Below the pieces are notes generated by a model. It worked only from the letters and a program-made list of their open reading frames with translations. It ran no database searches and was not told the DNA's origin. From Thermaerobacter marianensis DSM 12885 (GTDB taxonomy: Bacteria; Bacillota; Sulfobacillia; Thermaerobacterales; Thermaerobacteraceae), in contig NC_014831.1 in assembly GCF_000184705.1 (NCBI RefSeq), positions 682,001 to 746,000 of the forward strand: a DNA stretch of 64,000 bases, given 5' to 3'. Below are positions 1 through 64,000 of this stretch, one piece after another (the stretch's first letter is position 1; the number at the start of each line of letters is the position of its first letter). The translations under genes were made by a program, and so were the position numbers.

Positions 1-141
1 CACCACCAGCAGGGTGCCGATGGGCACGCCGGCCAGGGTGGCGAAGAGGATCGCCAGGCCGACCATGTACAGGGTCTGCCCCGTGGCTTCCACGATGTCG
101 GGCCCGAACTCGGTCAGCGCCTTGACCAGCTCGGTTACCAC
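1..141 (-). CDS. metI: Methionine ABC transporter permease MetI, N-terminal part only
   Basis: The gene runs off the left edge, leaving 47 codons. The visible protein starts MVTELVKALTEFGPD and enters a first membrane segment (QTLYMVGLAILFATLAGVP), which matches the start of MetI-type permeases. In this family the permease forms the membrane channel of the D/L-methionine importer with the ATPase MetN and a MetQ lipoprotein. The start is GTG at 139-141, chosen because GGGGAGGTGA lies 7 bases upstream inside the end of metN. The two genes are 6 bases apart, so they should be co-transcribed under the same SAM riboswitch. The identity rests on the short N-terminus plus the metN context. Confidence 0.8.
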   Translation of the reverse strand, partial: MVTELVKALTEFGPDIVEATGQTLYMVGLAILFATLAGVPIGTLLVV

Positions 142-147
142 GTCCCG

Positions 148-1224
148 TCACCTCCCCGCAGCCCACCAGCTGGCGGCCCGCGCGGGCAGGCCCGGCCCGC
201 CGCCGGCCGCCGGCTGCTCCTCCGCACCGCGGGCGCCACCGGCGGCCGGCGCCTCCGATCCCCCGGCGGCGCCGGTGACGGCGGGCGTCCAGCGCGCTAC
301 GGCACCCCGGGTCATGGCCAGCGCAGAGGGCACCGCCGCCCCCGTCCCGGCCCCGGCCGCCGCCGGCGTTCCCGCATCCCGCCGGGCGGTCCCGAAAAGC
401 CGTGCCGCCGCATCCGCAGGGGCCGGTTCCGCCGCTCCCGCCACGGCGCCCAATCCGCCCGCCTCGCCGGTCTCCCCGGCGGCTGCCGCCAGCAGACGCC
501 GGGTGGCCTCCGCCTGGGGCCGCCCGAACACGTCGGCCACGGGCCCGCACTCGGCGATGCGGCCTGCGTCCATCACCGCCACCCGCTGGCATGCCGCCGC
601 CACCAGGTCCAGCTGGTGGGTGATGAGCAGCACGGTGATCCCCAGCTCGCGGTGGACCCGCTGCAACAGCTCCAGCACCGTGCGGCTGGTGGCCGCGTCC
701 AGGGCCGAGGTGGGCTCGTCGCAGAGCAGCAGCTCCGGCTCCGTGGCCAGGGCGCGGGCGATGGCCACCCGCTGCTTCTGGCCGCCGCTGAGCTGCGAGG
801 GGTAGGCCCCGGCCTTGTCGGCCAGGCCGACCCAGTCGAGAAGTTCCTCCACCCGGCGGCGGATGCGGTCCCGCGGCACGCCGGCGATCTCCAGGGGCAG
901 CGCCACGTTGCCCGCCGCCGTGCGGGACCAGAGCAGGTGAAAGTGCTGGAAGACCAGGCCGATGCGCCGCCGCTGCTGCCGCAGGGCCGCGCCCCGCAAG
1001 CGGGTCAGCTCGACCCCGCCCAGGCGGATGGAGCCCGTGGTGGGCCGCTCCAACAGGGTGATGCACCGCACCAGGGTGCTCTTGCCCGCCCCCGACGGGC
1101 CGACGACCCCGAAGAACTCGCCCCGCGCCACCTCGAGGTCGACCCCGTCGAGCGCCGTGGTGGTGCCGCGCCGCCCGCGGAAGACCTTGACCAGATTGCG
1201 GATCTCCAGCATCGGTTCCGGCAT
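148..1224 (-). CDS. metN: Methionine import ATP-binding protein MetN
   Basis: ABC ATPase of a methionine importer, 358 aa. Walker A GPSGAGKST is at residues 42-50, the signature LSGGQKQR at about 145-152, Walker B LLLCDEP at about 166-172 and the H-loop histidine near 203. The start ATG at 1222-1224 is preceded by GGGGGTGATTC. Upstream in-frame codons lie in the riboswitch terminator and were not used. The protein ends oddly. Typical MetN has a C-terminal NIL substrate-sensing domain, but here about 110 residues after position 250 are Ala/Gly/Pro-rich with no NIL-like pattern. Position behind a SAM-I riboswitch and ahead of metI makes methionine, or a precursor, the likely substrate. Confidence 0.9.
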   Translation of the reverse strand: MPEPMLEIRNLVKVFRGRRGTTTALDGVDLEVARGEFFGVVGPSGAGKSTLVRCITLLERPTTGSIRLGGVELTRLRGAALRQQRRRIGLVFQHFHLLWSRTAAGNVALPLEIAGVPRDRIRRRVEELLDWVGLADKAGAYPSQLSGGQKQRVAIARALATEPELLLCDEPTSALDAATSRTVLELLQRVHRELGITVLLITHQLDLVAAACQRVAVMDAGRIAECGPVADVFGRPQAEATRRLLAAAAGETGEAGGLGAVAGAAEPAPADAAARLFGTARRDAGTPAAAGAGTGAAVPSALAMTRGAVARWTPAVTGAAGGSEAPAAGGARGAEEQPAAGGGPGLPARAASWWAAGR

Positions 1225-1258
1225 CGAATCACCCCCGTGGCCCGCCGTCAACGGGCAA

Positions 1259-1296
1259 CAAAAAACCATCCTTCCTGAGAGACGCAGAAAGGATGG
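1259..1296 (-). terminator. Riboswitch-controlled intrinsic terminator upstream of metN
   Basis: On the minus strand CCATCCTT pairs with AAGGATGG across a short loop and is followed by TTTTTTG (T run at 1259-1265). It lies between the aptamer and the metN start. The 5' arm CCATCC can instead pair with GGATGG just upstream (1291-1312), giving a mutually exclusive hairpin. This is the layout expected for a transcriptional OFF switch. Confidence 0.9.
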
Positions 1297-1312
1297 CCCA
1301 AGGGTGCCATCC

Positions 1313-1576
1313 CTTCTTATCTCTCAGAACGGCGTCCCGGCACCAGGACGCGGTTCTGCGGGAGTTGGCACCACCCGCCGGCGGTCGAACCGGCCCGGCG
1401 GCCCGCCCCGCAGGTCCCGGGAACCCGGGCCGGGGCGCCGCCGCGGACCGGCGCTTCCGCGACCGTCACCCGCCCCTACGGCCGGGGCCGTACGGGCGGC
1501 CGGGCCGCGGCCCACCGCCGCGCGGAGGTTGCCGTGGCTTCATTGGGCCCGTCCCTCCACCACTCTGGATAAGAAG
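1313..1576 (-). promoter_or_regulatory. SAM-I (S-box) riboswitch aptamer
   Basis: Read on the minus strand, the element opens with CTTCTTATC (1568-1576) and closes with GATAAGAAG (1313-1321), a perfect 9-bp P1. Between them are the conserved S-box blocks: AGAGTGGTGGAGGGA, GGGCCCAATGAAGCC, GGCAACC and GGTGCCAACTCC. These match the SAM-binding core of the SAM-I class. It precedes metN and a terminator, so high S-adenosylmethionine should stop transcription of metNI. The segment between GGCAACC and GGTGCC (the P3 arm) is about 150 bases of almost pure G+C, much longer than usual. Confidence 0.95.
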
Positions 1577-1717
1577 AGATGTTGCGGATTCGGTTGTCAG
1601 GCCGTGCCGCCGGGTCGCGGGGGCCCGGCAGACGGCGGTCGAGACGGCTCGGCGTACGCAGCCGATTATGCCCCCGTTCGACGGGGCTGTCAACAGGCGC
1701 GGAGCGCCCGTCCGCCG

Positions 1718-1746
1718 TTGACACCCCCCGCCCCTTCTGGTGTGAT
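1718..1746 (+). promoter_or_regulatory. Candidate sigma-A promoter for asnB
   Basis: TTGACA at 1718-1723, then a 17-base spacer, then TGTGAT at 1741-1746. The -35 is perfect and the -10 is weak. It would start a leader of about 160 bases that includes the tandem repeat and hairpin ahead of asnB. Confidence 0.5.
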
Positions 1747-1772
1747 GAAAAGCGGAATCGGCCACGACCCAT

Positions 1773-1800
1773 CGGCGGCATCAAAACGGCGGCATCAAAA
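1773..1800 (+). repeat. Two perfect tandem copies of a 14-base unit in the asnB leader
   Basis: CGGCGGCATCAAAA at 1773-1786 is repeated exactly at 1787-1800, directly abutting the hairpin that follows. It lies just downstream of the candidate asnB promoter, so it could be a protein- or RNA-binding site. Its function is unknown. Confidence 0.7.
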
Positions 1801-1843
1801 CCGGGTGGACGTTGCCCGCGGGCCAACGCACCCGGTCTTTTTT
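1800..1843 (+). terminator. Terminator or attenuator hairpin in the asnB leader
   Basis: ACCGGGTG (1800-1807) pairs with CACCCGGT (1829-1836). An inner CGTTG/CAACG pairing extends the stem, and it is followed by CTTTTTT (1837-1843). It lies 70 bases upstream of the asnB start and downstream of the candidate promoter, which suggests attenuation rather than the end of a gene. The GGGTGG stretch recalls T-box leaders, but no stem I elements were recognised. Confidence 0.75.
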
Positions 1844-1912
1844 CGGGCCGGGATCCCGGCGGGCGCCGGAGCGCTCCGGCGGGTGGGCCGGCCGGAAAGG
1901 AGGCGGGACGGC

Positions 1913-3481
1913 ATGTGCGGCATCGCCGGTGCCACCGCTCCCCGCGGTGAAGCGGTGGCCCGCATGCTGGAGGCCATGGCGCACCGGGGACCCGACGACC
2001 AGGGCCTGTGGGTGGGCGAGCACACCCTGGGCCACCGTCGCCTGTCGATCATCGACCTGGCGGGCGGGCACCAGCCCCTGGCCAACGAAGACGGCACGAT
2101 CCGCGTGGTGTTCAACGGCGAGATCTACAACTACCGCGAGCTGCGGGAGGAACTGGCCGCCCGCGGCCACCGCTTCCGCACCGCCAGCGATACCGAGGTC
2201 CTGGTCCACCTCTACGAGGACGAGGGCCCGGCGATGGTGCGGCGGCTGTACGGCATGTTCGCCTTCGCCCTTTCGACCCCCGACGGGCTCATGCTGGCCC
2301 GCGATCCCCTGGGCATCAAGCCGCTCTACGTGGGACGGGACCGCCACGGCGCGCTGCTCTTCGCCTCGGAGGTCGGCGCCCTGCTGCCCCACGTGGAGAC
2401 CCTGGAGGAGTTCCCCGCCGGCCACTACTGGACGGAGGGGGACGGGTTCGTCCGGTACTACGAGCTGCCGCCGGTGCGGTACGACCTGCCCAGCCCCGAA
2501 GCCGCGGTGGAGGAACTCACCGCGCGCCTGCGGCAGGCGGTGCGGCGGCGGCTGGTGGCCGACGTGCCGGTGGGCGTATTCCTCAGCGGGGGCCTGGATA
2601 GCAGCCTGATCGCCGCGCTGGTGGCGGAGGCGCGGGCTCAGACCGGAGAGCCGGTCCATTCCTTCGCCGTGGGCATGGAGGGCAGCGAGGACCTGGAACG
2701 GGCGCGGCTGGTGGCGGCGCACCTGGGGACGATCCACCACGAGCACGTCTTCACCCGGGAGGAGCTGCTGGCGCTGCTGCCCGAGGTGATCCGGCGCCTG
2801 GAGTCCTTCGACGCGGCCCTGGTGCGCAGCGCCGTGCCCACCTATCTGGTCTCGCGGCTGGCGCGCCGCTACGTCAAGGTGGTGCTCTCGGGCGAGGGAG
2901 CGGACGAGCTCTTCGGCGGTTACCAGTACCTCAAGCGGCCGGAGATCCGGGCGCGGCTGCAGGACGAGCTGCGGGAGATCACCCTGGGTCTGCACAACAC
3001 CAACCTGCAGCGGGTCGACCGCATGACCATGGCCCATGGCCTGGAGGGACGGGTTCCCTTCCTGTCGGTCACCATGGTGGACCTGGCCTGGCGCATCCCG
3101 CCGCGGTGGAAGATCCACGACCGCACCGGCACCGAGAAGTGGATCCTGCGCCAGGCGGCGCGCCGGTTCCTCCCCGCCGCCATCGTGCAGCGGGAGAAGG
3201 CCAAGTTCGCCATCGGCACGGGCGTGGGGCCCACGCTGGAAGCCTTCGCCGAGGCGGCCGTCAGCGACCGCGAGTGGGAGGCCGGCCGCCGGCCGTGGCC
3301 GGGCCTGGAGCTGGGCAGCAAGGAGGAGCTGTTGTACTTCCGCTGGTTCTGCCAGGCCTTCGGGCCGGGAGCGCGCAAGGCGGCGCGCCTTGTGGGCCGC
3401 AGCCGCAGCCTCAACCCGCACCAGCTCTATGCCCCGGCCTGGCGGGCCCAAGCATCCGGCGCGGGAACGGCCACGCGGTAA
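1913..3481 (+). CDS. asnB: Asparagine synthase (glutamine-hydrolysing)
   Basis: 522 aa. The protein begins MCGIAGA, so Cys2 is the nucleophile of a class II glutamine amidotransferase domain (about 2-185; FNGEIYNY is present). The synthetase half starts near 205 and carries the PP-motif SGGLDSS at 225-231. By family knowledge it converts aspartate, glutamine and ATP to asparagine in the cytosol. The start ATG is fixed by the need for Cys2 and by AAAGGAGG 9 bases upstream. The length is slightly below the 550 or so of E. coli AsnB. It is a single-gene unit followed by a promoter belonging to the next locus. Expression may be attenuated by the leader hairpin at 1800-1843. Confidence 0.93.
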   Translation: MCGIAGATAPRGEAVARMLEAMAHRGPDDQGLWVGEHTLGHRRLSIIDLAGGHQPLANEDGTIRVVFNGEIYNYRELREELAARGHRFRTASDTEVLVHLYEDEGPAMVRRLYGMFAFALSTPDGLMLARDPLGIKPLYVGRDRHGALLFASEVGALLPHVETLEEFPAGHYWTEGDGFVRYYELPPVRYDLPSPEAAVEELTARLRQAVRRRLVADVPVGVFLSGGLDSSLIAALVAEARAQTGEPVHSFAVGMEGSEDLERARLVAAHLGTIHHEHVFTREELLALLPEVIRRLESFDAALVRSAVPTYLVSRLARRYVKVVLSGEGADELFGGYQYLKRPEIRARLQDELREITLGLHNTNLQRVDRMTMAHGLEGRVPFLSVTMVDLAWRIPPRWKIHDRTGTEKWILRQAARRFLPAAIVQREKAKFAIGTGVGPTLEAFAEAAVSDREWEAGRRPWPGLELGSKEELLYFRWFCQAFGPGARKAARLVGRSRSLNPHQLYAPAWRAQASGAGTATR

Positions 3482-3602
3482 CGGCCTTGTACGCGGTCGG
3501 TCACCCCGACACAGGAGATTCACATCATGGCGGTGGCCGCGGTGGCGAACGCGAGGCTGTTTGTCTACCAGCTTGCAGCAAGAAGGCGAGCGATTCGTCC
3601 CG

Positions 3603-3631
3603 TTGACACCGCTTGCGCCGCCGCGTACACT
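3603..3631 (+). promoter_or_regulatory. Strong sigma-A promoter upstream of the liv operon
   Basis: TTGACA at 3603-3608, a 17-base spacer and TACACT at 3626-3631. Transcription should begin near 3638 and meet a strong terminator about 55 bases later, so the primary product would be a short RNA unless the terminator is read through. Confidence 0.8.
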
Positions 3632-3690
3632 GTCACCAGGTCTTGACGCAGCCGCCACGACGGCGTGGTGGCAACGAAACGGGCAACGGC

Positions 3691-3727
3691 GCCCCTGCAG
3701 GTTCGTCCTGCAGGGGCTTTGTCTTTT
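3691..3727 (+). terminator. Intrinsic terminator in the liv leader
   Basis: GCCCCTGCAGG (3691-3701) and CCTGCAGGGGC (3707-3717) form a perfect 11-bp stem with loop TTCGT, followed by TTTGTCTTTT. It could end a small RNA started at the 3603 promoter, or act as a liv-operon attenuator. It is too far (210 bases) from asnB, and behind an intervening promoter, to be simply the asnB terminator. Confidence 0.9.
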
Positions 3728-4171
3728 GCGGAGGACACCCCGATCAGGCCCATCCGGCGCCAGCGTGACGGCTTGGGCAACCGCGCGGTCGATCTCCGGA
3801 AGATGGGTCAGGTCGACGGCGCGGGACGAACGGGCCGGCGGTTCCGCACCCGTTCGCCCCGGCGACGGCCGATATCGGGCGCCCGTTCCGCGGGTCGCTG
3901 GGTTTTTCCTGCACAACGCAGCAGGAAGGATGGTGAAATTGCCGAATCTTCGGGGTTACTTGGCGCATTTGTCACAAAGGGGCTTCGGGCCCCGCCTCGG
4001 CCGGGTGCGTCCCGCCGGGCGGGCCGCGGACGACAGGCACCTCCGGCGCGGACCGGCGAGCGGCTGATCCCGCGCCGGGAAGCGGCCCGTCGCGGGGCGG
4101 CGGGCCGGAGGGCCGGCGGACCGTCGGGCGGGCTTGGGGCGGCCCGGAGCCCGAAGAACAGGGGGGCAACC

Positions 4172-5362
4172 ATGGATCGGGGTACCTGGCTACGCAGGGT
4201 GCGCCGCGGGACATTGGTCCTGCTGGCCGGCGCCTTGATGGTCGGTGCGGCAGCTTGCGGCGGGGCCGGTGGCGGCGGCAGCAGCGACAGCGGCGGGGAC
4301 AAGATCGTCATCGGTGTGCAGGGTCCCTTCACCGGCGACTACGCCGCCGAGGGCAAGGGCTTCCGCCAGGCCATCGACCTGCTCAAGGAGCAGGTCAACG
4401 CCCAGGGCGGCGTGCTGGGCAAGCAGATCGAGGTCGTGTACGAGGATGACAAGGGCCAGCCCAACGAGTCGACCCTGGCGGCGCAGAAGCTGGTGTCCCA
4501 GAAGGTGGTGGCCGTCATCGGCTCGTACAACTCGACGGCCACCGAGGCGGCCCAGCAGGTGTACGCCGACGCCGGCATCCTCCACATCACGCCGTCGTCC
4601 ACGGCGACCCACCTGACCGAGAAGGGCCTGAAGAACTTCTTCCGCATGGCCTTCCTGGACAGCGCCCAGGGGCAGTTCGCCGCCAGCCTGCTGGTGGACA
4701 AGCTGGGCGCCAAGAAGGTCGCCCTCGTCCACGACAGCTCCACCTACGCCGAGGGCCTGGCCAAGTGGACCCGGCAGTTCTTGGAGCAGAAGGGCGCCCA
4801 GGTGGTGTTCTACGACGCCATCAACCCCCAGGAGAGCGACTACTCGGCCCTGCTGGCCAACCTGAAGAGCACGAACCCCGACGCCATCTACTTCACCGGC
4901 TACTTCAGCCAGGCGGGGCTGCTGGTGAAGCAGGCGCGGGACATGGGCATCACGGTGCCCATCGCCGCCGGCAACGCCTCCAACAACGACGAGGTGATCA
5001 AGACGGCCGGGGCGGCGGCGGAGGGCTTCATCACCACCACCGAGCCCGCGCCCGCCGACCTGCCCTATGACGAGGCGCGCAAGTTCGTCGAGGACTACAA
5101 GGCCAAGTACAACGAGGACCCCGTCAGCATCTGGACGGCCATGGCGGCCGACAGCTTCCGGGTGATCATCGAGGCCATCGAGAAGACCCAGTCCACCGAT
5201 CCGGCCAAGCTGGCCGACTACCTGCGCAACGACTTGCAGGACTTCCCGGGCATCACCGGCCCCATCACCTTCGATGACAAGGGCGACCGGGAAGGCACGG
5301 TCTACGCCGCGTACCAGGTGAAGAACGGCAAGTTCACCCTGCTGGTACCGCCCCAGCAGTAA
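4172..5362 (+). CDS. livJ: Branched-chain amino acid ABC transporter, substrate-binding lipoprotein
   Basis: 396 aa, Peripla_BP_6 type. The N-terminus MDRGTWLRRVRRG is basic, then a hydrophobic stretch ends at AAAC with Cys29, consistent with lipoprotein processing and membrane anchoring. A Gly/Ser linker follows. The mature protein shows the family pattern: KIVIGVQGPFTGDYAAEGKG near the N-terminus, VIGSYNSTATEA and DAIYFTGYFSQA. By family knowledge it captures leucine, isoleucine or valine (or a similar amino acid or amide) and delivers it to LivHM. The ATG start is preceded by AGGGGGG. It is the first gene of livJHMGF, all with the same orientation and in the classical order. Confidence 0.9.
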   Translation: MDRGTWLRRVRRGTLVLLAGALMVGAAACGGAGGGGSSDSGGDKIVIGVQGPFTGDYAAEGKGFRQAIDLLKEQVNAQGGVLGKQIEVVYEDDKGQPNESTLAAQKLVSQKVVAVIGSYNSTATEAAQQVYADAGILHITPSSTATHLTEKGLKNFFRMAFLDSAQGQFAASLLVDKLGAKKVALVHDSSTYAEGLAKWTRQFLEQKGAQVVFYDAINPQESDYSALLANLKSTNPDAIYFTGYFSQAGLLVKQARDMGITVPIAAGNASNNDEVIKTAGAAAEGFITTTEPAPADLPYDEARKFVEDYKAKYNEDPVSIWTAMAADSFRVIIEAIEKTQSTDPAKLADYLRNDLQDFPGITGPITFDDKGDREGTVYAAYQVKNGKFTLLVPPQQ

Positions 5363-5464
5363 AGGGCTTGCCAACCGGCGACCGGCACGGAGGCAGGCGG
5401 GGAGGGACCGGGTGCGCCTGCGCCCGGATCCTTCCCCGCTAGCGTGCCGGGGGAGGGGTGCCAG

Positions 5465-6364
5465 ATGCTGGTCCAGCAGGTGGTCAACGGGCTGACGGTC
5501 GGTTCCATTTACGCCCTGGTGGCCCTGGGGTACACCATGGTCTTCGGCGTGCTCAAGATGATCAACTTCGCCCACGGCGACCTGTTCGCCCTGGGCGCCT
5601 ACCTGGGGCTGACCTTTTTGATCTGGGGCGCCCTGGGCCAGGGTGCGGGCGGGCTGGCGGCGCTGCTGCTCATCGGCCTGCTGGCCGCCCTGTGCGTCGG
5701 CCTGGCCGGCGTGCTGGTGGAGCGGGTGGCCTACCGGCCCTTGCGGGGCGCCGGCCGGCTGCCCGCCGTGGTGTCGGCCCTGGGCGTCTCCGTGTTCATC
5801 CAGAACGGCATCATGCTGCTCTGGGGCGCCTTCCCCGTGGCCTTTCCCCACGGCATGGTGCCGGACGTGTCCTGGTCCGTGGGGGGGATCACCATCAGCC
5901 TCATGCGCCTGGTGATCCTGGGCGGATCCCTGGTGCTGATGCTGGCCCTGTACCTGTTCATCCAGTACACCAAGCTGGGCGCCGCCATGCGTGCCATCGC
6001 CGTCGACCACGAAACGGCGCGCCTGATGGGCATCGACGTCGACCGGCTGATCCAGCTGGTGTTCCTGCTGGGCGCGGCCCTGGGCGGGCTGGCCGGCGTC
6101 ATGGTGGGGCTGTACTACGGCCAGCTCAACTTCACCATGGGGTGGCTCTACGGCCTGAAGGCCTTCACCGCAGCCATCCTGGGGGGCATCGGCAACATCC
6201 CGGGCGCCATGGTGGGCGGCCTGGTGCTGGGGCTGGCGGAGACCCTGGCCGCGGGCTACGTGGCGGGCGAGTGGAAGGACGCGGTGGCCTTCTTCATCCT
6301 GATCCTGATCCTGCTGGTGCGGCCCACGGGCCTGCTGGGAGAGCGGGTGGCGGAGAAGATCTGA
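5465..6364 (+). CDS. livH: Branched-chain amino acid ABC transporter permease LivH
   Basis: 299 aa, about eight hydrophobic membrane segments. It starts MLVQQVVNGLTVGSIYALVA and continues with GYTMVFGVLKMINFAHGD, the strongly conserved N-terminal signature of LivH permeases. The loop near 180-190 (DHETARLMGIDVDR) fits the region that contacts the ATPases. The ATG at 5465 is preferred over an in-frame GTG at 5444 because GGGAGGGG sits 6-8 bases upstream of it. It pairs with LivM to form the membrane channel. Confidence 0.92.
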   Translation: MLVQQVVNGLTVGSIYALVALGYTMVFGVLKMINFAHGDLFALGAYLGLTFLIWGALGQGAGGLAALLLIGLLAALCVGLAGVLVERVAYRPLRGAGRLPAVVSALGVSVFIQNGIMLLWGAFPVAFPHGMVPDVSWSVGGITISLMRLVILGGSLVLMLALYLFIQYTKLGAAMRAIAVDHETARLMGIDVDRLIQLVFLLGAALGGLAGVMVGLYYGQLNFTMGWLYGLKAFTAAILGGIGNIPGAMVGGLVLGLAETLAAGYVAGEWKDAVAFFILILILLVRPTGLLGERVAEKI

Positions 6365-6480
6365 CGCGACCCGGCGCGGCCCGCACGCGCAGCCCGTGCG
6401 GTGGGGCTCCGGCCCGGACGCGACGCCGGTCGGGGGCATCGCGGGCACCCCGGGGGCCTGGCAAGGGAGGGGGGAACACC

Positions 6481-7593
6481 ATGGCGACGCGAGCCGCTGC
6501 GGCAGGGCGGCGGGGGCCGGCCTTCACCCGGCTGGCCGCCGGCGTGGCCCTGCTGGTGGCGCTGGCCTTCCCCGCCCTGGTGGGGTTCAACGCCTACTAC
6601 CTGGAGATCGGCTTCAACTTCTTCCTCTGGGCCATGCTGGGCCTGTCCCTGAACTTCATCCTGGGTGGAACGGGCCAGTACAACCTGGGCCACGCGGCCT
6701 TCTTCGCCGCCGGCGCCTACACCACGGCCATCCTCAACACGAAGCTGGACATCCCGGTGCTGGTCCTGCTGCCCGTGGCGGCGGCGGTGGCCGGGCTGCT
6801 AGCCGTGGCGGTGGCGCGGCCCATCGTCCACCTGCGGGGCGACTACCTGCTGATCGTCACCGTGGGGTTTGCCGAGATCGTCCGCATCACCCTGCGCAAC
6901 AACGTGTTCGGCATCACGGGCGGCAGCAACGGGATCCTGGGCATCGACCGGCCGGTCATCCTGGGGCTGCGGCTGGCGGACATGGTCCACTTCTACTACC
7001 TGAGCCTGCTCTTCCTGCTGGTGACGGTGGCCATCGCCGTGCGGCTGGAGAACAGCCGGGTGGGGCGAGCCTGGAGCTACATCCGCGAGGACGAGGTGGC
7101 GGCGGCGGCCATGGGGATCGACACGGCGCGGTACAAGCTGCTGGCCTTCGCCGTGGGCGGCGCCCTGGCCGGGGCCGCCGGCAACCTCTACGCCGCCAAG
7201 ATGACGGTCATCGCCCCGGAGAGCTTCTCCTTCTGGGAGTCGGTGGTGATGTTCGCCATCGTCATCCTGGGGGGCACGGGGTCCATCCCCGGCGTGTTCC
7301 TGGGTACCTTCGGCATGGTGGTGCTGCCCCAGCTGTTCCGTGGCCTGTCCGACTACCGCATGCTGGTCTTCGGTGCGGCCATGGTGGTGCTGATGATCTT
7401 CCGGCCCGAGGGCTTGTGGCCCAGCCGCCGCTGGCGGCTGGCCGTGCGCGGTGCGGACGAACCGGCGGCGCCGGGGGCCGCCGGGACGGGCCTTCCGGCC
7501 GGCAGGACGGGTCACGGGACGGGAGCGGCGGCCGGTGGCGGGTCCGGTGACGGGACGGGAGCGGCGGCGGGCGGCGCCGCCGGCGTGAGGTGA
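6481..7593 (+). CDS. livM: Branched-chain amino acid ABC transporter permease LivM
   Basis: 370 aa. The central part is a typical LivM with many membrane segments, [20 protein letters not shown] near the N-terminus and the EAA-like loop [18 protein letters not shown]. The start ATG follows AGGGAGGGGGG. After the conserved end ([12 protein letters not shown]) the protein has about 50 extra residues rich in Gly, Ala and Thr, encoded by DNA with a 19-base direct repeat. That tail is not part of the family. The stop codon overlaps the ribosome-binding region of livG, so translation is probably coupled. Confidence 0.92.
7514..7568 (+). repeat. 19-base direct repeat inside the livM 3' end
   Basis: The sequence ACGGGACGGGAGCGGCGGC occurs at 7514-7532 and again at 7550-7568. 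Both copies are in the same reading frame and encode the Thr/Gly/Ala-rich LivM tail. This points to local duplication as the origin of the tail. Confidence 0.75.
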
Positions 7594-7598
7594 TGGCC

Positions 7599-8368
<770 letters not shown>

Positions 8369-8369
<1 letters not shown>

Positions 8370-9097
8370 TGGCGATGCTGGAGCTGGCCGGAGTCCACGT
8401 GTTCTACGGGCACGTCCACGCCTTGAAGGGCATCGACCTGGTGGTGGACGAGGGCGAGATCGTGGCGCTGCTGGGCGCCAACGGCGCGGGCAAGTCCACC
8501 ACCCTGCGGGCCATCTCGGGGCTGGTGCGGCCCCGGGAGGGGAGCATCCGCTTCCAGGGCCACGACCTGCTGCGCCTGCCCGCCCACCAGCTGCCGGCCC
8601 TGGGCGTCGCCCACGCCCCCGAGGGGCGCCGGGTCTTCGGCCCCTTGACGGTGGACGAGAACCTGACCCTGGGCGCCTACCGCCAGGCCGACCGGGCGGC
8701 GGTGGAGGAGACGCGCCGCTGGGTCTTCGACCTGTTCCCGCGGCTCAAGGAGCGCCGGCACCAGCTGGCCGGCACCATGTCGGGCGGTGAGCAGCAGATG
8801 CTGGCCATCGGCCGGGCCCTGATGTCCCGGCCCCGCCTCCTGCTCCTGGATGAACCCAGCCTGGGCCTGGCGCCCCTGGTGGTGCGGCAGATCTTCCACA
8901 CCATCCGGGAGATCAACCGCCAGGGCGTGACGGTGCTGCTGGTGGAGCAGAACGCCCGGGCGGCGCTGAAGCTGGCCCACAGGGCCTACGTGCTGGAGAC
9001 GGGGACCGTGGCCGTGGCGGGCCCGGCGTCGGACCTGTTGCGGGATCCCCGCATGCAGGAGGCCTACCTGGGCGGCCGGGCGGGCCGGGCGGGGTGA
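8369..9097 (+). CDS. livF: Branched-chain amino acid ABC transporter ATP-binding protein LivF
   Basis: 242 aa ATPase partner of LivG. Walker A GANGAGKST, signature MSGGEQQM, Walker B LLLLDEPSLGLAP and the C-terminal AYLGG are all typical of LivF. The start ATG overlaps the livG stop (TGATG), with GGAAGAGGATGAG upstream, so the pair is translationally coupled. Last gene of livJHMGF. A perfect 18-bp hairpin 47 bases after the stop is the likely operon end. Confidence 0.93.
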
Positions 9098-9144
9098 GGG
9101 GCCGGCCCGGGCGGTGCCGGGCCTTGCAGGCAGCTGAGGCCAGA

Positions 9145-9184
9145 CGGGCCCTGGGACGGCGGGGGGCCGCCGTCCCAGGGCCCG
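9145..9184 (+). terminator. Long perfect hairpin after livF
   Basis: An 18-base arm (9145-9162) is perfectly complementary to 9167-9184 around a GGGG loop. Only a weak T-rich tail (TCTTT at about 9191) follows. It can act in either direction and probably terminates the liv operon. Confidence 0.7.
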
Positions 9185-9425
9185 TGCGCGTCTTTGGACG
9201 GCCCGCCGGGTACGGCAAGGCCCGCCCCTGCCACGGCCCCAAGGAAGCAGGAAGAAAGAGGGAGACCGGGGAAGTCCCCTTCGGTCACCGGGGAACCGCC
9301 CGATGTCTGGGCACGGGCAGCCGTACACCGTCGGGGCGTTTGGAACCGCACGGCACCGGCGATGCGGCACCGCATCCCGCCGGCCCGGGCCGAAGCGCCT
9401 GCCGCCGGGTGGTGCGCAGCGCCGG
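9185..9425. other. Intergenic, no gene seen
   Basis: GC-rich sequence between the liv terminator and the 3' end of the minus-strand RsfA-like gene. No coding frame with a ribosome site, RNA gene or clear repeat was seen. Confidence 0.5.
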
Positions 9426-10088
9426 TCACGAGACGGGCGGTTCACCGGGCGGGGCAGCGGGTTCGTCCGCCGCGGGCCGGCCGGGGCTCCAGCCGGGTGC
9501 GTCCGCCGTCGCGGGATCCGCCGGCTCGGGGGCCGCGGAGAAGGGGGGCGCCGCCGCCACGCCGGAAGCCGGTTCCTCCGCGGGGGCGGCGCGGTCGCTG
9601 GCACCCGATTCCGCTGCGGCCGGGTGGGCCGGAGGCAGTCCCTCCGGCCCGGGGTCCTGGGGGCGCTGCCCGGCGGTCGCGGGCTGCGCGGCCGGAGCGG
9701 CCGGCATCTGGTTCGCCGCCTGCTCGAGGCGCCGGGCGATGCGGTGCAGCTCGTCGGCGACGCGGTGCAGGTCTTCGGCGATCTGGGTCAGGACGCCGGC
9801 GCTTCCCCCGCCGGGTCGCGGCGCGCCGGACGGGCTGCGGCGGACCACCACCCCGGGGTCCCGGGCGGGGTCGCCGCCAAAGGCCTGCAGAACCTCCCAC
9901 CGCATGGCCATCTGCTCGGGGGAGGGGGTGACGCGAGGGCCCGATGCCTGCAGCGCCTGGACGAACCGGTGACACCCGTCCAGCACGGTGCCGCCCGCGT
10001 CCAGAGCCTCCTGGACGAAGGCCAGCAGCAGCCGGTCGGCCTCCGGCTCCCAGAAACGCAGGTGATCGGGGATGCGCACGGTGCTCAT
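9426..10088 (-). CDS. RsfA-like (Myb/SANT-type) DNA-binding protein with disordered tail
   Basis: 220 aa. The first 75 or so residues look like one Myb/SANT-like HTH of the kind found in the prespore regulator RsfA and its relatives: W-x-x-E-(A)DRLLLAFVQEALDAGGTVLDG near 13-40, then VTPSPEQMAMRWEVLQAFGG near 55-75. A short helical stretch (QIAEDLHRVADELHRIARRLEQA) follows and may be a coiled coil for self-association. The last 95 residues are Ala/Pro/Glu-rich and disordered, ending with DEPAAPPGEPPVS. The start ATG at 10088 has GAGGTGAA upstream. A GTG 9 bases earlier lies on the ribosome site. RsfA kinship is by pattern only. A role in sporulation transcription is inference. Confidence 0.6.
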   Translation of the reverse strand: MSTVRIPDHLRFWEPEADRLLLAFVQEALDAGGTVLDGCHRFVQALQASGPRVTPSPEQMAMRWEVLQAFGGDPARDPGVVVRRSPSGAPRPGGGSAGVLTQIAEDLHRVADELHRIARRLEQAANQMPAAPAAQPATAGQRPQDPGPEGLPPAHPAAAESGASDRAAPAEEPASGVAAAPPFSAAPEPADPATADAPGWSPGRPAADEPAAPPGEPPVS

Positions 10089-10441
10089 GCCCTTCACCTC
10101 GATTCGCCCAGGGGGGCGAGTTGGTGCGGCCGGGGGCGGGTGCCACGGGCCGCCCTGTCACGGAACGGGATCGGCTCGTCGCGGACTGCCCGCGACGGGG
10201 ACCGTCACACCGCGGATGGCCCGCAACCGGTGCCGCAGCTCGTGAAGACGTCCCGTCCTAAAAGGCAGCCTTCGCCACGTTGGGATCACCGCGAACCGCC
10301 GATTCCGGCCGGGGAAAATGCCGGAAATCGTTAGATAGTTCTGACAATGATTCGGCACGCGCGAAGGGGTTCCTTCTGGGGGACGGGCGCACGGCCGCTG
10401 GAACGATCCGTTCAATAACATACGCGAGAGGTGGACGACCT
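10089..10441. other. Divergent promoter region between the RsfA-like gene and the EamA permease
   Basis: No gene was seen. A locally AT-rich stretch at about 10315-10355 (containing GACAAT at 10345-10350) and another at 10411-10422 are likely promoter sites for the permease. No confident -35 could be paired with either. GTCGCGG/CCGCGAC at about 10177-10195 forms a short hairpin. Confidence 0.5.
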
Positions 10442-11398
10442 TTGGCATACCTTTTACTGGCACTGACCCCCCTGCTCTGGGCGGGCAACTGGACCATCGC
10501 CAAAGAGCTGGTGCGCCGGGTTCATCCTGCCGATCTGGTGCTGGTGCGGTGGGCCCTGGCCGCCGTGGTCCTGGCGCCCATCGTCTACTGGCGGGAGGGC
10601 GGCCTGCCGCGCCCGCAGGGGCGGGACTGGCTGGCGGTGATGCTGTGCGGCTTGACGGGCATGGCCGGGTACAACACGCTGCAGTACATCGCCCAGCAGC
10701 AGACCACCAACATCAACGGCACGCTGATCTACACGTCGTCCCCGGCCCTGACCTTCCTGCTGGCGGTGCCGGTGCTGCACGAGCGGGTGACGCCGCGGCG
10801 GGCGGTGGGGGCGGCGCTGAGCCTGGCCGGGACGGCCTGGATCCTGTCGGGCGGCTCCCTGGAGCTGCTCCGGAGCTGGCGGTTCAACCCGGGCGACGTG
10901 CTGATGGTGGCCGCCTCGGCCAGCTGGGCGGTGTACACCGTAGTGACCCGGGTGGGCACGCGCCGGCTCTCGCCGCTGGCCCTGACGCTCTATGCCGCCG
11001 CCGCGGGGACCGTCATGACGGCCCTTGGCCGCGGCTGGAGCCTGGCCCGCGGGGAGGCGTGGAGCTTGTCGCTGCATGACGCCTGGGCGGTGCTCTACAT
11101 CGGGGTGGTGTCGTCGGCCGTCGCCTACCTGTTCTGGAACGAGGGGGTGCGCCGCATCGGCGCCGGGCCGGCGTCGATCTTCGCGAACCTGCTGCCCGTC
11201 TACACGGCGGCCCTGTCCATCGCCCTGCTGGGCGAGCAGCTGACGGCAGCCCACGTGGTGGGCGGCTTGGCGGTGCTGGGGGGCGTGTACCTGGTGGCCG
11301 CCCCGGCCGCGGCCGGCCGGGCGGCCCCGGCGCCTGCGGCCGCCGGGGCGGGCCGGGCGTTGCCGGCACGCCGTGGTGGTGGTGGAAGACGGGGATGA
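10442..11398 (+). CDS. EamA-family (drug/metabolite transporter) permease
   Basis: 318 aa with about ten hydrophobic segments arranged as two EamA repeats. Conserved bits include PLLWAGNWTIAKELV in segment 1, YTSSPALTFLLAVPVLHERVTPRRAVG near the end of repeat 1 and LLPVYTALS-like plus LLGEQLTAAHVVGGLAVLGGVYL at the end of repeat 2. The start is TTG at 10442, preceded by GAGAGGTGG at 8 bases. No ATG fits both the ribosome site and the family start. The last 45 residues are low-complexity Ala/Gly/Arg. Families of this type export small metabolites or amino acids, but the substrate cannot be told here. Confidence 0.85.
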   Translation: MAYLLLALTPLLWAGNWTIAKELVRRVHPADLVLVRWALAAVVLAPIVYWREGGLPRPQGRDWLAVMLCGLTGMAGYNTLQYIAQQQTTNINGTLIYTSSPALTFLLAVPVLHERVTPRRAVGAALSLAGTAWILSGGSLELLRSWRFNPGDVLMVAASASWAVYTVVTRVGTRRLSPLALTLYAAAAGTVMTALGRGWSLARGEAWSLSLHDAWAVLYIGVVSSAVAYLFWNEGVRRIGAGPASIFANLLPVYTAALSIALLGEQLTAAHVVGGLAVLGGVYLVAAPAAAGRAAPAPAAAGAGRALPARRGGGGRRG

Positions 11399-11718
11399 AC
11401 CGGCGGGCGTGGCAGCCCACTGCCGCACCGGGGTCGGCACCGGACGGGCTCGAACGCAGCCCGAAGGGGGCGGAGGCCGGCGGGACCCGGTGGTCCGCTG
11501 CCGCTCAACCGCGAAGCGGGCGACACCATCGGAGGTGGGGTGCCGGGGCAGAGCCGGTGGCGGCCGCGGCTGCCGGCCGGTGTCGGTCTGGGAGGAACCG
11601 GCGCCTGTGGCCGCGGACCCGGTGCCTGCGGTTCCGACAGAACGTGGCACCGTTCTCGGCAGGAAGCCCTGCCGCCCACGGCGAACCGTGGCCGGGCATC
11701 GGCGGGAGGTGGACGACG
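11399..11718 (+). other. Intergenic, no gene seen
   Basis: 320 GC-rich bases between the permease and the propeller-like gene. An open frame continues through it in phase with the downstream gene, but it has no ribosome site and its Arg-rich translation looks non-coding. Confidence 0.5.
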
Positions 11719-13269
11719 TTGCCGCGCCGGCGATCCCCTGCGAGCCCATGGATCACCCTGGCGATGCTGGCGGCGCTCCTGACGGGGGCCGGGTACGGCT
11801 GGTGGCGATCCGGGGGTGGGCCGGATGCTGCCGGGCCGGGTTCGACCCCCGCCGGGGATGCGGCACCGGCCCCGGGGGTGGATGCCGGCCAGGGCACGGG
11901 CCTGCCGGGCCAGCCGGGGATCCCGGCGGGCGGCGGCGCCACCGGCCCCGCCGGCGAAGAGGCCGCCCTGGCCAATCCGCTGTGGCCCCTGATCCAGCCC
12001 GTCGACCTGGCGGGCGGGGCGGAGGTCCGCCCCCGTCCCGTGGCCATGGCCGCCGAGGGGTATGGCGGCGTCCTGGGGATCACCGGCGACCGCCTGTGGT
12101 TTGCCGGCCCCGGTGAGGGGCCGGCGGAGATCTTCCGGCTGCCGCCGGGCCACCGGTGGGCCAGCCCTGTGGTGCCGGCGCCCGACGGCAGCGCCGTCGC
12201 CCTGCTGACCCGGGCCGAGGCGGGGACCCCCTATCTGTGGGTGGTCCAGAGCGACCTCACCTCAACGCCCCACGCCGTTCCCGACGACCTCAGGCGGCCG
12301 GCCACCGTGGCCTGGGCCGGTCCCGGCGCCGTGGTGGCGGGGGATCCGCCGTATCTGCTGGACGTGGCATCCGGCCGCTGGTCGCGCCTGCCCGGCGGGG
12401 CGCTGACCTGGTCCGGCCCGCCGTCGCCCGGCGGCCGCTACTGGATCTACGGCGCCGCCACGGAGGAGGGCGGAACAGGCGCCACCCTCTACGTGGTGGA
12501 CCGCCGGCGGGGCGGGGTGCGGCCGCTGGACCTGGGCGGCGACCCGGACCTGGCGGTGCTGCCCGGGCCGTGGGTCGACGAGGGGCGCTTCCTGGCCGCC
12601 CTCAGCGCGGGGGCCGGTTCGTCCGGAGGAACCGGCGCCGGTGCCGCGGCGCCCGTGCGGCAGGTGGTGGCGGTGGACGCCGGCACCGGCCGGTGGGAGG
12701 CCGTCTTCGACGGCGGCGGCGCAGACTGGAATATCCTGGGCGCCAGCCCGAACGGTCGATGGGTGGTGCTGGCGCCGGGGGCGGACGGCGGTGCCGCCGG
12801 ATCCTGGCGGCTGCTCGACACCACGCGAGGCACCTTGCACGAGGTGGCGCCCGGGTGGGCCGAGCCCGGCGTCGCCTGGGACGCCCGCATCGAGTGGTTG
12901 TTTTACCTTGCGCCGGGCGGCAGCGGGGCCGTTCGGCTCGAGGGACGGCGCCTCCCTGCCGGTGACGGCGGTGACGGCGGCGCCGGTGCTGCCGCCTTGT
13001 CCGGCCTGAAGGGCGCCGGCAACGGCAGTACGGATGGGACCGGCGGCGGTGCGGGGAACGGCGCCACCTCCGAAGGGAACACCGGGCAAATGGTGTCGCC
13101 GGATTCCTGGCCGCCGGTTCGACCTGCGCCGGCGGGCATCCGACGGCTTCTGGCGGTGGACCTGGCGGCCGCGGTGGCGTGGGTGGAATTGAACCCCGGT
13201 GGGCCATCGGCCGCACCCGTCGTCGCCCGCTGGAATCTCGCCGAGGGACGGCTGGAGCCACTGCGATAG
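11719..13269 (+). CDS. Membrane-anchored, propeller-like extracytoplasmic protein of unknown function
   Basis: 516 aa. A short basic start (MPRRRSPASPW) is followed by one membrane segment (about 11-27, ITLAMLAALLTGAGYGWW), then a Gly/Pro-rich spacer to about 80, then a long domain. That domain repeats strand patterns such as DGSAVALLTRAEAGTPYLWVV, PGGRYWIYGAATEEGG and NGRWVVLAPGADGG, resembling TolB/WD40-type blades. A second low-complexity stretch lies near 415-470. TTG at 11719 is chosen as the start because GGGAGGTGG lies 6 bases upstream. The fold is suggested by repeat spacing only. No catalytic motif was recognised. It probably faces the cell envelope. Confidence 0.6.
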   Translation: MPRRRSPASPWITLAMLAALLTGAGYGWWRSGGGPDAAGPGSTPAGDAAPAPGVDAGQGTGLPGQPGIPAGGGATGPAGEEAALANPLWPLIQPVDLAGGAEVRPRPVAMAAEGYGGVLGITGDRLWFAGPGEGPAEIFRLPPGHRWASPVVPAPDGSAVALLTRAEAGTPYLWVVQSDLTSTPHAVPDDLRRPATVAWAGPGAVVAGDPPYLLDVASGRWSRLPGGALTWSGPPSPGGRYWIYGAATEEGGTGATLYVVDRRRGGVRPLDLGGDPDLAVLPGPWVDEGRFLAALSAGAGSSGGTGAGAAAPVRQVVAVDAGTGRWEAVFDGGGADWNILGASPNGRWVVLAPGADGGAAGSWRLLDTTRGTLHEVAPGWAEPGVAWDARIEWLFYLAPGGSGAVRLEGRRLPAGDGGDGGAGAAALSGLKGAGNGSTDGTGGGAGNGATSEGNTGQMVSPDSWPPVRPAPAGIRRLLAVDLAAAVAWVELNPGGPSAAPVVARWNLAEGRLEPLR

Positions 13270-13344
13270 TTTCGCGCTGCGCCAGGGCCGGTCACGTCCC
13301 AGGACGGCCGCCATGATGCGCCATCCGGCATCCCACCGCGAATC

Positions 13345-13797
13345 TCACTGCGTGGATGGGGTGCCGTCGAGGATCTTCAGGATCTCCTCGGGTGTCGTGG
13401 CGTTCCGCAACCCTGCCACCGTCTCATCGTTCCCAAGGGCCTCGGCCAGGGCCGACATCAAGCGCAGGTGGTCGTCTCCGTCGACAGCGGCCAGTCCCAG
13501 CACGAGATCGACGGGATCCAGGTCCGGATTGCCGAATGCGACGGGAGGGTGGAGCCGAACCAGCGACAGCGCTGAGCGAACGGCTCCCGCTTCGGGTCGC
13601 GCGTGAGGCAGCGCGATGCCCGGACCGATGACGATGTACGGACCGAGCTGTTTCACCGTTTCCACCATCGCACGGGCGTAGTCCGATGACGCTGCGCCAC
13701 ACTCAACCAGGAGCCGGCCCGCTTCCGCCACCGCGTCCTCCCAGCTACGGACTGTCACGTCCAGCCGGATGGCCCGCGGATCCAGCCACGCCTTCAT
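13345..13797 (-). CDS. PTS sugar transporter subunit IIA (mannitol/ascorbate type)
   Basis: 150 aa, one PTS_EIIA type-2 domain. The phosphorylation site lies in IVIGPGIALPHARPEAG, where the His of ALPHARP accepts phosphate from HPr, and ALSLVRLHPPVAFGNPDLDPVDLVLGLA follows as usual. By family knowledge it passes phosphate to the IIB encoded divergently at 14012. The start ATG at 13797 has GGGAGGTT upstream. The opposite orientation to IIB/IIC is unusual, because these subunits normally share one operon. The intergenic inverted repeat at 13957-13990 could co-regulate both directions. UlaC-like by company with an UlaA-type IIC. Confidence 0.88.
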   Translation of the reverse strand: MKAWLDPRAIRLDVTVRSWEDAVAEAGRLLVECGAASSDYARAMVETVKQLGPYIVIGPGIALPHARPEAGAVRSALSLVRLHPPVAFGNPDLDPVDLVLGLAAVDGDDHLRLMSALAEALGNDETVAGLRNATTPEEILKILDGTPSTQ

Positions 13798-13956
13798 TGG
13801 AACCTCCCTTTCTCCATGAAGTCCCACAGGTTGAACCCGGCGAACCGCCTCCCGGGCAGGACATCCCAGCCAGCCTGCCCATGCGTTGACGGGCGGCGGG
13901 AAACCGCGCCCGGCGGCCCGCCGGCAGGAAAGTCGACGACCCTGCCGAAACACCCA

Positions 13957-13990
13957 GGTGGTCAACATGTATATACCACTGTTCACCACC
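13957..13990. promoter_or_regulatory. Inverted repeat, candidate GntR operator between the divergent PTS genes
   Basis: GGTGGTCAACA (13957-13967) and TGTTCACCACC (13980-13990) are inverted copies with one mismatch. They flank TGTATATACCAC, which itself resembles the TGGTATA-type half sites of NagR/HutC-class GntR repressors. It sits 21 bases upstream of the EIIB start and in the only AT-rich part of the spacer, where promoters for both directions are expected. The GntR protein encoded at 16581 is the natural candidate to bind it. Confidence 0.6.
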
Positions 13991-14011
13991 CGTAGAAAGG
14001 AGGGACGGGGC

Positions 14012-14296
14012 GTGCTGCGGATCGCCACGGTGTGCGGGGTCGGCATGGGGACGAGCTTGCTCCTCAAGATGAACGTGCAGGACGTATGCCGGCAGCTCGG
14101 TGTCGAGGCCGAGGTGGAACATATGGACGTCACCCAGGCCAAAGGCGCACGGGTCGACGTCATCATCGCTTCGGCTTCGCTGGCGGCTGATCTGGGGGAC
14201 GTGGGCAAGCCGGTGTTGCCCATCCGCAACTTCATGAACAAGGACGAGATCCGGCAGCAGCTGCAACAGTTCCTGACCAGCCGCGCATCATCGTGA
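14012..14296 (+). CDS. PTS sugar transporter subunit IIB (ascorbate type)
   Basis: 94 aa. It begins MLRIATVCGVGMGTSLLLKM, where the Cys of CGVGMGTS is the phosphocysteine site of the lactose/ascorbate-type IIB fold. DVIIASASLAADL matches the second half of the domain. The start GTG at 14012 has AAAGGAGGGA at 6-7 bases. Upstream in-frame codons cross the operator region and are unlikely. It receives phosphate from IIA (13345-13797) and donates it to the sugar carried by IIC (14373). A GC hairpin lies in the gap to the IIC gene. Confidence 0.9.
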   Translation: MLRIATVCGVGMGTSLLLKMNVQDVCRQLGVEAEVEHMDVTQAKGARVDVIIASASLAADLGDVGKPVLPIRNFMNKDEIRQQLQQFLTSRASS

Positions 14297-14325
14297 CGAA
14301 CCCTGGACCCTGTCGCAGGATTCGG

Positions 14326-14351
14326 CCGGCCCCAGGAAAGGGCGGGGCCGG
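14326..14351 (+). other. Hairpin between EIIB and EIIC genes
   Basis: CCGGCCCC (14326-14333) pairs with GGGGCCGG (14344-14351) and is followed by TTCTT. It lies just ahead of the EIIC ribosome site. It may partly terminate transcription or protect the IIB message end. The T tract is too short for a confident terminator. Confidence 0.45.
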
Positions 14352-14372
14352 TTCTTCGAGGGGTGGGTACCC

Positions 14373-15656
14373 GTGACCGTACAGGCGATTGCCAAGTTCC
14401 TGGCCGACAACCTCTTCGGCCAGCCGGCGCTGCTGATCGGTCTGGTCGCGATGATTGGCCTGATCGCCCAGCGCAAGAGCTTTTCCGAGACGGTGCAGGG
14501 AACGATCAAGGCCATTGCGGGATTCTTGATCATCAACATCGGCGCCGGCGTCCTTGTGGAAGCCCTGAACCACTTCACGCCCATCGTGCAGGCGGCTTTC
14601 GGCGTCGAGCAGCCCCCGGCCCAGGGCATGGGCCTGGACCAGTTCATGGCCCAATACAGCGACGACGCCACATTGATCATGACCTTCGGCTTTTTGCTGA
14701 ACGTGCTCCTGGCACGCTTCACGCCGGCCCGCAACATCTACCTGACGGGTCACCTGATGTTCTGGATCGCCCTGACGCTGATCGCGGTCATGGTGGAGGT
14801 CAATCCCAGCATCAGCCAGATGCAGCTGGTCGTGATGGGGTCGATCATCGCCGGCCTGTATTGGACGCTTCAACCGCTGTACGTTCAGCGGTACATGACC
14901 CGCATCACCGGTACACCCGATCTGGCGTATGGCCACACTTCGTCCAGTAATGCATTTCTCGCCGGTCTCGTGGGCCAGCTCGTGGGCAATCCGGAACGGA
15001 GCACGGAGAACCTCAAGTTGCCGCGGCACCTCTCGTTTTTCCGCGACGTCACGGTGAGCACCAGCGTCGTCGTGGCCGTGGTGGCGGCCCTGGCGGCCGT
15101 GGCTGCGGGGCGCGGCGCGGTGCAGGAACAGGCGGGATCGATGCACTACATCGTCTACGCCGCCCTCGAAGGACTGCGGTTTGGAGCCGGCACCGCCGTG
15201 CTGCTCATGGGGGTGCGGATGATCCTGGCCGAGATCGTGCCGGCCTTCCGGGGCATTGCCGAGAAGCTGGTGCCCGGCGCGCGGCCGGCCCTGGACTGCC
15301 CGATCGTCTTCGACTTTGCGCCGACGGCGGTCCTGATCGGCTTCCTCTCGGCTTTCGCTGCCTTCACCGTCCTGATGTTCCTGTTCGGTGCGCTGGGCTG
15401 GGCGGTCATCATTCCCCCGATGATTCCCCTGTTCTTCCCGGGCGGCGCCGCCGGCGTGTTCGGCAATGCGACGGGTGGCCTTCGGGGCGCGGTGCTGGGC
15501 GGGGCCATCACAGGCATCATGCTGGCCGTCGGGCAGCCCATCGCGGCCAGCATGCTCTCCCATACGGCGTCGGAACTTGCGGTGCTCGCCGATCCCGACT
15601 GGTTCATCCTGATCGTGGTCTTCAAGACCCTGTTCGGGTGGATCTGGGGTTCGTGA
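14373..15656 (+). CDS. PTS sugar transporter subunit IIC, UlaA (ascorbate) family
   Basis: 427 aa, strongly hydrophobic with about ten membrane segments. Family features include LADNLFGQPALLIGLVAMIGLIAQRKS at the N-terminus, INIGAGVLVEALNHFTPI, and PSHT-like, glycine-rich FFPGGAAGVFGNATGG near the C-terminus. By family knowledge UlaA-type IIC translocates and, with IIB, phosphorylates the sugar. The characterised substrate is L-ascorbate, but here no ascorbate catabolic genes follow. The next genes are SIS, GntR, nagA and nagB, which argue for an amino sugar. The start GTG has GAGGGGTGG upstream. Confidence 0.88.
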   Translation: MTVQAIAKFLADNLFGQPALLIGLVAMIGLIAQRKSFSETVQGTIKAIAGFLIINIGAGVLVEALNHFTPIVQAAFGVEQPPAQGMGLDQFMAQYSDDATLIMTFGFLLNVLLARFTPARNIYLTGHLMFWIALTLIAVMVEVNPSISQMQLVVMGSIIAGLYWTLQPLYVQRYMTRITGTPDLAYGHTSSSNAFLAGLVGQLVGNPERSTENLKLPRHLSFFRDVTVSTSVVVAVVAALAAVAAGRGAVQEQAGSMHYIVYAALEGLRFGAGTAVLLMGVRMILAEIVPAFRGIAEKLVPGARPALDCPIVFDFAPTAVLIGFLSAFAAFTVLMFLFGALGWAVIIPPMIPLFFPGGAAGVFGNATGGLRGAVLGGAITGIMLAVGQPIAASMLSHTASELAVLADPDWFILIVVFKTLFGWIWGS

Positions 15657-15687
15657 CACGACGAGGGGAAGGCGGGCATCCCGCGGC

Positions 15688-15719
15688 GCGGGCGGCCGGT
15701 GATCCTGCCGGCCGCCCGC
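15688..15719 (+). terminator. Hairpin after the EIIC gene
   Basis: GCGGGCGGCCGG (15688-15699) is perfectly complementary to CCGGCCGCCCGC (15708-15719). Only scattered T residues follow. It may reduce read-through from the PTS genes into the catabolic genes. Confidence 0.5.
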
Positions 15720-15789
15720 CCGTTCGTCGTTCGTCTGGGCCATGTTGGGCAGAGGAGTGAGCCTATCGCAGGGGAGTGGGCGTGAGGCG

Positions 15790-16563
15790 ATGTCTGCTGC
15801 GAGGTATCTTGAAGAAGTACGGCGTCTGCTGGATTACATCGAGACAAGCCAGATGCCCGTGATCCATGAGGTGGCCCGCGCAGCCTTCGACGTGATCGTT
15901 CGGGGCGGTGTCATCCACGTCTTTGGCGCGGGTCACGCCCACATGGTGGCGGAAGAGGCCTTCGCCCGCGCGGGCGGCCTGGTGCCCACCGTGGCGCTGT
16001 TGGATCCGGGGTTCATGGTGTACGGTGGGTTCTTGAAGAACAGTGCATTAGAACGGCTGCCCGGGTACGGCCGGCTCGTCTTCGAGCATTACGACACGCG
16101 ACCCGGCGAGATCGTGGTGGTCCACTCGCAGTCGGGGAGGAACGCGGCCCCCGTCGACGTGGCCCTGGCGGCCCGGGAGAAGGGCCTGAAGGTGGTCGCG
16201 ATCACCTCGCTGGCCCATTCCAAGGCCGTGGAATCGGGTCACCCCAGCGGCCTGAAGCTTTACCAGGTTGCCGATTGGGTGATCGACAACGGCTGTCCCC
16301 ATGGGGACGCCATCCTGGAATTTGGGCAGGGTCGCCCGCGGGTGGCACCGCTTTCGACCGTGGCGGGTGTCGTCATCTGGAACATGATTGTTGCGGAGGT
16401 CGCTGCCCTGCTGGCCGGGGCAGCGAGCGCCGGTCCAGATGGCACCGATCGCCAGCCGTCGTCGTTCTTCCCCTTCTGGACGAGTGCCAACGTCGAAGGC
16501 GGGGCCGAAGCCAACCGGCGGTACGTGGAAGCCTACCGCGGCCGGTGGCGCAACTTGATTTGA
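15790..16563 (+). CDS. SIS-domain sugar-phosphate protein (UPF0309-like)
   Basis: 257 aa with one SIS (sugar isomerase) domain. GGVIHVFGAGHAHMVAEEAFARAGG at about 38-62 holds the phosphosugar-binding loop, VVVHSQSGRNAAPVDVALAAREKGLKVVAITS is the second conserved block, and DNGCPHGDAILEF is typical of UPF0309 members. By family knowledge SIS proteins isomerise, cleave or sense phosphosugars. Between a PTS and nagAB it could convert the imported phosphosugar into GlcNAc-6-phosphate, for instance by ether cleavage or isomerisation, but this is inference. The start ATG at 15790 fits the family N-terminus. The ribosome site (GGGGAG at 13 bases) is not ideal, and ATG 15742 remains possible. Confidence 0.8.
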   Translation: MSAARYLEEVRRLLDYIETSQMPVIHEVARAAFDVIVRGGVIHVFGAGHAHMVAEEAFARAGGLVPTVALLDPGFMVYGGFLKNSALERLPGYGRLVFEHYDTRPGEIVVVHSQSGRNAAPVDVALAAREKGLKVVAITSLAHSKAVESGHPSGLKLYQVADWVIDNGCPHGDAILEFGQGRPRVAPLSTVAGVVIWNMIVAEVAALLAGAASAGPDGTDRQPSSFFPFWTSANVEGGAEANRRYVEAYRGRWRNLI

Positions 16564-16580
16564 TACGGGGGCGACAGGCG

Positions 16581-17411
16581 ATGGCCGCCCAGGGTGGGAA
16601 CCGCCCAACCCTGTACCTGGAAATCATGGAGGAGCTGCGGCGCCAGATCCGCGAGGGACGGTTACGGCCGGGCGACCGCATTCCGTCGGAGCGGGAATTG
16701 GCGGCGCAGTTCGGTGCCAGCCGCATGACCGTCCGTCACGCGCTGAACCAGCTGGCCTGGGACGGGATCATTGTGCGCCGTCAGGGCCGTGGCAGCTTCG
16801 TGGCGGAACCGAAGATCCCCCTTGGGCTCCAATTCCTGACCAGCTTTTCCGAGGATATGCGGCGCCGGGGCCTCACTCCGTCTTCCCGCCTGCTGGGCGT
16901 GGGCGTCACGGAGGCGGATCCGGCGACCGCCGAGGCATTGGGCCTCTTGGTCGACCGGCGCGTGACCGCCCTCCGGCGCGTGCGCTACGCAGACGACCGT
17001 CCCCTGTCCGTCGAGTACGTCCAGGTCCCTTACCGCTTGCTTCCTGCACTGGCCGATCACGTGCGGCAGGTCTTCAAAGGGAAGTCCCGCAGCGACTTCT
17101 CCCTCTATGCGTTTTTCGCCCGCGCCGGGATCGGCCTGGAACGGGCGCGGCAGACCGTAGAGGCCACGGTCGCCACGCCGGATCTGGCACGGCTGTTGCA
17201 GGTAGCCGAGGGAGCGCCGTTGCTCCTTCTGACACGGGTCAGCTACGACGGATCCGGACGCGCGGTGGAAATGGTCCGCGCCTGGTATCGGGGTGACCGG
17301 TACCGTTACGAAACGGAGCTGGTGCGGCCGCCCGCCGTCGACCCCACCGGAGCTGCGCCGGCAGCGGTCGGGTGGGAAGCCCCTGTCCAGACGCAAGGCA
17401 GGCAGGGGTGA
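16581..17411 (+). CDS. GntR-family (HutC/UTRA) transcriptional regulator
   Basis: 276 aa. Residues about 8-75 form a GntR winged helix: LYLEIMEELRRQIREGRLRPGDRIPSERELAAQFGASRMTVRHAL, then GRGSFVAEPK. Residues about 95-245 form a UTRA effector domain (VDRRVTALRRVRYADDRPLSVEYVQVPYRLLPAL). By family knowledge such regulators (NagR, DasR, YvoA) repress amino-sugar genes until a phosphosugar binds UTRA. The position between a PTS/SIS unit and nagAB supports that ligand class. It likely acts at the inverted repeat 13957-13990. ATG at 16581 is chosen, though the upstream ACGGGGGCG is a weak ribosome site. Confidence 0.88.
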   Translation: MAAQGGNRPTLYLEIMEELRRQIREGRLRPGDRIPSERELAAQFGASRMTVRHALNQLAWDGIIVRRQGRGSFVAEPKIPLGLQFLTSFSEDMRRRGLTPSSRLLGVGVTEADPATAEALGLLVDRRVTALRRVRYADDRPLSVEYVQVPYRLLPALADHVRQVFKGKSRSDFSLYAFFARAGIGLERARQTVEATVATPDLARLLQVAEGAPLLLLTRVSYDGSGRAVEMVRAWYRGDRYRYETELVRPPAVDPTGAAPAAVGWEAPVQTQGRQG

Positions 17412-17472
17412 AGGGATGCAACGAGCCGCAGGCAGGGGAAACACCGACAAGTCGCGTTAGGGGTGAATCGCG

Positions 17473-18807
17473 GTGGAATCGGTCCATGGGACCTCCGATC
17501 AGATCTTGCGCAGCCGCCGCATCGTGGTGCCGGGCGGCGTCATCGACGGGTACGTCCGCGTCGTCGACGGGCGGATCGCGGAGGTGGGGAGGGGCGAGCC
17601 GCCCGCCGGGCCGGGAGGCGGCGAGACCCGCGTCGACCTGGGTGACGCCCTGCTCCTGCCGGGCATGATCGACCTGCACATCCACGGGCTCGGCGGCTGG
17701 GACACCTATGACCTGCGGCCGGAGGCGGCCCGGTCCCTCGGGCTGCTGCTGGCGGCCACCGGCACCACGGCCTACTGGCCGACCCTGGCCACGGCCGCGT
17801 GGGACGAGATGGAGGCCGCCTGCGCCTTCTGGGGCGAGTTCACCCGGCACACCTGGGGCGGCGCAGCGGCGGCCGGCGGGCCGGTTCGTCCGGAAGCGGC
17901 GCCGGACCCCGTGGCGACCCGGCCCGAGCCGGCCCGCACCGCCGGGGCCCGCGTGCTGGGCCTGCACCTGGAGGGGCCCTTCCTGAACCCCCGCAAGCCC
18001 GGCGCCATGCGGCCCGAGTGGATGGTGGCCCCCGATCCGGACAAGCTGGAGCGGCTGCTGGAACGGGCCGGGGGGACGGTGCGGCGGGTGACCCTGGCGC
18101 CGGAGCTGCCCGGCGCGCTGGATCTGGTGCGGCGCCTGCGCGAGCGGGGGATCGTGGTGGCCGCCGGCCACAGCGAGGCGACTTACGAGCAGGCGGAGGC
18201 CGCCCTGCGGGCGGGGGTGACCCTGGGCAACCACACGTACAACGCCATGCCGTCCCTTCACCACCGGGAGCCCGGCCTGCTGGGGGCGGTGATGGACCTG
18301 CCCTTCGACGCCGAGCTCATCGCCGACGGGGTGCACGTCCACCCCGCGGCCATGCGGATCCTGTGGCGGCTCAAGGGGACGGAGCGGCTGGCGGTGATCA
18401 GCGACGCCGTGGCCGCGGCGCTGCTGCCGCCGGGCCGGTACGACCTGCGGGCCTTCGTCGCCGAGGTCCGGCCGGACGGAACCAGCCGCCTGCCCGACGG
18501 CACCCTGGCGGGCAGCACGGCCACCATGCTGCAGTGCCTCCGGGTGCTGGTCGAGCAGGTGGGCGTGCCGTGGCCCGAGGCGGCCCGGATGGTGGCGGCG
18601 GTCCCGGCCCGCATCGCGGGGGTCGGCCACCGCAAGGGGGCCATCGTGCCCGGGTTCGACGCGGACCTGTTCGCCCTCGACGCCGGCACCGGCCTGGACG
18701 GTGGTTGGCGGGTCGTGGCAACCTGGGTGGAGGGGGTTCCCGTCCACACGCCCGATCGCCCGCTGGCGGTGGACGCCCTGCTCCACACGGGGGGCCGCAC
18801 CGGCTGA
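17473..18807 (+). CDS. nagA: N-acetylglucosamine-6-phosphate deacetylase
   Basis: 444 aa amidohydrolase. Metal and substrate motifs are in order: LLLPGMIDLHIHG, a TGTTAYWPTLAT block, GLHLEGPFLNPRKPGAM, AAGHSEATYEQAE, GNHTYNAMPSLHHREPG and ISDAVAAA. By family knowledge it removes acetate from GlcNAc-6-phosphate to give glucosamine-6-phosphate for NagB. The start GTG has AGGGGTGA 8 bases upstream. The protein is longer than the usual 380-390 because of an Ala/Gly/Pro-rich insert at about residues 130-157 (near 17860-17945) between GEFTRHTWGG and ARVLGLHLEGPF. That insert contains the recurrent word GGTTCGTCC at 17883. Confidence 0.92.
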   Translation: MESVHGTSDQILRSRRIVVPGGVIDGYVRVVDGRIAEVGRGEPPAGPGGGETRVDLGDALLLPGMIDLHIHGLGGWDTYDLRPEAARSLGLLLAATGTTAYWPTLATAAWDEMEAACAFWGEFTRHTWGGAAAAGGPVRPEAAPDPVATRPEPARTAGARVLGLHLEGPFLNPRKPGAMRPEWMVAPDPDKLERLLERAGGTVRRVTLAPELPGALDLVRRLRERGIVVAAGHSEATYEQAEAALRAGVTLGNHTYNAMPSLHHREPGLLGAVMDLPFDAELIADGVHVHPAAMRILWRLKGTERLAVISDAVAAALLPPGRYDLRAFVAEVRPDGTSRLPDGTLAGSTATMLQCLRVLVEQVGVPWPEAARMVAAVPARIAGVGHRKGAIVPGFDADLFALDAGTGLDGGWRVVATWVEGVPVHTPDRPLAVDALLHTGGRTG

Positions 18808-19013
18808 CGGTGCCCGGGGCCGCCTCCGGTCCCACGCCCGCGCCCGGGACAACCCTTGCCACCGGGTACGGCACGGCCCCCGACGGGACGGCAGGACGTC
18901 CCTGCCACCCGACACCGGTACGGCCGGACCCACGGGCTGCGCGGTCCATGGGACCCATCACCACCAGTACCACCCGCGATCATCCGGACGGACCGCACCA
19001 AGGAGGACGGACC

Positions 19014-19808
19014 ATGCCACCGCGTATCCGCGTCGCCGAATCCTACGAAGCCATGAGTGCCGCGGCCGCCGAGGCCATCGCCCGCCGGCTGGCGGCCCGC
19101 CCGAGCCTGCGCCTGGCCCTGCCCACGGGCCACACGCCCATCGGCCTGTACCGGCGGCTGGTCGAGCTCACCCGGCAGGAGGGGCTGCGCTGGGACCGGG
19201 CCCGGGTCTTCCTGCTGGACGAGTACCTGGGTCTCGGCCCGGACGACCCCGGCTCCTTCCGCCGCTACATGGACGAGCACCTCCTGCGCCACCTGGATCC
19301 GGCCCCCGCCGTCGACGCCCTGAACGGCAAGGCGGCGGACCCCGAGGTGGAATGTGCCCGGTACGAGCAGGTCCTGGCCCGGGAGGGGCTGGACCTGGTG
19401 GTGCTGGGCATCGGACGCAACGGCCACATCGGCTTCAACGAGCCGGGCTCGCCCTTCCAGTCCCGCACCCGGGTGGTCACCCTGACCGCGGACACGCGCC
19501 GCGCCAACGCTCCCGACTTCGGCGGCGATCCCGAGGCCGTCCCGCCGCGGGCCCTGACGGTGGGGATCGCCACCATCCTGGACGGGAAGGAGATCTTCGT
19601 CCTGGCGGCGGGGGAGGCCAAGGCGCCCGCGGTGGAACGGGCCATCCAGGGCCCCCTGGATCCGGCCGTGCCGGCGTCGGCCCTGCAGCGCCACCCCAAG
19701 GTGACGTGGTTCCTGGACCGGGACGCCGCCCGTGACCTGGACGACCTGCCGGTTCCTCCGCGGGCGCCCTCACCCGGGCGGGTCTCCGGGGTGGGGCCCC
19801 GTGCATGA
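19014..19808 (+). CDS. nagB: Glucosamine-6-phosphate deaminase
   Basis: 264 aa. Conserved blocks: LRLALPTGHTPIGLYRRL near the N-terminus, ARVFLLDEYLGLGPDDPGSFRRYM (catalytic Asp in DEY), and GIGRNGHIGFNEPGSPFQSRTRVV (catalytic His and Glu). By family knowledge it converts glucosamine-6-phosphate to fructose-6-phosphate and ammonia, joining amino-sugar import to glycolysis. The start ATG follows AAGGAGGACGG. The 206 bases separating it from nagA show no obvious signal. The last 20 residues (DDLPVPPRAPSPGRV...) are a low-complexity tail. The stop overlaps a GTG start of the following phosphatase gene. Confidence 0.93.
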   Translation: MPPRIRVAESYEAMSAAAAEAIARRLAARPSLRLALPTGHTPIGLYRRLVELTRQEGLRWDRARVFLLDEYLGLGPDDPGSFRRYMDEHLLRHLDPAPAVDALNGKAADPEVECARYEQVLAREGLDLVVLGIGRNGHIGFNEPGSPFQSRTRVVTLTADTRRANAPDFGGDPEAVPPRALTVGIATILDGKEIFVLAAGEAKAPAVERAIQGPLDPAVPASALQRHPKVTWFLDRDAARDLDDLPVPPRAPSPGRVSGVGPRA

Positions 19809-21039
19809 CGAACGGGTGGGGGCGGGCATGGCGGCCCGGCCCGGGACGGGCCACCCGGCCCGGCCGGAGGCGGCGGCCGGGAAGCCCGGCCGGGCCGGCG
19901 GTGCGGCACCCGGTGGTGGGGCACCCGCCGGCGCAGGGTCCGGTGGCGCGACCAGCCCGCCGCCCCCATACCGCCTCCTTGCCCTGGACCTGGACGGCAC
20001 CGTGCTGACGCCCCAGGGCACCATCAGCCCGCGGGTGCGCCGGGCCGTGCGGCGCGCCCGGGCGGCCGGCATCCTGGTGACCCTGGCCACGGGCCGGGTT
20101 CTTCCGTCGGCGTGGGTCTACGCCCGCCATCTGGGGCTGGAGGGCCCCCTGGTGGTCAGCGACGGGGCGGTGCTGGCGAGCCTGGCCGGGCGGGGCGTGC
20201 CCGGCGGCGGCACCGCCCCGGAGCCGGCCGTGGGTGCGGAAGGAGGGGCGCCGGGGGGGCCGGGCGGCGAGGCCCCCGGTGCGGCGGTCCCGGGCGGGGA
20301 GGCCCCGGGCGTGGCGCGGGGTGGACGGGGGCTGCGGGACCCCGGCGGCGCACCGCCGGATCGGCTCCACGGCCCAGGGCGGCGCCCGGGTCCCTGGACC
20401 CTTCTCGACGTCCAGCCCTTCCCCCGCGACTTGGCCGCGGCGGTGACGGCGGAGCTGACCGCCGCGGGCTACCCGGTGGTGGTCCAGTTTCCCTGGTTCC
20501 TGGCCAGCAGCCACCGCCCGCCGGTGAGCGCCCTGGTGCGGTCCCTGGCGCTGCCGCACCTGCACCACTACTGGGTGCTGCGGCGGTACGTGCGGGTTCT
20601 TCCCGGGGACGAACTGGCCCGGTTCGTGGCCCGGGCGCCGGAGCCGCCCGTCAAGGTCTCGGCCCTGGGGACGGCCGCGGCATTGCGGCCCCTCGAGTCC
20701 CGCATCCTGGAGCGTTACGGCGAGCAGCTGCGGCTCACCCACTCGGGGCCCGGCAGCTTCGACCTGCTGCCGCCCGGCGTCCACAAGGCGGCCGGCCTCC
20801 AGCGGCTGGCGGCCCGCCTGGGCATCGCCCGGGAGCAGGTGGTGGCCGTGGGGGACAATGACAACGACTGCGAGATGCTGCGCTGGGCGGGATTGGGAGT
20901 GGCCATGGGCAACGCCGACCCCGCGGTTCAGCGCTGCGCCGACCGGGTGACGGCGACCAACGCCGAAGACGGCGTGGCCCGGCTGATCGAAGACGTCCTG
21001 CTGGGGGGCGGCGGGCCGGGAGGGACCGCGGCGTCCTGA
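19801..21039 (+). CDS. Cof-type HAD-superfamily phosphatase with large insert
   Basis: 412 aa from GTG 19801, which overlaps the nagB stop. ATG 19828 is an equally plausible start. After a Gly/Pro-rich leader of about 55 residues, motif I reads LLALDLDGTVLT, motif II ATGRVLPSA, and motifs III/IV KVSALGT plus GDNDNDCEMLRWAGLGVAMGNA. These mark a Cof/YidA-type sugar-phosphate phosphatase with a C2 cap. Inside the cap, about 60 residues (near 20215-20400) are Gly/Pro/Ala/Arg low complexity and absent from ordinary members. By position it may clear excess phosphosugars of the amino-sugar pathway, which is inference. Confidence 0.82.
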   Translation: MHDERVGAGMAARPGTGHPARPEAAAGKPGRAGGAAPGGGAPAGAGSGGATSPPPPYRLLALDLDGTVLTPQGTISPRVRRAVRRARAAGILVTLATGRVLPSAWVYARHLGLEGPLVVSDGAVLASLAGRGVPGGGTAPEPAVGAEGGAPGGPGGEAPGAAVPGGEAPGVARGGRGLRDPGGAPPDRLHGPGRRPGPWTLLDVQPFPRDLAAAVTAELTAAGYPVVVQFPWFLASSHRPPVSALVRSLALPHLHHYWVLRRYVRVLPGDELARFVARAPEPPVKVSALGTAAALRPLESRILERYGEQLRLTHSGPGSFDLLPPGVHKAAGLQRLAARLGIAREQVVAVGDNDNDCEMLRWAGLGVAMGNADPAVQRCADRVTATNAEDGVARLIEDVLLGGGGPGGTAAS

Positions 21040-21045
21040 CTGCAG

Positions 21046-21051
21046 TACAAT
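21046..21051 (+). promoter_or_regulatory. Possible -10 element for the proline dehydrogenase gene
   Basis: TACAAT stands out in the GC-rich gap 105 bases upstream of the gene at 21151. No matching -35 hexamer is seen at 16-18 bases, so this is tentative. Confidence 0.35.
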
Positions 21052-21150
21052 CGGCTTGGTGGGGCGCCGGACGAGCCCCGCAGGTGGGGCTGGGACGAAC
21101 CCCGCCGGCGGGCGGCCCCACCCATCCTACGACCCCGGAGGCGTGTCGCT

Positions 21151-22080
21151 GTGGCCGAACCCCACTGGAGCCGCCAGCTGATCTTCACGCTGGCGGGCAA
21201 CCCTGCCGTCACCCGCTTCGTCACCCGCTACGGCATGCGCCTGGGCGCGTCCCGGTTCGTGGCCGGGGAGGACCTGCCCTCGGCCTTGCAGGTGGCCCGG
21301 CAGCTCAACGATGAGGGCTTCCCCCTGGCCGTCCAGTTCCTGGGCGAGCACGTGACCCGCGCCGAGGCGGCGGCCGAGGCGGTGGAGGAGTACCTGCGGC
21401 TCCTCTCTGCGCTGGAAGAACACGGCATCGACGCCTACATCTCCATCAAGCCCAGCCAGATGGGGCTGGAGGTGGACGAGGAGCTGGCCTACGCCAACTG
21501 CCGGCGCATCCTGGAGCGGACGGCGGCGGCGGGCCGGTTCGTCCGCATCGAGATGGAGGACTCGCCGTACACCGAGAAGACCTTGCGGCTCTACCGCCGG
21601 CTCCGGGAGCACTTCGGCACCCAGGACGTGGGGATCGTCCTGCAGGCCTACCTCTACCGCTCGGCCGAGGACCTGGAAGCGCTGGCCGACCTGCAGCCCA
21701 ACATCCGGTTCGTCAAGGGGGCGTACAACGAGCCGGCGTCGGTGGCCTACCCCGACAAGGCGGAAGTGGACCGCAACTACCGGCAGCTGGTGCAGCGGCA
21801 CCTGGAGCGGGGGCACTACGCCGCCATCGCCACCCACGACGACCGCTTGATGGAGGACCTGCTGGGGTTCATCGAAGCGCGCGGGATCCCCCGCGACCGG
21901 TTCGAGTTCCAGATGCTCTACGGCATCCGGCCCCAGCTGCAGCGGCAGATGCGGGACCGGGGCTACAGGATGCGGGTCTACATTCCCTACGGGCGGGACT
22001 GGTACGGGTACTTCGTGCGCCGGCTGGCGGAGCGGCCGGCCAACGTGGGGTTCGTGCTGCGGAACCTGATCCGGGGATAG
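21151..22080 (+). CDS. Proline dehydrogenase
   Basis: 309 aa, the short monofunctional PRODH type. FAD/substrate motifs include AYISIKPSQMGL, GRFVRIEMEDSPYTEKTL, VGIVLQAYLYRSAEDL, IRFVKGAYNEPASVAYPDK, YAAIATHD and FEFQMLYGIRPQLQRQM, ending with VYIPYGRDWYGYFVRRLAERPAN. By family knowledge it oxidises L-proline to pyrroline-5-carboxylate with electrons passed to FAD and then quinone. The pyrroline-5-carboxylate dehydrogenase is not nearby. The start GTG has CCGGAGGCG upstream. It is a single gene. The 3' end converges on the histidine operon with a GC hairpin in the 75-base gap. Confidence 0.92.
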   Translation: MAEPHWSRQLIFTLAGNPAVTRFVTRYGMRLGASRFVAGEDLPSALQVARQLNDEGFPLAVQFLGEHVTRAEAAAEAVEEYLRLLSALEEHGIDAYISIKPSQMGLEVDEELAYANCRRILERTAAAGRFVRIEMEDSPYTEKTLRLYRRLREHFGTQDVGIVLQAYLYRSAEDLEALADLQPNIRFVKGAYNEPASVAYPDKAEVDRNYRQLVQRHLERGHYAAIATHDDRLMEDLLGFIEARGIPRDRFEFQMLYGIRPQLQRQMRDRGYRMRVYIPYGRDWYGYFVRRLAERPANVGFVLRNLIRG

Positions 22081-22155
22081 GCGGCGGGCTCACGCCCACC
22101 GCCGGTGCTGCGCCGTGCTGTCAGGGGGGGCCGGGTGACCCCGGGGCACCCCGGC

Positions 22156-22830
22156 TCAGTCCCCGCCGGCCCGGCGCCGCAGCTCGCCGGCCACGTCCTG
22201 CCAGCTCACGTCCCGTGCCACCAGCAGCACGGTCAGGTGGTAGAGCAGGTCCGCCGCCTCTTCCACCACGCGCTGCTGCTCCTGGTGCCCGGCGGCCACC
22301 ACCGTCTCCACCGCTTCTTCGCCGACCTTTTGCAAGATGCGCGGCAGGCCTGCCTCAAAGAGGCGGGTGGTGTAGGACCCGGCGGGGCGTTCCTGCTGGC
22401 GCCGGCGCACCACCGCCTCGAGGCGGGAGAGCTCGCCGAGACCTTCCGGCTGGGCGCCGGCAACGCCGGCCTGAGGTGCCGGTCGGCCATCCGGGGTGCC
22501 GGCTTGGCCCCCGACCGTGCGGTAGAAGCAACTTCGCTCCCCGGTGTGGCACGCCGGGCCCGCCGGTTCCACCCGGTACAGCACGGCGTCGCCGTCGCAG
22601 TCGACCCGCACCTCCCGGACCCGCAGCTCGTTGCCCGACGTCTCGCCCTTGCGCCAGAGCCGCTGCCGCGACCGGCTGAAGAACCAGGCCCGGCCCTCGG
22701 CCAGGGTGCGGGTCAGGGCCTCCCGGTCGGCGTAGGCCAGCATCAGCACGTCGCCCCGGTCCGCGTCCTGGACCACCACGGGCACCAGGCCGCGCTGGTC
22801 GAAGCGGAGTTGGTCCAGGAGAGGGTTCAC
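22156..22830 (-). CDS. hisI: Bifunctional phosphoribosyl-AMP cyclohydrolase / phosphoribosyl-ATP pyrophosphatase
   Basis: 224 aa HisIE fusion, a common arrangement. The HisI part (about 1-105) has [39 protein letters not shown] and the zinc cysteines in [13 protein letters not shown] low-complexity linker follows ([16 protein letters not shown]). The HisE part has [30 protein letters not shown] and [14 protein letters not shown]. Together they carry out steps 2 and 3 of histidine synthesis. The start GTG at 22830 has AGGTGGG upstream. Last gene of the operon, 94 bases after hisF. Confidence 0.92.
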
Positions 22831-22924
22831 CGGTGTCCCACCTGCCCTTTCTCCAAAGGTCCTTCCAACCGGATTCACAGCGGAGCACCTGCCGGGACGG
22901 CGGGACCCTCGAGCCGCGGGTCCC

Positions 22925-23890
22925 TCAAGGCCGGCCAAGGCCCGCGGTAACCTCCGCCGGGGGCGTTTCCGGCACCGGTCGCACGGGAATCCCGCGGGCC
23001 GCCAGCAGCGCCTTCACCTCGGCGATGGTCACCTGCCGCCAGTGGAAGATGGAAGCCGCCAGGGCGGCATCGGCCCTCCCCTGGCTGAGGACCTCGGCGA
23101 AGTGCTCCGCCCGCCCGGCCCCGCCCGAGGCGATCACCGGGATGTTCACCGCCGCGGCCACCGCCCGGGTGAGTTCCAGGTCGAACCCGTCCCGCGTCCC
23201 GTCGGCGTCGATGCTGGTGAGAAGGATCTCGCCCGCTCCCAGCGCCTCCACCTGCCGGGCCCACGCCACGGCATCCAGGCCCGTGGGCCGCCGCCCCCCA
23301 TGGGTGTAGACGGTCCAGCGCGGCGGCGTGACCGTGCCACCGGCGGCCGGCGTGGCGTTCACCCGGTCGCCGTCCCCGGCCGGCGCTGCGGGCCGGCCTG
23401 CGGGCGGGCTCCCGCCGGCCGGCCCGGGGTCCGCAGGAGCCTCGGCGCCGCGGGCCGCTTCCGTGGGCGGTGGGCCGCCATCGGCCGGGTTCCTCCCTGC
23501 GTCGATGGCCACCACGATGCACTGGCGCCCGAACCGCTCGGCCGCCTCGGCTACGAACTCGGGACGGGCCACGGCGGCGCTGTTGATGGCCACCTTGTCG
23601 GCGCCGGCGGCCAGCAGCCGGGCGATCTGCTCGCAGTCCCGGATCCCGCCCCCCACCGTCAGGGGGATGAAGACCTCGGCCGCCACTTTGCGCACCACGT
23701 CGATCAGGGTCTCCCGCCCCTGGACCGTGGCGCTGATGTCGAGGAAGACCAGCTCGTCGGCCCCTTCGCGGTCGTAGCGGCGGGCCAGTTCCACCGGATC
23801 CCCGGCGTCCCGCAATCCGCGGAAGTTCACGCCCTTGACGACCCGGCCGCCGTCCACGTCCAGGCAGGGGATGATCCGGCGCGTCAGCAT
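22925..23890 (-). CDS. hisF: Imidazole glycerol phosphate synthase cyclase subunit HisF
   Basis: 321 aa, TIM barrel. The N-terminus [36 protein letters not shown] is canonical, with the catalytic Asp in CLDVDGG. The second catalytic Asp is in [11 protein letters not shown]. Phosphate-binding loops TVGGGIRD and VIASGGAG are present. It is about 70 residues longer than the usual 252: residues about 137-185 (near 23335-23480) form a Pro/Gly/Ala-rich insert just after the catalytic strand. The start ATG has AAGGAGGC, and the start overlaps the hisA stop. Partner of HisH. Confidence 0.93.
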
Positions 23891-24876
23891 GGGGCGGCCT
23901 CCTTCCCGGACGAACCGGCCGGGCGGTCCCCTGGCGCCGCCGGCCCTTGGCCCGGCGCGGCCGGCCGCGGGCCGGGCACCGCCGGCCCCGGGTCCGCGAC
24001 CGCCGGCCACCGGTCGGCCACGGCCGGCCGGTCGCCGGCTCCGGCCGGCTCGCCGCTCGCCACGGCCAGCGCGGCCGTGAGATCCAGGGTTCCTTCGTAC
24101 AGCGCCCGGCCGGCGATGACGCCCTGCAGCCCGGCGTCCCGGAGTTTCCGCACGTCGTCCACGTCCCGGACCCCGCCGGCGGCGATGACGCGGAACCCGG
24201 CATCCAGGAAGGGGCGGAAGACGGCGGGGTCGACTCCTGCCAGGGTCCCGTCCCGCCGGGTGTCGGTGACGATCAGGTCCATGACGCCCGCCGCCCGCCA
24301 CCGGGCCAGGAGGGTGGCGAGACCGGAGGAAGCTGGGCAGGCGGGCCCGGTGGCGGGTTCCGGCCCGTCCGGACGGGCCGGACCGGCCGGCGTGCGCCCG
24401 GCGTCCGGCGGGTCGGGCGGCAAGGTGCCCGCGGCCCTGACGGCGTCCGTCGCCGTCCAGCCCTCCAGGGCCGGTTGCCCGTCCTTGAGGTCGAGGCTGA
24501 CCAGCACCCGGCCGGGGTACCGGGCGGCCACCGCGGCCACCACGTCCGGCCGGCGCACCGCCACCGTGCCGAAGATCACCGCCGCCGCGCCGCCTTCCAG
24601 ATAGTCCGCGGCCGTTGCCGCATCGCGGATGCCGCCGCCCACCTGCACCGGGACCGGCACCGACGCCACCAGCCGGAGGATCAGGTCGCGGTGCACGGGC
24701 CGGCCCGCCCGCGCCCCGTCCAGATCGACCACGTGCAGGCGCGGGGCGCCGGCGCCCGCGAAGGCCCGGGCCACGGCCACCGGGTCGTCCCCATAGACCG
24801 TCTCCTGCTCGTAATCGCCCTGCCACAGGCGGACCAGCCGCCCGCCCCGCAGGTCAAGGGCTGGGATCACAAGCAC
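23884..24876 (-). CDS. hisA: Phosphoribosylformimino-5-aminoimidazole carboxamide ribotide isomerase HisA
   Basis: 330 aa, TIM barrel. [22 protein letters not shown] is the standard start, [35 protein letters not shown] and [16 protein letters not shown] are the binding loops, and the catalytic Asp residues are in PALDLRGG and VTDTRRDGT. Typical HisA is about 240. The extra length is a 35-residue insert near 145-180 (around 24330-24440) and a 65-residue C-terminal tail of repeated [15 protein letters not shown]-like units. The start is GTG at 24876, since GGAGCG lies 7 bases upstream. The ribosome site and start lie inside the end of hisH. Confidence 0.92.
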
Positions 24877-25858
24877 CGCACATCGCTCCAAAGTTGCGCA
24901 GGATCTTCAGACCGGCCGGGCCGCTCTTCTCGGGGTGGAACTGGGTGCCGCAGACGGGGCCCCATTCCACGGCGGCCACGAAGGGGCCGCCGTAATCGGC
25001 GAGGGCGACCAGCGGCCCGTTCCCCCGGCCACCGCTCCCTGGACGGCCCCAACCGTCACCCGGGCGGCGTGGACCGTCGCCGGACGGGCCCGCACCGTCA
25101 CCCCGCCGTTCCGGGCCGTCACCAGGCCGATCCAAGCCGCCATGCATCCTGTCCGGGCCGTCACCGGCACCGGCCGAACCGCCACCGGTGCGACCCGGCG
25201 TGCCGCCCGCGCCGCCGGCACCGCCACCGGCCGGACCCGCATCTCCGCCCCCGGGCCCCGTCGGCCACGGCACCCGGTACGAGTGGACGAAGTAGGCGAA
25301 GAACCCGTCCTCCAGCCCGGCCAGCAGCCGGCTTCCCGCGGGCACGCGGACCCGGTTCCACCCCATGTGCGGGACCTTGAGTTCCACGGGTGGCGTCCCG
25401 TCACCCCCGGGCGGAGTGCCGCGGCCCGCGGGCACCCGTGGCGTCGCGGGGCCGCCAGGCGGAGTCCCGCGGCCCGCCTGCGCAGTCCCGCGGTCCGGGG
25501 CGCACCCCGGCGCCACCCCCGGGAAGGGCTCCACCCATCCCGGGAGGAAGCCCAACCCGGGCCAGTCGCCATCCTCCCGGCTGCCCTCGAAGAGCAGCTG
25601 CATTCCCAGGCAGATGCCCAGCAGGGGCCGCCCGGCGGCCACCAGCTCCCGCAGCACCGGGATCAGGCCCGTCGCCTCCAGCCGCTGCCAGGCGGGGCCA
25701 AAGGCGCCGACCCCCGGCAGCACGATGCCGGCCGCCCCGGCCAGTTCGTCCGCATCGCGGGTCAGGCGGGGGGTGCACCCCACCCGCTCCAGGGCCTTGC
25801 CCAGGCTGTGGACGTTGCCCGTTCCGTAATCGACCATGGCCACGTAGGGCCGTGCCAT
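24854..25858 (-). CDS. hisH: Imidazole glycerol phosphate synthase glutaminase subunit HisH, with two large inserts
   Basis: 334 aa compared with about 200 normally. The glutaminase is intact in pieces: YVAMVDYGTGNVHSLGKALE, PGVGAFG, nucleophile Cys in GICLGMQLLFEGS, then LKVPHMGWNRV, and the catalytic His/Glu in GTQFHPEKSGPAGL. Insert 1 (about 45 residues, near 25385-25520) follows EPFPGVAPG. Insert 2 (about 85 residues, near 25015-25255) follows HSYRVPW and consists of degenerate GDGPxRxGDG-like repeats. Both fall on surface loops of the fold. The start ATG has AGGAGGAACC. By family knowledge it supplies ammonia from glutamine to HisF through the shared barrel. Confidence 0.92.
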   Translation of the reverse strand: MARPYVAMVDYGTGNVHSLGKALERVGCTPRLTRDADELAGAAGIVLPGVGAFGPAWQRLEATGLIPVLRELVAAGRPLLGICLGMQLLFEGSREDGDWPGLGFLPGWVEPFPGVAPGCAPDRGTAQAGRGTPPGGPATPRVPAGRGTPPGGDGTPPVELKVPHMGWNRVRVPAGSRLLAGLEDGFFAYFVHSYRVPWPTGPGGGDAGPAGGGAGGAGGTPGRTGGGSAGAGDGPDRMHGGLDRPGDGPERRGDGAGPSGDGPRRPGDGWGRPGSGGRGNGPLVALADYGGPFVAAVEWGPVCGTQFHPEKSGPAGLKILRNFGAMCGACDPSP

Positions 25859-25902
25859 GGCGGTTCCTCCTTCACCGGGGTCCGGCGGGGTCCCGCCGGG
25901 CC

Positions 25903-26505
25903 TCACTCCAAGACACCCTTGGTGGAAAGGGGCCCGCCCGCCCGGGGCGCCAGGGCCTGGGCCATGGCCCGGCCGGCCGCCTTCCAGACGGCCTCCAGCC
26001 CGTGGTGGGCGTTGCGCCCCCGCAGCAGGTCGACGTGCAGGGTCAGGCGCGCCTCCGCGGCCACGGCCCGCCAGAACTCCTCGGCCAGCTCGGCGTGGAA
26101 GGCCCCGAAGCTGCGGGCCGGCACCCCCACCGACCACACCAGCAGCGGCCGGCCGCTGCAGTCCACCACCACCCGGGCCAGGGCCTCGTCCATGGGCACG
26201 TAAGCGGCGCCGAAGCGGGCCACGGTGCCGTAGTCGCCTGCCGCCTGGCGCAGCGCCCGGCCCAGGCAGAGGCCCACGTCCTCCACCGTGTGGTGGCCGT
26301 CCACCTCCAGGTCGCCCCGGGCCACTAGGTCGAGGCCGAACCCGCCGTGCACGGACCAGGCCGCCAGCAGGTGGTCGAAGAAGGGGATCCCCGTCTCGAT
26401 GCGGGACGCCGGGGCCAGGCCCGTGCCGTCCAGGTCGAGCCGGCAGGTGATGGCGGTCTCCCGCGTCTCGCGCTGGATCACGGCCTGGCGCGGGGTACCG
26501 GTCAT
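25903..26505 (-). CDS. hisB: Imidazoleglycerol-phosphate dehydratase
   Basis: 200 aa, the monofunctional HisB length with no inserts. Metal-binding motifs are present twice, as expected: IPFFDHLLAAWSVHGGF with DGHHTVEDVG, and FHAELAEEFW with LRGRNAHHGLEA. By family knowledge it dehydrates imidazoleglycerol phosphate to imidazole acetol phosphate, the substrate for the HisC half of the upstream fusion. The start ATG overlaps the hisDC stop (ATGA) and has AGGGAGGG upstream, so translation is coupled. Confidence 0.95.
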   Translation of the reverse strand: MTGTPRQAVIQRETRETAITCRLDLDGTGLAPASRIETGIPFFDHLLAAWSVHGGFGLDLVARGDLEVDGHHTVEDVGLCLGRALRQAAGDYGTVARFGAAYVPMDEALARVVVDCSGRPLLVWSVGVPARSFGAFHAELAEEFWRAVAAEARLTLHVDLLRGRNAHHGLEAVWKAAGRAMAQALAPRAGGPLSTKGVLE

Positions 26506-29309
26506 GCCCCATCCCTCCCTCTCAACTGGCCGGGCGAACCGGCGGGCGCCGGCCCGGGACCGGCGGGCCCGGGGTGATCGACGGCCGCGCCCGGCACGGG
26601 CTCCCGACCCGGACCCGCGTCTCGGGCTCCCGCACCGGTACCGCCCGGCTGGGCCGCCCGCGGGGCCGGGGTGCCCTGGCCGCCGCCCTGCAGCTCCGCC
26701 AGCGCGGTCAGGAACGCCTGGTTCTCCTCCTCCGTCCCGACGGTGACCCGCAGATAGCCGTCCAGCGACGGCTCCCACGGGAAGGCCCGGACGGCGATGC
26801 CCCGCTGCGCCAGCTCCTGCTGCAGGCGCCGGGCGGCGCCGGCCGGTTCGACCCGGAAGAGCAGGAAGTTGCCCCGGGAGGGCAGGGGGGTGATGCCGGG
26901 AACCCGGCCTAACGCGGCGAAGAGCCGGTCCCGGCGGCGCCGGGTCGCCTCCGCCCGGCGCCGGAAGACCTCCCGGTGCTCCAGGGCCACCCGCGCCGCC
27001 ACCAGGGAGAAGGTGTTGACGTTGTAGGGCTGCAGCCACCGCCGCAGCCGGGAGGCCACCGCCGGTGCCGCCACGGCGTATCCCACCCGCGCTCCGGCCA
27101 GGGCGAAGGCCTTGGACAGGGTGCGGAGGATGACCAGTCGCTCCAGGCGGGGCTCCCCGTGGCTGCTGTCGCCGTGGACGCCGTGGCCGCGAGCTTGGCC
27201 ACCGTCGTCACGGCAGCTGCGGGGGGCCGAACCGGCCGTGGCGGGCCCATCCGGGCCGGGCGCGACCGTCCAGGCGTCCAGCACCGACTCGCCGGCGAAC
27301 TCGGCGTACGCCTCGTCCACCACGAGCCAGGTGTCCCCCCGCTGCAACAGCCCCCACACCACGTCCGCATCGCAGCTGAGACCCGTCGGGTTGTTGGGCC
27401 GGCAGAGGAAGACCAGCTTCTCGCCCGGCAGCCCGTCCAGGACGGGCACCAGGTCGTCCAAGGTGACGGCCCGCTCGGGAGGAACCGGCACCGGCCGGTA
27501 CGGCACCCCGGCTGCGGCTGCGGCCGTGGCGTAGTAGCCGAAGGTGGGGGACGGGGCGACGGCGGCGGTGCAGTGCCGGCCCAAGGTCCCCAGCACGGCC
27601 TGCACCAGCTCGTCGGAGCCGTTGCCCAGGACCACCGCTTCCTCCGGCACGCGGGCGTAGGCAGCCAGCTGCGCCGTCACCGCCTGGCGCAGGGCGCGGG
27701 CGGGATAGCGGTGGGGGGCCGGTCCGTCCCCGGCCAGGATCCGGCCCATTTCGGCGACCAGGGCCTCCCGCAGCTCGGCAGGCCACGGCTCGGCCTCGTT
27801 GGCATCCAGCTTGACGGGCGCCGGGCTGTCCGCCACGGTGTAGCCCGGTGCCCCGGCGGGCGCCGCTCCTTCCTGCGGGCGGATGGCGGCGCCACCGGCC
27901 CGTGCGCCTTTTGGCGTCCCGGGTTCTGCCGGCGGCGCGACGGCTGCATCCTGTGGTTCCGGCAGCCGGACCGCGGCAGGACCCGGGGCTCCCTGCGGGC
28001 GGCTCGCCGTGCCGGCCGGCGCCTCCCGCGCTCCCGGTTCGTCCCCTTCCCGCAGCCGGATGCTGGCGGCATGGGCCGGCAGGCCCTCCGCCTCGGCCAG
28101 GACCCGCGCGGCCGGTGCCCAGGCGGCGACGCCCTCGCGGCTGCCGGCGAAGAAGGGAATGCAGCGCACGAAGGCCTCGGGGCTCAGGGCCCCCTGGAAC
28201 CGGGCCGCTCCGCCGGTGGGCAGCACGTGGTTCGTCCCCGCCGCGTAGTCCCCCGCCGCCACGGGCGCGAAGGGGCCCAGGAACACGGCTCCTGCCGCCC
28301 GCACCCGGCGAAGCCACGCCTCGGGGTCGCGAACCTGCAGGCTCAGGTGCTCGGGCGCCAGCCGGCTCGCCAGATCGATGGCTTCGGCGAGGCTCGCGGT
28401 GGCCACCAGGAACCCGCGTTCCAGGGCCGCGGCGGCGATGGCGGCCCGCGGCGCCGCCTCCAGCCGCCGGTCGAGCTCGGCCGCCACAGCATCCAGCAGC
28501 TCCGGCACGGGGCTCAGGCAGCCCACCACCGCCAGGGGGTCGTGCTCCGCCTGGGCCAGCAGGTCCGCCGCCACCCAGGCCGGATGGGCGGAGTCGTCGG
28601 CCACGACCACGATCTCGCTGGGCCCCGCCAGGGAGTCGATCCCCACCCGGTGGGCCACCGCCGCCTTGGCCGCCGTCACGTAGGCATTGCCCGGGCCCAC
28701 GATCTTGTCCACCGCCGGCACCGTCGCCGTCCCATAGGCCAGGGCCGCCACGGCCTGGGCACCCCCGGCCCGGATGACCCGGTGCACGCCGGCCAGCGCC
28801 GCCGCCGCCAGCACCACCGGGGGGATCGAACCGTCGGGCCGGGGCGGCGTGGCCAGCACGATCTCACCCACCCCCGCCAGCCGGGCGGGGATGGCCGTCA
28901 TCAGCACGGTGGAGGGGTAGGCCGCGCGCCCGCCGGGGACGTAGATCCCCACCCGGTCCAGCGGTTGCACCAGCCGGCCCAGGCGGTTGCCCGCCGCGTC
29001 GGTCCACGCCGTGCTCTCCGGGACGAACCGGCGGTGGTAGGCGGCGATGCGGGCGGCCGCCGTCTCCAAAGCCTCCCGCAGGGAAGCGGGCAGGGCCGCC
29101 AGCGCCTGGGCGGGCGCCTCCGGCGGCAGGGCCAGTTCGTCCCGGGTGAGGTGGGGCGCGTCCCAGCGGCGGGTGTACTCCAAGAGCGCCTCGTCGCCGC
29201 GGCGGCGGACGTCATCGACGATGGCCTCGGCCGCCGCCCGGATCTCGGGCGAGAAGGGCTGCCGCCGGTCGAGTTCCGCGACGAGCTCAGAGGGGGTCAA
29301 CCGGCGCAC
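26502..29309 (-). CDS. hisD: HisD-HisC fusion: histidinol dehydrogenase joined to histidinol-phosphate aminotransferase
   Basis: One uninterrupted frame of 935 aa. Residues 1-425 or so are HisD: PLDRVGIYVPGGRAAYPSTVLM, KIVGPGNAYVTAAK, DSLAGPSEIVVVADD, LLAQAEHDP and EHLSLQV. A Pro/Ala/Gly linker covers about 425-505. Residues about 505-880 are HisC, a PLP fold-I aminotransferase: VKLDANE, VLGNGSDELVQAVL, CRPNNPTG, VVDEAYAEFAG and the PLP lysine in TLSKAFALAGARVGYA. A tail of about 50 low-complexity residues follows, and a second insert of about 30 lies before LERLVILRTLSK. GTG at 29309 has AAAGGAG. No stop codon and no ribosome site was seen in the linker, so one polypeptide is predicted. Together they cover histidine steps 7, 9 and 10. 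Confidence 0.88.
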   Translation of the reverse strand: MRRLTPSELVAELDRRQPFSPEIRAAAEAIVDDVRRRGDEALLEYTRRWDAPHLTRDELALPPEAPAQALAALPASLREALETAAARIAAYHRRFVPESTAWTDAAGNRLGRLVQPLDRVGIYVPGGRAAYPSTVLMTAIPARLAGVGEIVLATPPRPDGSIPPVVLAAAALAGVHRVIRAGGAQAVAALAYGTATVPAVDKIVGPGNAYVTAAKAAVAHRVGIDSLAGPSEIVVVADDSAHPAWVAADLLAQAEHDPLAVVGCLSPVPELLDAVAAELDRRLEAAPRAAIAAAALERGFLVATASLAEAIDLASRLAPEHLSLQVRDPEAWLRRVRAAGAVFLGPFAPVAAGDYAAGTNHVLPTGGAARFQGALSPEAFVRCIPFFAGSREGVAAWAPAARVLAEAEGLPAHAASIRLREGDEPGAREAPAGTASRPQGAPGPAAVRLPEPQDAAVAPPAEPGTPKGARAGGAAIRPQEGAAPAGAPGYTVADSPAPVKLDANEAEPWPAELREALVAEMGRILAGDGPAPHRYPARALRQAVTAQLAAYARVPEEAVVLGNGSDELVQAVLGTLGRHCTAAVAPSPTFGYYATAAAAAGVPYRPVPVPPERAVTLDDLVPVLDGLPGEKLVFLCRPNNPTGLSCDADVVWGLLQRGDTWLVVDEAYAEFAGESVLDAWTVAPGPDGPATAGSAPRSCRDDGGQARGHGVHGDSSHGEPRLERLVILRTLSKAFALAGARVGYAVAAPAVASRLRRWLQPYNVNTFSLVAARVALEHREVFRRRAEATRRRRDRLFAALGRVPGITPLPSRGNFLLFRVEPAGAARRLQQELAQRGIAVRAFPWEPSLDGYLRVTVGTEEENQAFLTALAELQGGGQGTPAPRAAQPGGTGAGARDAGPGREPVPGAAVDHPGPAGPGPAPAGSPGQLRGRDGA

Positions 29310-30139
29310 GGCCGCTCGCTCCTTTCCCCGGCTGCGATCCTGGGCCCGGCCGGGACGGCGTTGCCGGCCCGGACCGTACCGTCGTGGACGACCGTACCTG
29401 GGTTGGGGGCCGGAGCGGCCGCGGCCGCCTTCTCCAGCCGCTCCACCAGCGGCAGGATGGCCTCCTCCCGCAGGCGCAGGCTGGCCTCGTTGGCGATCAG
29501 CCGCGCCGTGCTGGAGAAGAGCACCTCGTACTCCACCAGCCCGTGGGCCCGCAGGGTCCGCCCCGTGGCCACCAGGTCGACGATCACGTCGGCCAGGCCC
29601 ACCAGCGGCGCCAGTTCCACCGACCCCGCCAGGGGGATCACCTCGACCTCCAGCGGCCCGCCACCCAGGGCGCGGCGGGCGCAGGCGGGGTACTTGGTGG
29701 CCACCCGCAGCCGTCCCGGCTGGGTGCGCCGCCACGGCCAGGTCGCGGCGCCGGCCGCCGGTCCGGCCACCGCCATGCGGCAGGCGCCGGCCCGCAGATC
29801 GACCAGTTCCACCGCCCCGGGCGGGTCGAACCGGCCCGGGCGGGCGTCGCCGGCCATCTCCTCCAACACGTCCTTGCCGGTGATGCCCAGGTCGGCACCG
29901 CCGAAGGCCACGTAACTCCACACGTCGCCCGGACGAACCAGCAGCAGCCGCACGCCGCTGGCGGCGTCGTCCAAAAGCAGGGCCGTCGGGTCGCCGCCGG
30001 CGGCCAGCGGGGCCGCGGCGGCGATGCCGGCCCGGGCGCACAGGGCCGCCACCTCGGGCAACATGCGGCCCTTGGGCAGCGCCAGGGTGAGGGGTCGAGC
30101 GGGGCTCCCCGCGAGGGGGCTCAGGGTTCCGTCCGTCAA
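29297..30139 (-). CDS. hisG: ATP phosphoribosyltransferase, short form HisG
   Basis: 280 aa. The catalytic part matches HisG-S: LTLALPKGRMLPEV, YVAFGGADLGITGKDVLEE, LRVATKYPACARRAL, the PRPP-loop-like ADVIVDLVATGRTLRAHGL and FSSTARLIANEASL. It lacks the C-terminal regulatory domain of the long form. This is consistent with the adjacent hisZ, whose product allosterically regulates HisG-S by family knowledge. The last 50 residues are a low-complexity tail. The start is TTG at 30139 with AAAAGGAG upstream. TTGA overlaps the hisZ stop, and the 3' end overlaps the hisDC start by 13 bases. Confidence 0.92.
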   Translation of the reverse strand: MTDGTLSPLAGSPARPLTLALPKGRMLPEVAALCARAGIAAAAPLAAGGDPTALLLDDAASGVRLLLVRPGDVWSYVAFGGADLGITGKDVLEEMAGDARPGRFDPPGAVELVDLRAGACRMAVAGPAAGAATWPWRRTQPGRLRVATKYPACARRALGGGPLEVEVIPLAGSVELAPLVGLADVIVDLVATGRTLRAHGLVEYEVLFSSTARLIANEASLRLREEAILPLVERLEKAAAAAPAPNPGTVVHDGTVRAGNAVPAGPRIAAGERSERPCAG

Positions 30140-31776
30140 GGCAACCGCTCCTTTTCCGCGGCGGTGGTCGCCACTGGCCAGGCCATCCGCAGGACGCGCC
30201 GCGTACCGTCCAGCCAGAGCAGGCGCAGGCAGCCCAGCCGCCGGGCGGCGTCCAGGGCGGCGTCTTCCGAGGCCAGCCCGGCCATGACCACCGCCGAAGC
30301 GCCCTGCTGCCGGAGCCGGCGGGCTTCCTCCCAGAGGCGCTCCGCCGCGCCCGGCCAGTCGGCCGGGGCGGGGGGCGCGGCGGCCCGGGTGCCGGAATCC
30401 GGGCTGATGGCACCGGCCGGGCCGGTGCCATCAGCCGCGGCATCCGCGCCCGGTGACGTCCCGGACCCGGCAGCCGGCGAGGGGACGGGCCCGGCGACCA
30501 GGTAGTCGATGGTCGCCCGCCCCGGGCCGCCGGTCGGGACACCGGCCCTGAGGACGCCGGGCAGGCCGTCCGGCGCCCTGCCGTTGCCGTCCCCGGCGGG
30601 CAGGGACCCGGCCCCGCCGGCCGGCACCGCTGCCGACATGGCGGCCATGTCGCCGGCGGCCGCCTCCGCGGCGACCACCGCCTCCAGATCGAACGCCACC
30701 CCCACGGCCGGCCCCCGTCCGCCGAACCGCGCCAGCAGCTCGTCGTAGCGGCCGCCCGCGGCGATGCGGAACCGCCCCGCGAAGACCTCCACCACCAGGC
30801 CCGTGTAGTACTGCAGGTCGCGGACCAGGCCCGGTTCCATCCGGATCCGTGCGGCTGCCCGCGGCCCGAAGAAGCGGCCGGCCGCCTCCAGGACCGCGGC
30901 CAGCTCGGCGGCCGCCTCACCGCCCACCTGGGCCAGGATTTGCCGAGCCTCCGCCAGGGGGAAGCTGCCCGTCAGCACCCGGTAGGCGCGGGCGGCCGCC
31001 GCCCCGCCCAGGGCGGCTTCCAGCTCCTGGCGCAGGGCGACGCGGTCCCGCCGGGCCACGGCGGCCAGGACGGCGGCCGTGGCCGGTTCGTCCAGTCCGG
31101 CGGCTGCCAGGAACTGCTGCAGCACCCCGGCGTGCCCCACCGCCACCCGGGCCGGGATCCCCGCGCCGTCAGGCCCCGGGCTGTCGAGCTCCAGGGCGTC
31201 CAGAGCGTCTAGCACCAGCCCCAGGATCTCCACGTCGCCTGCGGGCGCCGGGGCGCCCAGGAGCTCGACCCCCGCCTGGGTGACGGCGGTGAACCGCCCG
31301 TCCCGCGGATCGCGGCGGTAGACGGGGTCGACGTAGGACAGCCGCCAGGGATCGGGGCCGTGGAACCGGGGCGCCGCCCAGCGAGCGACGGCCAGGGTGT
31401 GGTCCGGCCGCAGGGCCAGCACCCGGCCCGCGGGGTCGACGAACCGGCAGAGGGCTGTCTCGGGGAACACCCCGAGCAGCTCGGCGCCGGCTTCTTCCCA
31501 GAGGGGGGTCCGGATGCGCCGGTACCCCCAGCGGGCAAACAGGGAGGCCAGGCGGCGGCGGGCCTCCTCGTCCCGGTCGCCCGCCAGGGCCGGGTCGGCG
31601 AGCAGGGCGGGGCCGGTGGGCAGCGCGGGGCCGGAGGTGCCGCCGGACCCGGTGGGGCCCGACGCGGCATCACCGGACGCAGCCGGGTGGAAGGCGCCGG
31701 CGCTGGACGCGGTCGAGCCCGGGGCGGTGGGGCCGGCGGCGGTATCGGAGTTCGACAGGGGGGCAGGCTGCAGCAT
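30136..31776 (-). CDS. hisZ: ATP phosphoribosyltransferase regulatory subunit HisZ
   Basis: 546 aa, class II aminoacyl-tRNA-synthetase-like fold. Motifs: RLASLFARWGYRRIRTPLWEEA, RFVDPAGRVLALRPDHTLAVAR, WRLSYVDPVYRRDP, QAGVELLGA, LVRDLQYYTGLVVEVFAG and IAAGGRYDELLARFGGRGPAVGVAFDLE. It is about 150 residues longer than typical HisZ: a Ser/Gly/Ala leader at 1-58 and an insert of about 90 at roughly 400-490 (near 30380-30650) between the two C-terminal parts. The start ATG has GAGGAGGATC. First gene of the operon. It forms the hetero-octamer with HisG in characterised systems. Confidence 0.88.
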   Translation of the reverse strand: MLQPAPLSNSDTAAGPTAPGSTASSAGAFHPAASGDAASGPTGSGGTSGPALPTGPALLADPALAGDRDEEARRRLASLFARWGYRRIRTPLWEEAGAELLGVFPETALCRFVDPAGRVLALRPDHTLAVARWAAPRFHGPDPWRLSYVDPVYRRDPRDGRFTAVTQAGVELLGAPAPAGDVEILGLVLDALDALELDSPGPDGAGIPARVAVGHAGVLQQFLAAAGLDEPATAAVLAAVARRDRVALRQELEAALGGAAAARAYRVLTGSFPLAEARQILAQVGGEAAAELAAVLEAAGRFFGPRAAARIRMEPGLVRDLQYYTGLVVEVFAGRFRIAAGGRYDELLARFGGRGPAVGVAFDLEAVVAAEAAAGDMAAMSAAVPAGGAGSLPAGDGNGRAPDGLPGVLRAGVPTGGPGRATIDYLVAGPVPSPAAGSGTSPGADAAADGTGPAGAISPDSGTRAAAPPAPADWPGAAERLWEEARRLRQQGASAVVMAGLASEDAALDAARRLGCLRLLWLDGTRRVLRMAWPVATTAAEKERLP

Positions 31777-31818
31777 GGCGATCCTCCTCGGCACGTGCGG
31801 AAAGAGGACATCGTGACT

Positions 31819-31852
31819 TTGACACGGTTACTTTAACACTTTAACACTTTAG
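31819..31852. promoter_or_regulatory. AT-rich control region upstream of hisZ with tandem 8-base repeats
   Basis: On the minus strand TAAAGTGT is repeated twice in tandem and begun a third time (TAAAGT), at about 31831-31852, 55-75 bases ahead of hisZ. On the plus strand TTGACA (31819-31824), a 17-base spacer and TAACAC form a fair promoter facing the operon at 32072. The repeats overlap this promoter. They could bind a histidine-responsive regulator such as the YerC/HisR-like protein at 36180-36569. That link is inference. Confidence 0.5.
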
Positions 31853-32071
31853 CGGGATAAAGCAACAGGTCCGCGGGATCAACCAACAAGTCCATGAGGG
31901 CTTGGAACCGGGGGGATGTCGTTGCCCCACCCGTCCCGGTGGCGGGGGAAAGGGTTCCGGCACCGCGTGGGGAATTGCCCCTCAAGCCGGTCGTACAGGG
32001 GCCCGGCAGGGGGCGGCCGCGCCCACCTTCCGGGACCGCCTCGACCACCGGCAGACAGGGAGGCATGTCCT

Positions 32072-33205
32072 GTGTACGACGTCATCGTGGTGGGGCTGGG
32101 CGGCATGGGCGGTGCCATCGCGTACCACCTGGCCCGCCGGGGGCGGCGGGTGTTGGGGCTGGACCGGCTGGCGCCACCCCACGACGCCGGTTCGTCCCAC
32201 GGCCAGAGCCGGATCATCCGCCAGGCCTACTTCGAAGACCCGGCCTACGTGCCGCTGCTCCTGCGGGCGTACGAGCTCTGGGAGGCCCTGGAGCGGGACG
32301 CCGGTGAGACCTTGCTGGTCAAGACCGGGGGCCTGATGATCGGCACCCCCGATTCGGACATCGTGGCGGGGAGCACGGAGAGCGCCCGGCGCCACGGGCT
32401 GAAGTACAGGATGCTCAGCCCCGAGGATGTGGGTCGCTGGTTCCCGGCCTTCCGCCTCGAACCCCACGAGGTGGCGGTGTACGAGGAGGAGGCGGGGGTC
32501 CTCTTCCCGGAGAAGGCGGTGGCGGCGCACCTTCGCCTGGCGCGGGCGGCGGGCGCCGAGCTGCGGCTCAACGAGCCGGTGGAATCCTGGGTGGCCGGCC
32601 CGTCGTCGGTCTCGGTGCGGACGCCGGCCGGACGCTACCAGGCGGAGCGGCTGGTGCTGGCGGCGGGGGCGTGGAACCCGCGGCTTTTGGGGGCGCCCTT
32701 CCCGCTGGAGGTGGAGCGGCAGGTCAGCCTCTGGTTCCGGCCCGCGGAGCGCCCCGACTGGTTTGAGAAGAACTTTCCCGTCTTCATCTGGGATCGCGGC
32801 GCGGAGCCCGCCCTCTACGGCCTGCCCGGCCTGCATGGCGAGGGCATCAAGGTGGGCCTGCACCACGGCGGGCAGCTGGGCGATCCCGACCGCCTGTCCC
32901 GCCAGGTGGGGGAGGACGACATCGAGCCCGTCCGCCGGCTGCTGGCCCGGCGGATCCCGCTGCTGGATCCGGATCCCGTCCGGGGAGCGGTCTGCCTTTA
33001 CACCAACACGCCGGACCGCCACTTCCTGGTCGGTGTCCACCCGGACCACCCGGCCGTGGTGCTGGCGGCCGGCTTCTCCGGCCACGGCTTCAAGTTCTGC
33101 CCGGTGATCGGCGAGGCCGTGGCCGACCTGGTGGAGGGCAAGGAGCGCCGGGATTTGGCGCTCTTCGATCCGGGGCGGTTCCGGCCGGCCCGGGGGAGGG
33201 CATAG
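32072..33205 (+). CDS. FAD-dependent amine oxidase (N-methyltryptophan/sarcosine oxidase family)
   Basis: 377 aa, DAO fold. It begins MYDVIVVGLGGMGGAIAYHLARRGRRVLGLDR, a Rossmann FAD-binding motif, followed by GSSHGQSRIIRQAYFEDPAYVPLL, the region leading to covalent flavin chemistry in MSOX/SolA enzymes. The C-terminus has VVLAAGFSGHGFKFCPVIGEAVADL. The Cys in KFCP matches the residue carrying covalent FAD in monomeric sarcosine oxidases. By family knowledge it oxidises an N-methyl amino acid to formaldehyde, amino acid and H2O2. GTG at 32072 has GGGAGG 8 bases upstream. First gene of a four-gene operon. Confidence 0.87.
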   Translation: MYDVIVVGLGGMGGAIAYHLARRGRRVLGLDRLAPPHDAGSSHGQSRIIRQAYFEDPAYVPLLLRAYELWEALERDAGETLLVKTGGLMIGTPDSDIVAGSTESARRHGLKYRMLSPEDVGRWFPAFRLEPHEVAVYEEEAGVLFPEKAVAAHLRLARAAGAELRLNEPVESWVAGPSSVSVRTPAGRYQAERLVLAAGAWNPRLLGAPFPLEVERQVSLWFRPAERPDWFEKNFPVFIWDRGAEPALYGLPGLHGEGIKVGLHHGGQLGDPDRLSRQVGEDDIEPVRRLLARRIPLLDPDPVRGAVCLYTNTPDRHFLVGVHPDHPAVVLAAGFSGHGFKFCPVIGEAVADLVEGKERRDLALFDPGRFRPARGRA

Positions 33206-33206
33206 C

Positions 33207-34106
33207 GTGGGCGCCCGGGGGATCGCGTACGTGCTGGCGGCGGCCTCCCTGTGGGGCACGCTGGGCATCGTCGCCCGGCTGGCGTACGCCGGCGGGGCGG
33301 GGCCCGGCGAGGTGGTGTTCTTCCGGGCCGCCATCGCCTTCGGTCTGGCGCTGCTGGTGGCGTGGCGGCAGGGCGTGCCCCTGGGCGTGCCGCGCCGGCA
33401 GTGGCCGCTTTTGGGGGCCTACGGCACCGTCAGCGTGGGCCTGTTCTACCTGAGCTACTTCTGGGCGGTGCGGCTCTTGCCCGTGGCGGTGGCGGCGGTG
33501 CTGCTGTACACCGCGCCGGTGTTCGTGGCGGTGCTGGCGCGGCTGTTGCTGGGCGAGCCCCTGGGGCCGCGGCGGGTGCTGGCCCTGGCGGTGGCCGTGG
33601 CCGGGGTGGTGCTGGTCAGCGCCCCCGACCCCGCCGCCGGCATCACCTGGACCGGCGTGGCCGCGGGGCTGCTGGCCGGGCTGACGTACGCCCTCTACAG
33701 CATCTTCGGCAAGTTGGCGCTGCGGGACCTGGATCCGGCGGCGGTGGTGGTCTACACCCTGGGCATCGGCGCCCTGGTGCTGCTGGCCGCCCTGCCCCCC
33801 GGCCGCCTGCTGGCCATCCAGTGGCCGCCGGCGGTGTGGGGGTGGGTGGTGCTGCTCGGCGTGGGACCCACCTTCCTCGCCTACCGGCTGTACACCGCCG
33901 GGCTGCAGTGGGTGCCGGCGTCCACCGCTGCCATCGTGGCGACGGTCGAACCGGTGGTGGCGGCCGGCCTGGGCTGGCTGGTGCTGGGCGAGGCCTTGAC
34001 GGCGGGCCAGGGAGCCGGGGCGGCGCTGGTCCTGCTGGCCGGCCTGCTGGCCCAGGAGGGGGCCGCAAGGAAGGAGGCGGAGCGGCCGTGCCCGTCCGCT
34101 GGTTGA
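33207..34106 (+). CDS. EamA-family permease (first copy in operon)
   Basis: 299 aa, about ten membrane segments in two EamA repeats. Features: GIAYVLAAASLWGTLGIVARLAY, PVAVAAVLLYTAPVFVAVLARLLLGEPLGPRRVLAL, and in repeat 2 STAAIVATVEPVVAAGLGWLVLGEALTAGQGAGAALVLLAG. The start GTG is 1 base after the oxidase stop, with GGGGGAGGGC upstream. The 3' end overlaps the next gene by 19 bases. It could export or import the amino acid handled by the flanking enzymes; the substrate is unknown. Confidence 0.88.
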   Translation: MGARGIAYVLAAASLWGTLGIVARLAYAGGAGPGEVVFFRAAIAFGLALLVAWRQGVPLGVPRRQWPLLGAYGTVSVGLFYLSYFWAVRLLPVAVAAVLLYTAPVFVAVLARLLLGEPLGPRRVLALAVAVAGVVLVSAPDPAAGITWTGVAAGLLAGLTYALYSIFGKLALRDLDPAAVVVYTLGIGALVLLAALPPGRLLAIQWPPAVWGWVVLLGVGPTFLAYRLYTAGLQWVPASTAAIVATVEPVVAAGLGWLVLGEALTAGQGAGAALVLLAGLLAQEGAARKEAERPCPSAG

Positions 34107-35077
34107 GCGCTGCCGACGTGGAACGCTGCCTGCCCATGGCCGCGGCCGTCGACGCCATGGCCGAGGCCTTTACGGCCGTCAGCGCGGGCCGGGTCGCCAT
34201 GCCCCTGCGGCTGGGCGTGGAGGCCCCGGCGGCGGGCGGTACGACACTGTTCATGCCCGCCCACGATCCCGGGCTCGGCTACACCGTGCTGAAGATGGTA
34301 TCGGTCTACCCCGGCAACCCCGCCCGCGGGTTGCCGGCCATCAACGGGATGGTGATCCTGGTCGACGGCGCCACCGGGCAGCCCGTGGCCGTCATGGACG
34401 GGGCCGCCCTGACCGCGCTGCGTACCGGGGCGGCCAGTGGCGCCGCCACCCGGGCCCTGGCCCGGGAGGATGCGGCCGTGCTGGCCGTGCTGGGGGCCGG
34501 AGCCCAGGCGCCTTACCAGGCGCTGGCCGTCTGTGCCGTGCGGCCCATCCGCCAGGTGCGGATCTACAACCGGACCCGGGCGCGGGCCGAGGCCCTGGCC
34601 CGATCCCTGGCGGGGCGCCTCGGGGCCGGCGTCGAGGTGGTCGTGGCGGAAAGTCCCGCCGAGGCGGCCCGGGGTGCCGACGTGATCTGCACGGCCACGT
34701 CCAGCACCGAGCCGCTGCTGGACGCGGGCTACGTGGCCCCGGGCACCCACGTCAACACCGTCGGCAGCTTCCGGCCGGCCATGCGGGAGCTGGGCCGGGA
34801 CCTGGTGGCCCGGGCGCGGCCGGTGTTCGTGGACCAGGTGCAGGCGGCCCGCGAGGAGGCGGGCGAGCTGATCGACGCCCTCCAGGCCGGCGTGCTCGGC
34901 CCGGGGGACCTGGTGGAACTCGGCCAGGTGCTGGCCGGCGCCCGGCCCGGCCGGGTGGACCCGGAGCAGATCACCCTGTTCAAGAGCTGCGGCCTGGCCG
35001 CCCAGGACCTGTACGCCGCCGCCCGGGTCTGGGAGCGGGCGCGGGAACTGGGCGTGGGGCAGGACGTCGAGCTGTAG
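34088..35077 (+). CDS. Ornithine cyclodeaminase / mu-crystallin family enzyme
   Basis: 329 aa. Family blocks: RWLSAADVERCLPMAAAVDAMAEAF, PLRLGVEAPAAGGTTLFMPAHDP, TVLKMVSVYPGNPARGLPAINGMVILVDGATGQPVAVMDGAALTALRTGAASGAATRALA, then the NAD-binding loop VLGAGAQAPYQA and VNTVGSFRPAMRELGRDL. The family contains ornithine cyclodeaminase, lysine cyclodeaminase, alanine dehydrogenase (archaeal) and ketimine reductases, and motif reading cannot separate them here. The start GTG has AAGGAGGCGG and lies inside the permease gene. Next to an N-methyl amino acid oxidase, an imine/ketimine reductase role would be reasonable. Confidence 0.85.
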   Translation: MPVRWLSAADVERCLPMAAAVDAMAEAFTAVSAGRVAMPLRLGVEAPAAGGTTLFMPAHDPGLGYTVLKMVSVYPGNPARGLPAINGMVILVDGATGQPVAVMDGAALTALRTGAASGAATRALAREDAAVLAVLGAGAQAPYQALAVCAVRPIRQVRIYNRTRARAEALARSLAGRLGAGVEVVVAESPAEAARGADVICTATSSTEPLLDAGYVAPGTHVNTVGSFRPAMRELGRDLVARARPVFVDQVQAAREEAGELIDALQAGVLGPGDLVELGQVLAGARPGRVDPEQITLFKSCGLAAQDLYAAARVWERARELGVGQDVEL

Positions 35078-35090
35078 GAGGGGACACGAG

Positions 35091-36044
35091 GTGCACCCGC
35101 TGGCGCCCTTGCTGGCCTTGGCCGGGGCCGTGCTGGCCATCTCCTTCTCATCCATCTTGATCCGCTACTCCCAGGCGCCCAGTGCGGTGATCGCCTTCTA
35201 CCGCATGGCCCTGACCACCCTGCTGCTCTTGCCCTGGGCCTGGCGGGAGGCCGGCCGCGTCCGGCGGCTGCCCCGGCGCCTGCTGGGGGCCAGCGTGCTC
35301 AGCGGCATCCTGCTGGCCGGCCACTTCCTGACCTGGATCGCCTCCCTGCGTTACACGTCCGTCACCGCGTCGGTGTTGCTGGTGACGTCCCACCCGCTGT
35401 ACGTCATGGCGGCCGACGCCTGGCTCCTGCGGGAGCGGGTGCCCACCCGGCGGCTTCTGGGCGCGATGCTGGCCTTGACGGGCGTGGCCGTGGTGACCTT
35501 CGCCGGGGCCGGTGCGGGGGACCTGGTGGCCGGCGGGCGAGCGCTGTACGGGAACTTCCTGGCCGTGGCGGGGTCCTGGTTCTTCGCCGGGTACATCCTG
35601 ATCGGACGGCGGGTGCGGCAGGTGCTGCCGGTGATGCCGTACACCACCCTGGTGTACGGGGTCGCCGCGGCGGTCATCGCCGTGGGGCTGGCGCTGACGG
35701 GCACGCCCTTCGGCCCGCACCCGTGGCGGGAGATGCTGCTGTTCGTGGCGCTGGCGGTGGTGCCCACCCTGGGCGGCCACACGGTGCTGAACTGGGCCCT
35801 TGAATACGTCCCGGCCAGCGTGGTGTCGGTGTCCATCCTCGGCGAGCCGGTGGGCGCGTCGCTGCTGGCCTGGCTGCTGCTGGGGGAGGCGCCCACGGGG
35901 GTCGAACTGGCCGGCGGCGCGCTGACCCTGGCGGGCCTGTTCGTCGCCACCCAGGCAGCCGCGCGGGAGGCGGCGCCGGCCGCCGCCGGAGCGGGCCAGT
36001 CCGAGCGGCAGGATCCCCACGCCGGGCCGTCGCCGGCGGGTTAG
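35091..36044 (+). CDS. EamA-family permease (second copy in operon)
   Basis: 317 aa with about ten membrane segments. HPLAPLLALAGAVLAISFSSILIRYSQAPSAVIAFYRM opens repeat 1, SLRYTSVTASVLLVTSHPLYVMAADAWLLRERVPTRRLLGAML closes it, and repeat 2 ends VPASVVSVSILGEPVGASLLAWLLLGEAPTGVELAGGALTLAGLFVATQ. It differs in sequence from the permease at 33207, so it is not a recent copy. The start GTG has AGGAGGGG, 13 bases after the cyclodeaminase gene. The final 30 residues are low complexity. Last gene of the operon. Confidence 0.88.
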   Translation: MHPLAPLLALAGAVLAISFSSILIRYSQAPSAVIAFYRMALTTLLLLPWAWREAGRVRRLPRRLLGASVLSGILLAGHFLTWIASLRYTSVTASVLLVTSHPLYVMAADAWLLRERVPTRRLLGAMLALTGVAVVTFAGAGAGDLVAGGRALYGNFLAVAGSWFFAGYILIGRRVRQVLPVMPYTTLVYGVAAAVIAVGLALTGTPFGPHPWREMLLFVALAVVPTLGGHTVLNWALEYVPASVVSVSILGEPVGASLLAWLLLGEAPTGVELAGGALTLAGLFVATQAAAREAAPAAAGAGQSERQDPHAGPSPAG

Positions 36045-36179
36045 GCGGGCCACCCTTCCCGCCCTCGCCCGCCTTCGGCCGGCCGCCTGGCGCTGGATGG
36101 GAATCGGGGCAAAGCGCCGGGCGGAAAGGGGTGGGGCCAGGAATTCGGCGGGATGGCGGGGGACGGGGGGACGCGCGGG

Positions 36180-36569
36180 CTACGGCCGCTCCCGGGCCTC
36201 GTACGGCGCCGGCTCGCCGGCCCGGGGCTCGTTGGGTTCAACCGGGTGAGGCGGCGACGCCTGCCCGGCCTGCTGCCGCCGGGCCAGGCGCTCCAGCACC
36301 AGCCGGTAGCCGTCGGCGCCGTAGTGGAGGAACCGGTTGATGCGGCTGATGGTGGCCGAGCTCATGCCCGTCTCCCGCTGGATCTGGTCGTAGGTCTGGC
36401 CGCGGGCGAGCCGCTGGGCCACCTCGAAGCGCAGGGCCAGGGACTGGATCTCGCCGACGGTGCAGAGGTCCTCGAAGAAGCGGTAGCACTCCTCGACGTT
36501 CTCCAGGGAGAGGATGGCTTCGAACAGGCGGTCGACGCGGGGGTGTTGCAGGCGCGACTGGTAAGCCAC
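36180..36569 (-). CDS. YerC/HisR-like TrpR-family transcriptional regulator
   Basis: 129 aa. Residues about 10-95 match the TrpR/YerC/YecD family: RVDRLFEAILSLENVEECYRFFEDLCTVGEIQSLALRFEVAQRLARGQTYDQIQRETGMSSATISRINRFLHYGADGYRLVLERL, including the helix-turn-helix TYDQIQRETGMSSATISRI. B. subtilis YerC-type proteins are linked to histidine gene control, and the complete his operon lies 4.4 kb away. The start GTG has GGGGAGGCC upstream. The C-terminal 30 residues are Pro/Ala-rich and look disordered. It lies 162 bases downstream of the PerR-like gene, possibly in the same transcript. Confidence 0.87.
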   Translation of the reverse strand: MAYQSRLQHPRVDRLFEAILSLENVEECYRFFEDLCTVGEIQSLALRFEVAQRLARGQTYDQIQRETGMSSATISRINRFLHYGADGYRLVLERLARRQQAGQASPPHPVEPNEPRAGEPAPYEARERP

Positions 36570-36731
36570 CGCGGGGCCTCCCCTGCACCTGGCCAGGGAC
36601 GCCGCCGGCCCTGGGGGCGCGACGCGTCACGTCCGAGCGTCCAAAAGACCGTCCGAACGGCGCAAGTCCACCCGTGGACGGGTGGGCGAGCGCCACCGGG
36701 AAAGAACCGGCCGCTCCACGGCCGAACCGGT

Positions 36732-37238
36732 CTAGCCCGCCGCCGACCCGGTGGCGGCGCCGGCATCGCCCGCTTGCGGCCGGGCCTGGGTTTCCTCGCG
36801 GGCCCGCCGCGCCTGGCACTGCGGGCAGATGCCGTAGAATTCGAACCGCTGGCCCAGGATGACGAAGTCGGACCGCTCTGCCACCCGCTGGCCGATGTCC
36901 TCAAGCGCCTCGGCGTCGACGTCGAAGATCGCCTTGCAGTCGACGCACTGGACGTTGGCGTGGGCGTGGGGATTGCCGTCGTACCGCTGGACGTCTCCGG
37001 GGAAACCCAGCTGGCTGGCCAGGCCAAGCTCCACCAGCAGCTCCAGGGTGTTGTACACCGTCGCCGGGCTGATCATGGGGAACCGCTCCCGCGCCTGCTG
37101 GTAGAGTTCCTCGGCGCTTGGATGATAGGACCGGCGCGCGTTCTCCTGGAGCAGCTCGTAGATGGCCAAGCGCTGGGCCGTCACCCGGTAACCGCGGTCG
37201 GCCAGGAGCCGGCGGAATTCGTCCATGGCCAGGGCCAT
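36732..37238 (-). CDS. Fur-family regulator, PerR-like
   Basis: 168 aa. Winged helix at about 1-80: GYRVTAQRLAIYELLQEN, HPSAEELYQQARERFPMISPATVYNTLELLVELGLA. Metal ligands: DGNPHAHANVQCVDCKAIFDVD and CPQC. The residue after IF is Asp, the position that separates PerR (Asp) from Fur (Glu), and an upstream RYDG supplies another candidate Asp ligand. So a peroxide-sensing PerR role is more likely than iron-sensing Fur, on motif evidence only. ATG 37238 is chosen; GTG 37247 is possible. It has its own promoter (37333-37362) and sits next to a P1B-4 ATPase. Confidence 0.85.
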   Translation of the reverse strand: MALAMDEFRRLLADRGYRVTAQRLAIYELLQENARRSYHPSAEELYQQARERFPMISPATVYNTLELLVELGLASQLGFPGDVQRYDGNPHAHANVQCVDCKAIFDVDAEALEDIGQRVAERSDFVILGQRFEFYGICPQCQARRAREETQARPQAGDAGAATGSAAG

Positions 37239-37332
37239 TGCCTTCACAACCTTTCGCCCTGAATCAATCCATTACGCCGGATTCCTGTGAATCTCGCGAA
37301 ATTAGTTGCATCTCTTAACAGATCTTACTTCG

Positions 37333-37362
37333 ATCTTAGGTTCATGCTCAAAACAGGGTCAA
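37333..37362 (-). promoter_or_regulatory. Promoter of the PerR-like gene, with flanking repeats
   Basis: On the minus strand TTGACC (37357-37362), an 18-base spacer and TAAGAT (37333-37338). Immediately downstream TAAGATCGAAGTAAGATC contains a repeated AAGATC. AT-rich sequence continues to about 37270. Autoregulation by the PerR-like protein is plausible but no exact PerR box is seen. Confidence 0.7.
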
Positions 37363-37384
37363 GTGCCGTGCCCGTCCACGGTGC

Positions 37385-39604
37385 TCACGACCCCGCCCGG
37401 GCCGGCCGCACGGCCAGCATCCGCAGGCCGTTGAGCATCGCCAGCACCGTGCTGCCCTCGTGACCCAGCACCCCGGCCGCCAGTTCGAGCCTGCCCGCCA
37501 GGGTGAGGGTGACCAGCACCACGATCACGCCCAGGGCGAAGACCAGGTTCTGCCAGATCGTCCGCGTGGCCCGCCGGGCGAGATCGAAGACGAAGGGAAG
37601 CCGCTCGATCTCGTCGCTGACCAGCACCACGTCGGCCGTCTCCAGCGCCACGTCGGTGCCCGCGGCCCCCATGGCGATGCCCACCTGCGCCCGGGCCAGC
37701 GCCGGCGCGTCGTTGACGCCGTCGCCCACCATGGCCACCGGGCCCAGGGTGCGGGACAGCTCCTCCACGGCCCGGAGCTTCTGATCGGGCAGCAAGCCGG
37801 CGCGGACCTCGGTGATGCCCAGCTGCTGCGCGATCACCCGGGCCACCTCGGGGCGGTCCCCCGTCAGCATCACGGGGATCAGGCCCGCCCGGCGCAGGGC
37901 GGCCACGGCCTCCCGCGCCCCGGGCCGGGGGACGTCCTGTACCGCGATGCAGCCCAGCAGGCGCCGGCCGGCGCCGACCAGCACCACGGTCTTGCCCTGG
38001 CGGGCCAGTTGGTTCAGCACCGGCTCGGCCGGCGCCGGGTCCACTCCGAGGCGGCGGGCGAAGGCCACGTTGCCGGCCCAGGTCATCCGCTCGCCGCTGC
38101 CCGCCGCCACGCCCAACCCGGGTTCGGCCCGGGCCTCGCCGACCTCGGCGGGCCGGATGCCTTCGGCCGCGGCCGCCGCCAGCACGGCCCGGGCCAGGGG
38201 ATGCTCCGACAGCCGCTCCGCGGCGGCGGCGGCCTCCAGCACGTCGCGGCGGGTGGCGCCGCCCAGCGGGACCACATCGGTGACCTGGGGCTGGCCCCGG
38301 GTCAGCGTGCCCGTCTTGTCGAAGGCCACCACCTTCACGGCGGCCAGTTCCTCCACGTAGCGGCCGCCCTTGAGCAGCACGCCCCGCCGCGCCGCGTTGG
38401 CCACCGCCGACAGGACGGGGGCCGGTGCGCTGATGGCCACGGCGCAGGGCGAGGCCACCACCATCAGCACCAGGGCCCGGTACACCGCCTCGCCGGGGTC
38501 CGCGCCCCACAGCAGGGGCAGGCCCGCCGCCAGCGCGGCGATGACCACCACGGCCGTGGCGTAGACCTGTTCGATGCGGTCGATCACTCGCTGGGTGCGG
38601 GACCGGTCTTCCTGGGCCGCCTGCACCAGGGCGACGATCCGCGCCAGCATGGTGTCGGCGGCCGGCTTGGTGACCTGGATCTCCAGGCCCCCCAGCTGGT
38701 TCATGGTGCCTGCGAAGACCTCGTCGCCCGGGCCCTTGGTGACGGGCACCGACTCGCCGGTGATGGCCGCCTGGTCGACGGAAGAACGGCCGGCCACGAC
38801 CCGCCCGTCGATGGGGATCCGCTCGCCGGGGCGCACGACGATGCGATCGCCCACCTGGAGGGCCTCCACGGGCACCTCTTCCAGGGTGCCGTCGGACCGG
38901 AGCCGGTGGGCCGTCTCCGGCGCCAGGTCCATCAGGGCGCGGATGGCCTGCCGCGTGCGGTCCATGGCGTACGACTGCAAGGCGTTGCTCAAGGAGAAGA
39001 GGAAGAGCAGTGCCGCCCCCTCCTCCCAGGCGCCCAGGCCGGCGGCGCCCAGGGCCGCCAGCACCATCAACAGGTCGACGTCGATCACCCGCTGGCGCAG
39101 GGCCCTCAGGCCGGAAAGGGCGGCCGGCGTACCCCCGGCCAGGTAGCTGATCGCGTAGAAGACCAGGCTGGCCGCGGGCGGCGCCCCCAGCCGCTCGGCG
39201 ATCCGGCCGGCGACCACGGCCGCCAGCGTGACGGCGGTGAGCACCGCCAGATGATGCCGCTCCCAGAAGCCCGGCTCCTGGTGGCACGAACCGGCCGGGC
39301 GCGGGGCGGGGGCGGCGTCCGGCGCAGCGGCCGCGCCGGGTTCTGCCGCGGCGGGCACGGCCGCCGCTACGCCGGCTGCGCCGGGCTCTGCCGCGGCGCC
39401 GGGTTGTGCCGGTGCGGGGTCGGAGATGGCCACGACGGCCGGGTGGTCCTCGCCGGCGGGCCGGGCGCCGTCCGGCGCCGGCCCGGGCCGGGGGACGGCC
39501 CCGTCGCCGTCGACCGGGCGAGGCGGGGCCGGCGGGACCGCCGGGGATGGCGGGGCCGGGCGGTCGGGGACGAGCCGCTTGGGCAAGGCGGAGAATCCAG
39601 CCAC
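37385..39604 (-). CDS. P1B-4-type metal-transporting ATPase (PfeT/CtpD-like)
   Basis: 739 aa P-type ATPase. Motifs in order: A-domain AAITGESVPVTKG, ion-binding VVASPCAVAISAPAP (SPC) in the membrane, phosphorylation site AFDKTGTLT, N-domain LSEHPLARAV, hinge MVGDGVNDAPALARAQVGIAMG, and last-helix LGHEGSTVLAMLNGLRML. SPC together with HEGST in the final membrane helix marks subgroup P1B-4 (Fe(II), Co or Zn export). There is no N-terminal metal-binding CxxC domain; instead about 100 Pro/Ala/Gly-rich residues precede the membrane part. The start GTG at 39604 has AAGGAGG at 8 bases. In B. subtilis the related PfeT is under PerR, matching the neighbour here. Confidence 0.88.
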   Translation of the reverse strand: MAGFSALPKRLVPDRPAPPSPAVPPAPPRPVDGDGAVPRPGPAPDGARPAGEDHPAVVAISDPAPAQPGAAAEPGAAGVAAAVPAAAEPGAAAAPDAAPAPRPAGSCHQEPGFWERHHLAVLTAVTLAAVVAGRIAERLGAPPAASLVFYAISYLAGGTPAALSGLRALRQRVIDVDLLMVLAALGAAGLGAWEEGAALLFLFSLSNALQSYAMDRTRQAIRALMDLAPETAHRLRSDGTLEEVPVEALQVGDRIVVRPGERIPIDGRVVAGRSSVDQAAITGESVPVTKGPGDEVFAGTMNQLGGLEIQVTKPAADTMLARIVALVQAAQEDRSRTQRVIDRIEQVYATAVVVIAALAAGLPLLWGADPGEAVYRALVLMVVASPCAVAISAPAPVLSAVANAARRGVLLKGGRYVEELAAVKVVAFDKTGTLTRGQPQVTDVVPLGGATRRDVLEAAAAAERLSEHPLARAVLAAAAAEGIRPAEVGEARAEPGLGVAAGSGERMTWAGNVAFARRLGVDPAPAEPVLNQLARQGKTVVLVGAGRRLLGCIAVQDVPRPGAREAVAALRRAGLIPVMLTGDRPEVARVIAQQLGITEVRAGLLPDQKLRAVEELSRTLGPVAMVGDGVNDAPALARAQVGIAMGAAGTDVALETADVVLVSDEIERLPFVFDLARRATRTIWQNLVFALGVIVVLVTLTLAGRLELAAGVLGHEGSTVLAMLNGLRMLAVRPARAGS

Positions 39605-39654
39605 CTGCAACGCCTCCTTGGATGAACCGGGCGAGCCGTTGAAACTGAGTCCCA

Positions 39655-39720
39655 ATTGCATTAATTAAAACTGTATCTAAGTTTGTACCCAGTATAATTT
39701 GCGTGCCCCCAAGAGGTCAA
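39655..39720 (-). promoter_or_regulatory. Promoter and candidate operator of the P1B-4 ATPase gene
   Basis: On the minus strand TTGACC (39715-39720), an 18-base spacer and TATACT (39691-39696). Downstream, TTAGATACAGTTTTAATTAATG and AATTAATGCAATT include imperfect AT-rich dyads of the size expected for a Fur/PerR-class site. They do not match a canonical box exactly. It is the most AT-rich segment in this part of the window. Confidence 0.75.
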
Positions 39721-39965
39721 CGGATGGGAGGTCGACGGACGCCCGGCAGGACACCGGGCAAGGGGACGGTGGCGCCACCGCGGTACGGGGGAGCGGATCG
39801 TGCGGCGCCGCCGGCCCAGGGACCGCGCAAGGCGACGCCCCGCCCGAGGGACACGCCGGTCTGGGGCGGCGGGATCCAGGGAGGTCACGGATCCAGGGGG
39901 AACGGCGCGGGGGCCGAGCCAGGGCCGCGCCGCGGAAGGGACCACGGCGCGGTGGCGGGGACCGG

Positions 39966-40001
39966 GAAGGAAAAGGGGCCGGGTTGCTCGGACCCGGCCC
40001 C
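39966..40001 (-). terminator. Terminator after the small membrane protein gene
   Basis: On the minus strand GGGGCCGGGT (39992-40001) pairs with ACCCGGCCCC (39975-39984) and is followed by TTTTCCTTCC. It lies 51 bases after the stop of the gene at 40053-40352 and insulates the ATPase promoter. Confidence 0.85.
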
Positions 40002-40052
40002 GGGGTGGACGGCATGAATGACCGGTGGGCAAGCGGCCCGTGTGGAACGCCG

Positions 40053-40352
40053 TCAGGCGTCCTCGCCGGCTGCGGCGCCGCGTCCCGCGCGGGTTGCGTG
40101 CCGGTGGCGCAGTTCGTAGACGGCCGCCCCCAGGCCCAAGGCGGCGGCACTCATCAGCCCGCCCGTCACCAGGAACAGCGGCGCCCGCAACCAGGGGTCG
40201 TGGACGCGGTCGAGAACCATCATGGCCAAGATCAGGGACAGCACCGCCACCGCGGCCAGGACGGCCACGACGGCACGCAGCCGGACCTCCGGCAGCCGGT
40301 CGATGCGCAAGAACCACTGGTGGGCCCTGGTCGGCGTCTTCTCCGCTGGCAC
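40053..40352 (-). CDS. Small two-segment membrane protein, unknown function
   Basis: 99 aa. A charged N-terminus (PAEKTPTRAHQWFLRIDRLPEVRLR) is followed by two hydrophobic segments (AVVAVLAAVAVLSLILAMMVL and APLFLVTGGLMSAAALGLGAAVY) separated by DRVHDPWLR. A basic, Ala/Gly-rich C-terminus ends the protein. No family is recognised. The start GTG at 40352 has AAGGCGGTGAG nearby, and the codon pattern is strongly GC3 like its neighbours. A good terminator follows, which supports a real single-gene unit. Confidence 0.65.
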   Translation of the reverse strand: MPAEKTPTRAHQWFLRIDRLPEVRLRAVVAVLAAVAVLSLILAMMVLDRVHDPWLRAPLFLVTGGLMSAAALGLGAAVYELRHRHATRAGRGAAAGEDA

Positions 40353-40702
40353 CGTCTCACCGCCTTGACCGCCGGCGACTCCGTGACCCTGGCGGGGGAC
40401 CGGTGGGGCACCGGCGGGCCGTCTCTCATCCCAACATATCATGCCAGGCCGGTCGCCGGCACGGATGCGCGCGGTGCCCCGGGACCTCTCCCTCAGGACA
40501 TCTGGAAACCGGTTCGTCCCCGTGGTACCTTGTTTTCATTCCAGATTTGCGACATTCCGGGAATCGGCCGGCGCATCGTGATCGCTACGCGTACCACGCA
40601 GGCCGGTGCCGAGGCGATGCGGGTGGGTCACCGCGCCTGCCGAGCACGGCACCGGCCCAGGCCGGTGCCGGCGGACGGTGCAGCGGAGGGGTGGGCCGGG
40701 GG
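40353..40702. other. Divergent intergenic region
   Basis: Between the minus-strand small membrane protein and the plus-strand DUF554 gene. A less GC-rich patch at about 40525-40580 (around TTGTTTTCATTCCAGATTTG) is the likely promoter zone for the DUF554 gene. No clean -35/-10 pair is certain. It contains one GGTTCGTCC word at 40511. Confidence 0.5.
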
Positions 40703-41458
40703 ATGAAGGGGCTGGGGACCCTGATCAATGTGGCGGCGGTGCTGGCCGGGTCCGGGGCCGGCCTGTGGCTGGGCTCGCGGCTCTCCCCGCGAACCCGGGA
40801 GGTCCTGACGGGTGGCCTGGGCGTGGTGACGGTGCTGATCGGCCTGGACATGGCCCGGGCCACGGGGAACATCCTGATCGTCCTGGGGTCGGTCTTGCTG
40901 GGCGGGCTGGTGGGGACGGCGCTGGACCTGGAGGGGCGCCTCGAGGCGCTGGGCCGGGCGGTCGAACGGGCCTTGACGGCCCCCCGATCCGGCGCGTTCG
41001 CCGTGGCCGCCGGCGCGCAGCCGCGGGCCGCGGCCGACGGCGCCCCTCCACCGGACGGGCGGCTGGCCCGGGGATTCGTCGCCGCCAGCCTGCTCTTCTG
41101 CGTGGGACCGATGACCTTCCTCGGCTCCATCCAGGACGGCCTCACCGGCGACTACCAGCTCCTGGCCGTCAAGGCCACCCTGGACGGGTTCGCGTCCCTG
41201 GCCATGGCGCCGGCCCTGGGGGCCGGCGTGGCCCTGGCGGCGGTGACGGTCCTGGGCGTCCAGGGCGGGTTGACCCTGCTGGCCGGGTTCATCAGCCCGC
41301 TGATCAACGAGGCGATGCTCAACGAGCTGACGGCGGCGGGCGGGGTGCTGGTGGTGATGATCGGCCTCGGCCTGCTGGAGATCAAGCGGCTGCCCGTGGC
41401 CAACTTCCTGCCCGCCCTCGTCTTCGCGCCGGTGATCGCCGCCCTGGCGGCCCGCTAG
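40703..41458 (+). CDS. DUF554-family membrane protein
   Basis: 251 aa with about seven hydrophobic segments. It begins MKGLGTLINVAAVLAGSGAGLWLGSRLSPRTREVLTGGLGVVTVLIGLDMA and contains FVAASLLFCVGPMTFLGSIQDGLTGDYQLLAVKATLDGFASLAMA, the diagnostic core of DUF554 (YdfK/YqgA) proteins. A low-complexity cytosolic loop (SGAFAVAAGAQPRAAADGAPPPDG) is inserted before that core. Function is not established for the family. The start ATG has GGAGGGGTGG upstream. Confidence 0.9.
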   Translation: MKGLGTLINVAAVLAGSGAGLWLGSRLSPRTREVLTGGLGVVTVLIGLDMARATGNILIVLGSVLLGGLVGTALDLEGRLEALGRAVERALTAPRSGAFAVAAGAQPRAAADGAPPPDGRLARGFVAASLLFCVGPMTFLGSIQDGLTGDYQLLAVKATLDGFASLAMAPALGAGVALAAVTVLGVQGGLTLLAGFISPLINEAMLNELTAAGGVLVVMIGLGLLEIKRLPVANFLPALVFAPVIAALAAR

Positions 41459-41747
41459 GCGCAGCGGCCCGGTGCTCCCCAGACCGCCGGATGCTGGAAC
41501 CGGGTGACGGGCCCGGCCGGCGGGACCGGCTGCCGGGCCCGTTGACACCGGCGGGCCACCGTTGCGTGGCTGCATGCGCCGCGTTCTTCCCGAGCGGGCG
41601 GCACCTGGGCCCGGGACGGCCTTGGTGGACGGGGGCCGCGCCATCCCCGCGGCTGCCGGCGAGGAACCCCTCCGGCTTCGCAGGCGTAGGGTGGGACAGC
41701 GAACCAGCTTCCTTCCACGACCTGTGCACCGGAGGAGGGACCACCCG

Positions 41748-42329
41748 ATGCCTGATGCAGGGCCGGAAGAACCGGCCGCGTCCCAGCCGGCGCCCGCCGG
41801 CACGGCACCGGAGAGGATGCCGCCGTGTCCGGGCGGGCAGGCCGTCCAGGTTCAGCCCGGTGACACCCTGTTCCGGCTGGCCCAGCGGTTCGGCGTGCCG
41901 CTGGCGGCCGTCCTCCTTGCCAATCCGCAGCGGGTCGATCCCGACCGCCTGGTCCCGGGCCAGTGGATCTGCATCCCGTCGGCGCCCCCCGGCTGCCCCG
42001 GCGGCCACCTGGTGGTGGTTCAGCCCGGCGACAGCCTGCACGCCATCGGCCAGCGGTTTCACGTGCCGGTGGAGGCCATGATCGCCGCCAACCCGCAGCT
42101 GGCGGACCCCGACGTGATCCAGCCCGGCCAGATCGTGTGCGTGCCGCGGTCCCCGGGCCGGTGCGACGGGATCCAGTACGTGGTCCAGCCCGGCGATACC
42201 CTGTTCCAGATCGCGCGGCGGTTCGGCATCGACTTGCAGGACTTGATCGCCGCCAACCCCCAGGTGGCCAACCCCGACCGCATCCGGCCGGGCGAGGTGA
42301 TCTGCGTGCCCGCGGCGGGCACGGGCTGA
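41748..42329 (+). CDS. Three-LysM-domain protein, possibly spore coat/cortex associated
   Basis: 193 aa. After a short Pro/Ala-rich start, three LysM repeats occur at about 33-80, 85-132 and 137-184, each built on VQPGDTLFxxAxRFGxxLxxLIAANPQ. Each repeat is bracketed by cysteines: PCPGG or a similar start and ICIP/VCVP/ICVP at the end. No signal peptide or membrane segment is seen. LysM binds peptidoglycan GlcNAc chains, and leaderless, Cys-rich LysM proteins of spore formers (SafA type) are placed on the forespore. A spore role is inference. The start ATG has GGAGGAGGGA upstream. Confidence 0.85.
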   Translation: MPDAGPEEPAASQPAPAGTAPERMPPCPGGQAVQVQPGDTLFRLAQRFGVPLAAVLLANPQRVDPDRLVPGQWICIPSAPPGCPGGHLVVVQPGDSLHAIGQRFHVPVEAMIAANPQLADPDVIQPGQIVCVPRSPGRCDGIQYVVQPGDTLFQIARRFGIDLQDLIAANPQVANPDRIRPGEVICVPAAGTG

Positions 42330-42554
42330 GCAGCGCCGGCCCGGCCGGCGTGGACGAACCGGCACGGCCGAACGGGCGCGCAGGCACTAGCGCCCCATGC
42401 ACCACCGCATGCCGGCCCCCGCCGCCCCAGGCCCATTGCGGCCCGTGGCGGCGGGGGCCGCTGATTTGCAGCGCCGGGGCATACTCCCACCAGGACGGGG
42501 CGGGCGGGGAGCGGTTCGCCCCACCCCAACATCCCCTCCGGAGGAGCGGAGACC

Positions 42555-43946
42555 ATGGACCAGCACTGGCGGGGGAACGACCAGCAAGGCCCCCGGCCCG
42601 AAGCCGAGACGCCCCGGGCCGGCGGCAGCGCGCCCCGGCGCCTCAAGCCGCGGCCGCTGGCGGCGCGACCCGTCCGCCTGCGGGCCGCCCGGGCCGGGGG
42701 GCGGCCCACGGGCCCCATCCTTCTGCCGGCCTTGCGGGCGGCGGGCGTCCAGGAGACGGTTCCAGGCGCCGGCCATCGGGGGCCGGCGGACCGGGCGGGT
42801 GACGGCGGCCCGGCGGGTCCTGGCGCCGGCGGTGGCACCGGTGCCGGCGTGGCCGGCGAGACTGGCGCGGTCAACGGGCCCGGTCCCAACCAGAAGGACG
42901 ACATCCGCCAGTCCCTCTGGGTGCGGCGGCCCGACCTCTTCTACGGCAAGCCCAACCGGGGCCACCACTGGGCGGCCTTCGCCGAGCCCCTGGCCCCCGC
43001 CCGAGAGGCGGTCACCGGGCGGGCCGGCGGGACGGCGGCCGGTCCCGGGGCGGTCCGGCCCGCGGCGGGCGACCGCGGTCCGGCGGCAGGGGTGCAGGGG
43101 GATGGCGAAGCCGGCCGTGGAGACGACGATGGGGAAGCTCGCGCTTCCGCCGCACCGGGGGACGACCGGCTGGCCGCCTTGCGCCGGGAAGGGAACCGGC
43201 GGGTTCCCGCCGCCCGCGAGCTGCTGCCGGCCGGGGACCAGGGCGTGCCCGCGGCCGTCGACTACGCCCCGGACCGGCCGGCCGCGGGGCGGGTCGACCG
43301 CCAGGTGGCCGCGCAACTGGCGCGACGGCCCTCGCCGAGCTCCCAGGGACGGCCCATGGCGGCCGGCGGCCGGGCCGATGGGGCCGCCGGTGCGGTCCGC
43401 TGGGAGGCCGCGGCAGAACCCGCGGCGCCGGGAACCGGGCGGGGCGATCCGGCGGCCGACGTGACGGCTCCGGCCGGCCTGAAGCGGCCCGGGACCGGAT
43501 CCGCGGAGGCCCCGTCCGCGGAGACCCCGTCCGGGAGCGCCGGGCCGGCCGGGGCAGGTTCGTCCGACGTGCCGGCGGCCATGGTCCAGGAAGTGGGCGG
43601 CGTGCCGGTGCCCTTGAACCCCACGGCCGCTCTGGAGGTGGCGACCGGCCCCGGCGCGGACCCGGCGGTGCGCGCGAGCCTGGATGCCACCGGGGCGCAG
43701 CGGGTGGAGGCGGCCACGGAGTTGCGCCCCCGGCTGCGGTTGCGGGCGCCCCTGCGCCCGCGGCCGGCGGCGACCGAAGACGACCGCCCCGCGCCGGGCG
43801 TCGACGGCCGGCCGCCGGGCGACCGGTCGACGGATGCCACGGCCCTGACGCGGGGTGCCATCCGGGAGGCCCGGGCGCGCTGGGCCGAACGGGCAGAAGC
43901 CGCCGACGGAAGCGCGGCGCCGGGGGAGGAGGGACCGGCCCGGTAG
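42555..43946 (+). CDS. Long, mostly disordered protein of unknown function
   Basis: 463 aa, dominated by Gly, Ala, Pro and Arg and predicted by eye to be unstructured. Two stretches look like folded or conserved cores: residues about 110-150 (QKDDIRQSLWVRRPDLFYGKPNRGHHWAAF) and about 345-400 (QEVGGVPVPLNPTAALEVATG through LRPRLRLRAPLRPRP). The start ATG has CGGAGGAGCGG at 6-7 bases, and third codon positions are mostly G/C like other genes. The frame therefore seems real, although opposite-strand frames are also open here because of the high GC. No signal peptide or membrane segment. No family recognised. Confidence 0.55.
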   Translation: MDQHWRGNDQQGPRPEAETPRAGGSAPRRLKPRPLAARPVRLRAARAGGRPTGPILLPALRAAGVQETVPGAGHRGPADRAGDGGPAGPGAGGGTGAGVAGETGAVNGPGPNQKDDIRQSLWVRRPDLFYGKPNRGHHWAAFAEPLAPAREAVTGRAGGTAAGPGAVRPAAGDRGPAAGVQGDGEAGRGDDDGEARASAAPGDDRLAALRREGNRRVPAARELLPAGDQGVPAAVDYAPDRPAAGRVDRQVAAQLARRPSPSSQGRPMAAGGRADGAAGAVRWEAAAEPAAPGTGRGDPAADVTAPAGLKRPGTGSAEAPSAETPSGSAGPAGAGSSDVPAAMVQEVGGVPVPLNPTAALEVATGPGADPAVRASLDATGAQRVEAATELRPRLRLRAPLRPRPAATEDDRPAPGVDGRPPGDRSTDATALTRGAIREARARWAERAEAADGSAAPGEEGPAR

Positions 43947-44075
43947 CGAAGCCCGGTAGAGAACCCGACAGAGACATTCCCGGCAGGGAAGCCGGTCACG
44001 ACGTCGGCGGGGCGGCCGGTCGAACGCGGGACGCGGCGGCCACCCCGTGGCCCGGCAGCGAGGTGAGACGGTCCC

Positions 44076-45035
44076 TTGACGGCGGTAGCAGCGGCCGGAT
44101 CGCCGGCCCAGCGCATCCGTGACGCCCTGTGGGGGCTGGCTTGCGGCGAGGCGGTGGGGGTCCGCGCGGCGGGCCCGGCGGCCTTGCGGGCAGGGCCGGT
44201 GGCACGGGAACTGGCCGGCCTGGCCCGGGCCGTCGCGGCGGCGGAGGGGCGGATGGAACCGGGTGGTGACACCCAGGCCGCGGTTGTGCCGGGGGGCGCG
44301 GATCGGGCGAACCCCGCCGCCCGCCTCCGATCCGGCGAAGGCGACGGGGACCGGGCCGAGGCGGCCGGCACCGGGATGCCCCAACCCGATCTGGCCGTGG
44401 CCCTGCGGGCGGTCCTGGCCGGCCTGATCAACCGGCCCGACGACCTGGAATGGCTCATCCAGGACGTCCAGGCCCTGGCCGTTCTGGCGCCGCCTCGTCA
44501 AGGGCCGGTCCCGCCGCCGCCCGCCGCCGCCCTGGCCGCTGCTGCCGCGGTGGCGGCGGCCGTCTCGGCCGCCGTCGAGGGCGGCGACGCCGAATCCGTC
44601 CTGGACCGGGCAGCGGAGGCGGCATCGGTCGCCGTGGACCGGCCGGGCACCGGGCCCGCGTCGTCCGGCGAGGCGGCTGCCGCCGTGGCCCATGCCTTGG
44701 AGACCCTGCGGCTCACCCTGGCCGGCCGCGGCCCGTCGTTGCCGCCCGGCGGGATCGCCGACGTGCTGGCCAGCCGGTGGGAGCCCGAGCCCCGCCCCAG
44801 CCGGGCGGTGCCCTTCGCCCTGGTGCTGGCCGCCGCCGCGGGGGACGCCCGCCGGGCCATCCAGGAGGCCGCCGCCGTCGCCGCCCGGGCGGGCACGGCG
44901 CCGGCCACGGCGGCCGTGGCGGGCGCCGTGGCCGGCGCCCTGTACCCCGGCACGGTTCCTCCGGACTGGGTCGCGGCACTGCGGGACGACCTGGACCTGG
45001 ACGCCCTGGTCCCGGAACTTCTGCGGCTGCGGTAA
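44076..45035 (+). CDS. ADP-ribosylglycohydrolase-like protein lacking metal ligands
   Basis: 319 aa, Ala-rich and helical. The start RIRDALWGLACGEAVG parallels the family GALxGLAxGDALG, MEPGGDTQAAV parallels the usual TDDTQ motif, and GTAPATAAVAGAVAGALYPGTVPPDWVAAL parallels the C-terminal GGDTDTxAAIAGAIAGAxxG...PxxW. The Asp residues that bind the two Mg ions in active DraG-type enzymes are largely missing: GD becomes GE and the DTDT cluster becomes TAPAT. So it is probably catalytically dead, perhaps a binding or regulatory protein. TTG at 44076 has GAGGTGA upstream. It lies 54 bases before a response regulator gene. Confidence 0.6.
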   Translation: MTAVAAAGSPAQRIRDALWGLACGEAVGVRAAGPAALRAGPVARELAGLARAVAAAEGRMEPGGDTQAAVVPGGADRANPAARLRSGEGDGDRAEAAGTGMPQPDLAVALRAVLAGLINRPDDLEWLIQDVQALAVLAPPRQGPVPPPPAAALAAAAAVAAAVSAAVEGGDAESVLDRAAEAASVAVDRPGTGPASSGEAAAAVAHALETLRLTLAGRGPSLPPGGIADVLASRWEPEPRPSRAVPFALVLAAAAGDARRAIQEAAAVAARAGTAPATAAVAGAVAGALYPGTVPPDWVAALRDDLDLDALVPELLRLR

Positions 45036-45089
45036 AGTCCTACTAGGCGAGGGCCTCGGTTCAAACAGGGGCGGGGAGGAGGCGGTGCC

Positions 45090-46070
45090 GTGGGCGAGCG
45101 GATCTTGCTGGTGGACGACGAGGCCGCGCTGGTCAAGGGCTTGCGCCGCAGCCTGGAGCAGGCCGGCTTCGAGGTGGAGGTGGCCACCGACGGCCGCCAG
45201 GCCCTGGAACGGTTCGCCGCGGGCGGCATCGACCTCATCATCCTCGATCTCATGCTGCCGGAGATCGACGGCCTGACGGTGTGCCGGGAGGTGCGCAAGA
45301 CCTCCCAGGTGCCCATCATCATGCTGACGGCCCGGGATGAGGACGTCGACCGCATCGTGGGCCTGGAACTGGGCGCCGACGATTACGTGGTGAAGCCCTT
45401 CAACCCGCGGGAGCTCATCGCCCGCATCCGCGCGGTGCTGCGGCGGGTCAAGCCGGCGGGCGGCGTGGCCGTGGGAGTGCCGGTTCATCCCGGGCGGGGG
45501 GTGGCCGTGGCGGGAGGAACCGGCCAGGGGTCGGGCGGGCCGGCCGGAGCCGGGGCCATCCCGGCCGGGGCGGGGGTGCCCGGCGGCGCCACCGCAGCCG
45601 GGGCGGGAGCCGCGGCAGGGGCGGGTGCCGGGGCGGCAGCCGGTGCCGGCGAGGCCGCCGGCCGTCGTACCGGCCGGCCGGACGACGGGGCGGACGATGC
45701 CGACGCCGAGGTGCTGGTGCGCGGGCCGCTGCGCATCGACCGCGCCCGCTACCGGGTGACCCTGCAGGGCCGGCCGCTGGAGCTCACCCCGCGGGAGTTC
45801 GACCTCCTGGTCGTCCTGGCCCGGCGGCCGGGGCGGGTCTTCACCCGCGAGCAGCTTCTGGAGCAGGTCTGGGGCTACGACTACGCCGGCGACACGCGGA
45901 CCGTGGACGTGGCGGTGCGCCGGCTGCGGGAGCGCCTGGAGCCCGATCCCGCCCATCCCGTGTTCGTCCGCACCAAGTGGGGCGTGGGCTATTATTTTGC
46001 CGAGCCGGAAGACATCGCCCGGCGCTTCGGCGGCGAGCCCGCTCCGGGCAGCGGCGCGGGCATGCCGTAG
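45090..46070 (+). CDS. OmpR/PhoB-family response regulator with long Gly/Ala linker
   Basis: 326 aa. Receiver domain 1-120: RILLVDDEAALVKGL with acidic pocket, phosphoacceptor Asp in LIILDLMLPEIDG, then MLTARDE and the Lys in DDYVVKPFNPREL. About 85 residues of Gly/Ala-rich linker follow (near 45465-45705). The winged-helix DNA-binding domain is at about 215-310 (LRIDRARYRVTLQGRPLELTPREFDLLVVLARRPGRVFTREQLLEQVWG, TVDVAVRRLRERLEPDP). The linker in this class is normally under 20 residues. The start GTG has GGGGAGGAGGCGG. It forms a pair with the kinase at 46159. Confidence 0.93.
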   Translation: MGERILLVDDEAALVKGLRRSLEQAGFEVEVATDGRQALERFAAGGIDLIILDLMLPEIDGLTVCREVRKTSQVPIIMLTARDEDVDRIVGLELGADDYVVKPFNPRELIARIRAVLRRVKPAGGVAVGVPVHPGRGVAVAGGTGQGSGGPAGAGAIPAGAGVPGGATAAGAGAAAGAGAGAAAGAGEAAGRRTGRPDDGADDADAEVLVRGPLRIDRARYRVTLQGRPLELTPREFDLLVVLARRPGRVFTREQLLEQVWGYDYAGDTRTVDVAVRRLRERLEPDPAHPVFVRTKWGVGYYFAEPEDIARRFGGEPAPGSGAGMP

Positions 46071-46158
46071 ACCGGCCGGCACGCCCGGCCCGGCGGGGAA
46101 CGCCGGCGCCCCCCTCCGGGGGGCCGGCACCGAGCGTCGATAGCGGGAGACGGGTACC

Positions 46159-48099
46159 TTGTCCCTGCGCTGGAAGATCATCCTGGCGTTGCTGGCCGTC
46201 ACCCTGACCAGCCTGGCCGTCACCGTCCGGGTGGCCAGCGACACGGCCCGGGGCGTGCTCTTGCGGGACCGCCAGTCGCGGGCCCTGGCGACGGCCGCCT
46301 TCTTTGCCGGCAGCCTGGCAGACCCCGTGGCCCGGGGCGACCGGGAGCGCCTGGCCAACCAGATGGCCGCCCTGCGCCTGCAGGAGCTGGGGCGCCTGCT
46401 GGCCCTGGACGAGGCCGGGTTCGTCCTGGCGGACACGGCCGCCGGGACCGACGCCAGCCTGGTCGGCCACCGGCTCCAGCACGTGGAGATCGTCAGCGCC
46501 CTGGAGGGCGTCCCCCGGGCGGGGGTGCGCCGCCTGCCCGACGGCCGCTACGCCATGTACGCCGCCGCGCCGGTGCGGGGGGCGGGCGACCGCGTGGTGG
46601 GGGCGGTGGTGCTGTCCACCGACGTGACCGACGTCTTCGCCGCCGTGGACCAGATCCGCCGCCGCATGGTCCGCCTGGGCGCCCTGATCGCCCTGGGCGC
46701 GGGCACGGTCGCCTACCTCTTCGGCGCCTATCTGGCCGCCCCGTTGCGGGAGCTGGCACGGGCGGCGGGCCGCATCGCCCGCGGCCGGTTCGACGAGCGG
46801 GTGCCGGCCCGGGGCGGGGACGAGCTGGCCCAGCTGGCGCGGGCCTTCAACGACATGGCCGCCCACCTGGCCCGGATCGACGAGTCGCGGCGCGACTTCA
46901 TCGCCAGCGCCTCCCACGAGCTCAGGACCCCCGTGGCCGCCCTCAAGACCCTGACCGACGCCCTCATCCACGACCCCGACGCCACCCTGGAGGACTACCG
47001 CGAGTTCCTCCGCGACATCGACGACCAGGTGGATCGGCTGGCCCGGCTGACGGCGAGCCTCCTCACCCTGGCGCGGCTCGACCGGGAGAAGGAGACGGTG
47101 GACCTGCGCCCCGTGCCCCTGGCCGAGCTGGTGACCACCGTGGTGGGGTGGCTGGAACCCGAGGCGCGCCGGCTGGGGAACCGCTTCCTTGTGGAGGGGC
47201 GCGGCAACCCCCAGGTGCTGGTCGACCGGACCAAGATGGAGCGCGCCCTGACGAACCTGCTGGAGAACGCGATGAAGTACGGCGGGCCGGGCGTGGTCCG
47301 GGTGATCTTCGGCGAGCAGGCGGGCTTCGACGCCGAGGCGGCGGGCCGGGCGCTGGTGGCGGAGCTGGTTCGCGGGGACGAACCGGCCGCGGGGGCTCCC
47401 GGCGCCCCGGCAGCCCCCGGCGCCCAGGGGGTCCCTGCGGCCCCTGGCGCGCCGGAGGGGCCCGGCGCGCCAGGGGGCCCGGGCCGGGACGTCACAGCCG
47501 GGGCCGGGGAGGGCGGTCCGGGTCCGGACGGCGGGCCCGGTGCCGGCGCGGCGGCGGAAGCGGCGGCTGCGGCCGGTGGACCGGCACCGGGCCAGACGGC
47601 CGAGGAGAGCCCCGTACGGGAGGGCCCGGGCGGACCCCGGACGGAGCCGCGATCCGGGGCGGAGGGAACCGGCCCGGCAGGAGCCGGTCTTCCGGCGGAA
47701 CCCCCGCCGGACGGCGAGCTGGCGGAGCCGCCCGCCGAGCCGGCCTATCGCCTCGTCGGCGACGACGACGCCGTGCGCCGCAGCCCGCGGGTCGCCTGGG
47801 TGTGGGTGTTGGACCGGGGCCCCGGCATCCCCGCGGCGGAACTGCCCCACCTGTTCGAGCGGTTCTACCGGGTCGACCGGGTCCGGGCCCGCGGTGGCGA
47901 CGTCGCCGGGGCGGGCCTGGGGCTCAGTATTGTCCGGGAAATCCTCCGGCTGCACGACGGCGTGGTGGCTGTGGCGAGCCAGGTGGGCAAGGGGAGCATC
48001 TTCGCCCTGTACTGGCCGGTGACCGAGTGGCCGTTATCGGGCGGTGGCGCGGCGGCGGAAGCGCAGCGCCCGGCGGGAGGCGGCGCCGCGGCGGGCTGA
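46159..48099 (+). CDS. Sensor histidine kinase with insert in the ATP-binding domain
   Basis: 646 aa. Membrane segment 1 is at about 8-25, an extracytoplasmic sensor region at about 30-165, membrane segment 2 at about 172-192, then a HAMP domain (APLRELARAAGRIARGRFDERV). The H-box FIASASHELRTPVAALK holds the phosphorylated His, N-box LTNLLENAMKYGG and G boxes VLDRGPGIP and AGLGLSIVREILRLHDG follow. About 125 Gly/Ala/Pro-rich residues are inserted between N-box and G1 (near 47340-47750), with the word GGACGAACC at 47376. The start is TTG at 46159. PhoR/WalK-like layout; signal unknown. Confidence 0.92.
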   Translation: MSLRWKIILALLAVTLTSLAVTVRVASDTARGVLLRDRQSRALATAAFFAGSLADPVARGDRERLANQMAALRLQELGRLLALDEAGFVLADTAAGTDASLVGHRLQHVEIVSALEGVPRAGVRRLPDGRYAMYAAAPVRGAGDRVVGAVVLSTDVTDVFAAVDQIRRRMVRLGALIALGAGTVAYLFGAYLAAPLRELARAAGRIARGRFDERVPARGGDELAQLARAFNDMAAHLARIDESRRDFIASASHELRTPVAALKTLTDALIHDPDATLEDYREFLRDIDDQVDRLARLTASLLTLARLDREKETVDLRPVPLAELVTTVVGWLEPEARRLGNRFLVEGRGNPQVLVDRTKMERALTNLLENAMKYGGPGVVRVIFGEQAGFDAEAAGRALVAELVRGDEPAAGAPGAPAAPGAQGVPAAPGAPEGPGAPGGPGRDVTAGAGEGGPGPDGGPGAGAAAEAAAAAGGPAPGQTAEESPVREGPGGPRTEPRSGAEGTGPAGAGLPAEPPPDGELAEPPAEPAYRLVGDDDAVRRSPRVAWVWVLDRGPGIPAAELPHLFERFYRVDRVRARGGDVAGAGLGLSIVREILRLHDGVVAVASQVGKGSIFALYWPVTEWPLSGGGAAAEAQRPAGGGAAAG

Positions 48100-48371
48100 G
48101 GCCGCGGGGCCGGGGCCGCGGGGGCTGGCGGCCGCCCCGCGGCAGGCCAGGGCCGGCGCCGGGGGGCAACACCACGGGCCGGTGAGGCGGCGGCGGGCGC
48201 CGGCGGCCCAGGGCGGGCCGGCGGGGACCACGCAGCGCGTCCGAGGAGCCGGTCCAGCGGAACGTGTAAAATGAAAGCAATTGCGCGCAATCCACGCCGC
48301 GCGACGCCGACTTTGGGGCCCGCGGCGGACGCCGGGCGACGCCCTTCGGCACCGGCCCCGCGGGCCCGACC
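48100..48371 (+). other. Intergenic region after the kinase gene
   Basis: 272 bases. GCCGCGGGG and CCCCGCGGC (about 48116-48144) form a 9-bp hairpin after the kinase gene, without a T tract. TAAAAT at 48266-48271 is a possible -10 for the phosphoribosyltransferase gene, but no -35 is evident. Confidence 0.45.
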
Positions 48372-48857
48372 GTGGGGGTGGAGGTCATCGGCCAGCCGGT
48401 GAAGAAGTACCTGACGTGGCAGGACGTCGAGCAGCTGGTGGACCGCCTCTTGCAGCAGATCCGCATCGACGAGTTCGACGCGCTGCTGGTCATCACCCGG
48501 GGCGGCATGGTGCCGGCCTGCCTGATCAGCGAGAAGACGGGCATGCGCAACATCCTGGTGGCGGCGGTCATGTTCTACACCGGCGTGGGGGAGACCCTGG
48601 ACCGTCCCACCTTCCTGCAGTTCCCGCCGGACCCGTACCTGAAGGGCAAGCGGGTGCTGGTGGTCGACGACGTATGGGACAGCGGCCGGACGGTGGCGTC
48701 CGTCAAGCACCGCGTGGAAGAGGCCGGCGGCCGGCCCGCAGTGGCCGTCATGCACTACAAACCGCAACGCTCGGTGGTCCCTGGCAAGCCCGACTTCTAT
48801 GCCGAGGAAACCGACGATTGGATCGTCTACCCGTGGGATCCTGAAGCGGAACGGTGA
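48372..48857 (+). CDS. Purine phosphoribosyltransferase-like protein
   Basis: 161 aa type I PRTase fold. It contains KKYLTWQDVEQLVDRLLQQI, FDALLVITRGGMVPACLISEKTGMRNILVAAV, and the PRPP-binding loop RVLVVDDVWDSGRTVASVKHRVEEAGG, ending HYKPQRSVVPGKPDFYAEETDDWIVYPWDPE. This resembles the xanthine/hypoxanthine phosphoribosyltransferases of thermophiles that end in a WIVYPWE-like tail. Base specificity cannot be set from sequence. The start is uncertain: GTG 48372 has no good ribosome site, and GTG 48378 is also possible. Confidence 0.85.
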   Translation: MGVEVIGQPVKKYLTWQDVEQLVDRLLQQIRIDEFDALLVITRGGMVPACLISEKTGMRNILVAAVMFYTGVGETLDRPTFLQFPPDPYLKGKRVLVVDDVWDSGRTVASVKHRVEEAGGRPAVAVMHYKPQRSVVPGKPDFYAEETDDWIVYPWDPEAER

Positions 48858-48869
48858 GATCGCGGCGTT

Positions 48870-48899
48870 TTGCAACCTTTCCGACACTTTGCTGACAAT
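48870..48899 (+). promoter_or_regulatory. Candidate promoter of the GerM lipoprotein gene
   Basis: TTGCAA (48870-48875), an 18-base spacer and GACAAT (48894-48899), 48 bases before the gene start. Both hexamers are imperfect. Confidence 0.45.
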
Positions 48900-48946
48900 G
48901 GTGCGTAACGGGGGCGCGGTACGATGGCGAGGGAGGGGAGGCCATC

Positions 48947-50458
48947 GTGTCCAGCGGCGACTCTTTTTTCCGTGCTTGGCGAAGCCTGTCGCACCGGCGG
49001 CACGCCCTTCCGGTGCCGGCGGCCGGGGTCGCCCCGCCCCTCGCCGCGCCGCCCGGCGGACGGCGCCGCCGGACGAACCCGGCCCGCTCGCCGGCGGCCC
49101 TGGTCGCCGCCCTGCTGCTGCTGGCCCTGGTGCTGGCGGCCTGCGGTGAGGCCGGGGTAACGGGCGGCAGCAACGAGCTGGTCATCGCTCCGGATGGAGC
49201 CGGTGCCCAGGACGGCCTCCCGGCGGCGTCCGCCGACCTCGAGGGGACGCCGGCCATCGTACCGAACCCCGGTGACGAGCGCGTCACCATCACCCTCTTC
49301 TTCGGCTCCCGGTCCGGCCTGCTGGATCCCTGGCCCTGGCGGCGTACCGTCGACCGCCCCCAGCGCACGGCGGACCTGGCCCGGATCGCCGTGGAGAACC
49401 TGCTGGATCCTCCCCCGAACTCGCCCTTCGTGTCCGTTTTGCCCAGGGGGACGCGGATCCTGTCCGTCTCCGTGGACGACAGCCAGCAGACGGCCTACGT
49501 CAACTTTTCCGAGGAGTTCGTCAAGAACCATCCCGGCGGCAGCTACGGCGAGGCCGTGACGATCCACGCCATCGTCCAGACCCTGACGGGCATCCCCGGC
49601 ATCCGCCGCGTGCAGATCCTCGTCGAAGGCAAGCCGGTGGAGACCCTGGCGGGGCACATCGCCATCGACCAGCCCCTGGAGCGGCTGCTCATCGTGCCCG
49701 GTCCGGTGCCCCAGGGCGCCGTGCCGGGGCCGGCCGCGGCGGACGAACCGGCCGGCGCGGCCGGCTCCGGGGCGGCCGGCGCCGAAGGCGGCGCCGGCGG
49801 GGCCGCTTCGTCCGGGTCCGCCGGCGGGGACGCCGGCTGGACGCCCTGGCAGATGGAGAGGGACGACGCGGTGATGAACTTCTTCCAGGGCGAAGTGGAG
49901 CAGGGGCGGATGCAGTGGCTCACGGACCCGGTGGAAGCGGCGCGGTACCTGGCCACCACCTACGGGTTCTACGGCTGGGACGAGTACGTGCTGCTCTACC
50001 GCACCGACCGCGGTGAGGGGTCCGGCCTGGGCGAGGCGCTGGTGCGGGTGCGCCACGGCGACAGCTACTACACCCTGCACATGATCCAGCCCCGGGAGCA
50101 GGGCGACCAGGGCATCTGGGTGATCCACGACATCCGGTCCCGGGCGGTGCAGACGGGCCGCAAGCCGGTGGACCCCGAACTGGTGCAGGGCTGGCAGCAG
50201 GAAGTGGACAACGGCGCCAATCTATGGCGGCTCGACCCGGTGGACACCGTCCGGCGCCAGGGCGGGCTCTATGGGTTCGACCCGTACAGCGACGAGTACA
50301 CCCTGGTGGAGATGGATCTGTCCCGCGGCCAGGCCCTGGTGCGGGTGAAGCACGACGGCCTGGACTACGAGGTGGTCCTGGTCCAGCCGGTGCGCCGGGG
50401 CGAGAAGGGCGTCTGGTGGATCGACACCGTCCGCTTCGGTACGGAGGCGACGTCGTAG
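48947..50458 (+). CDS. GerM-domain lipoprotein with duplicated C-terminal module
   Basis: 503 aa. An Arg-rich leader of about 45 residues precedes a hydrophobic signal ending LVLAAC, so Cys near position 66 should be lipidated. A GerMN domain follows (about 110-240: ITLFFGSRSGLL, RILSVSVDDSQQTAYVNFSEEFVKNHPGG, VQTLTGIPGIRRVQILVEGKPVETLAGH). By family knowledge GerM acts in sporulation and spore germination. After a Gly/Ala insert, residues about 305-503 hold two similar copies of a module with WxxDPVxxxR, YGF, DEYxL, GxALVRV and GxWxIxxIR. The start GTG has GAGGGGAGG upstream. Confidence 0.85.
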   Translation: MSSGDSFFRAWRSLSHRRHALPVPAAGVAPPLAAPPGGRRRRTNPARSPAALVAALLLLALVLAACGEAGVTGGSNELVIAPDGAGAQDGLPAASADLEGTPAIVPNPGDERVTITLFFGSRSGLLDPWPWRRTVDRPQRTADLARIAVENLLDPPPNSPFVSVLPRGTRILSVSVDDSQQTAYVNFSEEFVKNHPGGSYGEAVTIHAIVQTLTGIPGIRRVQILVEGKPVETLAGHIAIDQPLERLLIVPGPVPQGAVPGPAAADEPAGAAGSGAAGAEGGAGGAASSGSAGGDAGWTPWQMERDDAVMNFFQGEVEQGRMQWLTDPVEAARYLATTYGFYGWDEYVLLYRTDRGEGSGLGEALVRVRHGDSYYTLHMIQPREQGDQGIWVIHDIRSRAVQTGRKPVDPELVQGWQQEVDNGANLWRLDPVDTVRRQGGLYGFDPYSDEYTLVEMDLSRGQALVRVKHDGLDYEVVLVQPVRRGEKGVWWIDTVRFGTEATS

Positions 50459-50496
50459 CGGCAGCGGTCCCGCAGCCATGCGACGGGCAAGAAAGC

Positions 50497-50532
50497 GGGC
50501 GGCGTCGGGAGCCCGGGTTCCCGGCGCCGCCC
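50497..50532 (-). terminator. Shared hairpin between the GerM gene and the GlsB-like gene
   Basis: GGGCGGCG (50497-50504) pairs with CGCCGCCC (50525-50532), with an inner CGGGA/TCCCG pairing. On the minus strand it is followed by GCTTTCTTG, so it best serves the minus-strand gene, but it can also stop the converging GerM transcript. Confidence 0.7.
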
Positions 50533-50577
50533 GCGGGTTCTGGCGGGGATCGGACCGGGGCGTCCAACTCGAGCCGC

Positions 50578-50862
50578 TCAGCTCGAGGAGCCCGTCGACT
50601 TGCGCTCTTCCTTGCCGCCGAAGTAGCCGACCAGCCAGGTCAGGACCGCCGACGCCAGGACGGCCGCGATCACGTTGGCGCCGTCCAGGGTCCAGCCCCA
50701 GTTGCCCGGGATCCAGGCCCCCAGGACGCCACCGATGACGCCCGCCACCAGCGAGCCGGGCAGGTTGCCGGGGAACTGGCGGCCGCCGATGGCATAACGG
50801 CCGACGGCCCAACCAAGGATCAGACCGGCGACAATGGCGGCCACCCAACCGAGCACACCCAT
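50578..50862 (-). CDS. GlsB/YeaQ/YmgE-family small membrane protein
   Basis: 94 aa with three hydrophobic segments: GWVAAIVAGLILGWAVGRY, GSLVAGVIGGVLGAWI and ANVIAAVLASAVLTWLVGYF. The glycine pattern GxxxGG...GxxGAxxG is typical of the family, often annotated as transglycosylase-associated and stress-induced, although function is not settled. The start ATG at 50862 has GGAGGGAGG at 7 bases. A GTG 9 bases upstream lies on the ribosome site. A charged tail (GGKEERKSTGSSS) ends the protein. Single gene converging with the GerM gene. Confidence 0.87.
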   Translation of the reverse strand: MGVLGWVAAIVAGLILGWAVGRYAIGGRQFPGNLPGSLVAGVIGGVLGAWIPGNWGWTLDGANVIAAVLASAVLTWLVGYFGGKEERKSTGSSS

Positions 50863-51336
50863 CGTCGCCACCTCCCTCCTCGTGGGTTAGAGTCCAAACA
50901 GGTTTTGACTCCAGCCTTGCGTCCGGGGATGTCCACGGTCGCTCGCCCACCCCAGGCGACGGGAAGGCCGGCCGCCGCCCGGGCGCGGCCCGGGCCGGCC
51001 TCCTGCCACGAACGTATGCCGGTTCGTCAGGAAAGGTCAAAGCCGGGCGGATTCGCATAGCACAGTTCGGCCGAGTTCGCAAATCCGGATCACAAAAAAT
51101 GCATGGCGAAATCTCCTCCGATCTCGCCAAATCGAAGAAATTCAATCTATATCACCGACTTGTCCCGGGTCGCGCGCGGGCTGAGGCGGGTTCGGCAGGA
51201 CCGCCGGGAGGGGAGACAACCCGGCCCAGCGGGGCAGGATTGGGGTGGCCAGCGCAGAATACGTCCAGGCATGGCGAATGTCTGTTCCCCGGACCTTGCG
51301 TCGGATGCCGTACCAATCCGGATGGGAGGGAATGCC
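50863..51336. other. Divergent intergenic region
   Basis: 470 bases between the GlsB-like gene (minus) and the DUF1028 gene (plus). It includes a GC-rich dyad at about 50966-51002 and an AT-rich stretch at 51060-51160 with TGGCGA/TCGCCA around 51105-51130 and TATATC at 51148-51153, probably the plus-strand promoter zone. No coding frame is supported upstream of 51337. Confidence 0.55.
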
Positions 51337-52290
51337 GTGAACGACCGGGCGGGCTTCCGCGGCCGGGTGTGGGCACCCGGCGGCGCGCCGTGGGTTGCGA
51401 CCTTTTCCATCGTGGCCGCCGACCCCGAAGCGGGGATCTGGGGCATCGGCGTCCAGTCCAAGTTCCTCGCCGTGGGCGCGGTGGTGCCGTGGGCTGAGGC
51501 GGGCACCGGCGCCGTGGCGACCCAGGCCTGGGCCAACGTCTCGTACGGCCCCGAGGGCCTGGCGCTGCTGCGCCAGGGGCTCTCGGCGGAAGAGGTGGTG
51601 GCCCGGCTGGTGGAAGCCGACCCGGACCGGGATCACCGGCAGCTGGGCGTGGTCGATGCCCAGGGGCGGGCGGCCGCCTACACGGGCAAGGCGTGCTTCG
51701 AGTGGGCGGGGCACCGGGTGGGGCCGGGCTACGCGTGCCAGGGGAACATCCTGGCCGGCCCGGCCGTGGTCGACCACATGGCCCGGGCCTATGAGGCCGC
51801 TCGCGACCGCGGGCTGCCCATGGAGGAGCGCTTGATCGAGGCCCTGCGGGCGGCCCAGGCGGAGGGCGGCGACCGCCGCGGCCAGCAGTCGGCGGCGCTG
51901 CTGGTGGTCAAGCCCAGGGGCGGCTACGGCGGCTACAACGACCGCTGGCTCGACCTGCGGGTCGACGACCACCCCCGGCCCATCGAGGAACTGGACCGCC
52001 TGATGCGGCTGCACCGGCTGTACTTCGGTACGCCCGACCCCGCCCGGCGCGTGCGCCTGGAGGGCCCGGTGGTGGAGGAAGTCCAGCGCCTGTTGCAGGC
52101 GACGGGCTACTACGACGGGCCCGTCACCGGGCAGGTGGACGAGGCCACCCGTCAGGCCCTCCGCACCTTCCAGCTGAACGAGAACTTCGAGGAGCGCGAG
52201 GTGGGGGACGAGGTCATCGACGGGGACGTGCTGGACTACCTGCGCTCCCTGGCCCGGCGGCAGCCGGCCGGTGGCGAGGCGGCGACGTGA
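51337..52290 (+). CDS. DUF1028 (Ntn-hydrolase-like) protein with C-terminal peptidoglycan-binding domain
   Basis: 317 aa. Residues about 10-225 match DUF1028: TFSIVAADPEAGIWGIGVQSKFLAVGAVVPWAEAGTGAVATQAWANVSYGPEGLALL, DRDHRQLGVVDAQGRAAAYTG, GYACQGNILAGPAVVDHMARA and GGDRRGQQSAALLVV. Residues about 248-300 form a peptidoglycan-binding-1 type helix bundle (VVEEVQRLLQATGYYDGPVTGQVDEATRQALRTFQ). Thr at the start of TFS could be the N-terminal nucleophile if processed, which is inference. The start GTG at 51337 has GGGAGGG 6 bases upstream. Its stop overlaps the YcaQ-like gene. Confidence 0.87.
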   Translation: MNDRAGFRGRVWAPGGAPWVATFSIVAADPEAGIWGIGVQSKFLAVGAVVPWAEAGTGAVATQAWANVSYGPEGLALLRQGLSAEEVVARLVEADPDRDHRQLGVVDAQGRAAAYTGKACFEWAGHRVGPGYACQGNILAGPAVVDHMARAYEAARDRGLPMEERLIEALRAAQAEGGDRRGQQSAALLVVKPRGGYGGYNDRWLDLRVDDHPRPIEELDRLMRLHRLYFGTPDPARRVRLEGPVVEEVQRLLQATGYYDGPVTGQVDEATRQALRTFQLNENFEEREVGDEVIDGDVLDYLRSLARRQPAGGEAAT

Positions 52291-53645
52291 CCCGTGGCGG
52301 GTGGGGTGGCCCCGTGACCCGCGGCGGCCGGCAGCCGGTGGCCATCGTCCGGGTGACCCGGGAGGCCGCGGCGGCCTACCTCCTGTACCGGCTGGGCCTG
52401 CTGGGCTTGGCCCCGGCGGGGTCCTGGCGCCGCGCAGGCTTGCCCGTCGGGACGAACCGGCCCGGCCCACTAGGGCCGGGACTTGCCTCCCAAGCGGCGG
52501 CGGTTGCCCGTGGGCAAGCCCGCCCTGGTGCGGGATCCTGGCCGGCCGCGCGGGCCGCCGGCCCGCCCCCCGGCGTGGAAGCGGTGCTGAAGCGGCTGGG
52601 CGCCATCCAGCTGGATCCCGTGAACGTCGTAGAGCGCAACCACCACCTGGTGCTGTTCAACCGGGTCCGCGGCTACCGGCCGGAGTGGCTTGAAGCCCTC
52701 TACCCCCAGGGCCGGGTGTTCGAAGGCTGGTGCCATGCCCGGTGTCTTTTGCCCGCGGCATGGTATCCCGCCTTCCGGCCCGCTTTCCGGCGCCATGCCG
52801 ATGGTGACCTGGATCCCGCCGTTCGGGAGTGGATGGACCGGATCCTGGCCATGGTCGCGGCGTCGGGTCCCGTCTCGCCGCGCCAGATCGAGGCCGCCGA
52901 CCGGGTGATCGGCTACTGGGATCGCGACGTCCCCGGAACCCGGGCCGTCAGCCAGGCGCTGCAGCACCTGTGGGAGGAGGGGCGCCTGGTCGTCCGGTGG
53001 CGTCGGGGCAACGAGCGGTGGTACGACCTGCCGGAGCGGGTGTTGCCGGAGGCGGTTCGGGCCCGGGACCTCGACGATGCGGAGGCGGCCGAGCAGCGGC
53101 TGCGCCACTACGCGCAGGCCATGGTCCTCTTCGACCCCGGCGACCCGTACTTCGGCTGGCAGCGCTGGCCGGCCGCCCGGCGGCGGGAGGAAGCGGAACG
53201 CCGCGCGGCCGCCGGCCAGTGGGTGCGGGTGGAGATCGAAGGCGTCCGGCGGGCGTATTACGCCGCGGCCGAGGACCGCGACATCCTGCAGAACGCGGGG
53301 GATCTGCCGGTCTTGCGGGCGGCCCGGTTCCTCCCGCCGCTGGACAACCTGCTGTGGCGGCGGACCCGGCTCCGGGACCTCTTTGGGTTCGAGTACACCT
53401 GGGAGATCTACCTGCCGGCGGCCAAGCGGCGGTACGGGCCCTACACCATGCCCGTACTGTACCGCAACCGGCTGGTGGGGCGGATCGACCTGGAGTTCCG
53501 CCAGGCCGACCGGACCCTGACGCTGCAGCGCCTCCGCATCGAACCGCCCTTCGAGGGCCGCAGTGGGGCCATCAGGCGGGCGGTGGCGGCGGAGGTCAAG
53601 CGCCTGGGACACTACCTGGGGGCGCAAACGATTGACGGGCCGTAG
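52287..53645 (+). CDS. YcaQ-type winged-helix DNA glycosylase (HTH_42 family)
   Basis: 452 aa. The family core includes LKRLGAIQLDPVNVVERNHHLVLFNRVRGYRPEWLEALY, RVFEGWCHARCLLP, a winged helix around VSQALQHLWEEGRLVVRWRRGNERWYDLPERVLP, FLPPLDNLLWRRTRLRDLFGFEYTWEIYLPAAKRRYGPYTMPVLYRNRLVGRIDL and a C-terminal strand set. QLD is the Q-hydrophobe-D catalytic motif known for YcaQ/AlkX, which removes alkylated bases and unhooks interstrand crosslinks, as opposed to QxQ of AlkZ. The GTG start overlaps the previous stop (GTGA). About 50 low-complexity residues are inserted near 45-95, containing GGACGAACC at 52450. Confidence 0.87.
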   Translation: MTRGGWGGPVTRGGRQPVAIVRVTREAAAAYLLYRLGLLGLAPAGSWRRAGLPVGTNRPGPLGPGLASQAAAVARGQARPGAGSWPAARAAGPPPGVEAVLKRLGAIQLDPVNVVERNHHLVLFNRVRGYRPEWLEALYPQGRVFEGWCHARCLLPAAWYPAFRPAFRRHADGDLDPAVREWMDRILAMVAASGPVSPRQIEAADRVIGYWDRDVPGTRAVSQALQHLWEEGRLVVRWRRGNERWYDLPERVLPEAVRARDLDDAEAAEQRLRHYAQAMVLFDPGDPYFGWQRWPAARRREEAERRAAAGQWVRVEIEGVRRAYYAAAEDRDILQNAGDLPVLRAARFLPPLDNLLWRRTRLRDLFGFEYTWEIYLPAAKRRYGPYTMPVLYRNRLVGRIDLEFRQADRTLTLQRLRIEPPFEGRSGAIRRAVAAEVKRLGHYLGAQTIDGP

Positions 53646-53654
53646 AGCTCAAGC

Positions 53655-54872
53655 TCAGCCTTCGTTGGGGGTGAAGACGATCTTGACCGCCCCTGAGGCG
53701 CGCCGGTCCAGGGCGGCCTGAAGGGCCTCCCGGTAGCGGTGCAGGGGGAAGCGATGGGTGACCATGCGTTCCACGGGCAGGTCGGGGTGGGCCGCCAGGG
53801 CCTCCAGCACCAGGTCGAAGGTGTGGACGGCCCGGCCTCCGAAGCGTTCGAGGCCGTAGCCCACGGCCCCCACGATCTCCAGCTCCCGCATCCAGACGAA
53901 GGTCCAGTCGGTCTTCGGGATCTCGCCGGCGGCGCCCAGCAAGACCACCGTGCCGCCTTCCCGGGCGAGGCGCAGGGCGTCGTCCAGGGACCGGCGGGTG
54001 CCGACGCAGTCGTACACCAGGTCGAATCCGCCGCGGTAGACGTCACGGCCGATCAGGGGCCGGAAGGCGCGGGCACCGGCTTCCACCGCCGCCCGGCCGA
54101 GATCGGCGGGCGCCACCACCTGGCTCGCGCCCAGCTCCCGGGCCAGGCGGGCCTGCATGCCGTGCCGGGCTGCCACCGTGACATGGGCGTCATACCCCAG
54201 AAGGCGCAGGGCCGCCACGGTGGACAGGCCGATGGTGCCGGCACCGATCACCAGGATCCGCGCCCCGGCGGCAGGCGGGCGGCGCAGGACCCCGTGGGCG
54301 GCGATGGCGAGGGGTTCCACCAGCACCGCCCGTTCGTCCGGAATCCCGTCGGGCACCGGGTGAAGCTGGCTGGCGTGGGCGAGCATCCGCTGGGACCACC
54401 CCCCCGGCAGGTCCCGGCAGTAACCGACCAGGAACCCCGGGGACAGCGCCCCATCGGTGCAGCGCTGGCACAGGTAGGGGAACCCCCGCCGGCACTGGGG
54501 GCACGGGGGCAGGCCGCGCATGGTGCAGGAGATGGAGGGGTCGACCACCACCCGGGTACCGGCCGGCCAGGGAATCTGGGCACCCGCTTCCGCGATCACC
54601 CCCACCACCTCGTGCCCCAGGACCGCCGGGAAGGAGCTGAAGGGCGAGGCGGAGGGGCTGGTGTGGGCGGCGATGAGGCCGATATCCGAGCCGCAGAGGC
54701 CCGCCAGGCGCGGGGCCACCACGGCCCAGTCGTCGCCCCGCGGCACCGGATCGGGCCAGTCGGTGTACGCCACCGCCCCGGCCGGGCCGTACACCAGCCA
54801 CGGCCAGCGGTGGGCCAGGAGCTTGGCCAGCACCACCCGGGGCAGCGACAGCCGGTAAACCAGGGCTTTCAC
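53655..54872 (-). CDS. Zinc-dependent medium-chain alcohol dehydrogenase
   Basis: 405 aa MDR enzyme. Catalytic zinc: LAGLCGSDIGLI and FPAVLGHEVVGVIAEAG. Structural zinc: CPQCRRGFPYLCQRC, four cysteines. The NAD(P) site is ILVIGAGTIGLSTVAALRLLGYDAHVTV, then VYDCVGTRRSLDDALRLAREGGTVVLLGAAGE. The substrate is unknown. The first 45 residues (LPRVVLAKLLAHRWPWLVYGPAGAVAYTDWPDP) are longer than usual. The start GTG has AGGAGGG upstream. It is downstream of the class II aldolase on the same strand and may share a sugar or polyol pathway with it. Confidence 0.9.
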   Translation of the reverse strand: MKALVYRLSLPRVVLAKLLAHRWPWLVYGPAGAVAYTDWPDPVPRGDDWAVVAPRLAGLCGSDIGLIAAHTSPSASPFSSFPAVLGHEVVGVIAEAGAQIPWPAGTRVVVDPSISCTMRGLPPCPQCRRGFPYLCQRCTDGALSPGFLVGYCRDLPGGWSQRMLAHASQLHPVPDGIPDERAVLVEPLAIAAHGVLRRPPAAGARILVIGAGTIGLSTVAALRLLGYDAHVTVAARHGMQARLARELGASQVVAPADLGRAAVEAGARAFRPLIGRDVYRGGFDLVYDCVGTRRSLDDALRLAREGGTVVLLGAAGEIPKTDWTFVWMRELEIVGAVGYGLERFGGRAVHTFDLVLEALAAHPDLPVERMVTHRFPLHRYREALQAALDRRASGAVKIVFTPNEG

Positions 54873-54914
54873 TGGCGCCCTCCTCTCCCTGGGGAAGGTC
54901 ATCGGGGACCCCGC

Positions 54915-54968
54915 CTCGCCCGGACCCCCGGACCCCGGATCTCTGGACCTCCGGACCTCCGGACCGGG
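54915..54968. repeat. Short degenerate tandem repeat between the dehydrogenase and aldolase genes
   Basis: The unit CCGGACC(C/T) recurs about five times (CCGGACCCCCGGACCCCGGA, then CCTCCGGACCTCCGGACCGG). Further on (about 55018-55050) GCCCGCCCAACG occurs twice. It is non-coding, 268 bases between two minus-strand genes. Confidence 0.6.
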
Positions 54969-55141
54969 CTTGACCGGAGCCGCCCATGGGACTTGGCGGT
55001 TCGATGCGGCGGGGCTGCCCACCGCCCGCCCAACGCCCGCCGCCCGCCCAACGACCACCGCCTGGTGGCAGCCGGACGGGCTCCGTCCCCGCCGGTCCCC
55101 GCCGGACGAGGACCAAGGCGAAAGGGCACGCGGTGGGCGGG

Positions 55142-56224
55142 TTACGTCATCGGAACCTGCCGCTGGATGCGCCCCTCGATGCGCTCGAAGATGTCGTCCA
55201 GGGAGCGGCCCGTGATGGTCAGCCCGTGGTTCTTCAACCCGATCACCGCCGCTGCCGGGTCGGGCGCTCGGCGCACCAGCTCCGCCACCGACGTGGCGAG
55301 CTCGTAGGTCCCGCACGGGTAGTTGACCTCGGTGGACGGCACCCCGTCCATCCAGGCGTGGACGTGGATGATGGCCTGGACTTCCGGGTGCTCGCGGTAG
55401 ATCATCCAGTGTTCGATGGCGTCGACCGACACCCGCCGCGGCTCGAGGCCCGCAGGCACGCTGAGGATCATGGCCTGCCGCTCCGGGTCGTAGCCCTTGA
55501 CCAGCAGGATGTCGCGCCCCACGACCTCCATCCGCGACTTGTCGATGCCGCTGGCGCTCATCCAGAAGGTATTGCCCTCGTGGCGGGCGCTGAGGTTGCC
55601 GTAGCTCAGGCCGCCGATGCCGTACAGCAGCTTCAGGTGCCGCAAGTCCCGCGGCGACAGGTACTGCTCCAGCGGGAAGGGCGCCGGCAAAAGGTCCAGG
55701 GCGGCCAGCCGGCGGCCGGCCCGGGCCAGGGCGCGGGTGGTCTCGTTGCCCTGCCAGAGCTCCTCGGGCAGGTCCGGCTCGAACACGTTGTCCAGGACGA
55801 ACCGGGACTGGGCCAGGGGCCGCAGCCGCCCGTACACCTCTTCGAAGAAGGCCTCCTCGTTGCGGGCCTCGTAGACCACCTGGTAATGGCCGAGTTCCGG
55901 CGTGATGAAGTGCAGGGACCGCTGCCCGTCCTGGTCGGTGACGTAGATCAGCAGGTTGGACAGGGTGCGGACCAGGTAGGGGTACGCCCTCTGCAGCAGG
56001 TTGTCGCCGGGCTCGCCCTCCATCAGGGTGACGACGAAGGTACCGCGGGATTGGCGCCGAAAGGGCCGCGGGTCGGCCGGGTCGGCCACTTGGATGGCCA
56101 GGCCCAGGTCGGGGTCGTCGGCGTGGGTGGGCTGGTGACCGTGAAGATCCAGCACACCGCGCAGTCCGGCGAGCAGGCGCCCGAGGAAGTCGTCCCGCGG
56201 CGGCGCCAGCAACGCATAACGCAT
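55142..56224 (-). CDS. Class II aldolase/adducin-domain protein with extra N-terminal region
   Basis: 360 aa. Residues about 165-355 form the class II aldolase fold: LYGIGGLSYGNLSARHEGNTFWMSASGIDKSRM, HPEVQAIIHVHAWMDG with two zinc His, GTYELATSVAELV and AVIGLKNHGLTITGRSLDDIFERI with the third His. These enzymes cleave phospho-sugars or epimerise pentulose phosphates. The first 165 residues (from MRYALLAPPRDDFLGRLLAGLRGVLDLHGH to about SRFVLDNVFEPDLPEELW) are unrelated to the fold and not recognised. They contain FVVTLMEGEP and LRTLSNLLIYVTDQDG-like strand/helix patterns. The start ATG has GAGGGAGGGG upstream. Confidence 0.82.
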   Translation of the reverse strand: MRYALLAPPRDDFLGRLLAGLRGVLDLHGHQPTHADDPDLGLAIQVADPADPRPFRRQSRGTFVVTLMEGEPGDNLLQRAYPYLVRTLSNLLIYVTDQDGQRSLHFITPELGHYQVVYEARNEEAFFEEVYGRLRPLAQSRFVLDNVFEPDLPEELWQGNETTRALARAGRRLAALDLLPAPFPLEQYLSPRDLRHLKLLYGIGGLSYGNLSARHEGNTFWMSASGIDKSRMEVVGRDILLVKGYDPERQAMILSVPAGLEPRRVSVDAIEHWMIYREHPEVQAIIHVHAWMDGVPSTEVNYPCGTYELATSVAELVRRAPDPAAAVIGLKNHGLTITGRSLDDIFERIEGRIQRQVPMT

Positions 56225-56549
56225 GCAGAGCCCCTCCCTCATGGCTTGGCACGCGGCCGCTCGGGCGGCGCCGGGCCGGAGCGAGAGCCACCGCCCCGGT
56301 GCCGGGGTCCGGCCCGCGGTCACGGCCGGGGGTGGTCGCGGTGCCCCGCGGCCGGACGGACACGGCTGGCACGCCGCGACCACCGGTGGTAGTTTGTCCC
56401 GTTCTCCAGCATGAGATTTTAAGGGATGGTGGCACGGGTTCCTCCTGGGGAAGAGCGCCGGATTGCCGCCGGCGAGGGACCGATCGCCCCCACGCGCCGG
56501 CGGGAGGGCCAGGCACCGGCGGGAGGCCGGATCCCCACCACGGGGATCC
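56225..56549. other. Intergenic region between the aldolase and MupG genes
   Basis: Directly after the mupG-like stop, GGATCCCC (56529-56536) and GGGGATCC (56542-56549) make an 8-bp hairpin without a T tract. TAAAAT on the minus strand (56415-56420) is a possible -10 for the aldolase gene. Otherwise GC-rich with no gene. Confidence 0.5.
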
Positions 56550-57683
56550 TCAGCCGCCGTTCCTGCCGTCGACCACCACCAGCCGGAAGCGGGCGCCGGG
56601 CCCCAGGAAGTCGAGCAGGTACAAGTCGTCCGGCAGCACCCAGCCGACCACGTTGACCCGTTCGTCGGGCGGCAGGTCGCGCAGGGTCACCTGCAGCTCG
56701 CCGGCGTACCGCAGATACCGGTCGTTGTCCACGGTGACGGTGCCGCGGGGCCGGGGCTCGGCGGGTCGGGGCGGAATGGCGGTTGCCGCTCCGGCCGGGG
56801 CGCGCGAGGCGGTGGAACGGACGACGGCCTCCGCTGCGTCCATCCGGTTGGCGTGGACCGTGCCTTCCACGATGGCCCTTTCCACGGCCGTGACGTCAGG
56901 GTGTAGCCGAATGCGCAAGGGAATGCCGTCGCCCATCCACACCGCCCGCACGGCGTCCATCTCGCCGGCGGACGGCCCGGGGTCGCCGAAGAACAGGGTG
57001 TGGATGCAGCCCAGCGCCAACAGCTCCGTTGCAGCCCGGTCGGGCGGGACGGACCGGTGGCGCTCCACCGTCGGCAGGCCGGCGAACAGGGGCCCGCGGC
57101 GGCCGTGTTGCGACGGGACGAACGCAGCCACCCGGATTCCCCGGGCCGCCAGAGCCGATGAGAGGTGGTGCACCCACCAGATGCTCAGGCCCGTCTCCGG
57201 TCGCGGGTAGAAGTTGTGACACGCCACCAGCCGTTCGGGCCGAGCGCCGGCCGCCAGGATGCGGTCCAGGTCTGCCGAGCGCAGGGTACTGGCGTTCAGG
57301 ACGACGTCAAGGCCGTAGGGGTTGCGGCTCATGGTCGCGATGGCGGCGGCGTCGTAGCCGTAGTCGACCCGGAGGGCGCTGAGGCCCAGGTCGGCTAGGG
57401 GCTTCAGGTCGTCGGGGGTGGCCCCCAGGGCGGCCAGGGCCGGCGGGGCCACGTCGGCCCAGAGGCGGAGCCCAAGGGGGCGGGCCCGGGCGGCCAGCCG
57501 GGCCAGCTCTTCGGCCATGGCGGCCGCCGGCGCCTCGGGCAGGTGCAGGGACGTGAAGACCTCCGTGTAGCCGCGGCGGGCGGCCTCCTCCATCAGGCGG
57601 GTGATCGCCACCTCGGTGCCTTCCGGGCCGTATCCCGGGTAGATGGCGATGCCAAGGCGGCGTGCGGTGCCCGGTTTGTCCAT
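56550..57683 (-). CDS. MupG-family (DUF871) TIM-barrel protein, probable 6-phospho-N-acetylmuramidase type
   Basis: 377 aa. Barrel part about 10-240: RRLGIAIYPGYGPEGTEVAITRLMEEAARRGYTEVFTSLHLPE, LGLRLWADVAPPALAALG, LRVDYGYDAAAIATMSRN, LVACHNFYPRPETGLS and a C-terminal beta domain (PRGTVTVDNDRYLRYAGELQVTLRDLPPDERVNVVGWV). In S. aureus the homologue MupG hydrolyses 6-phospho-MurNAc-GlcNAc from cell-wall turnover. No murQ or murP is visible beside it here. The start ATG has GAGGAGG upstream. It would feed GlcNAc products towards nagAB, which is inference. Confidence 0.83.
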   Translation of the reverse strand: MDKPGTARRLGIAIYPGYGPEGTEVAITRLMEEAARRGYTEVFTSLHLPEAPAAAMAEELARLAARARPLGLRLWADVAPPALAALGATPDDLKPLADLGLSALRVDYGYDAAAIATMSRNPYGLDVVLNASTLRSADLDRILAAGARPERLVACHNFYPRPETGLSIWWVHHLSSALAARGIRVAAFVPSQHGRRGPLFAGLPTVERHRSVPPDRAATELLALGCIHTLFFGDPGPSAGEMDAVRAVWMGDGIPLRIRLHPDVTAVERAIVEGTVHANRMDAAEAVVRSTASRAPAGAATAIPPRPAEPRPRGTVTVDNDRYLRYAGELQVTLRDLPPDERVNVVGWVLPDDLYLLDFLGPGARFRLVVVDGRNGG

Positions 57684-57798
57684 CTGGCGACCTCCTCATC
57701 CGGCACGACGGGGCACGGGTGCGCGTGCACCGGTTCGCCCTTGCCTTCTTCGCCCCTGTGGTGCCGTCTCCTGGCAGCTCCGCCCGGCCCCCCTTGCG

Positions 57799-57827
57799 TT
57801 GACCCGTCCCCAGGGGACGTCTACACT
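57799..57827 (+). promoter_or_regulatory. nadE promoter with palindromic spacer
   Basis: TTGACC (57799-57804), a 17-base spacer and TACACT (57822-57827). The spacer holds CGTCCCCAGGGGACG (57805-57819), a perfect 15-base palindrome centred on A. That placement between -35 and -10 is typical of repressor operators. Confidence 0.8.
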
Positions 57828-57878
57828 ACAGGCGAACTCCTTCCATGATTGCGAATTCCGCGCCAGGGAGGAACCGCC

Positions 57879-59732
57879 TTGAGCCCAGCACCGGCTGCCC
57901 CGCTGCGCATCGCCATCGCCCAGGTCAACAGCACCGTCGGCGACCTGGAGGGCAACGCCCGCAAGCTGGCCGCCTTCGCCGCCGAGGCCGCCCGTGCCGG
58001 CGCCGACCTGGTGGTCTTCCCGGAGCTGGCCCTGACGGGCTACCCGCCGGAAGACCTGATCTTCCGCCCGGCCTTCCTGGCCGAGAGCGGCCGGTGGCTG
58101 CAATGGCTGGCCGGCCAGCTGGCCGCTGGGCCCGTGGCGCTGGTCGGGTTCGTCCATCGGGATCGGGACCTCTACAACGCGGCCGCAGTGCTTCAAGGGG
58201 GCCGGGTGCGGGCCGTCGCCTGCAAACGGTTCCTGCCGAACTACGGCGTCTTCGACGAGGAGCGATACTTCGCGCCGGGGCACCGGGCCCTGGTGCTGCG
58301 GCTGGCCGGGGTCACCCTGGGCGTGAGCATCTGCGAGGACCTCTGGTACCCCGAGGGGCCCACCCGCGAGCAGGCCCTGGCCGGCGGGGCGGAGATCCTG
58401 GTGAACCTGTCCGCCTCGCCCTACCACGCCGGCAAGCCGCGGGAGCGGGAGAGCCTGATGGTCACCCGGGCCACGGACTTGGGCGTGGCCATCGTCTACG
58501 CCAACCTGGTGGGCGGGCAGGACGAGCTGGTGTTCGACGGCAACAGCCTGGTGGTCACGGCGGCCGGGGAGGTGGCGGCCCGCGGCCGGCCCTTCGCCGA
58601 GGACCTGATCCTCTGGGACTACGATCCCGAGGCGGCGGCGGTGGCCCGCTGGCACGAGCCCCGCTGGCGCCACATGCCGGCGACGGAGCAGGAGGCGGCC
58701 CGGGTCGAGCGGGTCGATCTGGATGGGGCCGCCGCCGGGGGGGCAGCCCCCGGCCCGGCAACGGGCGGGGCCACGGCCCAAGCCGTGGAGCCAGCGGGTG
58801 GTGGGCCGCGCCCGCCGAAGCCCCCGCTGCCGCCGCGGCAGGTCGAGGTGCTGGAGGGCGAGGCGGAGATCTACGCCGCCCTGGTGCTGGCGGTGCGGGA
58901 CTACTTCGGCAAGAACCGGATCGGGCGGGCGTGGCTGGGGCTCAGCGGCGGCATCGACTCGGCCCTGGTGGCCTGCCTGGCGGCCGACGCCCTGGGGCCG
59001 GAGCGGGTGACGGGGGTGCGGATGCCGTCGCCCTTCACCTCCGAAGAGAGCCTGCAGGATGCCGAGGCGGTGGCGCGGAACCTGGGCATCGGCCTGGAGA
59101 CCATCCCCATCGCGGGCGTGTTCGATGCCTTCCGGCAGGCGCTGGCGCCCCTCTTCGGAGGACGCTCCTTCGACGTGGCCGAGGAGAACCTGCAGGCCCG
59201 CATCCGCGGCACCCTGCTCATGGCCCTGGCCAACAAGTTCGGCGGCATCGTCCTGGCCACGGGCAACAAGAGCGAGCTGGCCACCGGCTATGCCACCCTC
59301 TACGGCGACATGGCGGGGGGCTTTGCGCCCCTGAAGGACGTGCCCAAGACCCTGGTCTACCGGCTGGCGGCCTACCGGAACGGCTGGCCGGGCGGGCCGG
59401 TGATCCCCGAATCCGTCCTGCGCAAGGCACCGACGGCCGAACTGCGGCCCGGTCAGAAGGACGAGGACAGCCTGCCGCCCTACGCGGTCCTCGATCCCAT
59501 CCTCGAAGCGTATGTCGAGAAGGACGTGCCGGCGGCGACCCTGGTGGCCCGCGGGCACCCGGCCGGGGCGGTGGCCCGGGCGGTGCACCTGGTCCGCGCC
59601 AGCGAGTACAAGCGGCGCCAGGCGGCCCCGGGCCCCAAGATCACCACCCGGGCCTTCGGCCGCGACCGGCGGTATCCCATCACCAACGGCTTCCGCGAGC
59701 CCGTCCCGCAGGAGGGGCCGGCAGGTTCCTGA
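57879..59732 (+). CDS. nadE: Glutamine-dependent NAD(+) synthetase
   Basis: 617 aa, two domains. The N-terminal nitrilase-like amidase (about 10-270) has IAIAQVNSTVGDLEGNARKL, the catalytic Glu in VVFPELALTGYPPEDL, Lys in CKRFLPNYGVFDE and Cys in VSICEDLW. The C-terminal synthetase has LGLSGGIDSALVACLAADALG (PP-loop) and ATGNKSELATGYATLYGDMAGGFAPLKDV. It makes NAD from NaAD with glutamine as N donor, with ammonia channelled between domains. A 35-residue Gly/Ala/Pro insert lies between domains (near 58715-58825). The start is TTG at 57879, with AGGGAGGA upstream. An in-frame TTG at 57849 lacks a ribosome site. Confidence 0.93.
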   Translation: MSPAPAAPLRIAIAQVNSTVGDLEGNARKLAAFAAEAARAGADLVVFPELALTGYPPEDLIFRPAFLAESGRWLQWLAGQLAAGPVALVGFVHRDRDLYNAAAVLQGGRVRAVACKRFLPNYGVFDEERYFAPGHRALVLRLAGVTLGVSICEDLWYPEGPTREQALAGGAEILVNLSASPYHAGKPRERESLMVTRATDLGVAIVYANLVGGQDELVFDGNSLVVTAAGEVAARGRPFAEDLILWDYDPEAAAVARWHEPRWRHMPATEQEAARVERVDLDGAAAGGAAPGPATGGATAQAVEPAGGGPRPPKPPLPPRQVEVLEGEAEIYAALVLAVRDYFGKNRIGRAWLGLSGGIDSALVACLAADALGPERVTGVRMPSPFTSEESLQDAEAVARNLGIGLETIPIAGVFDAFRQALAPLFGGRSFDVAEENLQARIRGTLLMALANKFGGIVLATGNKSELATGYATLYGDMAGGFAPLKDVPKTLVYRLAAYRNGWPGGPVIPESVLRKAPTAELRPGQKDEDSLPPYAVLDPILEAYVEKDVPAATLVARGHPAGAVARAVHLVRASEYKRRQAAPGPKITTRAFGRDRRYPITNGFREPVPQEGPAGS

Positions 59733-59795
59733 CCGCCCGCCCGGCAGCAGGCTCCTGCCGCGTTCGTCCGCACCGTAGAACGGGGAGGTGGAACC

Positions 59796-61106
59796 GTGAC
59801 GGCTGGCGCCCAGCTCGTGGTCCTGGCCGCGGCGCCCTTCACCCAGTGGCTGATCCTGGGCAACCCGGTGTGGCGGTGGCTGGTGGCGCTCGGCATCGCC
59901 CTGGCGGTGCTGGTTGCGCTCAAGCTGGTGCGTGACCGCGTGGCCGGGCGGCTGGCCCGGCTGGCGGGCCGGACCGCCGGCGCCTGGGACGACTTCCTGG
60001 TCGAGCTGCTGCAGCGGCGGACCGGGTTCGTCACCCTGGTGGTGCTGGCCGTGTGGGCGGGCGCCCAGGCCCTGGTGCTGCCGGAGCCCGTCGCCTTCCG
60101 CATCCGCCAGATCACGGGCATCGTGCTGGTGCTGCAGGTGGCCCTGTGGGCTAACCACGCCATCGGGTTCTTCCTGACCCGTGTCTTCAAGGCCCGGGGC
60201 GAGGACGACGACGAGGTGGCCGCAGCCCTGGCGGCGGCGCAGCTCCTTTCCCGGGTCGGGCTATGGACCGTGGTCATCCTGGTGGTGCTGCGGCAGCTGG
60301 GGATGGACATCACCGCCCTGGTGGCCGGTCTCGGCATCGCCGGCATTGCAGTCGGCCTGGCGCTGCAGAACGTGCTGGGCGACCTGTTCGCCTCGCTGTC
60401 CATCGTCCTCGACAAGCCCTTCGTGGTGGGCGACTTCATCGTAGTCGACAACTTCGCGGGCACCGTCCAGCACGTGGGCATCAAGACCACCCGGGTACGG
60501 GCCTTGACGGGGGAGGAGATCGTCATCGCCAACGCGGACCTCCTCAAGAGCCGCATCCGCAACATGAAGCGGATGACCGAGCGGCGGGTGGAGTTCCGCA
60601 TCGGCGTCACCTACGGCACGCCTGTTGAGAAGCTGGAGCGCATCCCGGCCATGGTGCGGGAGATCATCGAGGCCCAGCCCCAGGTGCGCTTCGACCGCGG
60701 CCACTTCAAGCAGCTGGGCGACTCGGCGCTGATCTTCGAGTTCGTGTACTTCGTGACGGACCCCGACTACGTGCTCTACATGGACACCCAGCAGGCCATC
60801 AACCTGGCCATCTACCGGCGCTTCATGCAGGAGGGCATCGAGTTCGCCTTTCCCACCCAGACGGTGCACCTGGTAGAGGAGGGGCCGGAGACCGCGCCGG
60901 CGCAAGGCGTGGTGGAGCCCGGACGGGCCCCTGGGGCGGCTGCACCGGCCATGCCTGCAGGGGCGCCCAGCCCCGGCGTGGCGGGCACACCGGCACCGGC
61001 CACGGCTTCGCCGGAAGCCTCCTCTCCGGCCCGTCACCGCCCGGACGAACCGGCCCCCGGGGAGCCGCCGGCGCGCCGCGCGGCGGAGGGGGACTCTGCA
61101 AGATAA
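59796..61106 (+). CDS. MscS-family mechanosensitive channel
   Basis: 436 aa. Hydrophobic segments at about 8-45, 75-95, 105-130 and 150-175, then the pore-lining helix and upper beta domain: ALVAGLGIAGIAVGLALQNVLGDLFASLSIVLDKPFVVGDFIVVDNFAGTVQHVGIKTTRVRALTGEEIVIANADLL. This glycine-rich block is the MscS signature. The C-terminal vestibule has RVEFRIGVTYGTPVEKL. The last 75 residues are Pro/Ala-rich and disordered, including the recurrent word at 61043. By family knowledge it releases solutes on hypo-osmotic shock. The start GTG has GGGGAGGTGG upstream. Confidence 0.92.
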   Translation: MTAGAQLVVLAAAPFTQWLILGNPVWRWLVALGIALAVLVALKLVRDRVAGRLARLAGRTAGAWDDFLVELLQRRTGFVTLVVLAVWAGAQALVLPEPVAFRIRQITGIVLVLQVALWANHAIGFFLTRVFKARGEDDDEVAAALAAAQLLSRVGLWTVVILVVLRQLGMDITALVAGLGIAGIAVGLALQNVLGDLFASLSIVLDKPFVVGDFIVVDNFAGTVQHVGIKTTRVRALTGEEIVIANADLLKSRIRNMKRMTERRVEFRIGVTYGTPVEKLERIPAMVREIIEAQPQVRFDRGHFKQLGDSALIFEFVYFVTDPDYVLYMDTQQAINLAIYRRFMQEGIEFAFPTQTVHLVEEGPETAPAQGVVEPGRAPGAAAPAMPAGAPSPGVAGTPAPATASPEASSPARHRPDEPAPGEPPARRAAEGDSAR

Positions 61107-61157
61107 AGACCCGCTACGCTCGGAAGCGGCCGGAACGATGCCTTGGGGGGACGGACG

Positions 61158-63587
61158 GTGCAGCCTGCCGAAGAGGTACGAGCCGGAACCGTGAACCATC
61201 CGAAGGGCGACGCGTGGCGTCGGAACGGGGGCCGGGTGGGGCCGGCGTTGCCGGGCCCCTCCCCGTGCTCACGCGCGGAGGAACCCGGCCTGGCCCGCCG
61301 CGACCGCGACCGCGACTCCGTCCGGGGGGGCCGCTGGCGGCCCGTGGCAGTGGCGGCATGGGCGACGCTCCTCCTGGTCGCCGTCCTGCTCGCCGGCTGC
61401 CGCCAGGCGCCCGGCCCCGACGAGGTCCTGCGCCAGTACCTGGACGCCTGGCAGCGCCAGGACTACGCCGGCATGTACGCCCTTCTCGATACGGCCAGCC
61501 GCGAGGCCGTCGCCGAGCAGGACTTCACCGACCGGTACCGCCGGATCGAAGAGGGGATCGAGCGGACCGGACTGACGGCCCAGGTCCGCGTCCCCGAAGA
61601 CTTCCGCCCCCAGGGCGACGAGGTATCCCTGTCCTTTGAGGCGCGCTGGGAGACGGCCCTGGCCGGCACCTTCACCCAGCAGTACACGGCCCGGCTCGTC
61701 CGGGAGGAGGAAGGCTGGCGCGTCCGTTGGACGCCGTCGCTGATCTTCCCCGGCCTGGAGGAAGGCGACAAGGTCCGGGCCCAGACCCTGCCCGCCCGGC
61801 GCGGCAGCCTGCTCGACCGGCAAGGCCGGCCCCTCGCCGTGGACGAACCGGCCCGTGCCATCGGGCTGGTTCCCGGTAAGATGACCCCCGACTCCGCTCG
61901 GCGGCTGGCGGAGGTGCTCGGGATCACCCCCGAAGCCGTCGAGAGACAGCTGCAGCAGCCCTGGGTCCGGGACGACCTGTTCGTCCCCGTCGTGACCTGG
62001 CCCGCCGCCCGAGCCGAGGATGCGGGGGAGGCGCTGCGGGCCATCCCTGGGGTGCTTGTCAGTTCCAGCCGCGAGACGGCCCGCTGGTACCCCAATGGGG
62101 CCCTGGCGGCCCACACCCTGGGATACACCGGCCCCATCACCGCGGAGGAGCTGACGGCGGAGCGCCGCCAGGCCGGCTACGGCGAAACGGATCGCATCGG
62201 CAAGCAGGGGCTGGAGCGAGCCATGGAGGAGCAGCTACGGGGCCGCCACGGCGGCCGGATCTGGATCGAGCGGGCCGACGGCTCGGAAGGGCCCGAGATC
62301 GCCCGCCGCGACCCCCAGCCGGGCCGCGACCTGCGCCTGACCCTGGATCTTGACGTGCAGCGGGCCCTGGAGCAGGTGCTGGACGAGACGGTGGGCGACG
62401 GTCGCCAGGGCAGCGGCAGCGGCCGGCTGGACGGCCAGGCGGCCGCCGTCGTCCTCGATCCCGCCACCGGCGACGTCCTGGCCCTGGCCAGCCGCCCTGC
62501 CTTCGACCCCAACCGGCTGGCGGACGGCATCACGGCCGAGGAGTGGCAGCAGCTGAGCGACGACTCCCGGGCCCCCCTGTACCACAAGGCCCTCTCGCCG
62601 CTGCCGCCGGGGTCGACCTTCAAACCGTTCACCGCGGCGGTGGCCCTGGAGACCGGGGTCATCACGCCGGACACCGACTTCGGGCCGAGCCCTGAAGCCT
62701 GGCAGAAGGACGCGTCGTGGGGCGACTACTACGTGCGCCGGGTGCCCCACCCGCCCGGCCGCGTGAACCTGATCCGGGCGCTGGCATGGTCGGACAACGT
62801 CTACTTCGCCCGGGTGGGGCTGCAACTGGGGACGGAGCGGTTCACCCAGGGGCTGGCCCGGTTCGGCCTGGGGGCGGAGTTCCCCTTCGATCTGCCCGTC
62901 CGGGCGGGCCAGGTAGCCGGTGAGGGCGGGATCCGGAGCGAGATCCAGCTGGCCGACAGCGCCTACGGGCAGGGGGAGGTGCAGCTGAGCCCGCTGCAGC
63001 TGGCGACCATGTACACCGCCTTCGTCCGGGACGGGGATGTGGTGCGGCCGCGGCTGGTCCTGGGTACGGCGGGGGAGGAACCGGCCCGGGAGGGAGCGGG
63101 CAGGGGTGCCCCGGCCGGGGAGGAACGGGCCGGACAGGGGGAGGATGCCGGGGAGGCGGCCGGGAAGGATCAGGGAGTGGGCGGCGGGGCGCCGCCGGCC
63201 GGTGGTGACCAGGGGGCGAGCGGGCCCGCCTCGGGTGCCCAAGCGGGTGGGCCGGACCTCCTGGCTCGCGGCGCGGTGAGCCCGGCGACGGCCCGGGTCA
63301 TCCGCGACGCCCTGCGCCAGGTGGTGACCGACCCCGCCGGCACGGCTCGCGCCCTGGCGGCGGTTCGGGGCTGGACGGTGGCGGGCAAGACCGGCACGGC
63401 CCAGGTGGCCAGCGGCGAGACGGGCGCCCGCTGGCGCTGGTTCGCCGGGTGGGCGGCCCCGGCCGGCGGGGAGCGCGCCCGCTACGTGATCGCCGTGGCC
63501 GTGCACCAGCTGGGCGCCGCCGACGAAGGTACGCCGAACCCGGCCGTCACGGTGGCCGGCCGGTTCTTCAGCCGGATCCGGCCCTAG
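61158..63587 (+). CDS. Class B penicillin-binding protein, MecA_N/transpeptidase lipoprotein
   Basis: 809 aa. After about 65 Arg-rich residues a hydrophobic stretch ends LLLVAVLLAGC, predicting a lipoprotein. An NTF2-like MecA_N domain follows (about 80-200: VLRQYLDAWQRQDYAGMYALLD), then the PBP dimer domain (RGSLLDRQGRPLAVDEPARAIGLVPGKM) and the transpeptidase: active-site Ser in PPGSTFKPF, SDN in WSDNVYF, KTG in AGKTGTAQ. By family knowledge it crosslinks peptidoglycan outside the membrane. A Gly/Ala/Glu insert of about 70 residues lies between SDN and KTG (near 63065-63260). The start GTG at 61158 has GGGGGG upstream. Confidence 0.9.
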   Translation: MQPAEEVRAGTVNHPKGDAWRRNGGRVGPALPGPSPCSRAEEPGLARRDRDRDSVRGGRWRPVAVAAWATLLLVAVLLAGCRQAPGPDEVLRQYLDAWQRQDYAGMYALLDTASREAVAEQDFTDRYRRIEEGIERTGLTAQVRVPEDFRPQGDEVSLSFEARWETALAGTFTQQYTARLVREEEGWRVRWTPSLIFPGLEEGDKVRAQTLPARRGSLLDRQGRPLAVDEPARAIGLVPGKMTPDSARRLAEVLGITPEAVERQLQQPWVRDDLFVPVVTWPAARAEDAGEALRAIPGVLVSSSRETARWYPNGALAAHTLGYTGPITAEELTAERRQAGYGETDRIGKQGLERAMEEQLRGRHGGRIWIERADGSEGPEIARRDPQPGRDLRLTLDLDVQRALEQVLDETVGDGRQGSGSGRLDGQAAAVVLDPATGDVLALASRPAFDPNRLADGITAEEWQQLSDDSRAPLYHKALSPLPPGSTFKPFTAAVALETGVITPDTDFGPSPEAWQKDASWGDYYVRRVPHPPGRVNLIRALAWSDNVYFARVGLQLGTERFTQGLARFGLGAEFPFDLPVRAGQVAGEGGIRSEIQLADSAYGQGEVQLSPLQLATMYTAFVRDGDVVRPRLVLGTAGEEPAREGAGRGAPAGEERAGQGEDAGEAAGKDQGVGGGAPPAGGDQGASGPASGAQAGGPDLLARGAVSPATARVIRDALRQVVTDPAGTARALAAVRGWTVAGKTGTAQVASGETGARWRWFAGWAAPAGGERARYVIAVAVHQLGAADEGTPNPAVTVAGRFFSRIRP

Positions 63588-63637
63588 TTCCGGGCGGCCG
63601 GCCTTGCGCGCCGGTGGCGGGTTGCGGGGGACGGATC

Positions 63638-64000
63638 GTGATCGGGCTGTTGGAAGCGTTTCGCCGTTTGATGGACAACGTTCGGCCCCTGCCGGCGGAA
63701 GCCGTACCGGTGACGGCGGCCGCGGGACGGGTCGCCGCCGTCACCCTACGGGCCGGGTCGGACGTGCCCGGATTCGACCGGGTGATGATGGACGGCTTCG
63801 CCTGCCGGGCGGCGGACATCGCCACCGCCACGCCGACTCGGCCGGTGACCCTGCGGGTCACGGGCTCGCTGGCGCCGGGGCACGTGCCCCAGGGGGGACC
63901 GGGACCCGGGGAGGCCTGGGAGGTGGCGACGGGAGCGGCCCTGCCTCCGGGGGCCGACGTGGTGGTTCCCGTGGAAGAAACCCGACGCCACGGCACCGTG
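63638..64000 (+). CDS. moeA: Molybdopterin molybdenumtransferase MoeA, N-terminal part
   Basis: 121 codons, running off the right edge. The translation reads MIGLLEAFRRLMDNVRPLP, then TAAAGRVAAVTLRAGSDVPGFDRVMMDGFACRAADI and VATGAALPPGADVVVPVEE. These are the MoeA N-terminal signatures (P-F/Y-D-x-S/V-x-M-D-G-F/Y-A and the TGAxxPxGADxVVxxE block). By family knowledge it inserts molybdate into adenylated molybdopterin. The start GTG has GGGGGA 6 bases upstream and lies 50 bases after the penicillin-binding protein gene. Confidence 0.9.
   Translation, partial: MIGLLEAFRRLMDNVRPLPAEAVPVTAAAGRVAAVTLRAGSDVPGFDRVMMDGFACRAADIATATPTRPVTLRVTGSLAPGHVPQGGPGPGEAWEVATGAALPPGADVVVPVEETRRHGTV

Follow-up and report, generated by a model that had tools for sequence, protein, structure and literature searches.

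Active ADP-ribosylhydrolases (ARHs) are described as holding two divalent cations by means of two aspartate pairs (PMC7390403). A pseudoenzyme of the ARH family as such is already known, viz. ADPRHL1 (ARH2) of the vertebrate heart, for which a loss of aspartates and a non-catalytic role are reported (PMC7390403), and ARH2 is also named as suspected to be inactive in PMC7050489. In the open-licence literature, searched by title and abstract opening, no bacterial pseudo-ARH was found, nor one located beside a two-component system. YycH and YycI are accessory proteins of WalRK-type systems that are encoded with an OmpR-type response regulator and a HAMP kinase. To our knowledge, neither these two proteins nor LpqB are ARH-fold proteins. 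LpqB is encoded with a regulator and a kinase of the same types in the mtrAB/lpqB operon (PMC3262814).

In the present work, we have analysed a window of 64,000 nucleotides (the whole stretch of DNA under study) from Thermaerobacter marianensis and compared one of its genes across four Thermaerobacter genomes (G000–G003, where G000 is the genome of T. marianensis that contains the window) and a genome from another genus of the same bacterial family (G004). Orthologues of the gene are present in all 5 of these family genomes. Our analyses suggest that it is probably a pseudo-ARH, which would have lost the two-metal hydrolase site and then been held by purifying selection for a non-catalytic job. 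It is best read in this manner, and not as a decaying relic, because of the loss of the ligands on a long stem, the later purifying selection and the ARH fold that is obtained when the protein is modelled. The gene and its neighbors are summarized in Table 1; the coordinates given for the gene in the earlier note were correct, and the frame has a TTG start that follows GAGGTGAG.

Table 1. Positions in the window of the putative pseudo-ARH gene, of its altered motifs and of the adjacent two-component genes
Feature	Coordinates	Strand	Basis
Putative pseudo-ADP-ribosylhydrolase, 319 aa	44076..45035	+	Sequence, profile, tree and model evidence
Ribosome-binding site GAGGTGAG ahead of TTG start	44060..44067	+	Identical GAGGTGAG before TTG in G001, G002, G003
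GEAVG, residues 24-28, counterpart of GDALG; Asp to Glu in 4/4 genus proteins	44145..44159	+	Alignment
GPVA, residues 40-43, at the place of SDDT; neither metal-ligand Asp remains (P, and V/A/L)	44193..44204	+	Alignment
GGDTQ, residues 63-67; not the SDDT counterpart, not conserved in genus	44262..44276	+	Alignment
Pro147 replacing invariant His	44514..44516	+	Alignment
GTAPAT, residues 273-278, at the place of GGDADS; neither C-terminal metal-ligand Asp remains	44892..44909	+	Alignment
Response regulator, receiver + Trans_reg_C, long linker between domains	45090..46070	+	Pfam
Histidine kinase, HAMP-HisKA-HATPase_c, Gly/Pro-rich insert in ATPase domain	46159..48099	+	Pfam

The genome of T. marianensis 7p75 has a GC content of 72.5% (PMC3035304), and at this composition long open frames are seen on both strands. 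The coding status of the gene hence needed other proof and, as open frames are cheap in such DNA, our argument leans on the patterns of substitution among the four genomes. An alternative to a retained pseudoenzyme is that the gene is a decaying relic, viz. an ARH that lost its use in the genus and still awaits removal, with its frame kept open by the GC-rich DNA. The loss of the metal site, the varying length of the loops and the stretches rich in Ala, Gly and Pro speak for such decay, but internal stop codons are absent from the gene in 4/4 genus genomes, all of which also retain the TTG start codon and the ribosome-binding site.

The description of the protein as ARH-like in the earlier note was borne out with regard to descent, which is supported by the G004 orthologue and by profile-profile comparison, but the window protein alone gives only sub-threshold matches. 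These are with Pfam PF03747 (ADP-ribosylglycohydrolase; 12.8 bits, E 0.097, cut-off 26.2), NCBIfam DRAG (TIGR02662; 16.4 bits, E 0.0041, cut-off 337.05), a PHROG ARH family (14.9 bits) and, in the PDB, 3g9d (E 0.05). No match was obtained when the four genus genomes were searched with PF03747 at E up to 0.001, or when the other three genus proteins were compared with it at E up to 10. The G004 orthologue, which is the closest intact relative found (51% identity to the window protein over residues 49-319), matches PF03747 above the curated cut-off (147 bits, E 1.2e-42) and, in the PDB, MJ1187 (E 1.5e-14) and DraG (E 2.6e-11). Its GDALG, SDDT and GGDADS motifs are intact, and in the alignments with the MJ1187/DraG matches SDDT pairs with TDDT, and GGDADS with GGDTDS and GGDADT. 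When the four genus proteins were aligned as a profile with 12 intact ARHs (G004 excluded) using hhalign, a probability of 96% was obtained over 181 columns, covering the C-terminal part only, with an E of 4.8e-9 that is to be read with reserve because the sequences are Ala-rich; the profile of the genus proteins matched 3g9d in the PDB at only E 0.07. A first search of the genome contigs found no relative, and a second one, made with alignment A1, gave at least 4 distant relatives among the matches listed.

In a tree of 19 rows, the genus proteins (support 100/100) branch together with G004 (99/96) and next to the intact ARHs of G020 and G150 (94/95), which would place the window protein inside the intact ARHs, with the caveat that 7 of the 19 rows, including all four genus rows, are of unusual letter composition. 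The stem of the genus measures 1.01 per column, the G004 branch 0.21 and the branches inside the genus 0.02-0.31. Near the intact ARH of G020 there is also a second ARH-like fragment (G020:C1:233733-233984) with two stop codons.

The residues of the metal site were compared by reference to 14 columns that are invariant in 13 intact ARHs and are mapped here through the numbering of G004, a mapping that depends on alignment A1. D12, D56, D57, H149, D271, and D273 are replaced in all four genus proteins, i.e. both pairs of metal-ligand aspartates, the aspartate of GDALG and the histidine are gone, and the near-invariant glutamate (E19 of G004) stands opposite a gap in each of them. G11, A13, G15, G280, and P292 are retained in all four, and T58, R121, and G117 are partly kept (Thr in 2/4, Arg in 2/4 and Gly in 1/4, respectively). 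The replacement of the metal ligands that was noticed earlier in the window protein holds for all four aspartates in each of the four genus proteins. Two of the three motifs on which that observation was based, GEAVG and GTAPAT, do align with GDALG and GGDADS; the third, GGDTQ, does not correspond to SDDT, whose place is taken by GPVA.

GGDTQ was ruled out as the SDDT counterpart by an anchor held in common with G004 (LAR...EGR), which puts SDDT at residues 40-43, and the motif is also missing from the three other genus proteins. When the window protein was aligned by MAFFT with only remote ARHs (A3), D65 from the GGDTQ motif fell into an invariant column, matching the earlier view, and we regard this placement as wrong because the close orthologues show otherwise. 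For the same reason, row 1 of the alignment that was supplied to the structure predictor is probably misplaced at GGDTQ.

None of the genus orthologues carries an intact metal site that aligns differently, and in G004, the only close orthologue whose site is intact, the alignment falls on the same positions, indicating that the site was lost. That the protein is a catalytically dead ARH is well supported at the sequence level by the ligand loss, G004, the tree and the hhalign comparison. A protein that is still a hydrolase, with its metal site rebuilt or with a mechanism that needs no metal, is exceedingly improbable: an acid is retained in GEAVG (Glu25) and the protein has further acidic residues, but four ligand aspartates from two separate blocks, the histidine and the near-invariant glutamate are gone in 4/4 proteins, and residues 59-100 of the predicted model fall below pLDDT 50. 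A sensor of ADP-ribose or a nucleotide, in which catalysis was lost and ligand binding kept, would be compatible with the ARH fold, but the invariant G117 and R121 are kept in only 1/4 and 2/4 of the genus proteins and none of the four has the TH pair, making this explanation very unlikely.

Structure prediction from the single sequence was poor (pLDDT 42.3), and a model made with an alignment of 31 ARH homologues reached a mean pLDDT of 76.0 and a pTM of 0.78. In the PDB, Foldseek matched the latter model to 7 entries (E up to 0.001), exclusively ARHs, with loose superpositions (TM about 0.5-0.6). In VIA-align, ranks 1-26 are occupied by ARHs with Z of about 21-24 (viz. human ARH3, 24.4; MJ1187, 23.4; DraG (2woc), 21.9; and DraG in the GlnZ complex, 21.3); chains from large assemblies are also found (Orf2971-FtsHi motor complex, 21.2; Ycf2-FtsHi, 19.6; and the mitoribosomal small-subunit entries 9hny, 18.5, and 6sga, 17.2), after which Z drops to 6.3. 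The window protein is thus predicted to take the ARH fold when it is modelled with an ARH alignment, and the resemblance to DraG that had been anticipated is seen in this model, the single-sequence model having failed. As the input alignment was made of ARHs, the model displays a fit to the ARH fold and not an independent discovery of it.

Evidence on what happened after the ligands were lost is provided by the substitutions within the genus. In the closest pair (G001-G002), both members of which are already ligand-free, dS is 0.17, dN is 0.026 and dN/dS is 0.154, with 10/8/41 differences at the three codon positions. The dN/dS for G000-G003 is 0.287, and between the two sub-clades of the genus it is 0.37-0.41, which represents moderate constraint and counts in favor of a relic; the intact outgroup pair G020-G150 gives 0.26. 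In neutral simulations built on the four-fold-site spectrum, the observed non-synonymous fraction was below all 300 simulated values in each of the three pseudo-ARH pairs (0.280 for G001-G002 vs. a lowest simulated value of 0.588). The same test also gave 0/300 for four other genes, including the weakly constrained upstream ORF, and since every gene and pair tested gave this result, the test excludes full neutrality only. For comparison, the G000-G001 values for the neighboring genes, which are rough as they are derived from stop-to-stop frames, are 0.114 (regulator), 0.206 (kinase), 0.276 (Germane protein), and 0.383 (upstream ORF). For G001-G002 some of these values are high (regulator, 0.525; upstream ORF, 0.497; phosphoribosyltransferase, 0.396; and kinase, 0.345), which is probably due in part to a frame break in the G002 regulator, over-extended frames and low-complexity inserts.

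Identity was also compared along the protein. Over residues 1-118 of G004, the genus proteins share 29-32% identity with G004 vs. 42-44% for the two intact outgroups, and over residues 119-319 they share 52-53% vs. 45-46%. Constraint has, on these identities, moved within the protein, with the C-terminal part closer to G004 than the outgroups are, and the branch lengths of the tree agree with a burst of change on the stem followed by slowing. Together these observations indicate that purifying selection on the gene continued after the loss of the ligands and that it is kept for something. With a dN/dS of 0.15 between two ligand-free sequences, none of 300 neutral simulations reaching down to the observed value in any of the three pairs, and a C-terminal half nearer to G004 than that of intact outgroups, a decaying relic is unlikely.

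The presence of a response regulator and a histidine kinase downstream of the gene, already noticed before, was confirmed (Table 1). The best partial NCBIfam matches of the regulator are YycF and MtrA and those of the kinase are WalK and PnpS; all of these are below the cut-offs, and the two proteins are hence not named further. The linker between the two regulator domains comprises about 110 residues, mostly Gly/Ala/Pro-rich, and is of different length in G002 and G003, and in the kinase an insert of roughly 150 residues splits the match to the ATPase domain. In the G002 regulator gene (L050, 2845-3131), the DNA-binding domain matches in two pieces in different frames, due either to a real frameshift or to an assembly error. 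Relatives of the upstream ORF (42555-43946) occur in G001, G002 and G003; this ORF matches no Pfam family and is weakly constrained (dN/dS 0.36-0.50); the contig of G004 is too short to reach the corresponding position. A Germane-domain protein (48947-50458), located two genes past the kinase, recalls the mtrAB-lpqB gene order of Actinobacteria, where LpqB carries a Germane domain, and at 51103-52290 a DUF1028 protein is fused to a peptidoglycan-binding domain. A search for DRAT gave a match in 0/7 genomes, the control genomes being silent too, and in a search for macrodomains G001-G003 were matched weakly (26-27.5 bits), G020 and G150 strongly and G000 and G004 not at all.

The pseudo-ARH gene ends 54 bp before the regulator gene, and in 5/5 family genomes an ARH gene directly precedes the regulator with a gap of 48-129 bp, a conserved placement that is informative for the single comparison with G004 only, as the other 4 genomes belong to one genus. 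The contig of G004 starts 15 bases before its ARH, and the same two genes come after this ARH: the regulator, whose receiver shows 94% identity across 119 residues, and the kinase, with 76% identity across 380. Among 63 loci examined, this regulator or kinase was seen in just 6, all of them from the family, and among 25 further loci in none (0/25); these loci came from 154 genomes of the class and 398 of the phylum, and most of the flanks are about 1.5 kb in length. Between 42300 and 48500, no promoter-like sites were found (0.1 expected), and the 3 terminator-like sites are all on the - strand, with none between the ARH and the regulator. Given the 54 bp spacing and the lack of a terminator-like site in between, the pseudo-ARH is probably co-transcribed with the regulator and the kinase.

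The succession of events can be read from the intact orthologue at the same locus in the sister genus: an enzyme beside the two-component system, the loss of its site and then renewed constraint. By parsimony, an ARH-fold protein would have lost its two-metal site once, and with it hydrolysis, before the sampled Thermaerobacter species diverged, and the gene would then have been kept under purifying selection for a non-catalytic function. The protein now probably works by binding and not by catalysis, since its metal-holding residues are lost, it is still under selection and its gene lies directly before the sensor-regulator genes; it would most likely be a protein-binding scaffold or adaptor acting through the conserved C-terminal helices.

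The binding partner may be the regulator or the kinase, as proposed in the earlier note, and this is the weakest step of the proposed mechanism. A dead ARH that binds one of them and tunes signalling, and so serves the adjacent two-component system as its own regulator, would be a special case of the pseudoenzyme reading and is a tentative possibility. It draws on the position directly upstream of the regulator in all the family genomes, on the restriction of this arrangement to the loci of the family and on the precedent of DraG itself being bound by the PII signalling protein GlnK/GlnZ (PMC7050489), but adjacency is its support, 4/5 of the genomes are from one genus and most other flanks are short (about 1.5 kb). 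The fuller scenario, in which an ARH that was already beside the two-component system in the ancestor of the family lost catalysis on the Thermaerobacter stem and became a cytoplasmic adaptor of the kinase or regulator, is rather doubtful; if true, it would represent, within the reach of our searches, the first case of an ARH-fold protein that became an accessory factor of a two-component system. The non-catalytic role of a retained pseudo-ARH could be tested by a comparison of the live ARH of G004 with its dead counterpart, as both stand next to the same regulator.

In its sequence features the window protein fits the ARH-pseudoenzyme kind, with ARH ancestry, catalytic residues lost and a sequence that is still constrained. 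It resembles ADPRHL1 in its ARH descent, the loss of the metal-holding aspartates and the retention of the protein, probably in a non-catalytic role; however, ADPRHL1 is a vertebrate protein whose mammalian form is reported to have lost 3/4 critical aspartates (PMC7390403), whereas the window protein has lost 4/4, and the two are compared as a kind and not as a clade. With DraG it shares the predicted fold (2woc, Z 21.9) and a bacterial origin, and DraG is described as docking on GlnK/GlnZ (PMC7050489); in contrast, DraG is a working metalloenzyme that forms a pair with DraT (PMC7050489), and the window protein lacks the site and scores 16.4 against the DRAG cut-off of 337.05. YycH, YycI and LpqB are likewise encoded beside an OmpR-type regulator and a HAMP kinase, the difference being that the pseudo-ARH gene precedes the regulator. 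A further comparison is with the intact ARH of G004, which likewise precedes this regulator and kinase and shares 52-53% identity over residues 119-319 with the genus proteins, but whose metal-site residues are intact.
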